Below are positions 1 to 38,846 of a stretch of DNA of 38,846 nucleotides, one piece after another. The notes beneath the pieces were generated by a model. It made no database searches, was not told the origin of the DNA, and saw only the letters and a program-made list of their open reading frames with translations. The position numbers and the translations under genes were made by a program. Source of the stretch: Alsobacter soli. GTDB taxonomy: Bacteria; Pseudomonadota; Alphaproteobacteria; Rhizobiales; Beijerinckiaceae. The DNA lies in contig CAMCXA010000020.1 in the NCBI GenBank assembly GCA_945883115.1, forward strand, positions 1-38,846, in the 5' to 3' direction. Numbering within the stretch: position 1 is the first letter of the stretch; every line of letters begins with the position of its first letter.

Positions 1-891
1 CCGGATGTGAAATTGCGCCTGATGCAGGCCAATATGCCGGAGGATGACCGCTTTCACCGATCCCATGCCGCGGCGATCATGGAGCAATATCTTCAGCTCA
101 GTTCGAAGGGGAGCTACCCCGATCAGGCAGGAATGGAGGGGATCACGCACGTGATCTGGCCGGAGACGTCTTTTCCGTTTCTATTGGAGCGGGAGCCCGA
201 GGCCTTGGCTCAGATTGCGACGCTATTAGGCCCCGGCGTTCAATTGTTAACAGGTGCCGTGCGTGCTGAAGATTCCACCGATGGCTTCGAGCGGTTGTTT
301 TACAATACGATTCAGGTGGTAGACGGGGATGGCAGGATCACGGCGCGGGCCGACAAGGTGCATCTTGTGCCATTCGGGGAGTATTTGCCGTTTTCGGATC
401 TGCTGACGCAATGGGGTGTCCGTCAGTTTGTGAGTACGCCGGGCGGATTTACAGCGGCTTCCGAACGTTCGGTATTGAATATACCGGGATTGCCGCCGAT
501 TTCGCCTTTGATCTGTTACGAGGCGATATTTTCGGCCGAGATTTTGCCGAAAGACGGCACCCGACCGGGTGTCTTGCTCAATGTGACTAATGATGGTTGG
601 TTCGGGAATACGCCGGGACCCGTCCAGCATTTCGCGCAGGCGCGGTTGCGGGCGATCGAGCAGGGCGTGCCGCTGATTCGCTCGGCGAATACGGGTATTT
701 CTGCGATTGTTGACGGCTATGGTCGTGTGACAGGGCAGCTTTCACTCGGCGAGACCGGCGTTCTTGACGGGTATTTGCCGGTTTCTTTGCCACCAACCGT
801 CTTATCCAAGCTTGATTCATCATTACCGCTAACCATAGCGGTGCTTTTTTTGGGAATATGCCTTTACGGCAGGTTTTGGAAATTGACTTAG
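1..891 (+). CDS. lnt: Apolipoprotein N-acyltransferase, C-terminal part (5' end outside window)
   Basis: Lnt transfers an acyl chain from phospholipid to the N-terminal cysteine of lipoproteins in the inner membrane, the last step of lipoprotein maturation. The frame is open from base 1 (P-D before the GTG at 7), so the gene enters from the left edge. About 295 residues remain of a family of roughly 530, so the N-terminal membrane segments lie outside. The nitrilase-type domain is complete. Numbering from the GTG at 7, the catalytic triad is Glu53 in WPETSF, Lys117 in DKVHLVPFGEY and Cys170 in ICYEAIF; NDGWFG and the HFAQARLRAIE helix are also typical. One hydrophobic segment closes the protein (LTIAVLFLGICLYG). 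Lnt beside an XRE regulator and metK is a common arrangement in Rhizobiales. A terminator-like hairpin lies inside the last codons. Confidence 0.95.
   Translation, partial: PDVKLRLMQANMPEDDRFHRSHAAAIMEQYLQLSSKGSYPDQAGMEGITHVIWPETSFPFLLEREPEALAQIATLLGPGVQLLTGAVRAEDSTDGFERLFYNTIQVVDGDGRITARADKVHLVPFGEYLPFSDLLTQWGVRQFVSTPGGFTAASERSVLNIPGLPPISPLICYEAIFSAEILPKDGTRPGVLLNVTNDGWFGNTPGPVQHFAQARLRAIEQGVPLIRSANTGISAIVDGYGRVTGQLSLGETGVLDGYLPVSLPPTVLSKLDSSLPLTIAVLFLGICLYGRFWKLT
825..851 (+). terminator. Terminator-like hairpin inside the 3' end of lnt
   Basis: Perfect 7-bp stem ACCGCTA (825-831) / TAGCGGT (836-842), loop ACCA, then GC and seven T. This has the form of an intrinsic terminator but lies about 40 bases before the lnt stop codon, so termination here would leave the mRNA without a stop. 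Confidence 0.5.
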
Positions 892-1048
892 CGTTTATTT
901 TTTATTAATTATACAACCGTAAGTCGTTAACTTAGGTGTAAGAGTTGATTCTATTTTTAACGATTTTATGCAAAAATAAAAATAAATTATAACAATAAGT
1001 GTTTAATTTATTTGTATTTTATAAGGTGGTGTTTGTTTTAAGTTGTAA

Positions 1049-1090
1049 AATTTGATCATCACACGGGTGTTTATTTCTACAATTTGATCA
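1049..1090 (+). promoter_or_regulatory. Direct repeats in AT-rich leader of the XRE gene
   Basis: The 244-base gap between lnt and the XRE gene is strongly AT-rich. The 10-mer AATTTGATCA occurs at 1049-1058 and again at 1081-1090, 32 bp apart (about three helical turns), each containing palindromic TGATCA. The second copy is 45 bp before the start codon. Inferred role: operator half-sites, perhaps for autoregulation. No -35/-10 pair could be assigned with confidence. Confidence 0.35.
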
Positions 1091-1135
1091 GTTTTACGTT
1101 CTGTTGGGAGTTAGAGAGCTTAGCTGGGGATTAAT

Positions 1136-1549
1136 ATGCTTAAGAAAGTTCCAAATCCGATTGATCGTCATGTGGGAAGCCGTCTGCGGATGCGGCGGGT
1201 GCTCGTGGGGTTAAGTCAGGAAAAACTTGGCGATGCCCTGAAACTTACCTTTCAGCAAATCCAGAAATATGAAAAGGGCATGAACCGCATCGGCGCTAGC
1301 CGATTGCAGGAGATCTCCGGTCTGCTGGGGGTGCCAGTGGAGTTTTTCTTTGAAGGGGCACCTCAAAATGCGATGGCCCTTGAAGGAAACGGTTTTGAGG
1401 ATGAAACGGCATCCTATGTGTCGGACTTTCTCGGGACAAACGAAGGCGTTCAACTGAACCGCGCTTTTGTCAGGATCAGGGATCCCAAATTGCGGCGCCG
1501 CGTTGTAGAATTGGTGACGGCTATTGCCGGGGACGAAATGGCGGCATAA
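1136..1549 (+). CDS. XRE-family (Cro/C1-type) transcriptional regulator
   Basis: A 137-residue DNA-binding regulator. Residues about 15-70 form a Cro/C1 helix-turn-helix: VGSRLRMRRVLVGLSQEKLG followed by LTFQQIQKYEKGMNRIGASR and a helix ending at GVPVEFFFEG. This is the alphaproteobacterial XRE type that often lies beside lnt and metK. The C-terminal half (about 85-137) is acidic then basic and helical, with no recognised domain. The ATG at 1136 is preceded by GGGGA at 1126-1130, which supports this start. The gene lies 586 bases downstream of the lnt active site and 164 bases before metK, with its own AT-rich leader. Targets are unknown; the direct repeats upstream and the palindrome at 1584-1599 are candidate sites. 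The family is clear, the role is not. Confidence 0.85.
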   Translation: MLKKVPNPIDRHVGSRLRMRRVLVGLSQEKLGDALKLTFQQIQKYEKGMNRIGASRLQEISGLLGVPVEFFFEGAPQNAMALEGNGFEDETASYVSDFLGTNEGVQLNRAFVRIRDPKLRRRVVELVTAIAGDEMAA

Positions 1550-1583
1550 AGCCTGAAATACGTAATGATCGCGTTCGTTGAAC

Positions 1584-1599
1584 AGAACGAATTCGTTCT
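1584..1599. promoter_or_regulatory. 16-bp perfect palindrome upstream of metK
   Basis: AGAACGAATTCGTTCT reads identically on both strands. A further TTCGTT at 1574-1579 could pair with AACGAA at 1586-1591, giving an alternative hairpin in RNA. The site is 35 bp after the XRE stop codon and about 115 bp before the metK start. Inferred operator for a dimeric regulator, or half of an RNA switch together with the hairpin at 1645-1664. Confidence 0.4.
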
Positions 1600-1644
1600 T
1601 TCGGCTTGACTTGGACGGTATCTCCTGCCACGAGAAACGGCGTT

Positions 1645-1664
1645 CCCGGAAAGCAGTTTCCGGG
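1645..1664 (+). promoter_or_regulatory. Hairpin in the metK leader
   Basis: Stem CCCGGAAA / TTTCCGGG with loop GCAG, 8 perfect base pairs, 49 bases before the metK GTG. It lacks a T-tract. The leader does not match the SAM-responsive riboswitches I can recall, so only a structured leader is claimed. Confidence 0.35.
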
Positions 1665-1713
1665 GTTGTCGGCGTTTTGGTCCGGCTGGTCCTATTCATC
1701 TCAAGAGGTTCCC

Positions 1714-2913
1714 GTGGCACGTTCTGATTATCTTTTTACGAGTGAATCGGTTTCCGAAGGTCATCCTGACAAGGTGTGTGACCGTATCTCGGATGAAATT
1801 GTCGATCTGTTCTTTCGGGAAGGCCCGAAGGCGGGCATTGACCCGTGGGATATCCGCGCCGCTTGCGAGACGCTTGCGACAACCAACAAGGTCGTGATTG
1901 CGGGCGAAACACGCGGTCCGAGCACGGTGACGAAGGACTGGATTGCGCATACGGCGCGTATGGCGATCCGTGATATCGGATATGAGCAGGACGGGTTCCA
2001 TTGGGATACTTGCGATATTGATGTGCTTTTGCATGGGCAATCGGCCGATATTGCGCAGGGCGTTGATGCCAAGCAACCGACCAATCAGGAAGAGGGCGCG
2101 GGCGATCAGGGGATTATGTTCGGCTATGCTTGCCGCGACACTGAGGAACTCATGCCAGCGCCGATCTATTATGCGCACAAGATTTTGCGGCTGATTTCCG
2201 AGGCGCGCCACGCCGACACGGAAAAGGTGCTTGGTCCGGATTCGAAAAGCCAGGTTACGGTTCGTTACGTGAATGGCAAGCCGGTGGGCGTGACGCAGAT
2301 TGTTGTTTCGCATCAGCATCTGATCGAGAATATGACATCACATCAGGTGCGTGAATTGGTCGAGCCCTATGTGCGCCGCGCATTGCCGGATGGCTGGATC
2401 AGCAAAGATACGGTCTGGCATATCAATCCGACCGGCAAGTTCTTTATTGGCGGTCCGGATGGTGACAGCGGTCTGACGGGCCGGAAGATTATTGTTGATA
2501 CGTATGGTGGTGCTGCGCCGCATGGTGGTGGTGCGTTTTCGGGCAAGGACCCGACAAAGGTCGATCGTTCGGCGGCATATGCTGCGCGGTATCTTGCCAA
2601 GAACGTGGTGGCGGGTGGTTTTGCCGACCGTTGCACGATCCAGCTCTCCTATGCGATTGGCGTCGCGCGTCCATTATCCATCTATGCCGATTTGCATGGC
2701 ACGGGGCAGGTGGATGAAGCCGAGCTTGAGGTAGCATTGATGGAGTCGATGGATCTGTCTCCGCGTGGTATCCGCAAACATCTCGATCTGAACAAGCCGA
2801 TTTATGCGCGGACGTCATCTTACGGCCATTTTGGCCGCGCGCCCGATGCGGATGGCGGTTTCTCATGGGAAAAGACGGATCTGATCGCGGCAATCAAGTC
2901 GAAGCTGGGCTGA
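1714..2913 (+). CDS. metK: S-adenosylmethionine synthetase
   Basis: Makes S-adenosylmethionine from methionine and ATP in the cytoplasm. The protein is 399 residues from the GTG at 1714. That start gives the family N-terminus [20 protein letters not shown] after the initiator and has AAGAGG five bases upstream (1703-1708); the in-frame sequence before it is not family-like. Visible motifs are [16 protein letters not shown] near the N-terminus (ATP/metal binding), [11 protein letters not shown] in the middle domain, and the phosphate-binding [16 protein letters not shown] near residue 270. The trmB start codon follows its stop by one base, so the two are probably co-transcribed. The product also supplies SAM to TrmB. 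No truncation or substitution is seen. Confidence 0.97.
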
Positions 2914-2914
2914 A

Positions 2915-3622
2915 ATGGCTTTGAAAGAAGAGCCGGAAAGGCGGGAGACCGCCTTTTACGGCCGCCGGAAGGGGCACAAGTTGCGGGCGCGGCAGGCCGA
3001 TGTGTTTGCCGAGCTTTTACCGCGATTACGAATTGACCCGGCAATGGTGACGGACCCGGCATTGCTGTTTCCGGGCAAGGTTACCGATGTCTGGCTAGAA
3101 ATCGGTTTCGGCGGCGGGGAGCATTTGCTTGCGCAGGCGCTGGCCAATCCGACCATCGGGTTTATCGGATGCGAGCCGTTTATCAACGGAATGGCAAAGC
3201 TGCTGTCCGAGATTGAAACACGCGACATAACGAATATCCGCCTCTATGATAATGATGCCATGGACTTGCTTGGCGTATTGCCCGAGAAGAGTATCGGGCG
3301 GGCCTTTTTGCTCTATCCCGACCCGTGGCCGAAGCGTCGGCACAATAAACGCCGTTTCGTCTCGGATGAGAGCCTCACCTTGCTTGGCCGTTTGATCAGG
3401 CCGGGGGGTGTGTTCCGGTTTGCGAGCGATATCGACCATTATGTCGGGTGGACATTGGTGCGGGCGATGCGTTCGGGAGTTTTTCAATGGACAGCCAAAG
3501 AGGCCGTTGATTGGCGTCTGCCTTGGCTGGATTGGCCCGGGACGCGTTACGAGGCCAAGGCGAAGCGCGAGGGCCGGACGCCGAGTTATCTGACATTCAA
3601 GCGCCAGATCACGGCTTCGTGA
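2915..3622 (+). CDS. trmB: tRNA (guanine-N7-)-methyltransferase
   Basis: SAM-dependent enzyme that methylates G46 in the tRNA variable loop. It is 235 residues. The SAM-binding loop is LEIGFGGGEHLLAQA (about residues 57-71), followed by IGCEPFINGMAKLL. The family signature LYPDPWPKRRHNKRRFV (about 132-148) carries the catalytic Asp-Pro region and basic tRNA-binding residues. The C-terminal TKYE-type motif appears as TRYEAKAKREGRTPSYL. The ATG at 2915 is one base after the metK stop, so translational coupling is likely. It runs convergently into the DUF2336 gene, eight bases away, with no obvious terminator between them. Confidence 0.95.
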   Translation: MALKEEPERRETAFYGRRKGHKLRARQADVFAELLPRLRIDPAMVTDPALLFPGKVTDVWLEIGFGGGEHLLAQALANPTIGFIGCEPFINGMAKLLSEIETRDITNIRLYDNDAMDLLGVLPEKSIGRAFLLYPDPWPKRRHNKRRFVSDESLTLLGRLIRPGGVFRFASDIDHYVGWTLVRAMRSGVFQWTAKEAVDWRLPWLDWPGTRYEAKAKREGRTPSYLTFKRQITAS

Positions 3623-3630
3623 AGGCCTGA

Positions 3631-4737
3631 TTATTCGCCGGTTGTGTTGACCGTGCCAATGATCGAGCGGGTGGCGATAAAGCGCATGACACGCGTCGCC
3701 GTGGCGTTCGTCAAAGCGTGGTAGCTGGAATGCGCGCTTTGGCGAAGTTTTTCGGGCAATTTGCCGCCATGTTTTGCGCTGAGCGCGTATTCAAATGTTT
3801 TCCAGTCAAAATTCAATGCTCGGAAGATGAACAGGAGAGGGTCGAATTGAGCGGCGCCATAGGCGATTAGAACGGTGCCCCGCGGCATCTCTGCGAGATG
3901 CGAGACAATGGCGAGGGCCTCGCCAATTTTTCCCAGTTTCAGGTAATCGATGACGGACTGCTCTGTGAATGTGGACCGTTGCTCCTGCATGGCCATGGAG
4001 TAATCAGCGTTTTCGAGCGCCTCTGAGACGGCCAGTACACCCGGATTTTCCAGTACCGCAACGGTACCAGTGGTGAGAGCGCTTTCGAGGGTATCATCAT
4101 TGGCGGCCAAATCACGCATTTCCGCTTTGGCACGACGTTTCGCGGCTTCAAGAATGGCGCCGATATGGCGGGTTGCAAGATCGGGCCGTGTCTTGAGGAC
4201 CCGATAGAGCCGGGTGTCCTGAACGGCCTTCTCGGCGAGAAGGCGCAAACCGTGATCGGACAGGGACGATTGGCGGTTCTCGACCAGCGAGAGAATCAGC
4301 TCGTCATCGCCGCGTTCGATCAGCAAATCTGTTACCGGGCTTGAAATCATCCGGCGGCGCACGAGGGCTTTCAGGAATTCGAGCTTTCTCTCGCCAGCAA
4401 CTGTCAGCAACGCGTCTTCGCCGACGCACATGCTGCGTTCAAGAACCGGACGGGCAATCGCAATGTCCGTGTCGAGCGCCAGATTATTGATGGTCTTACG
4501 CGGCGCGCGGTCCAGATCGGCAAGCCGTTCGGAGAGTTCCACGCGGGCATGAAACTCGATTTCGAGGGCGAGGCAGAGAATCACATCGTCGAAAACGCCG
4601 ATATGTTCCTCGTTCAGATCGGGCATTTGCTCGATGAACAGATTGGTGATCCGGTGCAGTAAAGCCACACGGCGATCCGACGTTTGATCGTCAATCGCCG
4701 CCTCAATATCTTTTACCAAAGATTGAATGGGACTCAT
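3631..4737 (-). CDS. DUF2336 domain protein
   Basis: A 368-residue protein of the alphaproteobacterial DUF2336 family, whose function I do not know. It is predicted to be almost wholly helical and cytoplasmic, with HEAT-like repeats: recurrent LARPVLERS, LIERGDDELILSLVENR and RLLAEKAV-type helices at about residues 90-180. No signal peptide, membrane segment or catalytic motif is seen. I chose the ATG at 4737 (MSPIQSLVKDIEAAI) because GGAG lies seven bases upstream; an in-frame start 36 bases earlier at 4773 is possible but has weaker support. The gene is convergent with trmB and divergent from the ABC operon at 4994, and appears to be transcribed alone. Confidence 0.75.
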   Translation of the reverse strand: MSPIQSLVKDIEAAIDDQTSDRRVALLHRITNLFIEQMPDLNEEHIGVFDDVILCLALEIEFHARVELSERLADLDRAPRKTINNLALDTDIAIARPVLERSMCVGEDALLTVAGERKLEFLKALVRRRMISSPVTDLLIERGDDELILSLVENRQSSLSDHGLRLLAEKAVQDTRLYRVLKTRPDLATRHIGAILEAAKRRAKAEMRDLAANDDTLESALTTGTVAVLENPGVLAVSEALENADYSMAMQEQRSTFTEQSVIDYLKLGKIGEALAIVSHLAEMPRGTVLIAYGAAQFDPLLFIFRALNFDWKTFEYALSAKHGGKLPEKLRQSAHSSYHALTNATATRVMRFIATRSIIGTVNTTGE

Positions 4738-4993
4738 TGCAACACTCCACACTGACGGAATGATTATCGGCAATGAGTGACCAAAACGTGTACGAAGAGG
4801 AGCGAGTTAGAATTTTTCTTCAAGGAGCGTCATGGCCATGAATGGCGATTGACAAGTGCACCTATCACCCTCATTGTTCATGAAATAAAGAAACGGCACG
4901 TTACAATAGTTCAGGTGGGTTGACCTTTTGGGCATATCATTGGGCGGTTGTGGTATCGGTTCTTTATGACAGCGTGTTAGGGGAGACTTTCGT

Positions 4994-5914
4994 TTGACTG
5001 AAGCGGCACTCAAGGGAGCAGGATCAACCCGGTTATTTGTTTTGCCGCGGTTTTTGACTGCGGAACACCCTTTTCCGTGGCTGTTTCCTGCAGCGGCGTT
5101 GATGACGATCTTCGGTATTTATCCGCTCGTCTATGCAATAGGGTTATCCTTCTTCAAAAAGAATGCTGCGACCCGTAAGATGGTGCTCGACTTCGACCAT
5201 AACTGGACGAAGATGCTTTATGATGAGCGCGTCTGGAATGCGCTCTTCAACACCTTGGTCTACACCGGTTTGGCGCTGGCATTTCAATTGGTGCTAGGCA
5301 TGCTGATTGCGCTTTTGCTGGACTCGGAGCGAAAGGGTTACGCACTGTTGCGCGCGCTGATGACGCTGCCGCTTGTTATCCCGCCGGCGGTGACCGCGAT
5401 GATGTTTCTGCTGATGCTGAATGGCTCGTTTGGCGTTCTGAGCCGTGGCCTGATCGCCATGGGGCTTCTGCCGGTGGGCTTCTCGATCCTCGGTAACGCC
5501 GATACCGCGCTGGCCGGAGTGCTTCTTGCCGAGATTTGGCAATGGACGCCGTTCATGGTGCTGATCATGATGGCGGGGTTAAGGTCTTTGCCGAAGGAAC
5601 CGTTCGAGGCCGCGGCGATTGATGGCGCAACCGCTTTTCAGGTGTTTTTCAAGCTGACCCTGCCGATGATGTCGAAGGTGATTGCGATTGCGGTGCTGAT
5701 CCGCGGGATCGATCTTTTCCGCGCCTTCGATTACGTGAAGGTGATGACAGATTCCGGGCCGGGCACAGCGACGGAGACGCTTACTTCCTATGCCGGCCGG
5801 ATCTATTTCGGTAATGCCGACTTCCCTTATGCCTCGACTATTGCCCTGATGACACTGATTATTGTGATCGTCGTGTCTTCGGTCTTCATGAAAATCTTCA
5901 AGGTGAAGCTCTGA
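4994..5914 (+). CDS. Sugar/polyol ABC transporter permease (MalF/UgpA type)
   Basis: Inner-membrane subunit of a carbohydrate-uptake-1 ABC importer, 306 residues with about six membrane segments (first at about 28-53, WLFPAAALMTIFGIYPLVYA). The cytoplasmic EAA loop that docks the ATPase is EAAAIDGATAFQVFFKLTLP near residue 210. The start is a TTG at 4994 with GGGGAGA about eight bases upstream; no better ATG is available. It overlaps the next permease by one base (TGATG), so the pair is translationally coupled. It is the first gene of a plus-strand operon that runs to 15330. The 256 bases upstream contain a TTGACA at 4849 but no good -10 at the right distance. Confidence 0.92.
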   Translation: MTEAALKGAGSTRLFVLPRFLTAEHPFPWLFPAAALMTIFGIYPLVYAIGLSFFKKNAATRKMVLDFDHNWTKMLYDERVWNALFNTLVYTGLALAFQLVLGMLIALLLDSERKGYALLRALMTLPLVIPPAVTAMMFLLMLNGSFGVLSRGLIAMGLLPVGFSILGNADTALAGVLLAEIWQWTPFMVLIMMAGLRSLPKEPFEAAAIDGATAFQVFFKLTLPMMSKVIAIAVLIRGIDLFRAFDYVKVMTDSGPGTATETLTSYAGRIYFGNADFPYASTIALMTLIIVIVVSSVFMKIFKVKL

Positions 5915-6822
5915 TGGAAATGTCCCGCCCGCTTAAAATTCTGCGTGACATCACTGCCGTTTTTGTGACCGCGCTCTTTATGTTCCCGATCTTCTGGTGG
6001 GCGTTGACCTCGATCAAGCCAATCTCGGCGGTGTTTGACAAGGACCGCGTGAATTTCTTCGATTTCACGCCAACTTTTATCAATTATGGCGTTACGCTTT
6101 TCGGCCAGTCGCGCTCGCAGATTGCGATCGACGAAGGGCTCGGAATGGGCGTCGCCGGCGCTGAAGCCTATGATTCCCGCATGTCGATTTTGGAATCGAT
6201 CATTGTCTCGATCGGCGCGACGACGGTTACCATGAGCGTTGCGGTGTTTGCGGCCTATGCCATTTCCCGAATGACGTTCCGTGGTCGCGGTGCCTATCTC
6301 AACTGGGTGCTCGGCCAACGCTTCATGCCGCCGATTGCAATCCTCATCCCGCTGGTGTCGATCTACAAGGTCGCCGGTATGCGTGATACGGACAATCTCT
6401 ATATGGGCTATCTCGGCCTGATGATGATCTATGCGCTGATGAACCTGCCGATTGCGGTGCTGTTGATGAAGTCCTTCCTCGATGACGTGCCGAAGGATGT
6501 CGATGAGGCGGCAATGATCGACGGTGCCACGCGCTGGCAGACCTTCTGCAAGGTGGTACTACCCATGGTGAAGGGTGGCGTGGCCGCCTCCGCTGTGTTG
6601 TGTTTCATCTTCTCCTGGACAGAGTTCCTTCTCTCCCTGTTTCTGACGACCGACATTCGTACGGTTCCGGTCAAGATTCAGACATTCGTTACGTCGACGG
6701 GCAACGAATGGGGTTTCATCGCGGCGCTTGGCACCACGGCGATTATCCCCAGTTTCGTGTTTATTCTGCTCGTCCAAAAGCATCTGGTGCGCGGTCTCAC
6801 GCTTGGATCTCTTAAAGAGTGA
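5914..6822 (+). CDS. Sugar/polyol ABC transporter permease (MalG/UgpE type)
   Basis: Second membrane subunit of the importer, 302 residues with about six membrane segments; the first is VFVTALFMFPIFWWALTS at about residues 14-31. The EAA loop is DEAAMIDGATRWQTFCKVVL near residue 193. The C-terminus (VQKHLVRGLTLGSLKE) is typical of MalG-type permeases. Its ATG shares a base with the stop of the preceding permease, which fixes the start. A periplasmic loop at about 50-85 is longer than in the simplest MalG proteins, a feature I associate with polyol-type transporters, but this does not identify a substrate. Confidence 0.92.
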   Translation: MEMSRPLKILRDITAVFVTALFMFPIFWWALTSIKPISAVFDKDRVNFFDFTPTFINYGVTLFGQSRSQIAIDEGLGMGVAGAEAYDSRMSILESIIVSIGATTVTMSVAVFAAYAISRMTFRGRGAYLNWVLGQRFMPPIAILIPLVSIYKVAGMRDTDNLYMGYLGLMMIYALMNLPIAVLLMKSFLDDVPKDVDEAAMIDGATRWQTFCKVVLPMVKGGVAASAVLCFIFSWTEFLLSLFLTTDIRTVPVKIQTFVTSTGNEWGFIAALGTTAIIPSFVFILLVQKHLVRGLTLGSLKE

Positions 6823-6864
6823 ACCGCACACGAGAAAACTGCTCAAACCCATGGGAGGATCATT

Positions 6865-8385
6865 ATGAGCTTTAAAGACCACGACAAAAAAACCTACATC
6901 GTCGACTTGGCGAAGGACTTCGGTGCACGTCGTATCAGCAAGCGCGATTTCTTGCGCAAAGCTGGCATGGCGGGAATTGGCTTCTCGGCGTTCAATACCG
7001 CGCTGCTGGGCAACACCCGTCCATTCCGTGGCACAAGCCTTGTTGGCGACGCGGCCTACGCTCAGGACGTCGAGATGAACAAGTGGCTGAAGGACGCTGC
7101 CAAGCCATTCAAAGGCAAGAAGATCCGCTACACTTCGGAAGCTACCCCTCCGACTGTCGTTCTTGACAAGCTGAAGGGCGAGTTTACCGAAATCACCGGT
7201 ATCGAAGTCGAAATCGAGATCGTGCCGCTCGAGCAAGTGCTCGCCAAGGCCACTCAGGACGTCCAGGGCCAGCTCGGCACCTACGACCTGTACTATCTCG
7301 ATCAGTCGTGGGTTGCCACGTTCGCGCAAGACACGGTTGACCCTCAGCAATACTACAAAGACAAGCCAAATCTCGCCATGCCGGGCTTTGACTTCGATGA
7401 CTTTTCCAAGCCGTTGGTCAACGGTCTGGCGATGTATAACGGCAAGTGGGCCGGCATTCCCTTCGATATTCCGATCATGAGCACAATGTATCGTGCGGAT
7501 ATCCTCGAGAAGCACAAAATCGCTCCACCTAACACGGTGGAAGAATTCACTGCGGCCGTAAAGATGATTACCCAGGCTGAAAAGGGTAATGGCATTTACG
7601 GCACAGGTCTTCAGGCGAAGTCCGGCCACTACTCGCTGAACTGCGACTGGACGCAGATGATCTGGAACGAAGGCGGCTCGATCTTCACCGCTGACAAGAA
7701 GTTCTCTGGTAATGACGAAGCTGGCATTCGTGGCTTGGAAGTTTATCAGGAATGGCTCAAGAACTCCCCGCCAGAGTCCACCAACTCGACTTGGGATGGA
7801 CAATGGCAGATGGGTGCGTCCGGTCAGGTCGCCATCATCAATTCATGGGACGAGTTCTTCCCGGGTTGGGACGCTGCTGACTCCAAGGTCCAGGGCCTCT
7901 GGCAGATCAAGCGTCCTATTCAGGGCAAGCATGGTCTGCGCGCCGTTGATAAGGCCGGTTTCGGTGAAATTCCGAACTGGGGTCATCAGGGCGGCTCGGT
8001 CCTCGGCCTGTCGAAGTACTCGAAGAACGTCGACGCAGCCTGGCTGTTCATGCAGTGGGCGTGCTCGAAGGACATCATGGTTCGCTGCACGTTGGGCGGC
8101 GGCTTTGCACCAATGCGTATCTCGTCCTTCGCGGACAAGCGCGTGAAGGCAAAGGAAGTCGTGGGCCCAGGTACCACGCGCCATCTGCCAACCGTTCTCG
8201 AGATCATCAACAAGGACATGGCTTCGGAGCCAGATATGCCATTGTGGGCCGGTTTCTCGAACAACGAGATCCCAGTCAATCTCGGCAAGTTGTTGACGGG
8301 TCAGGACTTCGGCGGCAGCGCCAAGAAGTGCATGGACACGATTGCCTCGCTGATTGACGCGCAGGTCAAGGAAGCCGGTCTCTGA
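6865..8385 (+). CDS. Extracellular solute-binding protein of the ABC importer (family 1)
   Basis: Periplasmic binding protein, 506 residues, longer than the usual 400-450 of family 1. It captures the substrate and delivers it to the permease pair. The N-terminus has no immediate Sec signal. A stretch RRISKRDFLRKAG at about residues 22-34, followed by hydrophobic GMAGIGFSAFNTALL, resembles a twin-arginine signal with a Lys-Arg variant; processing after AYAQ (about 69-72) would fit. The conserved region WDEFFPGWDAADSKVQGLW is family-typical. It follows the two permeases, the reverse of the common order. Codons such as AAG, GAC and ATC are visibly favoured compared with the flanking kinase, which suggests high expression. 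GGAGG upstream (6853-6857) supports the ATG at 6865. A hairpin terminator follows. Confidence 0.92.
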   Translation: MSFKDHDKKTYIVDLAKDFGARRISKRDFLRKAGMAGIGFSAFNTALLGNTRPFRGTSLVGDAAYAQDVEMNKWLKDAAKPFKGKKIRYTSEATPPTVVLDKLKGEFTEITGIEVEIEIVPLEQVLAKATQDVQGQLGTYDLYYLDQSWVATFAQDTVDPQQYYKDKPNLAMPGFDFDDFSKPLVNGLAMYNGKWAGIPFDIPIMSTMYRADILEKHKIAPPNTVEEFTAAVKMITQAEKGNGIYGTGLQAKSGHYSLNCDWTQMIWNEGGSIFTADKKFSGNDEAGIRGLEVYQEWLKNSPPESTNSTWDGQWQMGASGQVAIINSWDEFFPGWDAADSKVQGLWQIKRPIQGKHGLRAVDKAGFGEIPNWGHQGGSVLGLSKYSKNVDAAWLFMQWACSKDIMVRCTLGGGFAPMRISSFADKRVKAKEVVGPGTTRHLPTVLEIINKDMASEPDMPLWAGFSNNEIPVNLGKLLTGQDFGGSAKKCMDTIASLIDAQVKEAGL

Positions 8386-8406
8386 TCGTTTTATAACACA
8401 ATCTTT

Positions 8407-8435
8407 GGAGGCGGTTTCGGCCGCCTCCATTTTTT
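8407..8435 (+). terminator. Intrinsic terminator or attenuator after the binding-protein gene
   Basis: Perfect 8-bp stem GGAGGCGG (8407-8414) / CCGCCTCC (8421-8428), loop TTTCGG, then A and six T. It lies between the binding protein and the kinase in the same transcription direction, so partial termination could keep transport mRNA above catabolic mRNA. Confidence 0.8.
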
Positions 8436-8451
8436 CCAGAGCTTAGTCACC

Positions 8452-9984
8452 ATGATCCGCGACGTCGTCATCGGTCTTGATTCTTCCACGACGGCGACCA
8501 AGGCAATTGCCTGGGACCGTGCCGGTCGAGCTTTGGCCGAAGGACGAGCGCCGGTTCCGCTTTCAAATCCGCATCCGGGACATTTTGAGCAGGACCCCGA
8601 AGATTGGTGGTCATCGACAGCATCTTCGCTGCGGGAAGTAACGCAGCAGATTAATCCGGCACGTATTGCCGCGATTGCGATTTCAAACCAGCGCGAGACA
8701 TTTGTCCCCTTGACCGAGGATGGCGCGGTTATTCGCCCCGGAACCTTGTGGCTCGACGAGCGGGCCAAGGTCGAGGTTGCGGAATTTGCCGACCAGTTTG
8801 GCGCAGAGCGTATTCATGCCATCACGGGCAAGCCGTGCGATGTGACGCCGTGCATTTATCGTTTTCTCTGGATGAAAAAGCACGAGCCGGAGAACTTTGC
8901 CCGCTTCGGGATGGTAACGGAGCTCCACGGCTATCTTGCATGGCGGTTGACGGGTCAGTTTGTGACATCAACGGCTTCGGCAGATCCTGCGGGTGTTCTC
9001 GATATGCCGTCGCACACCTATTCGGATGAGATATTGTCTGCAATCGGGCTCTCGAAGACGCAATTTCCGCAACTTTTCCGGCCCGGCGACGTGATGGCGC
9101 TGATGTCTGCGGATGCCGCGCGTGCAACAGGACTTCTCGAAGGCACGCCGGTGGTTGCCGGCGGCGGGGACGGCCAATGTGCCGGGACGGGCGTGAATGT
9201 GTTTGCCGCCAACCGGGCTTATATCAATCTCGGCACTGCCGTTGTTGCGGGTTCATTCTCTAAAAATTATGCGCATGATCGCGCGTTCCGAACGATGAAT
9301 TCGGTGGCGGAGCAGGGCTATATTTATGAAAGCTGCATCCGGACGGGGACATTCCTGATCGACTGGATGATCCGCGAAATGTTCGGCGCAGATGCGGGTG
9401 CAGAAAAGCACCTTTTCAAACAGCTTGAGGATGAAGCCGCCGCGGTTGGGATTGGCGCGGGGGGAGCGATGCTCGTGCCTTATTGGTCGGGTGTGATGAC
9501 ACCCTATTGGCGCACCGAGGCGCGCGGATTGATTGCCGGGCTGAATGCGTCGCACAAAAGGGGTCATGTGTATCGCGCGCTGCTTGACGGCATCGCGCTC
9601 GAACAGACGATTATGACGGACAAGATTGCCGAGACCGGCCAGCCGATTGATCATTTTGTGGCGATAGGCGGCGGATCCAACTCGGATTTATGGTGCCAGA
9701 TTCTTGCCGATGCGACGGGGCGCAGCATTGTGCGATCGTCGACGGTGGAAGCGTCCTCGCTTGGCGCTGCGATGGCGGCGGCGCGCGGGGCAGGGTGGTT
9801 CGCAACGGTGCCGGAAGCCTCCGCGGCGATGGCGGGGCCGACGACACGGCGGTTTGAACCGGACGCCAAGGCAAATGCCCGCTATCGCGAATTGCTTGCC
9901 ATTTACAAGGATCTTTGGCCTGCAATTGCCGACTGGAATGCGCGACTGGCTGCTTTTGCCGATCAGGCGGAGCATCAGGCATGA
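8452..9984 (+). CDS. FGGY-family carbohydrate/polyol kinase
   Basis: ATP-dependent kinase, 510 residues, in the FGGY family (glycerol, xylulose, ribulose and erythritol kinases). The N-terminal phosphate loop is VIGLDSSTTATKAIAWD (about 6-22). The substrate-side motif ISNQRETFV and LWLDERA are near residues 77-104. GTAVVAGSF (about 263) and the C-terminal signature region VAIGGGSNSDLWCQILADATG (two adjacent parts, about 403-423) carry the adenine-binding glycines. It is similar in size to erythritol kinase EryA. The 3' end overlaps the next gene as ATGA. In context it phosphorylates the imported substrate; which hydroxyl and which sugar cannot be read from the sequence. Confidence 0.9.
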   Translation: MIRDVVIGLDSSTTATKAIAWDRAGRALAEGRAPVPLSNPHPGHFEQDPEDWWSSTASSLREVTQQINPARIAAIAISNQRETFVPLTEDGAVIRPGTLWLDERAKVEVAEFADQFGAERIHAITGKPCDVTPCIYRFLWMKKHEPENFARFGMVTELHGYLAWRLTGQFVTSTASADPAGVLDMPSHTYSDEILSAIGLSKTQFPQLFRPGDVMALMSADAARATGLLEGTPVVAGGGDGQCAGTGVNVFAANRAYINLGTAVVAGSFSKNYAHDRAFRTMNSVAEQGYIYESCIRTGTFLIDWMIREMFGADAGAEKHLFKQLEDEAAAVGIGAGGAMLVPYWSGVMTPYWRTEARGLIAGLNASHKRGHVYRALLDGIALEQTIMTDKIAETGQPIDHFVAIGGGSNSDLWCQILADATGRSIVRSSTVEASSLGAAMAAARGAGWFATVPEASAAMAGPTTRRFEPDAKANARYRELLAIYKDLWPAIADWNARLAAFADQAEHQA

Positions 9985-11315
9985 CCGGACAGACGCCCCG
10001 CAACTGGAACGCCGTGATTGATGATCTGATTGCGGGACGGTGGACCGATCCGGAGACGGGCAAGGCGGCTGCGTGTCCGTTCGAGACGATCTATCTCGCC
10101 GAGACGCTTGACGGGCAGGAGGCAGACCTCGTCAAAGGCATGAATTTTGGCGGCCGGATCGCGGTTGTATCAGATACAAATACGGTCGAGGCGATGGGGC
10201 GGCGTGTGGCGAAGGCGTTGCGCCCGATTGCAACGGTCGACGAGATTGTGCTCTCCGATGATATCGAATGTGACGAGCCGAATATCGCCCATATTCAGGA
10301 ACTCACCCGCCATGCGGATGCCGTGATCGCGGTGGGTTCCGGTGTTATTTCGGACAGCTGCAAATATGCGACGTTCAAGGATGGGCGTCCTTTCGCGGTG
10401 TTCGGAACGGCGGCATCGATGAACGGGTATGCGGCGTCGACTGCATCGGTGACGCTCGGTAACGGCTTCAAAGTATCGCTGCCCGCGCATGCGCCACGTG
10501 GTATCTTTCTTGATCTCGCGGTTTCGGCGGCGGCACCGGCATGGCTGAATGCGGCGGGGCTGGGTGATAGTCTGTGTCGCCCGACGGCGCAGATTGACTG
10601 GTGGGCCTCGCACCGGCTGTTCGGAACCTATTTTTCCAATGCGCCCTATATTTTGCAGGGTAAGGAAGAAGCAGACATGATCGCGGCTGCGCCGGGGATC
10701 GGATATGGCGATATCGAGTCCGTCGGGATTTTGCATCGGGTGTTGACGCTTTGCGGGTTCGGGGTGTGTTTTACGGGTGTTTCCAACCATGGCTCGATGG
10801 GGGAACATCAGGTGTCGCACTGGATGGATATGTTTGCGGGTGATGCGCATCCGGTGACGGTCCACGGCCAGCAAGTGGGCGTGGCGTCGCTTGCCATGGC
10901 GCGATTGCATCATCGGATGCTGGCGATGAAAACGCCACCGCAGATCGGACCTACCGTGATCGACGAAGCGGGGATGATGCGGCGCTATGGTCCGGAGATC
11001 GGGCCGATGTGCATTGCCGAGTCGCGGAAGAAGGCCCTGGATGCAGAGGGCGCACGCGCGTTCAACCGGAAGATCAGCGAGATTTGGCCGGCTCTCTGCG
11101 ACGAATTGCGGCCAATGCTGCTTCCGGTCGACACGATGCGCGCGGCGCTCGTTGAAGCGGGCGGGCCGATTGATGCGGATACGCTGGGATTGCCGCGCCC
11201 CGTCTGGCGCGATGCGTTGAAATATGCGCGGGAAATTCGTGGTCGCTGGTCGTTTCTGGATCTGGCGGATGATGCGGGTCTGCTTGATCCATTTCTGGAC
11301 GAGGAGGGACTATGA
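9981..11315 (+). CDS. AraM/EgsA-type sn-glycerol-1-phosphate dehydrogenase homologue
   Basis: A 444-residue member of the iron-type alcohol dehydrogenase / glycerol-1-phosphate dehydrogenase superfamily, closest by motif to bacterial AraM, which interconverts sn-glycerol-1-phosphate and dihydroxyacetone phosphate with NAD(P)H. Dinucleotide-binding region: VVSDTNTVEAMGRRVA and IAVGSGVISDSCKYA. Family motif: GTAASMNGYAASTASV. Metal ligands are probably the Asp in GLGDSLC and the His residues of SNHGSMGEHQVSHW. I chose the ATG at 9981 because it overlaps the kinase stop as ATGA; the frame is open 66 bases further up, but that part lies inside the kinase. Its neighbours imply that it oxidises the phosphorylated substrate, which may be a polyol phosphate rather than glycerol phosphate. 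Confidence 0.85.
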   Translation: MTGQTPRNWNAVIDDLIAGRWTDPETGKAAACPFETIYLAETLDGQEADLVKGMNFGGRIAVVSDTNTVEAMGRRVAKALRPIATVDEIVLSDDIECDEPNIAHIQELTRHADAVIAVGSGVISDSCKYATFKDGRPFAVFGTAASMNGYAASTASVTLGNGFKVSLPAHAPRGIFLDLAVSAAAPAWLNAAGLGDSLCRPTAQIDWWASHRLFGTYFSNAPYILQGKEEADMIAAAPGIGYGDIESVGILHRVLTLCGFGVCFTGVSNHGSMGEHQVSHWMDMFAGDAHPVTVHGQQVGVASLAMARLHHRMLAMKTPPQIGPTVIDEAGMMRRYGPEIGPMCIAESRKKALDAEGARAFNRKISEIWPALCDELRPMLLPVDTMRAALVEAGGPIDADTLGLPRPVWRDALKYAREIRGRWSFLDLADDAGLLDPFLDEEGL

Positions 11316-12154
11316 AGCCCCTCTCAGCCATGCCTTTTGCGACACGCGCCGAGATCAGGTGTGTGTTTACCGATATAGACGACACGATCACGACCGAGGG
11401 GCGTCTGCCTGCTGCCGCCTATGCTGCCTTGGAGCGGTTGTCGGATGCAGGATTGGTGGTTGTGCCGATTACGGGCCGACCTGCGGGATGGTGCGATATG
11501 GTCGCGCGATTCTGGCCGGTTGCGGGGGTTGTGGGTGAAAACGGCGCGTTTTATTTTAGCTATGATCATGCAAAGCGCCGGATGATCCGCCGTTTCATGC
11601 TTGATGCTACCCAGCGTGCCGAGGGAAGAAATCGGCTTGAGCGCGTGGCTCAGCAGGTTCTAGCAGACGTGCCGGGTGCCGCGGTGGCGTCGGACCAGCT
11701 CTATCGCGAGAGCGATCTGGCGATAGATTTTTGTGAAGATGTGCCTGCGTTGCCTCAGGATGCAGTGGACCGGATCGTCAGCGTTTTTCATGAGGCGGGG
11801 GCGATCGCAAAAGTATCCTCCATTCATGTGAATGGCTGGTTCGGCTCGTATGACAAATTGTCGATGACGCGTCTGTTTGCCGAGGAAATTCTCGGACTTG
11901 ATCTGGAGCGCAACAAGGATCGCTTTGTCTATTGCGGCGACAGCCCGAATGACGCGCCGATGTTCAGGTTTTTCCCGAATGCGTGCGGCGTGGCCAATGT
12001 CCAGGACTTTGTCGGGCGCATTGATGCGTTGCCAGCCTATATTTCTGATTCACGCGGTGGTGCGGGTTTCGTCGAGATTGCCAACATCATCCTCGACGCT
12101 CGCAGTGCCAATCTCTCCACCCAACCCAGATTATCTGTCCACATTCAGCATTGA
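11312..12154 (+). CDS. HAD-superfamily (IIB, Cof-like) phosphatase
   Basis: A 280-residue HAD hydrolase. Motif I is FTDIDDTIT (nucleophile Asp21, acid/base Asp23). Motif II is VVPITGRP. The cap region includes GVVGENGAFYF, and motif IV is YCGDSPNDAPMF with the Mg-binding Asp pair. The type IIB cap and GDSPND ending resemble sugar-phosphate phosphatases such as mannosyl-3-phosphoglycerate or sucrose phosphatase. The start overlaps the preceding stop as ATGA. Its presence between a kinase, two dehydrogenases and an ABC ATPase suggests that it dephosphorylates an intermediate or a toxic by-product of the pathway. The substrate is not known. Confidence 0.85.
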   Translation: MKPLSAMPFATRAEIRCVFTDIDDTITTEGRLPAAAYAALERLSDAGLVVVPITGRPAGWCDMVARFWPVAGVVGENGAFYFSYDHAKRRMIRRFMLDATQRAEGRNRLERVAQQVLADVPGAAVASDQLYRESDLAIDFCEDVPALPQDAVDRIVSVFHEAGAIAKVSSIHVNGWFGSYDKLSMTRLFAEEILGLDLERNKDRFVYCGDSPNDAPMFRFFPNACGVANVQDFVGRIDALPAYISDSRGGAGFVEIANIILDARSANLSTQPRLSVHIQH

Positions 12155-12163
12155 AGGAACGTC

Positions 12164-13234
12164 ATGGCCCCCGTCACCATTCGCAATATCAGAAAAAATT
12201 ACGGTGATCTCGAGGTTATCCACGGGATCGATCTCGACATCGCCGACGGATCATTCGTAGTTCTGCTTGGCCCGTCCGGGTGTGGAAAATCAACGCTTCT
12301 GCGCATGATCGCAGGGCTGGAGAGCGTCACAAGCGGGGACGTGATGATCAACGATAAGGTCGTCAATGACGTGCACCCGAAGGATCGTGACATCGCCATG
12401 GTGTTCCAAAATTATGCGCTGTACGCGCATATGACGGTTTTCGACAATATGGCGTTCTCCATGCATCTGAAAAAGATGCCGAAGGACGAAATCAAGAAAA
12501 AGGTCGACTGGGCGGCGTCCATCCTCAATCTGGGCGATTATCTCGCGCGTTTCCCGCGGCAATTATCGGGCGGTCAGCGGCAGCGTGTGGCGATGGGACG
12601 AGCGATTGTGCGTGATCCTGTCGTGTTCCTTTTCGATGAGCCGCTTTCGAACCTCGATGCGAAGTTGCGCGTGCAGATGCGGACGGAAATCAAGGAATTG
12701 CACCAGCGGCTCAAGACGACGACTGTCTATGTGACGCATGACCAGATCGAAGCCATGACCATGGCGGATGTCATTGTCATTCTGCGGGACGGGAATATCG
12801 AGCAATCCGGGCGTCCTCTCGATGTTTATGATCATCCGGCAAACCTGTTTGTTGCAGAGTTTATCGGCTCGCCAGCAATGAACTTGCTGCATGGCGTGGC
12901 CGAGCGCAACGGTGCAGAAGCGGCGATCAGGCTTCAGAACGGCGTTGCCTTGCCCTTGCCGTTGACCGCGAAAGTCGAGGCCGGGCAGAATATCATTTTC
13001 GGCATTCGGCCTGAGCATTTGAAGATTATCCCGGGCGGGGTTTTGAAGGCTGAAGTGCAGGTGTTGGAGCCGACGGGTCCGGAAATCCATATTTTTGCGC
13101 AAGCGGCAGGCAAAGAAGTGTGTGTCATCACGTCGGAACGTGTTGCCATCGGACACGGCACAACGATTGAATTGTCGCCCGTGCGCGAACGGAGCCATGT
13201 TTTCGACGCGGTGACAGGAAAGTCGCTGGCCTAG
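12164..13234 (+). CDS. ABC transporter ATP-binding protein (MalK/UgpC type)
   Basis: Cytoplasmic ATPase of the importer, 356 residues. Walker A is GPSGCGKST (about 37-45), the Q-loop MVFQNYALY, the signature LSGGQRQRVAMGRAI (about 133-147), Walker B VFLFDEPLSNLDAKLR and the H-loop VYVTHDQIEA. A TOBE/MalK-type regulatory domain of about 120 residues follows, with FGIRPEHLKI. AAGGA five bases before the ATG sets the start. It completes the importer with the two permeases and binding protein at 4994-8385, from which it is separated by three metabolic genes. Confidence 0.95.
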   Translation: MAPVTIRNIRKNYGDLEVIHGIDLDIADGSFVVLLGPSGCGKSTLLRMIAGLESVTSGDVMINDKVVNDVHPKDRDIAMVFQNYALYAHMTVFDNMAFSMHLKKMPKDEIKKKVDWAASILNLGDYLARFPRQLSGGQRQRVAMGRAIVRDPVVFLFDEPLSNLDAKLRVQMRTEIKELHQRLKTTTVYVTHDQIEAMTMADVIVILRDGNIEQSGRPLDVYDHPANLFVAEFIGSPAMNLLHGVAERNGAEAAIRLQNGVALPLPLTAKVEAGQNIIFGIRPEHLKIIPGGVLKAEVQVLEPTGPEIHIFAQAAGKEVCVITSERVAIGHGTTIELSPVRERSHVFDAVTGKSLA

Positions 13235-13261
13235 GCACTCAGAAGAGTCGGAGAAGGCCGG

Positions 13262-14314
13262 ATGGCAAAAATCGTGATTTTGGGTGCGGGTGTGATGGGC
13301 TCGGCGATGAGCCTGCCTGCGTCTGCCAAAGGGCATTCGGTTGATCTTGTCGGCACATTTCTCGATACCGATAGTGTGCGTTCGGTTCAGGGGAACGGTT
13401 TGCATCCGCGCCTTGGCATTACGTTGCCGGAAACGATTGCCGCGTATGAGTGGACAGATTTTGGCAACCGTCTTGATGACGAAACAGCGCTGATCATTCT
13501 AGGTGTTTCATCGGCAGGTGTCTCTTGGGCGATCGAGCGTCTGGCCGAGGCACTCACGCGGCCAATTCCGGTTCTGATGATCACGAAGGGGTTATCGCCC
13601 GAGAACGGAAAGATCGAGGTTTTCCCGAGTATTGTCGCACGCGAACTCGAGGCAAGGCTCGGTTTTCATGTGCCTGTGCTGGCCGTGGGCGGACCTTGCA
13701 TTGCAGGCGAACTTGCGGCGGGCCGTGATACCGGCGTTGTGATTACGGGGCATGATGCGGCGTTGGTGGAGGATATCATCGCGCTTGTTGATGCGCCATT
13801 TTATCACGCGAGGGCTTCGGGGGACGTTGTAGGCGTCGAAGTCTGCGCGGCGTTCAAGAATTTCTTCGCACTCGGTGTCGGTTGGGCGACGGGGCATCTG
13901 GAAAAGACGGGTCGCGCGACGAATGGCGCGCAAATGCACAACCTTTCGGCGAGCCTTTTTGCGCAATCCCTGCGCGAGATGAGCTTGCTGTCGGCGGCTT
14001 TTGGCGGGACGCAGGCGAGCGTCGACGGGCTACCCGGTGTTGGTGATCTTTATGTGACGTGCCTTGCGGGGCGGAATTCGCGCATGGGGCGTCTTCTCGG
14101 GCTTGGCTTGTCCTATCCCGAAGCGAAGGCAGGGCACATGGCCGAGGATACTGTGGAAGGCGCAGAGCTTGCCCTTGCCGTTGGTCCGACAGTTGAAGAG
14201 ATGTGGGCGGATGGCCGGTTGCCTGTGGCAAAGATGCCAATGTCGCGGGCCATTATTGATGCAGTGTGCCACGCTAAGCCGATGACGATCGACTGGCGGG
14301 AGTTCCACCGGTGA
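13262..14314 (+). CDS. NAD(P)-dependent glycerol-3-phosphate dehydrogenase-like protein
   Basis: A 350-residue protein of the GpsA/6-phosphogluconate-dehydrogenase-like fold. The dinucleotide-binding motif is VILGAGVMGSAMS (about 4-16) and the catalytic lysine lies in CAAFKNFFALGVGW (about residue 200). The GpsA-like region DGLPGVGDLYVTCLAGRNSR (about 260-279) is conserved. The N-terminal GAGVMG differs from canonical GpsA (GAGAWG), so I read it as a pathway paralogue and not the phospholipid-synthesis enzyme. A GGAGAAGG sequence precedes the ATG. The start of the regulator gene overlaps its stop as GTGA. With the AraM homologue it gives the operon two polyol-phosphate dehydrogenases that in their classical forms have opposite stereospecificity. 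Confidence 0.85.
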   Translation: MAKIVILGAGVMGSAMSLPASAKGHSVDLVGTFLDTDSVRSVQGNGLHPRLGITLPETIAAYEWTDFGNRLDDETALIILGVSSAGVSWAIERLAEALTRPIPVLMITKGLSPENGKIEVFPSIVARELEARLGFHVPVLAVGGPCIAGELAAGRDTGVVITGHDAALVEDIIALVDAPFYHARASGDVVGVEVCAAFKNFFALGVGWATGHLEKTGRATNGAQMHNLSASLFAQSLREMSLLSAAFGGTQASVDGLPGVGDLYVTCLAGRNSRMGRLLGLGLSYPEAKAGHMAEDTVEGAELALAVGPTVEEMWADGRLPVAKMPMSRAIIDAVCHAKPMTIDWREFHR

Positions 14315-15330
14315 TAGAGGCTCTGATGGCGGATCACGACAAAGATCACGAGCGTCCATCAGGCACCGGCTCGGTTGCGACTGTTTTGCCCGATGAAGCC
14401 CTGATGGTGCGGGCGGCGTGGGGCTATTATGTCGAAGGGTTGACGCAGAACGAGATCGGCCGGAAGCTCGGGTTGAACCGGGTGCGTGTGAACCGAATTC
14501 TTGCGCAGGCGCGTGAGCGCGGCATCGTTCAGGTGCGGGTGAATTCAGCACTTTCTGTCGAGACAGAAGCCGCCTTGGAGCGGAAGTTCGGGCTGGATCA
14601 GGCGGTGGTGGTGCCGAAGCCCGATGATGTCTCATTGATCCCGCAGATGATTGCGACGGCGGCGGGTGCGGTCTTGTCCGACCGGATCGGCGACGGGATG
14701 TCTGTCGGCGTGGGATGGGGGCGCACGCTTCGCCTGTCGGTTCGTTCCGTGGAACGGCGGGTTGTGCGTGATTTGTCGGTGGTTTCTTTGCTCGGAGGCC
14801 TGACACGCGGTTCTGTCATGAACGCCTATGAGACGGCATCCCGGCTGGCGGATGTTTATGACGCGCAATGCTTTTATATTGCCGCACCGGTTTTTGCCGA
14901 TACCGAGGAGACAGCGCAGGTACTCAGGAGCCAATCCGGTGTGCGGGATGCATTTGCTCATGCGCGCAATATCGATATTGCGCTTATGTCGGTGGGCTCG
15001 CTTCATCATGATGCAACCATGCGGCAATTGGGGTTGATCAGTGAACCTGATGTAAAATCCTTGTTGGAAGCAGGGGCAGTGGGCGATTTTTGTGCCCATT
15101 GGATCGATGCGAATGGCGACGTGATTGATCATTCCCTCAATCGCAGCGTTTTGGCGATGTCGTTGGATGATTTGCGTCACGTGCCGACCGTGATTTTGGC
15201 GTCGGGCGGTGATGATAAAATTACGGTGCTTCGGGCGGCTTTGCAGCGAAAAACGGTGTCTGTTCTCGTGACTGACGAGGTGACGGCAAAAAAACTTTTG
15301 CTTCCGGATCAAGTGACCAAATTCCGCTGA
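14311..15330 (+). CDS. SorC/DeoR-type sugar-binding transcriptional regulator
   Basis: A 339-residue regulator. Residues about 26-75 form a helix-turn-helix (GLTQNEIGRKLGLNRVRVNR), followed by the SorC sugar-phosphate-binding domain, with GVGWGRTLR, VSLLGGLTRGS and ALMSVGSL marking its Rossmann-like core. EryD, which controls erythritol genes in Brucella, is of this type. The start is taken as the GTG at 14311, which overlaps the preceding stop (GTGA) and has GGGAG eight bases upstream; an ATG at 14326 is the alternative. As the last gene of the operon it probably responds to a phosphorylated pathway intermediate and controls both this operon and the DUF4432 gene downstream. Confidence 0.88.
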   Translation: MIEALMADHDKDHERPSGTGSVATVLPDEALMVRAAWGYYVEGLTQNEIGRKLGLNRVRVNRILAQARERGIVQVRVNSALSVETEAALERKFGLDQAVVVPKPDDVSLIPQMIATAAGAVLSDRIGDGMSVGVGWGRTLRLSVRSVERRVVRDLSVVSLLGGLTRGSVMNAYETASRLADVYDAQCFYIAAPVFADTEETAQVLRSQSGVRDAFAHARNIDIALMSVGSLHHDATMRQLGLISEPDVKSLLEAGAVGDFCAHWIDANGDVIDHSLNRSVLAMSLDDLRHVPTVILASGGDDKITVLRAALQRKTVSVLVTDEVTAKKLLLPDQVTKFR

Positions 15331-15446
15331 CGGGGCCCGGCAGGATTATTCTCGCGTGACATGGTGTTCGGGGATTGACTAACGGCACCGGGAAGTAGTC
15401 ATCTTAGACGTTCACGCAGTCTGATCACTTCAAACCGAATACCCGT

Positions 15447-15461
15447 GATAATTGGATTATC
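15447..15461. promoter_or_regulatory. Palindrome before the DUF4432 gene, possible SorC operator
   Basis: GATAAT (15447-15452), spacer TGG, ATTATC (15456-15461): a perfect 6-bp inverted repeat 23 bases before the ATG at 15485. The 154-base gap from the regulator otherwise shows no gene. Assignment to the SorC-type regulator is inference. Confidence 0.35.
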
Positions 15462-15484
15462 GACCCTAGCCGAGGATGACACCA

Positions 15485-16588
15485 ATGCCTTCGATCCAGC
15501 CTGATACGACCCTGATCAATCTGAACGCTATCGAGTATTCACGCGCAGAGACCGTGATTGTGAAATCCGGCGGTATGACAGCGAGTGCGTTTGTTTATGC
15601 GAGCGGTGTGAAGGCGCTGAGAATTTCGAACGCCGATGGCGAGATGATCCTGCTGCCATTCCATGGTCAGCAGATTTGGGACGCGACGTTTTTTGGACGT
15701 CGGTTGACAATGCGATCGATGTTTGATGATCCGATCGACACGACGACCTATCTGGCGAATTACGGCGCATTTTTGCTCCATTGCGGGGCAACCGCGATGG
15801 GTAATCCGGGCGCGGAGGATCATCATCCGTTGCACGGTGAATTGCCGAATGCGCGGTTTCAGGAAGCAGAACTGATCGTTGGGCATGATGCTGCCGGTGC
15901 GTATATGGCGATGACAGGAAGCTACCGCCACACGGTTGCATTTTCGTATAATTACCGCGCCCGTCCGATGATTCGGCTGAATGCGACCGGAGGACGGATT
16001 GGCATGTCGTTGCAGGTGCATAATCTGAAGAATACGCCGATGGATTTCATGTATCTCGCCCATGTGAATTTCCGCCCCGTGGATGGCGCGACGCTAGTGG
16101 ATACAGCGCCGGATGATCCGAAGCATGTGCGGGTACGGGCGACCGTTCCGGGTTTCTTCAAGCCAAGTGCCGCGCATCGAGATTTGATTGCTGCGCTGCA
16201 GACAAATCCGGCGTTGCACCGGAAAATGGAGGCAGGTCGGGCGATTGACCCCGAGCTTGTCATGGGGATGGATTTCAAATCAGACGCGTCCGGTTGGGCG
16301 CATAGTCTGCAGCTCATGCCTGACGGATCGGCTGATTTTATCAGTCACAAGCCGACGGAGCTGGGCCGTGGCGTGCGCTGGATCACGCGGACGGCGGATC
16401 AGGACGCGCTGGGGCTGTTCTTGCCGGGAACCGCGGAGGCGGACGGCTATCATGCCGAAAAGGCGAAGGGGAATGTGCTGAGCATCGCTCCGGGTGCCAC
16501 ATACGATATCCACCTTGCCTTTGGCGCGCTTAACGCCAAAGAGGCATCCGAGATGCAGGAAAAGATTGGGTCGGTAATGCGCGGCTAG
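15485..16588 (+). CDS. DUF4432 (aldose-1-epimerase-like) protein
   Basis: A 367-residue protein with the galactose-mutarotase-like beta-sandwich fold of the DUF4432 family. The recognisable active-site segment is HHPLHGELPNARFQ (about 115-128), where the conserved His would act on a sugar ring. No signal peptide is seen, so it is probably cytoplasmic. I chose the ATG at 15485 because GAGGA lies eight bases upstream; an ATG at 15476 abuts that sequence and is unlikely to be used. The 3' end overlaps the convergent ribokinase gene by four bases. In context it probably interconverts anomers of the imported sugar or of a pathway aldose; experimentally it is unassigned. Confidence 0.8.
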   Translation: MPSIQPDTTLINLNAIEYSRAETVIVKSGGMTASAFVYASGVKALRISNADGEMILLPFHGQQIWDATFFGRRLTMRSMFDDPIDTTTYLANYGAFLLHCGATAMGNPGAEDHHPLHGELPNARFQEAELIVGHDAAGAYMAMTGSYRHTVAFSYNYRARPMIRLNATGGRIGMSLQVHNLKNTPMDFMYLAHVNFRPVDGATLVDTAPDDPKHVRVRATVPGFFKPSAAHRDLIAALQTNPALHRKMEAGRAIDPELVMGMDFKSDASGWAHSLQLMPDGSADFISHKPTELGRGVRWITRTADQDALGLFLPGTAEADGYHAEKAKGNVLSIAPGATYDIHLAFGALNAKEASEMQEKIGSVMRG

Positions 16589-17517
16589 GCTTTGGTAGCC
16601 AATAATGCTTCGATTTCAGCGAGTGTCGGCATGGCCGGTGCCGTGCCTGATCGTGTGACCGAGATTCCTGCTGTTGCCGAGCCAAAACGGGCAGCGGCTA
16701 TCGGGGCCATCCCGCGGGAAAGGGCTGCAGCAAACCCGCCATTGAACGCATCGCCCGCTCCGGTCGTATCGATTGCAGGGCCAATGCTGAACACGGGAAT
16801 GGCTTCCGAGATCTCCTTGCTATGGAACAAGGACCCCTTTTCGCCGAGCGTGATCAGCGCACACCCGCACCCCCACGAGAGAAGAACATCGCCGGCCTTG
16901 CGCGCGGTTTCGATGTCGACCACTTCGATGCCCGTGAGCATGGAGGCCTCCGATTCGTTCGGCGTCATGTAATCACAAAGCGCATAGATCGCGCGATCAA
17001 GCGGAGCGGCTGGGGCCGGGTTGAGGATGGTCGTGACGCCAGCAGCTCGCGCAATCTCCAAAGCGCGGACAGCGGCCGGAATGGGTTGCTCCAATTGGGT
17101 GACGAACACACTGGCGGTTTCGATACTGGCGCGGGCGCTCTCAATGTCGTCCGGCGAAATCGTTCCTGCCGCACCCGGAACGACGATGATGGCATTTTCA
17201 CCGGTTCGGTCATTCACGAAAATATAGGCGGCGCCGGTTGGATTGTCTGTTGTTTGGGGAACAAGTGTCTCGATACCCTCGGCTTGCCATGTTTTCAAGG
17301 CGATATCGCCGAAGGAGTCCGCGCCAAGCTTGGAGATGAAGGCGACATGGGCACCGGCGCGCGCGGCTGCGACAGCCTGATTAGAACCCTTGCCGCCCGG
17401 GCCCATCGCAAAGCCTGATCCGATGATCGTCTCGCCAATTGCAGGGGGACGGCTGGCGCGGAAGGCCAGATCTGCAACAAAAATGCCGAGAATTGCTACG
17501 CGTTTGTGCTTGGTCAT
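16585..17517 (-). CDS. rbsK: Ribokinase-like PfkB-family sugar kinase
   Basis: A 310-residue cytoplasmic kinase that uses ATP to phosphorylate a sugar, in the family typically ribose at O5. The N-terminal substrate motif is GPGGKGSNQAVAAARAG (about 37-53). The C-terminal PfkB signature DTTGAGDAFNGGFAAAL (about 250-266) has the catalytic Asp in GAGDAF. GGAGGA eight bases before the ATG supports the start. It converges on the DUF4432 gene, and the two stop codons overlap. A ribokinase beside a mutarotase-like gene and an FGGY kinase suggests that the locus handles a pentose or its alditol, but PfkB specificity cannot be read with certainty. The 120 bases upstream hold nothing obvious apart from the ribosome site. 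Confidence 0.88.
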   Translation of the reverse strand: MTKHKRVAILGIFVADLAFRASRPPAIGETIIGSGFAMGPGGKGSNQAVAAARAGAHVAFISKLGADSFGDIALKTWQAEGIETLVPQTTDNPTGAAYIFVNDRTGENAIIVVPGAAGTISPDDIESARASIETASVFVTQLEQPIPAAVRALEIARAAGVTTILNPAPAAPLDRAIYALCDYMTPNESEASMLTGIEVVDIETARKAGDVLLSWGCGCALITLGEKGSLFHSKEISEAIPVFSIGPAIDTTGAGDAFNGGFAAALSRGMAPIAAARFGSATAGISVTRSGTAPAMPTLAEIEALLATKA

Positions 17518-17637
17518 GCTTTTGTTTCCTCCGAATGAGTGCCCTTCAGGGCTTTCGCAAAATAGTAGGGCTTTGCGTGAGCGGGATCAACTTAAGCGTT
17601 TGGATTTTGCCCGCAAAACAGCGCAGGAACGCGGCAG

Positions 17638-18429
17638 CTATTCCCGCCGGAGTACGCGATCGACGAGCCAATCGGCGATCCGGTTCGGCTTGAAATCGCG
17701 TTCCAATGCAACAGGATCATAGATTTTTTCAATCCATGTCTGAAAGTCGATGCCCTTCTCAAGGCCGGTCCGGCGATATTGTTCGAAAAATTCGTCGAGA
17801 ATGCCGGTCTTGGCGAATTTGAAATGTCCGTACCACGCGGATAGTTGGCGTATAGCTTCGTCCAGCGGGCGCTTTTCATGCACGAGCAGGAAGAGTGTGG
17901 ACATAAAACCGGCCCGGTCCGCGCCCGATTTGCAATGCGCGAGGACGGGATATTCGAGTGACTCGAAGAATTTGGCCGCTGACGCGATACGCTCGCGATC
18001 AGGCGCTCCGCGGGATCGAATGGTGAAATCGACGAGTTTGAGATCAAGTTTTTCGCAGATATCGCGCTCGAGGGGCCATGAGCCGAATTCCCGTCCGCCG
18101 CGCAGATTGATGATCGTACGGACGCCATCGCGGGCTGCCTGACGAATCTGGCCCGGTGTTGGTTGCGCGGCACGCCAGAATTGCGGGGTCACGCGATGCC
18201 GGTTGAGATAAAACAGGCGAAAAATGCCGTGATCGACGAGGACCATGTTGATCCAAGCCCTGATCCAGCGACGAAACGTATCAACGGGGCGATTCCAGCG
18301 CTTGAGGCTGGCCGCGCGACGCCTTTGGCGTTTTTTCGGATTGATGAGTTGCTTGAGCAACGCGATGTCCTGTTCAAAATTGCATCTCCAGATACCAGTT
18401 GTCGCGTCCGACAGCAATGATTCTGGCAA
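17638..18429 (-). CDS. Tyrosine/dual-specificity-type protein phosphatase
   Basis: About 263 residues with the cysteine-phosphatase loop HCKSGADRAG: Cys166 and Arg172 form the CX5R signature. The preceding IINLRGG and YPVLAHC strands fit the same fold. A basic N-terminus (KRWNRPVDTFRRWIRAW) may bind membranes. The family is widespread in Rhizobiales without an assigned substrate. The first possible start is a TTG at 18429 with no clear ribosome site; a later start is possible, although family-like sequence begins by about residue 45. It is divergent from the 2OG oxygenase gene. The 132-base gap between them is AT-rich. Confidence 0.75.
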   Translation of the reverse strand: MPESLLSDATTGIWRCNFEQDIALLKQLINPKKRQRRRAASLKRWNRPVDTFRRWIRAWINMVLVDHGIFRLFYLNRHRVTPQFWRAAQPTPGQIRQAARDGVRTIINLRGGREFGSWPLERDICEKLDLKLVDFTIRSRGAPDRERIASAAKFFESLEYPVLAHCKSGADRAGFMSTLFLLVHEKRPLDEAIRQLSAWYGHFKFAKTGILDEFFEQYRRTGLEKGIDFQTWIEKIYDPVALERDFKPNRIADWLVDRVLRRE

Positions 18430-18573
18430 TAAAGTCTTGTGTTTGATTGCCGGTCAGAGGTGCGCAAAGCTACGCTTTATATTTATCTTGCGTCTTTTTT
18501 TCTAAAATGATAACTAATTCTCTAGTAGTTGCCGCAAGGGTAGAAATTTGCATCTGGAAATATGGTTTTGACA

Positions 18574-19212
18574 ATGTCATATCTCGATTATGATGCTTTG
18601 GAACATGCGCCTTTCCAGAAAGATCCTTATGAGTTTCTGATTGTCGAGAACTTCGTCAAGCCAGATGCGTTTGCATCGATTATGGCAGATTTTCCGGCTG
18701 TACCCGGGGCAGGCTCGCATCCGCCTTCCGAGCTCAAGATCGAGGGGCGTTTCAAGGCCATGCTCGATGAATTGCAGAAAGAGCCTTTCCGGCGTGCGAT
18801 CGAGAAGAAGTTCGATATCGACCTGACAGGTCGCCCGACCATGTATACGGTGCGGGGCTTTCTGCGCGGGACGGATGGCAGTATCCACACGGACAGTGAA
18901 ACAAAGATCATTACGGTTTTGCTTTATCTGAATGATGCGTGGGTATCCGAGGGTGGCAAGCTCCGCATTTTGCGCAGCGGGACGGATCTCGAAAATTTTG
19001 CCGCGGAAGTTCCACCGTCAAACGGAACATTGCTCGTGTTCAAACGATCCGATCATTCATGGCACGGCCACAAGCCTTATGAGGGGCAGCGGCGGGTTGT
19101 TCAGATGAATTGGGTGACGGAGCAGGCTGTGGTTGATCGCGAGCAGCGTCGGCATTCGGTTTCGACGCGGTTCAAGAAGATCAAGAATTTCCTTTTCGGG
19201 CGCGCGGCCTGA
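18574..19212 (+). CDS. 2OG-Fe(II) oxygenase-like protein
   Basis: About 212 residues with the double-stranded beta-helix iron site of 2-oxoglutarate dioxygenases. The HxD pair is in GSIHTDSETK, and the distal His and 2OG-binding Arg are in SWHGHKPYEGQRR. The ligands are therefore His, Asp, His, and the metal site looks intact. Homologues hydroxylate proteins or small molecules; the substrate is unknown. The basic C-terminus (RFKKIKNFLFGRAA) is unusual and may contact membrane or nucleic acid. The start at 18574 (MSYLDYDAL) is chosen on family appearance; an in-frame ATG at 18562 is equally possible. The 3' end overlaps the convergent cysG by 32 bases. Confidence 0.75.
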   Translation: MSYLDYDALEHAPFQKDPYEFLIVENFVKPDAFASIMADFPAVPGAGSHPPSELKIEGRFKAMLDELQKEPFRRAIEKKFDIDLTGRPTMYTVRGFLRGTDGSIHTDSETKIITVLLYLNDAWVSEGGKLRILRSGTDLENFAAEVPPSNGTLLVFKRSDHSWHGHKPYEGQRRVVQMNWVTEQAVVDREQRRHSVSTRFKKIKNFLFGRAA

Positions 19213-20695
19213 CGGGAACGCCTTCAAGCTCGGAAATCTCTGTGGCAGGTTGCGACTGGTCGCCCGTCAACACGACTTCCTGTGTATATCCGACGGCATT
19301 GCCGAAGATGACGATCACGGGGCCCTTAATGGCGGCCTTTGCCAACTCGTCGGGAAGTGTCGCGATGGTCGCCTCGATCACACGTTCATCTGGGCGCGTG
19401 GCGTTGAATACGGCGAGTGCGGGGATATCAGGCGGCAGGCCATGGCGGAGAACGGCGTCAGACAGGGTTGCGAGCGTTTTCCCCGGCATATAGACGACCG
19501 TGGTTGCTTTTGGGTCGGCAATGGCATTCCAGTCAATGTCATCGGGTAATTGGCCTGAATGGTCGTGCCCCGTCATGAATTGCAGACGGCGGGCGGTTTT
19601 GCGATGCGTCAGTGATCGGGTCAGGCGGCTTGCAACACCTTGGGCCGTTGTGATTCCGGGTATAACCTCGATCGAGACGCCGGCTGCACGACAGGCCTCG
19701 ATTTCCTCCGAGGCACGGCCAAAAATCATCGGGTCGCCGCTTTTCAGGCGGACGACGCGTTTTCCCTGCAAGGCGAATGCGACCATGAGGCGGTTAATGT
19801 CTTCCTGCTTGCAGGACGGGCCATGTCCCGTCTTCCCGACAAGCATGGTTTTGGCTTCGCGGCGGGCAAAATCCAGCACATCGCGGGAGACAAGGTCGTC
19901 ATAGAGGACGATATCGGCGGATTGGAGCGCACGCAGCGCTTTGAGGGTGAGAAGTTCGGGGTCGCCCGGGCCGGCACCAACCAGCATGACATGGCCGGTT
20001 TCAGGCGCGGAGGTCTCGTTCCGGCTCTGATCCACGAGTACATCACGGAGCGAATCGTTCGGCATCTCGTCCGGTCGGGCGAGGGCTTGCTCGGTGAAGC
20101 GTTCCCAAAAGCGGCGCCGTCCTTGAAACGACAGGCCAAGCGCCTGAACCGAGGGCCGCCATGCGCGTGCGGCATCTGCCCAGCGGGAGAAGCCTTTTGG
20201 AAGAATGGCTTCAAGCTTCGCGCGGATGGCCTGCCCAAAGACGGGTGCGGCGCCATCCGTCGAAATACCGATGATCAATGGCGAGCGATTGACGATGCCG
20301 CCGAAATTGAAATCGCAAAAGGCAGGGCGATCCACGACATTGCACGGAATGCCGGCAGATTGGGCGGCGCACCGAAACGCCCAAGCCTCGGCATCATTTT
20401 CGGTGGCACAGATTGCGAGTGCGGCGTGCGGGAAGATGTCGATCGACCAAGGTCGGTGGTGGAGCGTGATTTGGCCTTGTGTGACGTCAGCTGCGAGCTC
20501 ACTCAATTCGTCGCAGAAGTGCTCGGCATAAACTTCGACCTTCGCACCCGCCGCGGCCAGCAATTCGGCTTTCCACGCTGCTGCTTCCGAGCCACCAGCG
20601 AGGATGACCCGTCGACCGGATAATCCGAAAAACACCGGAAGTTTTGCAAGAGGCGCAATTCGGGAGGGTCGGGTCTCAGTAGGGGTTCGGGACAT
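19181..20695 (-). CDS. cysG: Siroheme synthase (bifunctional CysG)
   Basis: Makes siroheme, the cofactor of sulfite and nitrite reductases. It is 504 residues in two parts. The N-terminal ~210 residues are the precorrin-2 dehydrogenase/ferrochelatase (FFGLSGRRVILAGGSEAAAWK, then CNVVDRPAFCDFNFGGIV). The C-terminal ~240 residues are the uroporphyrinogen-III methyltransferase (VGAGPGDPELLTLKALRALQ, then YDDLVS, then VIPGITTAQG and YMPGKTLATL). In the dehydrogenase loop the usual GGG is GGS. The start is the ATG at 20693-20695, whose first base is also the last base of the preceding stop codon (TGATG). It lies last in the sulfite-reduction operon, supplying the cofactor to the reductase at 21188. 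Confidence 0.95.
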   Translation of the reverse strand: MSRTPTETRPSRIAPLAKLPVFFGLSGRRVILAGGSEAAAWKAELLAAAGAKVEVYAEHFCDELSELAADVTQGQITLHHRPWSIDIFPHAALAICATENDAEAWAFRCAAQSAGIPCNVVDRPAFCDFNFGGIVNRSPLIIGISTDGAAPVFGQAIRAKLEAILPKGFSRWADAARAWRPSVQALGLSFQGRRRFWERFTEQALARPDEMPNDSLRDVLVDQSRNETSAPETGHVMLVGAGPGDPELLTLKALRALQSADIVLYDDLVSRDVLDFARREAKTMLVGKTGHGPSCKQEDINRLMVAFALQGKRVVRLKSGDPMIFGRASEEIEACRAAGVSIEVIPGITTAQGVASRLTRSLTHRKTARRLQFMTGHDHSGQLPDDIDWNAIADPKATTVVYMPGKTLATLSDAVLRHGLPPDIPALAVFNATRPDERVIEATIATLPDELAKAAIKGPVIVIFGNAVGYTQEVVLTGDQSQPATEISELEGVPVRPRARKGNS

Positions 20696-21204
20696 CAAGC
20701 ACGCCTGGAAGCGGCCCGCCTGTCCAGAATTGTTCCGGACCGTACATAGCCGCGTTGATACCCTAAACTAATCGATCCTGTGGCGGCACGCCAGTGGGCT
20801 TCGCGATGGCGCAGTGCATGGCTTTCACTGATATCGATTTCATCAAAACCGCAGGCCAAAGCGTGTGGATATTGATCGGCAATCAACGGGCCATGGGCGC
20901 GGAGCGTGCCTTTGAAGCCGAGGCGGCGGAGGCGTTTGGCTAGGCTGAAGCCGCGCCCGTCGCTGAAGGCCGGAAAGGCAATCGAGATCAGCGGCAAGTT
21001 TGGAAGGAGCGGGATCACATCGTCAATCCGGGCAATATTGGCAAGGTGGATGCCGATTGACCCAAGTGCACTCCCTCGCACCTGCCGCGCCTCGTCAAGT
21101 CGCTGAAGCGGGATGATGATTTTGCCATCTGCCGGAACCGGTTGATCATCAGCCAGTCTTTGCCAGTGATCGGGGACAAACTTGTTTTCATGAATCAAGG
21201 GCAT
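20695..21204 (-). CDS. DUF934 protein of the sulfite reductase operon
   Basis: A 169-residue protein of the DUF934 family, regularly found next to siroheme-dependent sulfite reductase genes in proteobacteria and thought to assist the reductase; its biochemical role is not settled. Visible family features are the central PLISIAFPAFSDGRGFSLAK and LRRLGFKGTLRAHGPLIADQ, and the C-terminal GYQRGY. No cofactor motif is seen. The ATG at 21204 is chosen because AGAGGAG lies eight bases upstream. It overlaps the reductase 3' end by 17 bases and is coupled to cysG by a one-base overlap. Confidence 0.85.
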   Translation of the reverse strand: MPLIHENKFVPDHWQRLADDQPVPADGKIIIPLQRLDEARQVRGSALGSIGIHLANIARIDDVIPLLPNLPLISIAFPAFSDGRGFSLAKRLRRLGFKGTLRAHGPLIADQYPHALACGFDEIDISESHALRHREAHWRAATGSISLGYQRGYVRSGTILDRRAASRRA

Positions 21205-22849
21205 GGATGGCTCCTCTGAAGCGGTCAATACCGACACGGCGATAGGTATCGATGAAGCGCTCATCCGGTGACCGCTCGGCAAGGTAGATGTCGACGATCC
21301 GTTCCAGCGTATCGGGGATGTCGTCTGCGCCTACACCGGGCCCGAGCCGTTCGCCGATTGCTGCTGTTTCGGTGGCATCACCGCCGAGTGTGATCTGGTA
21401 GCTCTCGGCTCCGGATTTTTCGAGCCCGAGAATGCCGATATTGCCGACATGATGATGGCCGCAGGCATTGATGCAGCCCGAAATCTTGATGCCCAACTCG
21501 CCAATGGTGCGCTGGCGCTCGGGTGATGCGAAGCGCTGCGCGATGGCTTGGGCAATCGGGATCGAACGCGCCGTTGCCAGCGAGCAATAATCCATTCCCG
21601 GGCAAGCGATGATATCGGAGATGAGTCCAATATTTGCGGTCGCAAGCTCATGGGCCGCAAGGCGCTGCCAGAGTTCGAACAGATCGTCTTTTTTGACATT
21701 CGGGAGCACGATGTTCTGGTGATGGGTGACGCGCAATTCACTGAAACTGAAAGCGTCAGCCGCATCGGCGAGAGCGCGCATCTGGTCGGATGTCGCATCG
21801 CCCGGTGCGCCGCCAATGGGCTTCAAGGAGACGGTGACGGCTGAATAGCCCGGTTGCTTGTGGCCGAAGGTATTGACCGCGACCCATTGCGCAAATTCGG
21901 CATTCGCTGCGCTGTGGCGCGCGAGAAAGGCACTTTCATCCGGCAGGCGTTCATAAGCGGGTGGCATGAAAGCCTGTTCGATACGGCCGATTTCGGCAGA
22001 GTCTGGCGCAACCGCATCCCGATTGGTCGCAGTGAATTCGGCCTCGACTGCCGCTCGCATGGGTTCGATGCCGATTTCATGGACGAGAATTTTGACGCGG
22101 GCCTTGTATTTGTTATCGCGCCGCCCTTCCGCGTTGTAGACCCGCATGAGGGCTTCGAGATAGGGCAGCAAATCCGCTTTGGGGAGGAAATCGCGGATGG
22201 TTTTGCCGATCATGGGCGTCCGCCCGAGGCCACCGCCGACACTGATCTCGTAACCGGTTTCTCCACTCTGGGGATGGCGGAGAATGCGAATGCCGATGTC
22301 ATGCGCCTTGATCGCGGCGCGGTCATGCTGGGCGCCGGTGATCGCAATCTTGAATTTGCGCGGGAGAAAGCTGAATTCAGGATGCAGGCTCGACCATTGC
22401 CGCATGAGTTCAGCCGTCGGGCGGGGATCTTCGACTTCGTCCGCCGCAACACCGGCAAAATGGTCGGCAGTGACATTGCGAATGCAATTTCCGGACGTCT
22501 GGATTGCGTGCATGTCGACATCTGCCAGGGCTTGCAGCATGTCGGGAACATCAGCGAGTTTCGGCCAGTTGAACTGGATGTTCTGGCGCGTCGTGAAGTG
22601 CCCGTAACCCTTGTCCCAGCGATCGCCGATCATGGCCAATTGGCGCATTTGAATCGAAGACAAGGTGCCATAGGGGATGGCAATGCGGAGCATATAGGCG
22701 TGCAACTGGAGATAGAGGCCGTTCATCAGCCGCAAGGGTTTGAATTCATCCTCGGTGAGCGAGCCATCCAGCCTGCGGGCAACTTGGGCACGGAATTCCG
22801 CGACACGTTCTTGAACAAAGCTGCGGTCGAATTCGTCATAGTGATACAT
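21188..22849 (-). CDS. cysI: Siroheme nitrite/sulfite reductase (hemoprotein subunit)
   Basis: Reduces sulfite to sulfide (or nitrite to ammonia) with six electrons at coupled siroheme and 4Fe-4S centres. It is 553 residues from the ATG at 22849. The frame is open 174 bases further up, but that part lies over DUF2849 and is not family-like. Cluster ligands are Cys416 and Cys422 (CPGMDYC) and Cys459 and Cys463 (CINAC). Siroheme-contact regions include GYGHFTTRQNIQFNW and TSGNCIRNVTADH. Neighbours (cysG, DUF934, DUF2849) favour sulfite over nitrite. There is no CysJ flavoprotein in the operon; the ferredoxin at 23170 is the likely electron donor. The start overlaps DUF2849 by 14 bases. Confidence 0.93.
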   Translation of the reverse strand: MYHYDEFDRSFVQERVAEFRAQVARRLDGSLTEDEFKPLRLMNGLYLQLHAYMLRIAIPYGTLSSIQMRQLAMIGDRWDKGYGHFTTRQNIQFNWPKLADVPDMLQALADVDMHAIQTSGNCIRNVTADHFAGVAADEVEDPRPTAELMRQWSSLHPEFSFLPRKFKIAITGAQHDRAAIKAHDIGIRILRHPQSGETGYEISVGGGLGRTPMIGKTIRDFLPKADLLPYLEALMRVYNAEGRRDNKYKARVKILVHEIGIEPMRAAVEAEFTATNRDAVAPDSAEIGRIEQAFMPPAYERLPDESAFLARHSAANAEFAQWVAVNTFGHKQPGYSAVTVSLKPIGGAPGDATSDQMRALADAADAFSFSELRVTHHQNIVLPNVKKDDLFELWQRLAAHELATANIGLISDIIACPGMDYCSLATARSIPIAQAIAQRFASPERQRTIGELGIKISGCINACGHHHVGNIGILGLEKSGAESYQITLGGDATETAAIGERLGPGVGADDIPDTLERIVDIYLAERSPDERFIDTYRRVGIDRFRGAIHALDS

Positions 22850-23168
22850 TGCGTGCTCCGCGTTCCGCTTGTTTGCCGAGGTCGGTGCGAATGCTTGGCC
22901 CGAGCGTCCGCATTTTTTCGCGATAATGAATGGGCTCGGGAATTCCGTCGGCACCAACCGCCACCTCGACGAGATAAGGATCGACGATTTCATTGTTGGC
23001 CAGCGCCTTTGCGGCCACTTCAAGCAGCGCCCCGGCGTCTGCTGCCGTTATTGCAATGCGGGCATCCGCATGATGACGAACCCAGCCCGAGGCACTTGCA
23101 AAAATGACATCGCCGTCGATCAAGTCATTGGCGATCAGAATGGACGGGAAAGGTGGGGCTTTTGCCAT
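22836..23168 (-). CDS. DUF2849 protein of the sulfite reductase operon
   Basis: A 110-residue protein of the DUF2849 family, common in alphaproteobacteria directly before cysI. It has a compact pattern: LIANDLIDGDVIFASASGWV, then an Ala-rich helix (ADAGALLEVAAKALANNEIV), then DPYLVEVAV and a basic end. No catalytic or metal motif is visible. It begins one base after the ferredoxin stop and overlaps the reductase start, so it is translated within one unit. The function is unknown; a role in reductase assembly or regulation is only inference from position. Confidence 0.85.
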   Translation of the reverse strand: MAKAPPFPSILIANDLIDGDVIFASASGWVRHHADARIAITAADAGALLEVAAKALANNEIVDPYLVEVAVGADGIPEPIHYREKMRTLGPSIRTDLGKQAERGARNVSL

Positions 23169-23169
23169 T

Positions 23170-23481
23170 TTATGCTTCCGGAATTGTCAGGCTCAGGCCG
23201 TCAAGATCATCCGACCAGATGATCTGACAGGCGAGGCGGGAACCGCGATGGAGGAGGGGCAATTGATCGAGGCGGTCGATTTCCTCGTCGCGGGCAGGGT
23301 GCAGACGGTCCCGCCATTCAGGGGCAATGACCACGTGACAGCTCCCGCAATCGCATGAACCACCGCATATTCCCTCGATTCCGACTTTGTAGTCGCGAAG
23401 AATTTCCATCACGCGCCAACCTTCGACGGTTTCCAGCGTATGTTTCGTTCCTGCTCGGTCGGTGACGTTCAAAAAGGGCAT
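23170..23481 (-). CDS. 2Fe-2S ferredoxin
   Basis: A 103-residue adrenodoxin-type ferredoxin. Cluster ligands are Cys39, Cys45 and Cys48 (CGGSCDCGSC, spacing C-x5-C-x2-C) and Cys85 in LACQI. An extra cysteine, Cys43, sits inside the loop. The acidic segment DEEIDRLDQL is typical of partner-binding surfaces. It is the first gene of the operon leading through DUF2849, cysI and DUF934 to cysG, with only one base between it and DUF2849. This makes it the probable electron donor to the siroheme reductase; the ferredoxin reductase would be encoded elsewhere. A consensus-like promoter lies 45-73 bases upstream. Confidence 0.9.
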   Translation of the reverse strand: MPFLNVTDRAGTKHTLETVEGWRVMEILRDYKVGIEGICGGSCDCGSCHVVIAPEWRDRLHPARDEEIDRLDQLPLLHRGSRLACQIIWSDDLDGLSLTIPEA

Positions 23482-23525
23482 GGTGTAGCATTGTCCGATA
23501 GCGATTGGTCTTTTCGATTAAACGA

Positions 23526-23554
23526 ATGATACAGGCTTTTAATTTATTTGACAA
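23526..23554 (-). promoter_or_regulatory. Promoter of the ferredoxin-cysI-cysG operon
   Basis: On the minus strand, TTGTCA (23554-23549), 17-base spacer, TATCAT (23531-23526): close to the vegetative consensus at ideal spacing. The start codon at 23481 is about 40 bases beyond the expected transcription start. Confidence 0.6.
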
Positions 23555-23577
23555 ATAAAATTGGAAATTTATATAAA
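23548..23577 (+). promoter_or_regulatory. Divergent promoter-like sequence facing the metZ remnant
   Basis: TTGACA at 23548-23553, 18-base spacer, TATAAA at 23572-23577. Its -35 overlaps the -35 of the opposite promoter within the palindrome ATTTGACAAAT. In such AT-rich DNA chance occurrence is possible. Confidence 0.4.
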
Positions 23578-23625
23578 GTACATATTTTATATGTTTATAT
23601 TTGATCCACTGTCTTTGCAACGTCG

Positions 23626-24156
23626 ATGCGGCAACGGCTTTTGCTGCTGGGTATCGATGCCCATATCAAGACGTTGCTGAGGCAGACCGGACCGGCGCTG
23701 TCGCCTTTCAATGCGTGGGTTTTGTTGAAAGGGTTGGAGACATTACCTTTGCGGGTCGAGCGACAGACGCGCAGTGCCGCCACACTTGCAGATTTTCTTG
23801 CCGGGCGCGACGAATTTTCCCGAGTGATCTATTGTGAACGTGCGGATCACCCTCAGGCGGATATCATCAAGCGGCAAATGTCGGGCGGCTCCACGCTGAT
23901 TGCATTTGAACTCAAGGGCGGAAAAGCTGCCGCCTTCAAAATGATGAACGCGTTGGAATTGATCCGGATCTCGAACAATCTCGGGGATGCCAAGAGTTTG
24001 ATCACGCATCCGGCGACTACAACGCATCAGCGTTTTACCCCTGAAGAGCGCGCTGAAATGGACATTGGCGACGGGCTGGTGCGTCTCTCGGTCGGGTTGG
24101 AGCATCCCGATGATTTGATCGCAGATCTCAGACAGGCCCTTTCGGGCCTGTCATAG
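23626..24156 (+). pseudogene. metZ: C-terminal remnant of O-succinylhomoserine sulfhydrylase-like PLP enzyme
   Basis: A 176-residue open frame that matches only the last ~165 residues of MetZ / Cys-Met metabolism enzymes (usual length about 400). Recognisable segments are RQTGPALSPFNAWVLLKGLE, MSGGSTLIAFELKGG, RISNNLGDAKSLITHPATTT and DGLVRLSVGLEHPDDLIADL. The N-terminal two fifths or more, including the cofactor-binding region and the PLP-binding lysine, are absent, and an in-frame stop lies at 23602-23604. The first residues (MRQRLLLLGIDAH) are not family-like. Full enzymes make homocysteine from activated homoserine and sulfide. The remnant sits beside the sulfite-reduction operon but cannot be active alone. 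The surviving frame has no internal stop, so the truncation may be recent. Confidence 0.8.
24131..24152. terminator. Hairpin at the metZ remnant 3' end
   Basis: GACAGGCCC (24131-24139), loop TTTC, GGGCCTGTC (24144-24152): a perfect 9-bp stem over the last codons, between convergent genes. The T-tract is weak (GTTTTG follows 9 bases later), so termination is probable but not certain. Confidence 0.5.
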
Positions 24157-24171
24157 CGTTTTGAAAACCGA

Positions 24172-24777
24172 TCAGAACGGGTTCCAAGTACTTTCATTCG
24201 TGAACTTCAGATAGCCAAAATTCACACCAAGCCGCGCGCCGACGCCGGAGCCGATCGGCACGACGACGATGTTTTCGGAAATCAACGCTGTCGCGCTAAA
24301 CCCGCCAACAAAAAAGGCTGATCCATCGACACCACCAAACCTCCGGTAGATACCTTCCGTCGACGGAAGATTATAGACAAGCATCATGGTGCGGGCACCT
24401 TGCCCACCAAAATCGAAACCGACCGACGGTCCCTGCCAGAAGACGGGCCGATCGCCGGCGTTCTTTGTATAAAGCGTACCCTCGCCGTAACGAAGACCGC
24501 CGACGAAGGCACCTGATGCCTCCTGGCCCAGAATATAACCGTTTGGCTGGCCCCATCGCGAAACCGCAGCTTCAATGGCCGACGCTAAGCCCTGCGACAG
24601 GCTGCCGAAAAACTTATGGCCCGTTTTGACGAGATCATCCGTTTTGAAAGGAGCAGGTGCCGCGGCAGATGACCCGAGCGGCTTTTCCGGTTGAGGTTTT
24701 GTTTGAGCGATTGCCGGATATGTTGCCGCTGCGAATGTCAGGGCGAGGCCGAGACTGAGAAAACGTATCAACTTCAT
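24172..24777 (-). CDS. DUF1134 exported protein
   Basis: A 201-residue protein of the DUF1134 family, typical of alphaproteobacteria. The start at 24777 is chosen because it begins a clean Sec signal, MKLIRFLSLGLALTFAAATY then AIAQ, with AGGA seven bases upstream; the in-frame start at 24816 would bury it. After a Pro/Ala-rich linker (to about 50) comes a glycine-rich domain: FGSLSQGLASAIE, YILGQEASGAFVGGLRYGEG, VGFDFGGQGARTMMLVYNLP and GGFSATAL. It is probably periplasmic or lipid-facing, resembling the Ysc84-like fold in its glycine pattern, but its function is not known to me. It is divergent from chpT, with which it often neighbours in this group. Confidence 0.85.
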   Translation of the reverse strand: MKLIRFLSLGLALTFAAATYPAIAQTKPQPEKPLGSSAAAPAPFKTDDLVKTGHKFFGSLSQGLASAIEAAVSRWGQPNGYILGQEASGAFVGGLRYGEGTLYTKNAGDRPVFWQGPSVGFDFGGQGARTMMLVYNLPSTEGIYRRFGGVDGSAFFVGGFSATALISENIVVVPIGSGVGARLGVNFGYLKFTNESTWNPF

Positions 24778-24861
24778 GGCGTGTCCTGTTCCGAGTGAAA
24801 ATTTTGGGATTATCACACTCTTATTTCCGGGAGCTGTAACAATCCGTTACCGGTTGTGCAA

Positions 24862-24896
24862 GACTCCCGTAGGCGAATCATTTCAGCACATGATTC
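24862..24896. promoter_or_regulatory. GANTC cluster with inverted repeat before chpT
   Basis: Three GANTC sites in 35 bp: GACTC (24862), GAATC (24875), GATTC (24892). The last two are the ends of an inverted repeat, GAATCAT (24875-24881) / ATGATTC (24890-24896), with an 8-base spacer and partial outer pairing (CCGTA / TACGG). GANTC is the CcrM methylation target in alphaproteobacteria. The cluster lies in the 236-base gap between DUF1134 and chpT, with no gene in it. Confidence 0.5.
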
Positions 24897-25013
24897 TACG
24901 GTAGGCATGTCCTTGGCAAGCCAGTATTGCTCTCTAGGCGTGTTGCCCGCCAGATAATTTAGTGAAACGCTGCCAATGTGCGCGTTTCTTCGGACAGGGA
25001 GATTTAAGGCAAG

Positions 25014-25664
25014 ATGGATGTTTCAGAAACAGTCAAAGTAACACTTGATCCACTGGATCTCGCGGCCCTGTTGTGCAGTCGGGTTTGTCACGATGTTATC
25101 AGTCCGGTTGGTGCGATCGTGAACGGGTTGGAGGTGCTTGACGATGAAAAAGACGGGTCAATGCGTGAATTCGCAAATGATCTGATCCGCAAAAGTGCAA
25201 AGCAGGCCTCGGCAAGATTGCAATTTGCGCGGATTGCTTTCGGCGCCGCTGGCTCAGCTGGTTCATCCATTGATCTCGGTGATGCCGAACAGGTTGCTCG
25301 TGGATTTATTCAGGATGATCGGGTTTCTCTCGTATGGCAGGCACCACGCGAATATCTTCCGAAAAACATTGTGAAATTATTGCTCAATTTGTTGATGGTT
25401 GCTTCCCATGCGATCCCTCGCGGGGGAGAGATGACCATGACGTTGGAAAAGGACGAAGAACGCGTTGTGATCAAGATTGCTGCGAAAGGTGTGAGTCCAC
25501 GTATTCCACCTCATTTCGAGGATCTCATCGCAGGTCGGGCCGGAAGTAACGGCGTCGATGCGCATGCGATCCAGCCTTATTATGCGGGACTATTGGCAAA
25601 GGCTGCCAACATGACGGTGACGTTTAAACTCCATGACGATATGGTCATGATCGAAGCGCGTTGA
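25014..25664 (+). CDS. chpT: Histidine phosphotransferase ChpT
   Basis: Cytoplasmic phosphotransferase that relays phosphate from the hybrid kinase CckA to CtrA and CpdR in the alphaproteobacterial cell-cycle relay. It is 216 residues. The phosphorylated residue is His26 in LLCSRVCHDVISPVGAIVNG. The C-terminal half is a degenerate ATPase-like domain (KNIVKLLLNLLMVASHAIPR, then GGEMTMTLEKDEERVVIKI) that serves for docking and not catalysis. Its partner CtrA is encoded convergently next door at 25731. The ATG is at 25014 with GGGAG upstream. The GANTC sites upstream suggest methylation-timed expression. All key residues are present. Confidence 0.95.
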   Translation: MDVSETVKVTLDPLDLAALLCSRVCHDVISPVGAIVNGLEVLDDEKDGSMREFANDLIRKSAKQASARLQFARIAFGAAGSAGSSIDLGDAEQVARGFIQDDRVSLVWQAPREYLPKNIVKLLLNLLMVASHAIPRGGEMTMTLEKDEERVVIKIAAKGVSPRIPPHFEDLIAGRAGSNGVDAHAIQPYYAGLLAKAANMTVTFKLHDDMVMIEAR

Positions 25665-25680
25665 GTTCACGCTCACACGA

Positions 25681-25714
25681 TTAAAAAAGCCCCGCTGAAG
25701 CGGGGCTTTTTTAA
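25681..25714. terminator. Bidirectional intrinsic terminator between chpT and ctrA
   Basis: Perfect 15-bp stem: TTAAAAAAGCCCCGC (25681-25695), loop TGAA, GCGGGGCTTTTTTAA (25700-25714). It has a GC core and a T-tract on each strand, so it can end both convergent transcripts. Confidence 0.95.
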
Positions 25715-25730
25715 TTTATCTGGCACGAAC

Positions 25731-26432
25731 TCAGGCTGAAAGAAGAACTGCTTCGTCAGCAAATTCCCGGAGAACGTAACCGCGTCCCCATACCGTTTCA
25801 ATGTAATTGCGGCCTTCCGAAGCGTTGGCGAGTTTTTTACGAAGCTTGCAGATGAAAACGTCGATAATCTTGAGCTCGGGCTCGTCCATCCCGCCGTAGA
25901 GATGGTTCAAGAACATCTCTTTCGTGAGCGTTGTTCCCTTACGGAGGCTCAAGAGTTCGAGCATTTGGTATTCTTTGCCGGTCAAATGCACCCGCGCACC
26001 GCCAACCTCGACCGTCTTCTGGTCAAGGTTCACCGTGAGATCACCTGTAATGATAACGGATTGTGCATGTCCTTTGGACCGGCGGACAATGGCCTGAATG
26101 CGTGCTACCAATTCGTCTTTGTGGAAGGGCTTTGTGAGGTAGTCATCTGCCCCGAAACCAAGTCCACGTACTTTGTCTTCAATACCGGCCAAACCTGACA
26201 GGATTAAAATCGGTGTTTTGACCTTCGCAACACGGAGACTTCTCAACACCTCGTAGCCTGACATATCGGGAAGGTTTAGGTCCAACAATATGATATCGTA
26301 ATCATAGAGCTTTCCAAGATCGATACCTTCTTCTCCGAGATCCGTCGTATAGACGTTGAAATTCTCGGATTTGAGCATCAACTCGATGCTCTGCGCTGTT
26401 GCGCTGTCGTCTTCAATAAGCAATACGCGCAT
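25731..26432 (-). CDS. ctrA: Cell-cycle master response regulator CtrA
   Basis: OmpR-type regulator that controls division, DNA methylation and flagellar genes and, in Caulobacter, replication initiation. It is 233 residues. The receiver domain is [20 protein letters not shown] with phosphorylation site Asp51 in [20 protein letters not shown], then [20 protein letters not shown] and switch Lys in [10 protein letters not shown]. The winged-helix domain includes [40 protein letters not shown] and VWGRGYVL. The hydrophobic C-terminus (AVLLSA) resembles the proteolysis tag of CtrA proteins, which end in small residues. It is divergent from fliI across a 368-base gap rich in GANTC sites, and convergent with its phosphodonor gene chpT. 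Confidence 0.97.
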
Positions 26433-26676
26433 TGTCAGTTCCCAGTCCCGTTCCAGTCCAGTCCGCCAAACTTGCCGCCATGATCGATCGCAGCAGATGT
26501 TCGCGAAACTCGCGCTTCGGTTATCAAAAAATTATCGCGGAATGGTTAACAAATAGTGATTCATTCCTGCAAGTCTTAAAATCATTGTGATATGAAATTC
26601 GTGATAAATTCTTGAATTTCTAATTACAATTTGATTGTTCTGCGCTGAATTTCAACTTTAAGATTAGTTGCTAAGT

Positions 26677-26711
26677 GATTCAATTGACTCAATGCTATGA
26701 GTCGTTGATTC
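26677..26711. promoter_or_regulatory. Dense GANTC cluster in the ctrA-fliI intergenic region
   Basis: Four GANTC sites in 35 bp: GATTC (26677), GACTC (26686), GAGTC (26699), GATTC (26707). The inner two form the inverted repeat GACTCA / TGAGTC with a 6-base spacer. A fifth site is at 26558. Chance spacing would be about one per 256 bases. The rest of the 368-base gap (26433-26800) has no gene. It contains an inverted repeat GAAATTC (26594) / GAATTTC (26614) and isolated TTAA half-sites, but no convincing TTAA-N7-TTAA CtrA box. Confidence 0.6.
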
Positions 26712-26800
26712 TCTTCAGCGGAAGCTGTAGCGGTTAATAAATTTTTTTTCCAGTTTTTGCGTGACTGACCGAATTTTTGTTCGATGGGGGGCATTTTAGG

Positions 26801-28144
26801 ATGAACCTAACTCCAGAAAGCCGAATCAACGCGCTGATTGCCGGCCTCGACAGAATTGATTCGTTCGAGATTTTCGGACGGGTTGCAGGCATTCGCGGGC
26901 TTCTGATCGAGATCGTCGGCCCGCTTGAATTGATGGAAATCGGGGGGCGTGTCCGCATCGAAACCGGTGCTGGCAAGTTTGTCATGGCCGAGATTATCGG
27001 TGTCACACCGGAATATGCCCTTGCAATGCCATTCGGCAATGTTGACGGGCTGAGGCGCGGAATGCGCGCGCTGGTGACAGATCGGCCATCGGGTGTCTTT
27101 CCTGATCATTCATGGCTCGGGCGTGTTCTGAACGGGTTGGGTGAGCCAATTGACTCAGGCGGGGCATTGGGGGCTGGGGTAAACTTCATGCCTTTCAGGG
27201 CCGATCCGCCACCGGCCCATTCGCGGCGCCGTCTTGGTCCGCCATTCCAGATGGGCGTTCGCGTGCTCGATTCTTTCCTGACCTGCTGCAAAGGGCAGCG
27301 CATGGGGATCTTTGCCGGTTCCGGTGTCGGGAAATCGGTTTTGCTGTCAATGCTCGCGCGAAACGCTGCTTCCGATGTGGCGGTGATTGGATTAATCGGG
27401 GAACGAGGCCGTGAGGTCCAGGAGTTTTTACAGGAAGATCTGGGCGAGGCCGGCCTTGCGCGGTCGGTCGTTATAGTAGCGACCTCCGATGAACCTGCTC
27501 TTATGCGTAGGCAGGCGGCTTATCTGACGCTTTCAGTGGCCGAGTATTTCAGGGATCAGGGCCTCAATGTCCTGTGTATGATGGACAGCGTTACCCGCTT
27601 TGCGATGGCGCAACGTGAAATCGGGCTTGCGGCGGGTGAGCCACCAACAACAAAGGGTTATACGCCAACCGTTTTTACGGAGCTTCCCCGACTGTTGGAA
27701 CGGGCGGGCCCCGGCATCGATGAAGGGACGATCACAGGGCTTTTTACGGTTCTTGTCGATGGCGATGATCATAATGAACCGATCGCGGATGCGGTAAGAG
27801 GCATTCTGGATGGCCATATTGTCATGCAGCGGGCGATAGCTGCGCGAGGTCGGTATCCTGCTGTTAATGTTTTGCAGTCAATATCCCGTTCCATGCCAAG
27901 ATCCTGTGATCCGGAATATTGGCCGAGTATTCAACGTGCAAGGTCGATTTTATCGACCTATGCCGACATGGAGGAGTTGATCCGGTTGGGCGCTTACAGG
28001 GCAGGGTCGTCGGCAGAAGTTGATGAAGCCATCAAACTTTATCCGTTGCTCGATGATTTTCTTCGCCAAGGTAAGGAAGAGTCAACTTCAATGAGCGATA
28101 CTTATTCGAGACTGGCAGAGATCGTTGGCGTTTCTGCAACATGA
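26801..28144 (+). CDS. fliI: Flagellum-specific ATPase FliI
   Basis: Hexameric ATPase of the flagellar type III export apparatus, 447 residues. Walker A is [17 protein letters not shown] (about 171-187), followed by [20 protein letters not shown], Walker B-type [14 protein letters not shown] and [20 protein letters not shown], all typical of FliI/SctN. I chose the ATG at 26801, which begins family-like sequence and has a G-run (26785-26791) upstream; the frame is open from a TTG at 26777. FliJ follows 50 bases later. The protein looks complete, although the export gate subunit FlhA and the MS-ring protein FliF encoded at 29767-32384 are disrupted. Confidence 0.95.
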
Positions 28145-28194
28145 CAACGGACAAGAGCAAGCCATTATCGGGTTTGCGGAACTAGAGAGTGAGC

Positions 28195-28602
28195 ATGAAG
28201 TCGCGTGATACATTACTGCGCTTGAAGCGCTTTCAGGTCGACGAGAAGCGGCGTAAATTGTCGCAGATCGAAACGATGGTGGCCGAATTTGAACGAATGG
28301 CAACGGAGCTTGATCGCGAAATTGCCAGTGAAGAAGCTCGTGCCGGCATAGCGGATCGTACCCATTTTGCCTATCCGACCTATGCGAGAGCTGCTTTGCA
28401 ACGTCGCGATAATCTGATCCAGTCTGCTGACGAGATGCGCGGGCAACTTGAGGCTGCGCGGCTGGAGTTGGAAGAGGCGTTTGAAGACTTGAAGAAATTC
28501 GAGATTCTTGATGATCGCGAGCAGCTCAAAGAGCGGGTTGCCGAAGCAGTTCGCGAGCAATCGGAAATGGACCGGATTGGTCTCCGGATGGCACGCGCGT
28601 GA
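28195..28602 (+). CDS. fliJ: Flagellar export protein FliJ
   Basis: A 135-residue coiled-coil protein that links FliI to FlhA in the export apparatus. The entire sequence is heptad-rich and charged (KRFQVDEKRRKLSQIETMVA, EFERMATELDREIASEEARA, AARLELEEAFEDLKKFEIL), with no catalytic motif, as expected for FliJ. The assignment rests on this pattern, size and position directly after fliI. The start is the ATG at 28195 (MKSRDTLLRLKRF); a GTG six bases earlier is an alternative. Its partner surface on FlhA is the cytosolic domain preserved in the fusion gene at 29767-31620. Confidence 0.85.
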   Translation: MKSRDTLLRLKRFQVDEKRRKLSQIETMVAEFERMATELDREIASEEARAGIADRTHFAYPTYARAALQRRDNLIQSADEMRGQLEAARLELEEAFEDLKKFEILDDREQLKERVAEAVREQSEMDRIGLRMARA

Positions 28603-28722
28603 TTTTGCCGATGGGAGAGATACCGATCAGCTGCTGAGCATTCAGCGTGTTCGTTGGGCTTTGCGTCAGTTTATCATGGATGCAGGTACGTATTGGACAG
28701 GAAGCCTCTTGTCGTTCCAGTG

Positions 28723-28777
28723 TCACTGATGCAGTGATAGGAGCTTAATGGAGTGATTGAATCCGTCAGGTGGATTC
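28723..28777 (+). promoter_or_regulatory. Two small inverted repeats in the fliJ to YbhN-like gap
   Basis: The 202-base gap (28603-28804) has no gene. It contains TCACTG-ATG-CAGTGA (28723-28737) and GAATCC (28759-28764) / GGATTC (28772-28777) with a 7-base spacer; the second repeat embeds two more GANTC sites, 28-46 bases before the next start codon. A regulatory role is inference. Confidence 0.3.
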
Positions 28778-28804
28778 TCTCACGCTTCCGGATAGGTTCA
28801 ATTC

Positions 28805-29752
28805 ATGAAGCGAGCACTTGATTTTGTCTGGCCCTTGATAGGCGTTGCTGCCGTCCTTTTATCCGGATGGCTGCTTTTTAATGAATTGAAGAGCCTGTCT
28901 GCGGTCGATGTGCTGAATAGTCTTGCGGCTATTCCGTTGCATCGTTGGGCGCTCGCCGTTGGCGCGACGCTGGTGGCCTATGGTGCCCTTGCCTGGTATG
29001 ACCGGATCGCACTGCTGCATTTGGGCAAACCGCTCGGCTGGGGCTTTATTTCGCTCGTTTCATTTACGACCTATGCGTTGTCTCATAATATCGGTGCTTC
29101 CGTTATCTCGGGCGCCGCTGTCCGGTACAGGGCCTATTCGACCAAGGGGTTGAATGCAGTCGAAATCGGCATTCTGGTGGCATTGTGCTCCTTCACCTTT
29201 GGTCTTGGCACAATCATGCTTGGCGGCTTTGTCCTGATCGGTGAACCGGAACTGGTCACCCGGTTGTTTGACATCCCGGAAACATCAGGGCGAATCGCGG
29301 GTTTTGGCCTTTTGATGCTTGTCGGGCTTTATGTCCTTGGCTCGGTAATGCGTTTCCGCCCGATGCGGATTGGACGATATGAACTGATATATCCCCGACC
29401 GATGATCGTTTTGCGTCAATTGTTTGCCGCCCCCATCGAATTGCTTGGTGCCGCGGGCATTATTTATTTCGCTTTGCCGGAGGCAGGTAATCCAGGCTTC
29501 TTTGTTGTGGCCGGCGTATTTCTCGGGTCATTTTCCGCCGCGCTTCTGTCAAACGCACCCGGTGGTTTGGGTGTTCTCGAATTTGTGTTTCTGAAAGCGA
29601 TGCCTGATGTCTCTGCCTCGGATGTCATTGCGGCGCTCCTCGTTTTTCGCCTGCTGTATCTTTTGATTCCACTTTTGTTTGCATGTGTCGTCGTGATTGT
29701 TTTTGAACGGCAAAAATTGCTGCAACTCCTGAAGCGAGATCAGATAAGCTGA
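28805..29752 (+). CDS. YbhN/MprF-N-terminal-type membrane protein (UPF0104)
   Basis: A 315-residue integral membrane protein of the lysylphosphatidylglycerol-synthase transmembrane-region family, about eight membrane segments (FVWPLIGVAAVLLSGWLLF at about 8-26, then further segments near 45-65, 80-100, 120-150, 165-185, 225-245, 250-270 and 280-305). Typical family motifs are YALSHNIGASVISGAAVRYR (about 93-112) and LLSNAPGGLGVLEFVFLKAM (about 248-267). In MprF this part flips lipids; standalone members are of unsettled function. It has no synthase domain and no link to flagella. It is convergent with the flagellar gene at 29767, 14 bases away, without a clear terminator. Confidence 0.85.
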   Translation: MKRALDFVWPLIGVAAVLLSGWLLFNELKSLSAVDVLNSLAAIPLHRWALAVGATLVAYGALAWYDRIALLHLGKPLGWGFISLVSFTTYALSHNIGASVISGAAVRYRAYSTKGLNAVEIGILVALCSFTFGLGTIMLGGFVLIGEPELVTRLFDIPETSGRIAGFGLLMLVGLYVLGSVMRFRPMRIGRYELIYPRPMIVLRQLFAAPIELLGAAGIIYFALPEAGNPGFFVVAGVFLGSFSAALLSNAPGGLGVLEFVFLKAMPDVSASDVIAALLVFRLLYLLIPLLFACVVVIVFERQKLLQLLKRDQIS

Positions 29753-29766
29753 TCACCATTGACAGA

Positions 29767-31620
29767 TCATAGACTTCCCACAGTTTTTAATCGGACGCGG
29801 GTATGAATTTCAGCTTGTGATAAGACGGGCGTCTCGCGACGGAAGCGTTCGACGATGGAGCGAATAAACGGCCGGGCAAAAGCGGATGTGACAAGCACCG
29901 GCATTTCTCCCTGGCGTGCGGCTTCCTCGAATTTTTCCCGGATTTGCGTTGCGAATTCGGTTAATTTAGAGGGCTGCATCGCAAGGTGACGGTCGTCGCC
30001 TTGTCCGACGATCGATTCGGCAAAAGCGGTTTCCCACTGCGGCGATAGGGTGATAATTGGAAGCTGCCCCGCGGGCGTTGTGTATTGGCCGCATAATTGC
30101 CGTGCGAGGCGCTGGCGAACCATTTCAATAATTTCGCGGGTGCTTTTCGTTGAATTTACCGCATCCGATATTCCCTCAAGGATGGTGCCGAGATCGCGGA
30201 TCGATACACGCTCGTTGAGAAGTCCCTGCAGTACACGCTGGACGCCAGTGGCACTGATCTGGCTTGGCACCATATCCTTGACCAACTCCGAGTGATCTTT
30301 GGGCAGGTCGCGGATTAGCTTCTGGACGTCGGCATAGCTGAGGAGTTCGGCAACATTGCTCTTGATGACTTCGGTGATGTGCGTTGCGATCACTGTGGCC
30401 GCATCAACGACAGTATAGCCGAGCATCTGCGCCTCTTCGCGGAGCGATGAGTCAATCCACGTTGCCGGAAGACCAAAGGTGGGTTCAAGAACGTGTTGAC
30501 CGGGCAGACGAACCTGAGCACCGGATGGATCCATAGCCATGAGTTGTCCGGGGTAGACATCTCCTTGTCCTGCCTCAACCTCCTTCACTTTGATAATATA
30601 ATTGTTCGATTGAAGCATAACATTATCAAGAATTCGCACTGGAGGCATGACGAACCCAAGTTCACTGGCCAATGTGCGTCGAAGTGCTTTGATTTGTTCT
30701 GTCAGTTTATCGGAGCCGGTGCCACTGTTCACTAACGGCATCAAAGCATAGCCAACCTCTATTTTCAGATCGTCCATTTTTAGCGAGTCAGTAATCGGCA
30801 CTTCATCGGTCATCATGCCATCGGGAGATGTTTCAGCCGAAGGTGACTTTTCGTCGATTGCATCGCCCAAAACCTCCTTGTGGTTTCGATCCAAATGCCA
30901 GTATATTTCTTGGTTCCCCGCCACAAGGCCACCGATTTGATCCAGCGGATTTGTCATGAGTTGCTGCATTTCCGGTTCGTTATTCGCCATTTTATCGGAT
31001 CGGCCAGAACGTCCACCTCCCAGAAGCGCACGCATGAGTGGGCGGCCGATCACGAATGTGACGATCAACGAGATGAAGGCGAGTATTCCCAGTTGGCTCA
31101 ACCGGTTTAGGTCTAGTCTGCTCGGATCATACCAAGGTGCTTCGGCGGTTTCGGGAATGACCTCCGGTGCTTCAGCAAACCGTAAATTCGCAACTTCGAC
31201 CTGGTCACCTCTTTTGGCATCAAAACCGATGCTGGACTTTACAACAGCGATAATTCTCTCAAGTTCTGCTTGCTCGCGTGGTTGATAAGTTACCTGTCCC
31301 TCGGCATTTCGAGTATAGGTTCCATCAACCAACACAGCGACCGAAAGGCGCTTGACGCGACCACCCTCAATCATTTCGGTGCGCGTCGTCTTTGAAATTT
31401 CATAATTGATTGTTTCCTCGGATTTAGTCGAGGCGTCCCTTTGGTTCGTGTTAGTTGGTTGAGCGCCGGGAAGTTGTCGCGAAGCGGTGACCTGACCGTC
31501 AAGAACCTCCGTAGTTGTTTGATCTTCGTTCCTGTTTTGGGTTGATCGTACGACACGTGTTTCCGGATCAAACGTTTCGGAAGTTTGCTGGATTTTGTTA
31601 TTATCCATTTCTGCCGCAAC
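29767..31620 (-). pseudogene. FliF C-terminal half fused in frame to FlhA cytosolic domain
   Basis: One open frame of 613 codons from the ATG at 31608, and open a little further upstream. Residues 1-200 are FliF: KIQQTSETFDPETRVVRSTQ, then VKRLSVAVLVDGTYTR, SSIGFDAKRGDQVEVANLRF and the second membrane helix (about 173-196). Residues 200-275 are an unassigned linker. Residues 276-613 are the FlhA cytosolic domain: VGYALMPLVNSG, ELGFVMPPVRILDN, FGLPATWIDSSL, GYTVVDAATVIATHITEVIK, VSIRDLGTILEGI and LSQAEIHTRVRLKTVGSL. Missing are the FliF C-terminal tail that binds FliG and the ~350-residue FlhA membrane domain. The join lies between about 30786 and 31011. A frameshift near 31621 separates this frame from the fliF start. 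It could be a deletion pseudogene, an assembly join or a functional chimera; I favour the first. Confidence 0.85.
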
Positions 31621-32384
31621 CTGGCGCGAGCTCGTCCCAGTCCAACGACACTTGCCACGATGCTTTCTACCTGCTCCCGAAGGCGTTTTTCAAAATTCAA
31701 TTGCTTTTCATCAAACATGACGGAAAGGCCGTCGGCGCCACTTGTGCCATCTGCCAATAGGCGTCCCTGTTCGTCGACAATCGATACATTTTCGGACTTC
31801 AATCCTTCAACGGCCGAGGCAACCAAGCGGCGAATCGCAACAATTTGCCCGGCAGAAAGCTCACCACGCGTCTTTAATACAATTGATGCTCGGGGCGGTT
31901 GTTTATCACGCTCAAAAATCCGCCGCTCGGGCAGAACAAGGTGAACGCGCGCGGCTTGAACATTGCCGATTGTTTTAATCGAGCGGGCCAACTCGCCCTC
32001 CAAGGCACGAAGCTGGTTGATGTTTTGAACAAAACTGGTTGCTGAAAAAGTATCGGATTTGTCGAAAATCTCGTAGCCAACCACACCCGAGGTTGGAACG
32101 CCCTTCGACGCCAAATCAAGTCTCAGTCGTGGCACTTCACTCTTTTGCACGAGAATTGTCCGACCCTCGTCACGCAACTCATATTTTATATTTTGGGCGT
32201 CAAGTTCAGTAATGATCGCAGATGAGTCTTCCGGAGCAAGATCGATGTAAAGGACGGACAGCGTCGGTTGAGACGCCTGAAACATGATAAAGCCGAAAAA
32301 TGACAACAGGGAGATAGCAACCAATGCCAACACAGCAAGTCGGACGATGCCGAATTTGGCCATTTGTTCCATAATACTGTTCAC
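31371..32384 (-). pseudogene. fliF: FliF (flagellar MS-ring protein) N-terminal part, frameshifted
   Basis: FliF forms the membrane MS ring that houses the export gate. The frame opens at the GTG at 32384 (MNSIMEQMAKFG), which has GGGAGA upstream; the open frame extends to 32408 but that start lacks support. The first membrane helix is VRLAVLALVAISLLSFFGF. Ring-building motifs follow: IITELDAQNIKYELRDEG, VPTSGVVGYEIFDKSDTF and VQAARVHLVLPER. Homology holds to VVGLGRARA at about 31625. After that the frame reads non-family sequence until 31371, while the expected continuation (VAAEMDNNKIQQTSETF) is in the next frame. One G appears to be missing around 31621. This may be a real mutation or a sequencing error. 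Confidence 0.85.
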
Positions 32385-32488
32385 GTTCAAAAATCTCCCG
32401 CTCACCAAAAGACGTAACGTCAGTGGGTATGAAGCTAGGCAATATTTGCCGAATTATGGTTATCAAATGGTTAACATAAAAAGCTTAG

Positions 32489-32511
32489 GTGGATTTTTTA
32501 ATAAAATCCAC
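32489..32511 (-). terminator. Hairpin between sciP and fliF
   Basis: Perfect 9-bp stem GTGGATTTT (32489-32497) / AAAATCCAC (32503-32511), loop TTAAT. On the minus strand it follows the sciP stop by 37 bases; five T come some eight bases beyond the stem. It probably ends the sciP transcript, but the stem is AT-rich. The 163-base gap around it has no gene. Confidence 0.45.
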
Positions 32512-32547
32512 TCATAATTTTATAAAATTGACTTAAAGTAATTATTC

Positions 32548-32823
32548 TTACTGGCGGTATTGCTGGATGCGAGTGGTTCGCAGTCCGGCGAGGCCGTGCT
32601 CATTTATGGAGGACTGCCAAGCGAGAAACTCTTCGACGGTCAAAGCATAACGCGTGCAAGCTTCATCAAGGCTCAGAAGGCCACCACGGACAGCGGCGAC
32701 AACTTCTGCTTTGCGTCGAATTACCCAGCGGCGTGTGCCACTTGGTGGAAGATCTGCAACGGTCAGCGGACTTCCATCCGGGCCAATTACATATTTAACA
32801 CGCGGTCGGTATACATCGGTCAT
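32548..32823 (-). CDS. sciP: CtrA inhibitor SciP (DUF1153)
   Basis: Small helix-turn-helix protein that binds CtrA and represses CtrA-activated genes in early cell cycle. It is 91 residues from the ATG at 32823. The family signature is nearly continuous: RPRVKYVIGPDGSPLTVADL, TRRWVIRRKAEVVAAVRGGL, LSLDEACTRYALTVEEFLAW and GLAGLRTTRIQQYR. The frame is open 45 bases further up to 32868; I chose 32823 because family members begin near this point, though no ribosome site is clear for either. It lies 118 bases after flgD and before fliF in the same direction. With ctrA and chpT, three members of the CtrA circuit sit within about 8 kb. Confidence 0.93.
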   Translation of the reverse strand: MTDVYRPRVKYVIGPDGSPLTVADLPPSGTRRWVIRRKAEVVAAVRGGLLSLDEACTRYALTVEEFLAWQSSINEHGLAGLRTTRIQQYRQ

Positions 32824-32940
32824 AGCACGCTCATACATCATCAACTGACCAGTCTTCAGATTGACCATAATGGCGTCCGCTTAAAAAAGAGCTAAATTCC
32901 GCGCGTTGTTTTGAGGAAACGAAAATTTTTTCCCGGGCGG

Positions 32941-33615
32941 TTAGGATCCGTTGCCGATCGTTTTAATTCGATCCATCGGAATTCCGATTGTCCCGATCAT
33001 GACGGTCGCCGGTGATGTCGTCAGATCAACCTTGTCAACGACTCCGCTGATTGACGTCGCGATGTTAAAACTCTGATTATTCGTATCTTTTCCGGTAACA
33101 GTAATGGTGTATTTGCCTGCTGGCGCTGTTGCGTCACCGTTTGTCTTTCCATCCCAGGTAAAGTCCTGTGGACCAGCATTTACCGTCATGGTTTTGGTCG
33201 CAACGATTGATCCTGCTTCGTTTTTGATCGTAATCGTCGCAGTCCCGCCGCGTTCGGCATTGATTGACCACTTCGCGGAGTTGTTTTGCAGATATGTCGT
33301 CGCGCCCGAGGCCGATACTGTCTTGCCCACAAAGCCGAGCGCGCTCGCGACATTTGATGTCTGCGTGGTTAGAAGCAGCGAATTCAGCGTATCATTCGAT
33401 TTGATTTGCTGTTCAACCGAGGCAAATTGAACAAGTTGCGCGGTGAAGTCATTGGTGTTGAGCGGAGCTGTAGGATCCTGACTTTTGAGCTGTGTGGTCA
33501 GCAAGGTCAGAAATTGATCGAAGTTCTTGGCGATTGCCTGCCGATCGCTATTCGCTGTGTTTGCTACTGTGTTTTGGGCGGTAATTGTCGCCGTTGTCGC
33601 TGATGTTGTTGTCAT
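32941..33615 (-). CDS. flgD: Flagellar hook capping protein FlgD
   Basis: Scaffold that caps the growing hook during assembly; exported without a Sec signal. It is 224 residues. The conserved N-terminal domain is NFDQFLTLLTTQLKSQDPTA then PLNTNDFTAQLVQFASVEQQ (about 30-70). The C-terminal half is the beta-rich FlgD Ig/Tudor region: GTATITIKNEAGSIVATKTM, FTWDGKTNGDATAPAGKYTI. The leading Thr/Ala stretch is a typical disordered export signal. The ATG has AGGAGC about nine bases upstream. It follows fliK by ten bases and is probably co-transcribed with it. The sequence looks intact. Confidence 0.92.
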   Translation of the reverse strand: MTTTSATTATITAQNTVANTANSDRQAIAKNFDQFLTLLTTQLKSQDPTAPLNTNDFTAQLVQFASVEQQIKSNDTLNSLLLTTQTSNVASALGFVGKTVSASGATTYLQNNSAKWSINAERGGTATITIKNEAGSIVATKTMTVNAGPQDFTWDGKTNGDATAPAGKYTITVTGKDTNNQSFNIATSISGVVDKVDLTTSPATVMIGTIGIPMDRIKTIGNGS

Positions 33616-33625
33616 ATTTGGCTCC

Positions 33626-34909
33626 TTAGATGGTGCGGTCTAGCCGTTGGAATGAATAGGATTTCATCAAGCTTTTAGGCAGATCGGTGCTCGCGGGCGC
33701 ACAGGACGCTTCGTGCCGTGCCTGCTGTTGGGCGTGGCCATGCGAGTTGCGTTCATTCGGGTTGCTGTTCTGCTGCCCGTCTCGCGAGAGGGAGAACTGC
33801 AGCGACGCGCTATTGGATGAAAACCCCGTCTGGTCGAGTGATCTCTTCAATGTTGAAGCATCTTGCACGAGCAAAGCGAGCGTTGCGGGATTATCGGTCA
33901 TAAATTGGGCGCTGATCGAAGAGTCGGCGGCAATATCGAGCTTGATCGAGATTTCACCGAGCGATTCTGGCGAAAGGACAATTTTAATCTCGCGCGCACC
34001 TTCGAGAACGCGCATGCCAATTTCTAGCGGAAGATCATTTAGTGTGGTGGGTCGGCTAGAGGCGGGCGCCATCTGGCCGGAATCGCTTGGTAAAGAGATG
34101 GCTTTTCGAAGTTCATCAATAGCTTGCTTTGCAGGGCCCGGATCAGATGATTTAGCGAGAATGTCCGAAAAGGACTCCGTGTCTGATTGAGTTGCACTGC
34201 CATTTTCTGAGCCCGCTTCATCGGATTCTGAGTCGGAGAGCGTCTCTCCATCTGTTTTCGTGTTACCTGCGATTGGCGCGAAAGCTTTGAAGGCCGTCAA
34301 AGTTACGGGTGACGTCGGTGCGAGTTCTTTTTTCTCGTTTGCATCGGCTTCTTGTTCATTCTCGGACTGAGCGATGGTGTTCTGGGCCGCTATAGCAACA
34401 GGCATAGCTGTTAGCAGGAGTTCCGGAACAGAGATTGCTGCGCCCTGAACATTCTGATCAGTATCGCTCGCAGTGCCTTCATCATCTGGCTTTTCGAGAT
34501 TTAAATCGGGGTTTTCCGAAATTTCGCTCTGGTCCGAGGTGGAGGGTTCGATGTCTGGTTGCGGCGTGGCGATAGCAGCATTCGCCTGCCCAGCAGGATT
34601 TTGACTGGTTGGCGGGTGCGGCTGTTCTTCTTGGCTGATTGATGCCTGATCCGCAGTTTCCGCATTCAAGCCAAAGGGCGAAGCGGGCACGCTTGCTAAG
34701 GCTTGTTCCGTTATCGCCGGAACACCAAGAACTGGGGATGTCGCTGTGGTGTCACTCAACTCACTTTTTGAGACCTGTTCAATCCCGCTAACCTGTTTGA
34801 GTTCGTCGAGAAAGGAGCCGGATGTTTCGGCACGATCGGGCATTGCTTGGGACTTGGAAAGCCCGCGGTCAATTGCTGCGATAGGCAAGGGCACGGTAGT
34901 AATCGTCAT
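33626..34909 (-). CDS. fliK: Flagellar hook-length control protein FliK
   Basis: Ruler protein that sets hook length and switches export specificity. It is about 427 residues. The N-terminal two thirds are low-complexity, acidic and rich in Ser, Pro, Gln and Ala, as expected of the ruler. The C-terminal domain (about 310-400) matches the Flg_hook family: LPLEIGMRVLEGAREIKIVL, SPESLGEISIKLDIAADSSI and AQFMTDNPATLALLVQDAST. Gln-, Asn- and His-rich residues follow, typical of FliK tails. I prefer the ATG at 34909 (MTITTVPLP), which has GGAT upstream; the frame is open to a GTG at 35020 with no ribosome site. It is the first gene of the fliK-flgD unit and divergent from mnmA. Confidence 0.82.
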   Translation of the reverse strand: MTITTVPLPIAAIDRGLSKSQAMPDRAETSGSFLDELKQVSGIEQVSKSELSDTTATSPVLGVPAITEQALASVPASPFGLNAETADQASISQEEQPHPPTSQNPAGQANAAIATPQPDIEPSTSDQSEISENPDLNLEKPDDEGTASDTDQNVQGAAISVPELLLTAMPVAIAAQNTIAQSENEQEADANEKKELAPTSPVTLTAFKAFAPIAGNTKTDGETLSDSESDEAGSENGSATQSDTESFSDILAKSSDPGPAKQAIDELRKAISLPSDSGQMAPASSRPTTLNDLPLEIGMRVLEGAREIKIVLSPESLGEISIKLDIAADSSISAQFMTDNPATLALLVQDASTLKRSLDQTGFSSNSASLQFSLSRDGQQNSNPNERNSHGHAQQQARHEASCAPASTDLPKSLMKSYSFQRLDRTI

Positions 34910-35150
34910 AGTTGCATCCAATTGTACGTCGGAAACACCTAAGCAAAGAGCGCGCCATGGAAGCCCCTTTAAAAAATCAATAGAATCAATGAGGGTTCGG
35001 CTGCCGACGGCAGAGTTCACGAAAATTCATGTCTGATTTTGCCGGACGGGTGGAAAATTTTGCCTATCGTCGACCTGTGAACAAGACTCGCATCATGTGC
35101 AAAAAATCGTTAGATAAGAGAACCAACGCTAACAAACGTGATTTGGACGC

Positions 35151-36332
35151 ATGAACAGTCTCGAACTTCCCGGCAGGCCTCAGGATAACAGGGTTGTCGT
35201 TGCCATGTCCGGCGGCGTCGATTCCTCCGTTGTTGCCGCGATGTTGGCGCGTGAGGGCTATGACGTGATCGGGCTTACGCTGCAGCTTTACGATCATGGT
35301 GCCGCCGTCCATCGGGCTGGTGCATGCTGCGCGGGGCAGGATATCCATGATGCACGTCGTGTCGCGGACAAGCTTGGCATCCCGCATTACGTGCTGGATT
35401 ATGAATCCAGGTTTCGCGAAGAGGTGATCGAGCGGTTTGTCGATAGCTATGTTGCGGGTGAAACACCGGTTCCTTGCATCGATTGCAACCGGAAAATCAA
35501 GTTTCGTGATCTTCTCGACACAGCCCGGGACCTTGGCGCTACCGCGCTGGCGACCGGACATTACGTGGCAAGTCGCTCGCTCGATGGCGGAAGGCGTGCT
35601 CTATTGCGTGGTGCCGATATCGACAAGGATCAAAGCTATTTTCTCTATGGGACGACGCCTGAACAGCTCTCCCTCCTCAGATTCCCGCTCGGGGATATGG
35701 ACAAAAGCGCGACGCGCGCAATTGCCCACGAATTGGGGCTCGAAGTTGCCGACAAAGCCGACAGTCAGGACATTTGTTTTGTGCCAAACGGTAAATATGC
35801 CGAATTGATCCAGAAACTCCGTCCCGAAGCCGCCGAACCGGGCGATGTCGTGCATCTTGATGGACGGGTGCTCGGGCGCCACGCCGGTGTTATCAATTTC
35901 ACGGTGGGGCAGCGGAAGGGGCTGGGCGTTGCAGCAGGCGAACCCCTCTATGTCATCAAGTTGGACCCCACCCGGGCGCAGGTGATCGTTGGGCCTCGGG
36001 AGGCACTGGCGACGCATCATGTCTATTTGCGGGACATCAATTGGCTGGGTGATACGCCGCTCGACGATCTGCCCGCCGCCGGCCTTGAAATTGCCGTTCG
36101 CGTGCGCTCGACGCGCCCGCCACAGGCCGCAATCCTGCGGAATGAGGGTGGCAATGTGTTTGTTGAACTGCCAAGCGGCGAGTTTGGCGTCTCGCCGGGA
36201 CAGGCATGCGTATTTTATGACGGCATAGAGCCGCGGGCGCGCGTTTTGGGTGGCGGAACTATCATCAAGCCAACACTCATCGTGAATGCGTCGTCGCAAA
36301 AGACGCACGAGAGCACCGGAATCTTCGTTTAA
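35151..36332 (+). CDS. mnmA: tRNA-specific 2-thiouridylase MnmA
   Basis: ATP-dependent enzyme that thiolates U34 of tRNAs for Lys, Glu and Gln. It is 393 residues. The PP-loop is [19 protein letters not shown] (about 15-33), with GLTLQLYD after it. The catalytic cysteines are probably Cys112 in [12 protein letters not shown] (Cys109 is nearby) and Cys209 in [13 protein letters not shown]. The C-terminal region ends with [14 protein letters not shown]. Start ATG at 35151; no strong ribosome site is seen, but the N-terminal extension before the PP-loop is of normal length. It is divergent from fliK and followed 151 bases later by tRNA-Met. Confidence 0.96.
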
Positions 36333-36418
36333 CATCGTCCCGTGGCGTCATGAAGTGATGCTTTTCGGCGGGCTTGTGCACCTCTTTTAAAGAGCCGGAA
36401 GAAAAGTACGCGGTTTCC

Positions 36419-36448
36419 TTGACTTCGTTGTGCCCTGTGTCCTATACC
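36419..36448 (+). promoter_or_regulatory. Promoter of tRNA-Met
   Basis: TTGACT at 36419-36424, 18-base spacer, TATACC at 36443-36448, placing transcription start near 36455, about 30 bases before the mature tRNA. It matches the vegetative consensus at four to five of six bases in each box. Confidence 0.6.
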
Positions 36449-36483
36449 CACCTCGTTCTCGACGCGGCATGGCCCCGTCGTGG

Positions 36484-36560
36484 GGCGGAGTAGCTCAGCC
36501 GGCTAGAGCAGAGGAATCATAATCCTTGTGTCGGGGGTTCGAGTCCCTCCTCCGCTACCA
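36484..36560 (+). tRNA. tRNA-Met (anticodon CAT)
   Basis: A 77-base cloverleaf with encoded CCA. The acceptor is GGCGGAG (36484-36490) with CTCCGCT (36550-36556), first pair G-U, and discriminator A. The D-arm is GCTC/GAGC. The anticodon stem GAGGA/TCCTT has loop ATCATAA with CAT at 36518-36520. The T-stem is GGGGG/CCCTC with loop TTCGAGT. The body matches alphaproteobacterial elongator tRNA-Met more than tRNA-Ile2 with a modified CAT or the initiator (which lacks the first pair). The 3' half (from 36517) overlaps the end of the serine recombinase gene on the other strand, marking it as an integration target. Confidence 0.93.
36517..36560. other. Probable attachment site: tRNA 3' half shared with recombinase gene end
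   Basis: The tRNA 3' half, read on the minus strand, encodes the last 14 residues (VVAEEGLEPPTQGL) and the stop codon (complement of 36517-36519) of the recombinase. This places one border of an inserted element at the tRNA 3' end, with the tRNA sequence regenerated intact. The other border must be beyond 38846. Confidence 0.65.
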
Positions 36561-38130
36561 CCGATACAGCGGTTTTTTGCCCGTGTTGATCCAGAAACAC
36601 TAAAGCACTGATATCTCCCGTAATTTTCAAATTTACGCGGCCCTTTTCTGGAAGGGGATGAACTTCGATCGACTTAATCAGAGATCTAAATTGCTCCGTT
36701 GCCTGGGCCTTCAATTCAGGGTCTTTTGTGAGGTGATGTTGCAGATGCTCAATCCGGTTTCTGTAGGTTTCTAAAAAATTGATTTGAGGCAGCGGGATTT
36801 TGAGGTCCGAAAATTCTGTAGGTGTTTGCCTAGTTAAATCCGCCTTTTTGACTTCAAGCTCCTTTAGGCGGCCGGTTAATGACGGCATTGGGCCGGCAAC
36901 CGTTATTGAATCGACAATTCTATCAATTTGCTGCGTGACCGTTAAAAGTGATTTTTGATGTTTTTCGACATTGTTCGCGTCATTTGCTGACAATTGTTTA
37001 ATCGTGTCATGAAAGGAATTCTCAAATTCCTGAAGCAGGCCTGGTTCTAACAGATGTTCTTTGATGCCCGTCAGAACGGCATTTTCAACGCGCTCAACCG
37101 ATATTTTCTTGTTGTTGGAGCAAGTTCCCTTCTCCCGATGCGCGCTACAACTGATCCGTCCTTCGCCGATTATCGACATCGGGCCACCGCATTCACTACA
37201 ACGAATCAACCCTGAGAATAGACGCCGGGGATTTCGCCTTCTGTTAAGTGGCAGGGATTGTTTTCGGTCGAGTCGTTGGTGAACCAAATTCCATTCTTCG
37301 TCGTTGACAATTCTTAGTTCTGGAACTTCGGCAACAACCCAATCTTTTTGAGGATTGATGCGGGGAATACGTTTTCCTGTCCGTGGATCTTTCACAAACA
37401 TTTGACGATTGTAGAGAACCTTGCCAAGATAGGCTTCGTTCCAGAGGATGCCGTCGCGGCGCGCTCTGTTTCCATTGATTGTTGAAACATTCCATTGGCC
37501 ACCGCGAGGCGACCGCACGCCAGTATTATTGAGTGATTTTGCAATTGTTCTTACCGATATGCCGGATCCGTATTTGGTAAAAATCTCGCGAATGACATCT
37601 GCTTGTTCAAGATTGATTGTACGCAAGCCAGAGTCAGGCTTTCCATCTGCACCAAAGCGGCGAACAACATCATAGCCATAGGCCAAGCCACCCGGTGAAC
37701 GTTTTGCGATGGCACGTCCCCTCTGACCCCGTCGAATTTTTTGAGCGAGATCTTTCAGAAAGAGTGCGTTCATCGTACCTTTTAGCCCAATATGAAGCTC
37801 GTTTATTTCTCCTTCTGAGATCGTTTGAATTTTTGCCTGATAAAATGATACCTGTTTGAAAATACCTGCAATATGTTCTTGATCACGCGAAATACGATCG
37901 AGTGCTTCGGCAATTACAATATCAACTAATCCATCTTTGACTTGTTTTAAAAGAGCCTGAAGTCCCGGGCGATTATCCGTCGATCCGCTAATGGCGGCGT
38001 CGGAATATGAGCCCACTATGTGATAACCAAGACGTTCAGCAAGGCGTGAACATTCGCGGACTTGATCCTCGATTGATGCTTCGCGTTGCAGATCAGAGGA
38101 GTATCTAGCGTATATAACGGCGCGCATCAT
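36517..38130 (-). CDS. Large serine recombinase (integrase)
   Basis: A 537-residue site-specific recombinase. The resolvase domain (about 3-140) starts MRAVIYARYSSDLQREASIE, with probable nucleophile Ser11, and includes LDRISRDQEHIAGIFKQV. A recombinase domain follows (about 150-280: GGLAYGYDVVRRFGADGKPD, GVRSPRGGQWNVSTINGNRA, NEAYLGKVLYNRQ). A zinc ribbon has Cys311, Cys314, Cys328 and Cys337. A coiled coil (about 380-435) is typical of this class. The C-terminus is encoded within the tRNA-Met complement. The start ATG at 38130 overlaps the upstream gene's stop (ATGA). The DNA is visibly richer in A/T-ending codons than the chromosome to its left, consistent with transfer. It probably catalyses insertion and excision of the element. 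Confidence 0.93.
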   Translation of the reverse strand: MMRAVIYARYSSDLQREASIEDQVRECSRLAERLGYHIVGSYSDAAISGSTDNRPGLQALLKQVKDGLVDIVIAEALDRISRDQEHIAGIFKQVSFYQAKIQTISEGEINELHIGLKGTMNALFLKDLAQKIRRGQRGRAIAKRSPGGLAYGYDVVRRFGADGKPDSGLRTINLEQADVIREIFTKYGSGISVRTIAKSLNNTGVRSPRGGQWNVSTINGNRARRDGILWNEAYLGKVLYNRQMFVKDPRTGKRIPRINPQKDWVVAEVPELRIVNDEEWNLVHQRLDRKQSLPLNRRRNPRRLFSGLIRCSECGGPMSIIGEGRISCSAHREKGTCSNNKKISVERVENAVLTGIKEHLLEPGLLQEFENSFHDTIKQLSANDANNVEKHQKSLLTVTQQIDRIVDSITVAGPMPSLTGRLKELEVKKADLTRQTPTEFSDLKIPLPQINFLETYRNRIEHLQHHLTKDPELKAQATEQFRSLIKSIEVHPLPEKGRVNLKITGDISALVFLDQHGQKTAVSVVAEEGLEPPTQGL

Positions 38131-38846
38131 GCAGCCTCATCATCCAGAGAATCGAACGGGAGTGAAAATAGATCGGATTTTTCGTCTTGTTCAAGTCCTT
38201 CAATCTGCAGCGTATGGATATGATCGTTCAGGCGACTGAGCGCCATGAGCATTGAGGATTGTTCGTAATGGGCAATTGTCGTGTTGAGTGACGAATGACC
38301 TAAAACCCGAGCAGCCATCAGAATATGCTCCGGACTGTCGGTCGAGATCGCGCTGACGGCACAATCACGCAAAAGATGCGGATTGATGCGATGACCGAAA
38401 AGCTTCTCCGATAGCCGACAAATATTCCAGTAAAGTGCCTGTTGCGTCATCGCTTTGTGCCGCGTTGAGATCCATAGCGGACCCTGAAGATCATCGGATG
38501 TATCCGGATATTTTGCGAGCACCGGCCGGAACCGGGTGAGATAGGTTTCGAATAGGCCCAAGAATTCCGGGTCTGTAGGCAGATCGAACGACAATTCAGT
38601 GTGATCCTTGGTTTCGCTTGCTTCAAAACGGCAATGCCAGCCGAGTTCGTTCCGGGTAAGATGAACACCCAATGTTAGTTGAGCGAGATTTCGAAGCCGA
38701 ATGGGGCGCAATGCTAAAAAGCCGAGTGCCATCAGGTCACGATATGCGCAAGCCTGAAGGAGTGTAGGGACCATATCGGCGTATTGAGAGATGGAATGAA
38801 GCTCGACTACCACGCTTCGCCAGATTGTCTGAGGGTGAAGGATTCT
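38127..38846 (-). CDS. Tyrosine recombinase-like protein, C-terminal part (5' end outside window)
   Basis: The frame is open to the right edge without a stop, so the gene continues beyond it; a GTG at 38813 is an internal candidate only. Visible are the catalytic parts of a phage-integrase-type domain, numbered from that GTG: an Arg in LALRPIRLRNLAQL (about 36-39), HLLRD (His146, Arg149), LGHSSLNTTIAHYE (His173, nucleophile Tyr183). The basic/Lys position cannot be placed with certainty. It overlaps the serine recombinase start as ATGA, so the two are made from one message. The N-terminal DNA-binding domain should lie outside. A tyrosine and a serine recombinase in one coupled unit is unusual. 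Confidence 0.82.
   Translation of the reverse strand, partial: RILHPQTIWRSVVVELHSISQYADMVPTLLQACAYRDLMALGFLALRPIRLRNLAQLTLGVHLTRNELGWHCRFEASETKDHTELSFDLPTDPEFLGLFETYLTRFRPVLAKYPDTSDDLQGPLWISTRHKAMTQQALYWNICRLSEKLFGHRINPHLLRDCAVSAISTDSPEHILMAARVLGHSSLNTTIAHYEQSSMLMALSRLNDHIHTLQIEGLEQDEKSDLFSLPFDSLDDEAA

Follow-up and report, generated by a model that had tools for sequence, protein, structure and literature searches.

Loss of one flagellar system out of two has been described in the Rhizobiales. A survey of 292 Rhizobiales genomes reported both systems together in only nine genera, with a tendency to keep one (PMC6406911). The flagellar set of Brucella retains some genes and has several others entered as pseudogenes, and no fliF-flhA fusion appears in the set as presented there (PMC8781033). 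In-frame joins of flagellar genes are also on record, as a curated family of fused FliR/FlhB proteins (NF009411) and as engineered FliF-FliG fusions that form rings, according to the accounts cited (PMC11481574, PMC6079021). The locus described here shares features with each of these cases. Its genome and several genus-mates seem to be in the middle of losing one of two flagellar systems. Whereas the survey, as outlined there, maps presence and absence, our locus would be a half-deleted intermediate with a visible join. Unlike the curated and engineered joins, it is a single case, lies below a frame shift and belongs to a system with other parts missing. We regard the chimera as ordinary in kind, as a deletion scar, although this fusion was not found described: no account of a FliF-FlhA fusion was found in the open-licence literature (among the titles and starts of abstracts listed), in agreement with the initial annotation of this DNA, which knew of none.

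The stretch of DNA analysed, called the window below, is 38,846 nucleotides long. It forms contig C20 in a draft genome of 2.6 Mb, assembled in 104 contigs with 98.4% completeness and 0.4% contamination. One open frame on its reverse strand combines parts of FliF and FlhA (Table 1). This chimeric frame is real in the assembled sequence; its length of 613 residues is counted from the first ATG, and from stop to stop it has 640 codons. Residues 1-144 match YscJ_FliF_C (PF08345, E 6e-34), the second FliF membrane helix is placed near residues 169-190 by hydropathy (about 31039-31104), and residues 253-605 match positions 305-656 of the 657 of FHIPEP (PF00771, E 6.8e-99). The two profile matches uphold the initial annotation, which had seen the C-terminal half of FliF and the complete FlhA cytosolic domain in one frame. 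The cytosolic domain covers positions 323-677 of the 678 of TIGR01398, the chimera scoring 376.1 against a cut-off of 772.1, and is 59-76% identical to the FlhA of 19 relatives. The N-terminal membrane domain of FlhA has eight helices. All of it but the very end is gone from the chimera, as had been claimed, since the FHIPEP match begins only at position 305; the FlhA linker is still there.

Table 1. Coordinates in the window of the chimeric frame, its parts and the neighbouring genes.
Feature	Position	Strand	Evidence
Chimeric open frame, FliF C-terminal half and FlhA cytosolic domain, 613 aa	29767..31608	-	Profile matches
FliF-derived part, fusion residues 1-232	30913..31608	-	blastp to genus-mate FliF
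Join, putatively left by a deletion; FliF homology stops at residue 232, FlhA homology from near 236	30903..30913	-	Alignment
FlhA-derived part: end of last membrane helix, linker, complete cytosolic domain	29767..30903	-	Profiles, alignment
FliF N-terminal half, out of frame with the chimera (open frame 31371-32408)	31617..32384	-	PF01514, E 3.6e-61
Frame shift of one base in fliF, by comparison with genus-mates	31610..31640	-	Coordinates, genus-mate frames
fliI of the C20 flagellar system	26777..28144	+	FliI clade 3, above cut-off
fliJ of the C20 flagellar system	28189..28602	+	PF02050, above cut-off
Membrane protein gene; homologue next to sciP at the empty sites of G002 and G008	28805..29752	+	LPG_synthase_TM, below cut-off
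sciP (CtrA inhibitor), neighbour marking ancestral order	32548..32868	-	NF051866, above cut-off
flgD of the C20 flagellar system	32941..33615	-	PF03963, above cut-off
fliK-like gene of the C20 flagellar system	33626..35020	-	PF02120, above cut-off

The join had been expected between 30786 and 31011, to be placed by comparison of the linker with the FliF and FlhA of relatives. This comparison confirmed the interval and narrowed it to about 30903-30913. FliF homology to genus-mates G003, G009 and G010 stops at fusion residue 232, equivalent to position 499 in the G003 FliF frame of 515 codons. From about residue 236 the chimera matches the end of the last FlhA membrane helix and the linker, most closely, by eye, those of G047 (the FlhA of 19 relatives were given to the alignment and 18 were informative, the row of G001 being empty over this stretch). 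The join coincides with the boundary between the membrane and cytosolic domains of FlhA, at the end of the last membrane helix. The FliG-binding tail of FliF, which the initial annotation had taken to be absent, is not wholly so: about 16 residues are missing and the rest is kept. A reading of the linker as a piece of the deleted genes was dropped, as tblastn gave E-values of 0.29 or worse among the matches listed and the alignment with full FlhA proteins explained the linker instead. An origin of the join in a short shared sequence was looked for by blastn with short words, which gave E-values of 0.21 or worse; the relatives match the DNA of the two gene parts at no more than about 64-70% identity. 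In-frame joins arise by chance one time in three.

That only the C-terminal half of FliF is present holds within the chimeric frame; the N-terminal half sits just upstream in another frame and is 66-69% identical, over residues 9-264, to FliF of G003, G004, G009 and G010. Because both pieces form a single open frame of 507-518 codons in G003, G007, G009 and G010, we place a one-base frame shift in the fliF of the window (Table 1). The N-terminal membrane helix and the ring-building domain of FliF are not in one frame with the C-terminal part, and with the frame shift ordinary translation would not yield the whole chimera. A product begun at the internal start would be without the part of FliF that directs it through the membrane.

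The initial annotation had proposed a deletion between neighbouring fliF and flhA. The gene order of relatives lends good support to a deletion in a decaying locus, but the two genes are not immediate neighbours there: G003 has fliG, fliH, fliN, flbD and an opposite-strand frame, in this order, between fliF and flhA. Its fliN and flhA matches are above curated cut-offs, those of fliG (222 of 227 bits) and flbD (744 of 750) slightly under, and that of fliH (75 of 201 bits) well below. In 4 of 11 genus-mates (G003, G007, G009, G010), fliF and flhA are separate long frames that share a contig and a strand, each time with fliN between them; the loci of G001 and G004 are broken by contig ends, inside flhA and fliF. 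Calculated from coordinates, about 5.5 kb lie between the two join points in G003, G009 and G010, and this DNA is gone from the window. The flanks of the window locus are collinear with the genus-mates that have the intact order, with the missing genes lying between them in these relatives. Six related loci were found in named genomes, all metagenome-assembled (three Hyphomicrobiales, one Hyphomicrobiaceae, one Methyloligella and one Alphaproteobacteria).

Not all genus-mate clusters are clean, since the fliN alignments of G009 (L038 7808-8137) and G004 (L040 10556-10867) each cross one stop. One stop codon is also crossed by each of two flgI matches, G009:C4:18215-19120 and G002:C3:25882-26916. 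These fliN and flgI stops could possibly be further decay of the C20-type flagellar system, or sequence errors. The opposite-strand frame between flbD and flhA of G003 (L036 6489-7382) has a weak match to a CBASS oligonucleotide cyclase (35.5 bits, cut-off 200).

The search for the missing genes elsewhere in the draft genome covered the N-terminal half of FlhA, FliG, FlbD and FliN. PF00771 matches one complete FlhA, on contig C8, and the half in the window; no FlhA N-terminal half was found in the assembly apart from the C8 copy. One FliG_C, one FliP and one FlgI domain were found, all of them on C8, with no second copy in the assembly. FlbD of G003 finds six matches, all at most 50% identical and the sole near-full-length one at 36%, and no FlbD orthologue among them. 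Of three FliM/FliN-type domains, two are on C8 and one is a 99-codon frame at the end of C40. The C40 frame was rejected as the missing fliN, being 36% identical over 58 residues to G003 FliN, which is 56-69% identical to the FliN of G004, G007, G009 and G010.

A second locus of the same system, on contig C44, has another gap. There dksA is 0.35 kb from a fliO-like gene (20.4 bits, cut-off 22), an interval of 10.7 kb in G003 that contains flgA, flgG, flgF, fliM and fliP. Beyond the fliO-like gene follow flgB, flgC, fliE, fliQ and the start of fliR, inside which the contig ends; the C44 FlgB, FlgC, FliE and FliQ are about as close to G003 as their G001 counterparts are. Two or more large internal deletions seem to have affected the C20 system. 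Absence of genes in draft genomes is a weak sign: G007 has fliF and flhA frames yet one FliP and no FlgI, and in G005 and G006, where no C20-type FlhA was found, FliP and FlgI are each present twice.

The contig C8 carries a set of flagellar genes with matches to fliF, fliG, fliI, fliM, fliP, flhA, flhB, flhF, flgE, flgI, flgK and flgL, those of flhF and flgE being below equivalog cut-offs. Since its FlhA and FliF are only 29-31% identical to those of the window, the C8 set is not a copy of the C20 set. The check for an intact flhA and fliF in the rest of the genome, which had been proposed at the outset, was answered by this divergent set, with a complete FlhA and a fliF match. For the same reason the idea of a lineage losing motility goes too far; the cell may well still swim with the C8 flagellum.

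We also followed the C20-type system through the genus. Its FlhA (70-73% identity) is present in 6 of 11 genus-mates (G001, G003, G004, G007, G009, G010). The genome-wide search found no C20-type FlhA in G002, G005, G006, G008 and G011, only an FlhA of 31-34% identity. In G002 and G008 the homologue of the membrane protein gene at 28805-29752 lies, by aligned ends, about 70 and about 51 bp from sciP within one contig. These are clean empty sites from which the fliF-flhA block is removed (L048 6448-7774 in G002, L049 4840-6147 in G008); flgD and fliK had no match in the examined stretches of both genomes. The sciP of G008 has a stop inside its alignment. In G005, G006 and G011 the contig ends before the site, and their loss is read from the genome-wide search alone. 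Two trees set losers next to carriers, G005/G006/G008 with G010 (support 98-100) and G011 with G004 (94-95), and both pair G002 with G007 (64-89). The first included the 28805-29752 gene, and in it the outgroup pair G021/G033 fell beside G003 and G009; the second was built without this gene. As G007 is represented by two genes in the first tree and by a single gene in the second, we count only two whole-block losses in different branches as well supported, those of G002 and G008, besides the deletion in the window itself. The best reading is that the genus loses the C20-type flagellum repeatedly. In G005 and G008, in which no C20-type FlhA was found, fliI is missing from its usual place and an orphan fliJ without stops is retained (L050 1551-1952 and L049 3617-4018).

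Selection on the remaining parts was compared at columns invariant in the other core genus-mates. The window genome differs at 20 of 218 such columns in the FlhA cytosolic part (7 genomes), 24 of 260 in MnmA (6), 26 of 279 in FliI (7), 10 of 102 in FliJ (7), 20 of 155 in the FliF N-terminal half (6), 29 of 119 in the FliF C-terminal half (5) and 22 of 95 in FlgD (5); the sets are unequal in size, and the window genome is the most diverged member, with the highest share in each. Changes are more frequent in the FliF C-terminal half and FlgD, and the FliF C-terminal half of genus-mate G007 is also much changed (15 of 105). Against 19 other genomes, the FlhA part is changed at 2 of 99 invariant columns. 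Terminal branch lengths in a five-genome set are 0.14 for the FlhA part, 0.18 for MnmA, 0.22 for FliI, 0.26 for the FliF N-terminal half and 0.32 for its C-terminal half. By invariant columns and branch lengths, the FlhA part shows no excess of changes and no relaxed constraint, and is conserved like a housekeeping gene, so the deletion is probably young, judging from substitutions. This conservation fits a recent loss and continued use equally.

A search with the whole fusion gave matches in 47 of 60 genomes, its own included; among the 59 relatives no match spanned both parts, and only the window matches at full length in one frame. A 316-residue piece spanning the join had matches in 224 of 297 genomes of the order, its own included (53 genomes without a match are not named). 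Among the matches listed from these, only the window's own covers both sides of the join, the others starting at query residue 95 or later, with FliF homology at query residues 1-112. The initial annotation had proposed a search for the same fusion in relatives; it was found neither in the 59 relatives nor among the matches listed for the order.

The locus is, in our view, very probably a deletion scar in a flagellar gene cluster being lost, with the fused gene a leftover and not a new part of the machine. The ancestral order would be fliF-fliG-fliH-fliN-flbD-flhA, as in G003; G007, G009 and G010 share the positions of fliF, fliN and flhA. Loss of about 5.5 kb would have taken the last 16 or so fliF codons, the intervening genes and the half of flhA that encodes the membrane domain, leaving the remainders fused in frame. 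A separate frame shift would sever the FliF N-terminal half, including the first membrane helix, from the chimeric frame. The C20 system, which in the assembly is without a FliG, FliP and FlgI of its own and without about 10.7 kb at its second locus, would dwindle while the C8 set remains. There is a small chance that the assembly misleads us: the contig may skip the 5.5 kb by misjoining fliF and flhA reads, the frame shift may be a sequence error, and the organism may have an ordinary cluster. The assembly is a draft in 104 contigs, those of G001 and G004 break inside flhA and fliF, and the FlhA part is not relaxed. G007 shows moreover that genes of a C20-type system can go missing from a draft, which slightly raises the odds of a misassembly. 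However, the skipped genes were not found elsewhere in the assembly, where no other FlhA N-terminal half or FliG was seen, FliP and FlgI of the C20 type were not found in the window genome, C44 has another large gap between kept flanking genes, and the corresponding site of two relatives, within a contig, lacks the entire block.

It is very unlikely that the chimera works as a protein whose FlhA cytosolic domain is held at the membrane or the MS ring by the second FliF membrane helix and so presented to FliI and FliJ. The in-frame join does fall at the boundary of the FlhA domains and the FlhA part is strongly conserved, yet such conservation is expected after any recent deletion. The fliI and fliJ frames next door are open, as are those of flgD and fliK, and fliJ is kept in G005 and G008, where fliI is absent from its place. 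Against this role, the FliF N-terminal half is out of frame with the chimera, no spanning match was found in 59 relatives or among the matches listed from 297 genomes of the order, and the C20 system has no FliP, FlgI or FliG of its own. The out-of-frame half and these missing parts also speak against the chimeric ring displaying the FlhA cytosolic domain that the initial annotation had offered as a speculative option. In a bolder form, to which we give slightly less credence still, the chimera would be produced, either through recoding where the frame shifts or because that shift is no more than an error in the sequence, and a FliF ring carrying FlhA cytosolic domains would serve FliI/FliJ without the export-gate membrane domain, perhaps as a docking platform for the second flagellum. 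In the current view, the cytosolic ring of FlhA has no role except beneath the protein's own membrane domain. A working chimera would overturn this view; the evidence does not favour one. As a deletion scar, the relic would be the loss of one of two flagella caught half way. Genomes with fliF and flhA as separate frames, the internal deletion of the window and the clean empty sites form a series, and the order of gene loss could be studied within one genus.

Some minor observations concern the rest of the window. A 176-residue frame at 23626-24156 matches only positions 220-380 of the 381 of a Cys/Met PLP-enzyme family, and inspection by eye of all three plus-strand frames over 22800-23700 showed no N-terminal part. 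The product of the 28805-29752 gene is 68-74% identical to that of most genus-mates and 51% to those of G003 and G009, which suggests a different version of the gene in one lineage. The 80 bases at 36481-36560 are identical to G009 (L038 110-189), in surroundings that are otherwise about 70% identical. They lie at the 3' end of a gene for a large serine recombinase (36517-38130, reverse strand), relatives of which also lie beside mnmA in G003, G004 and G010.
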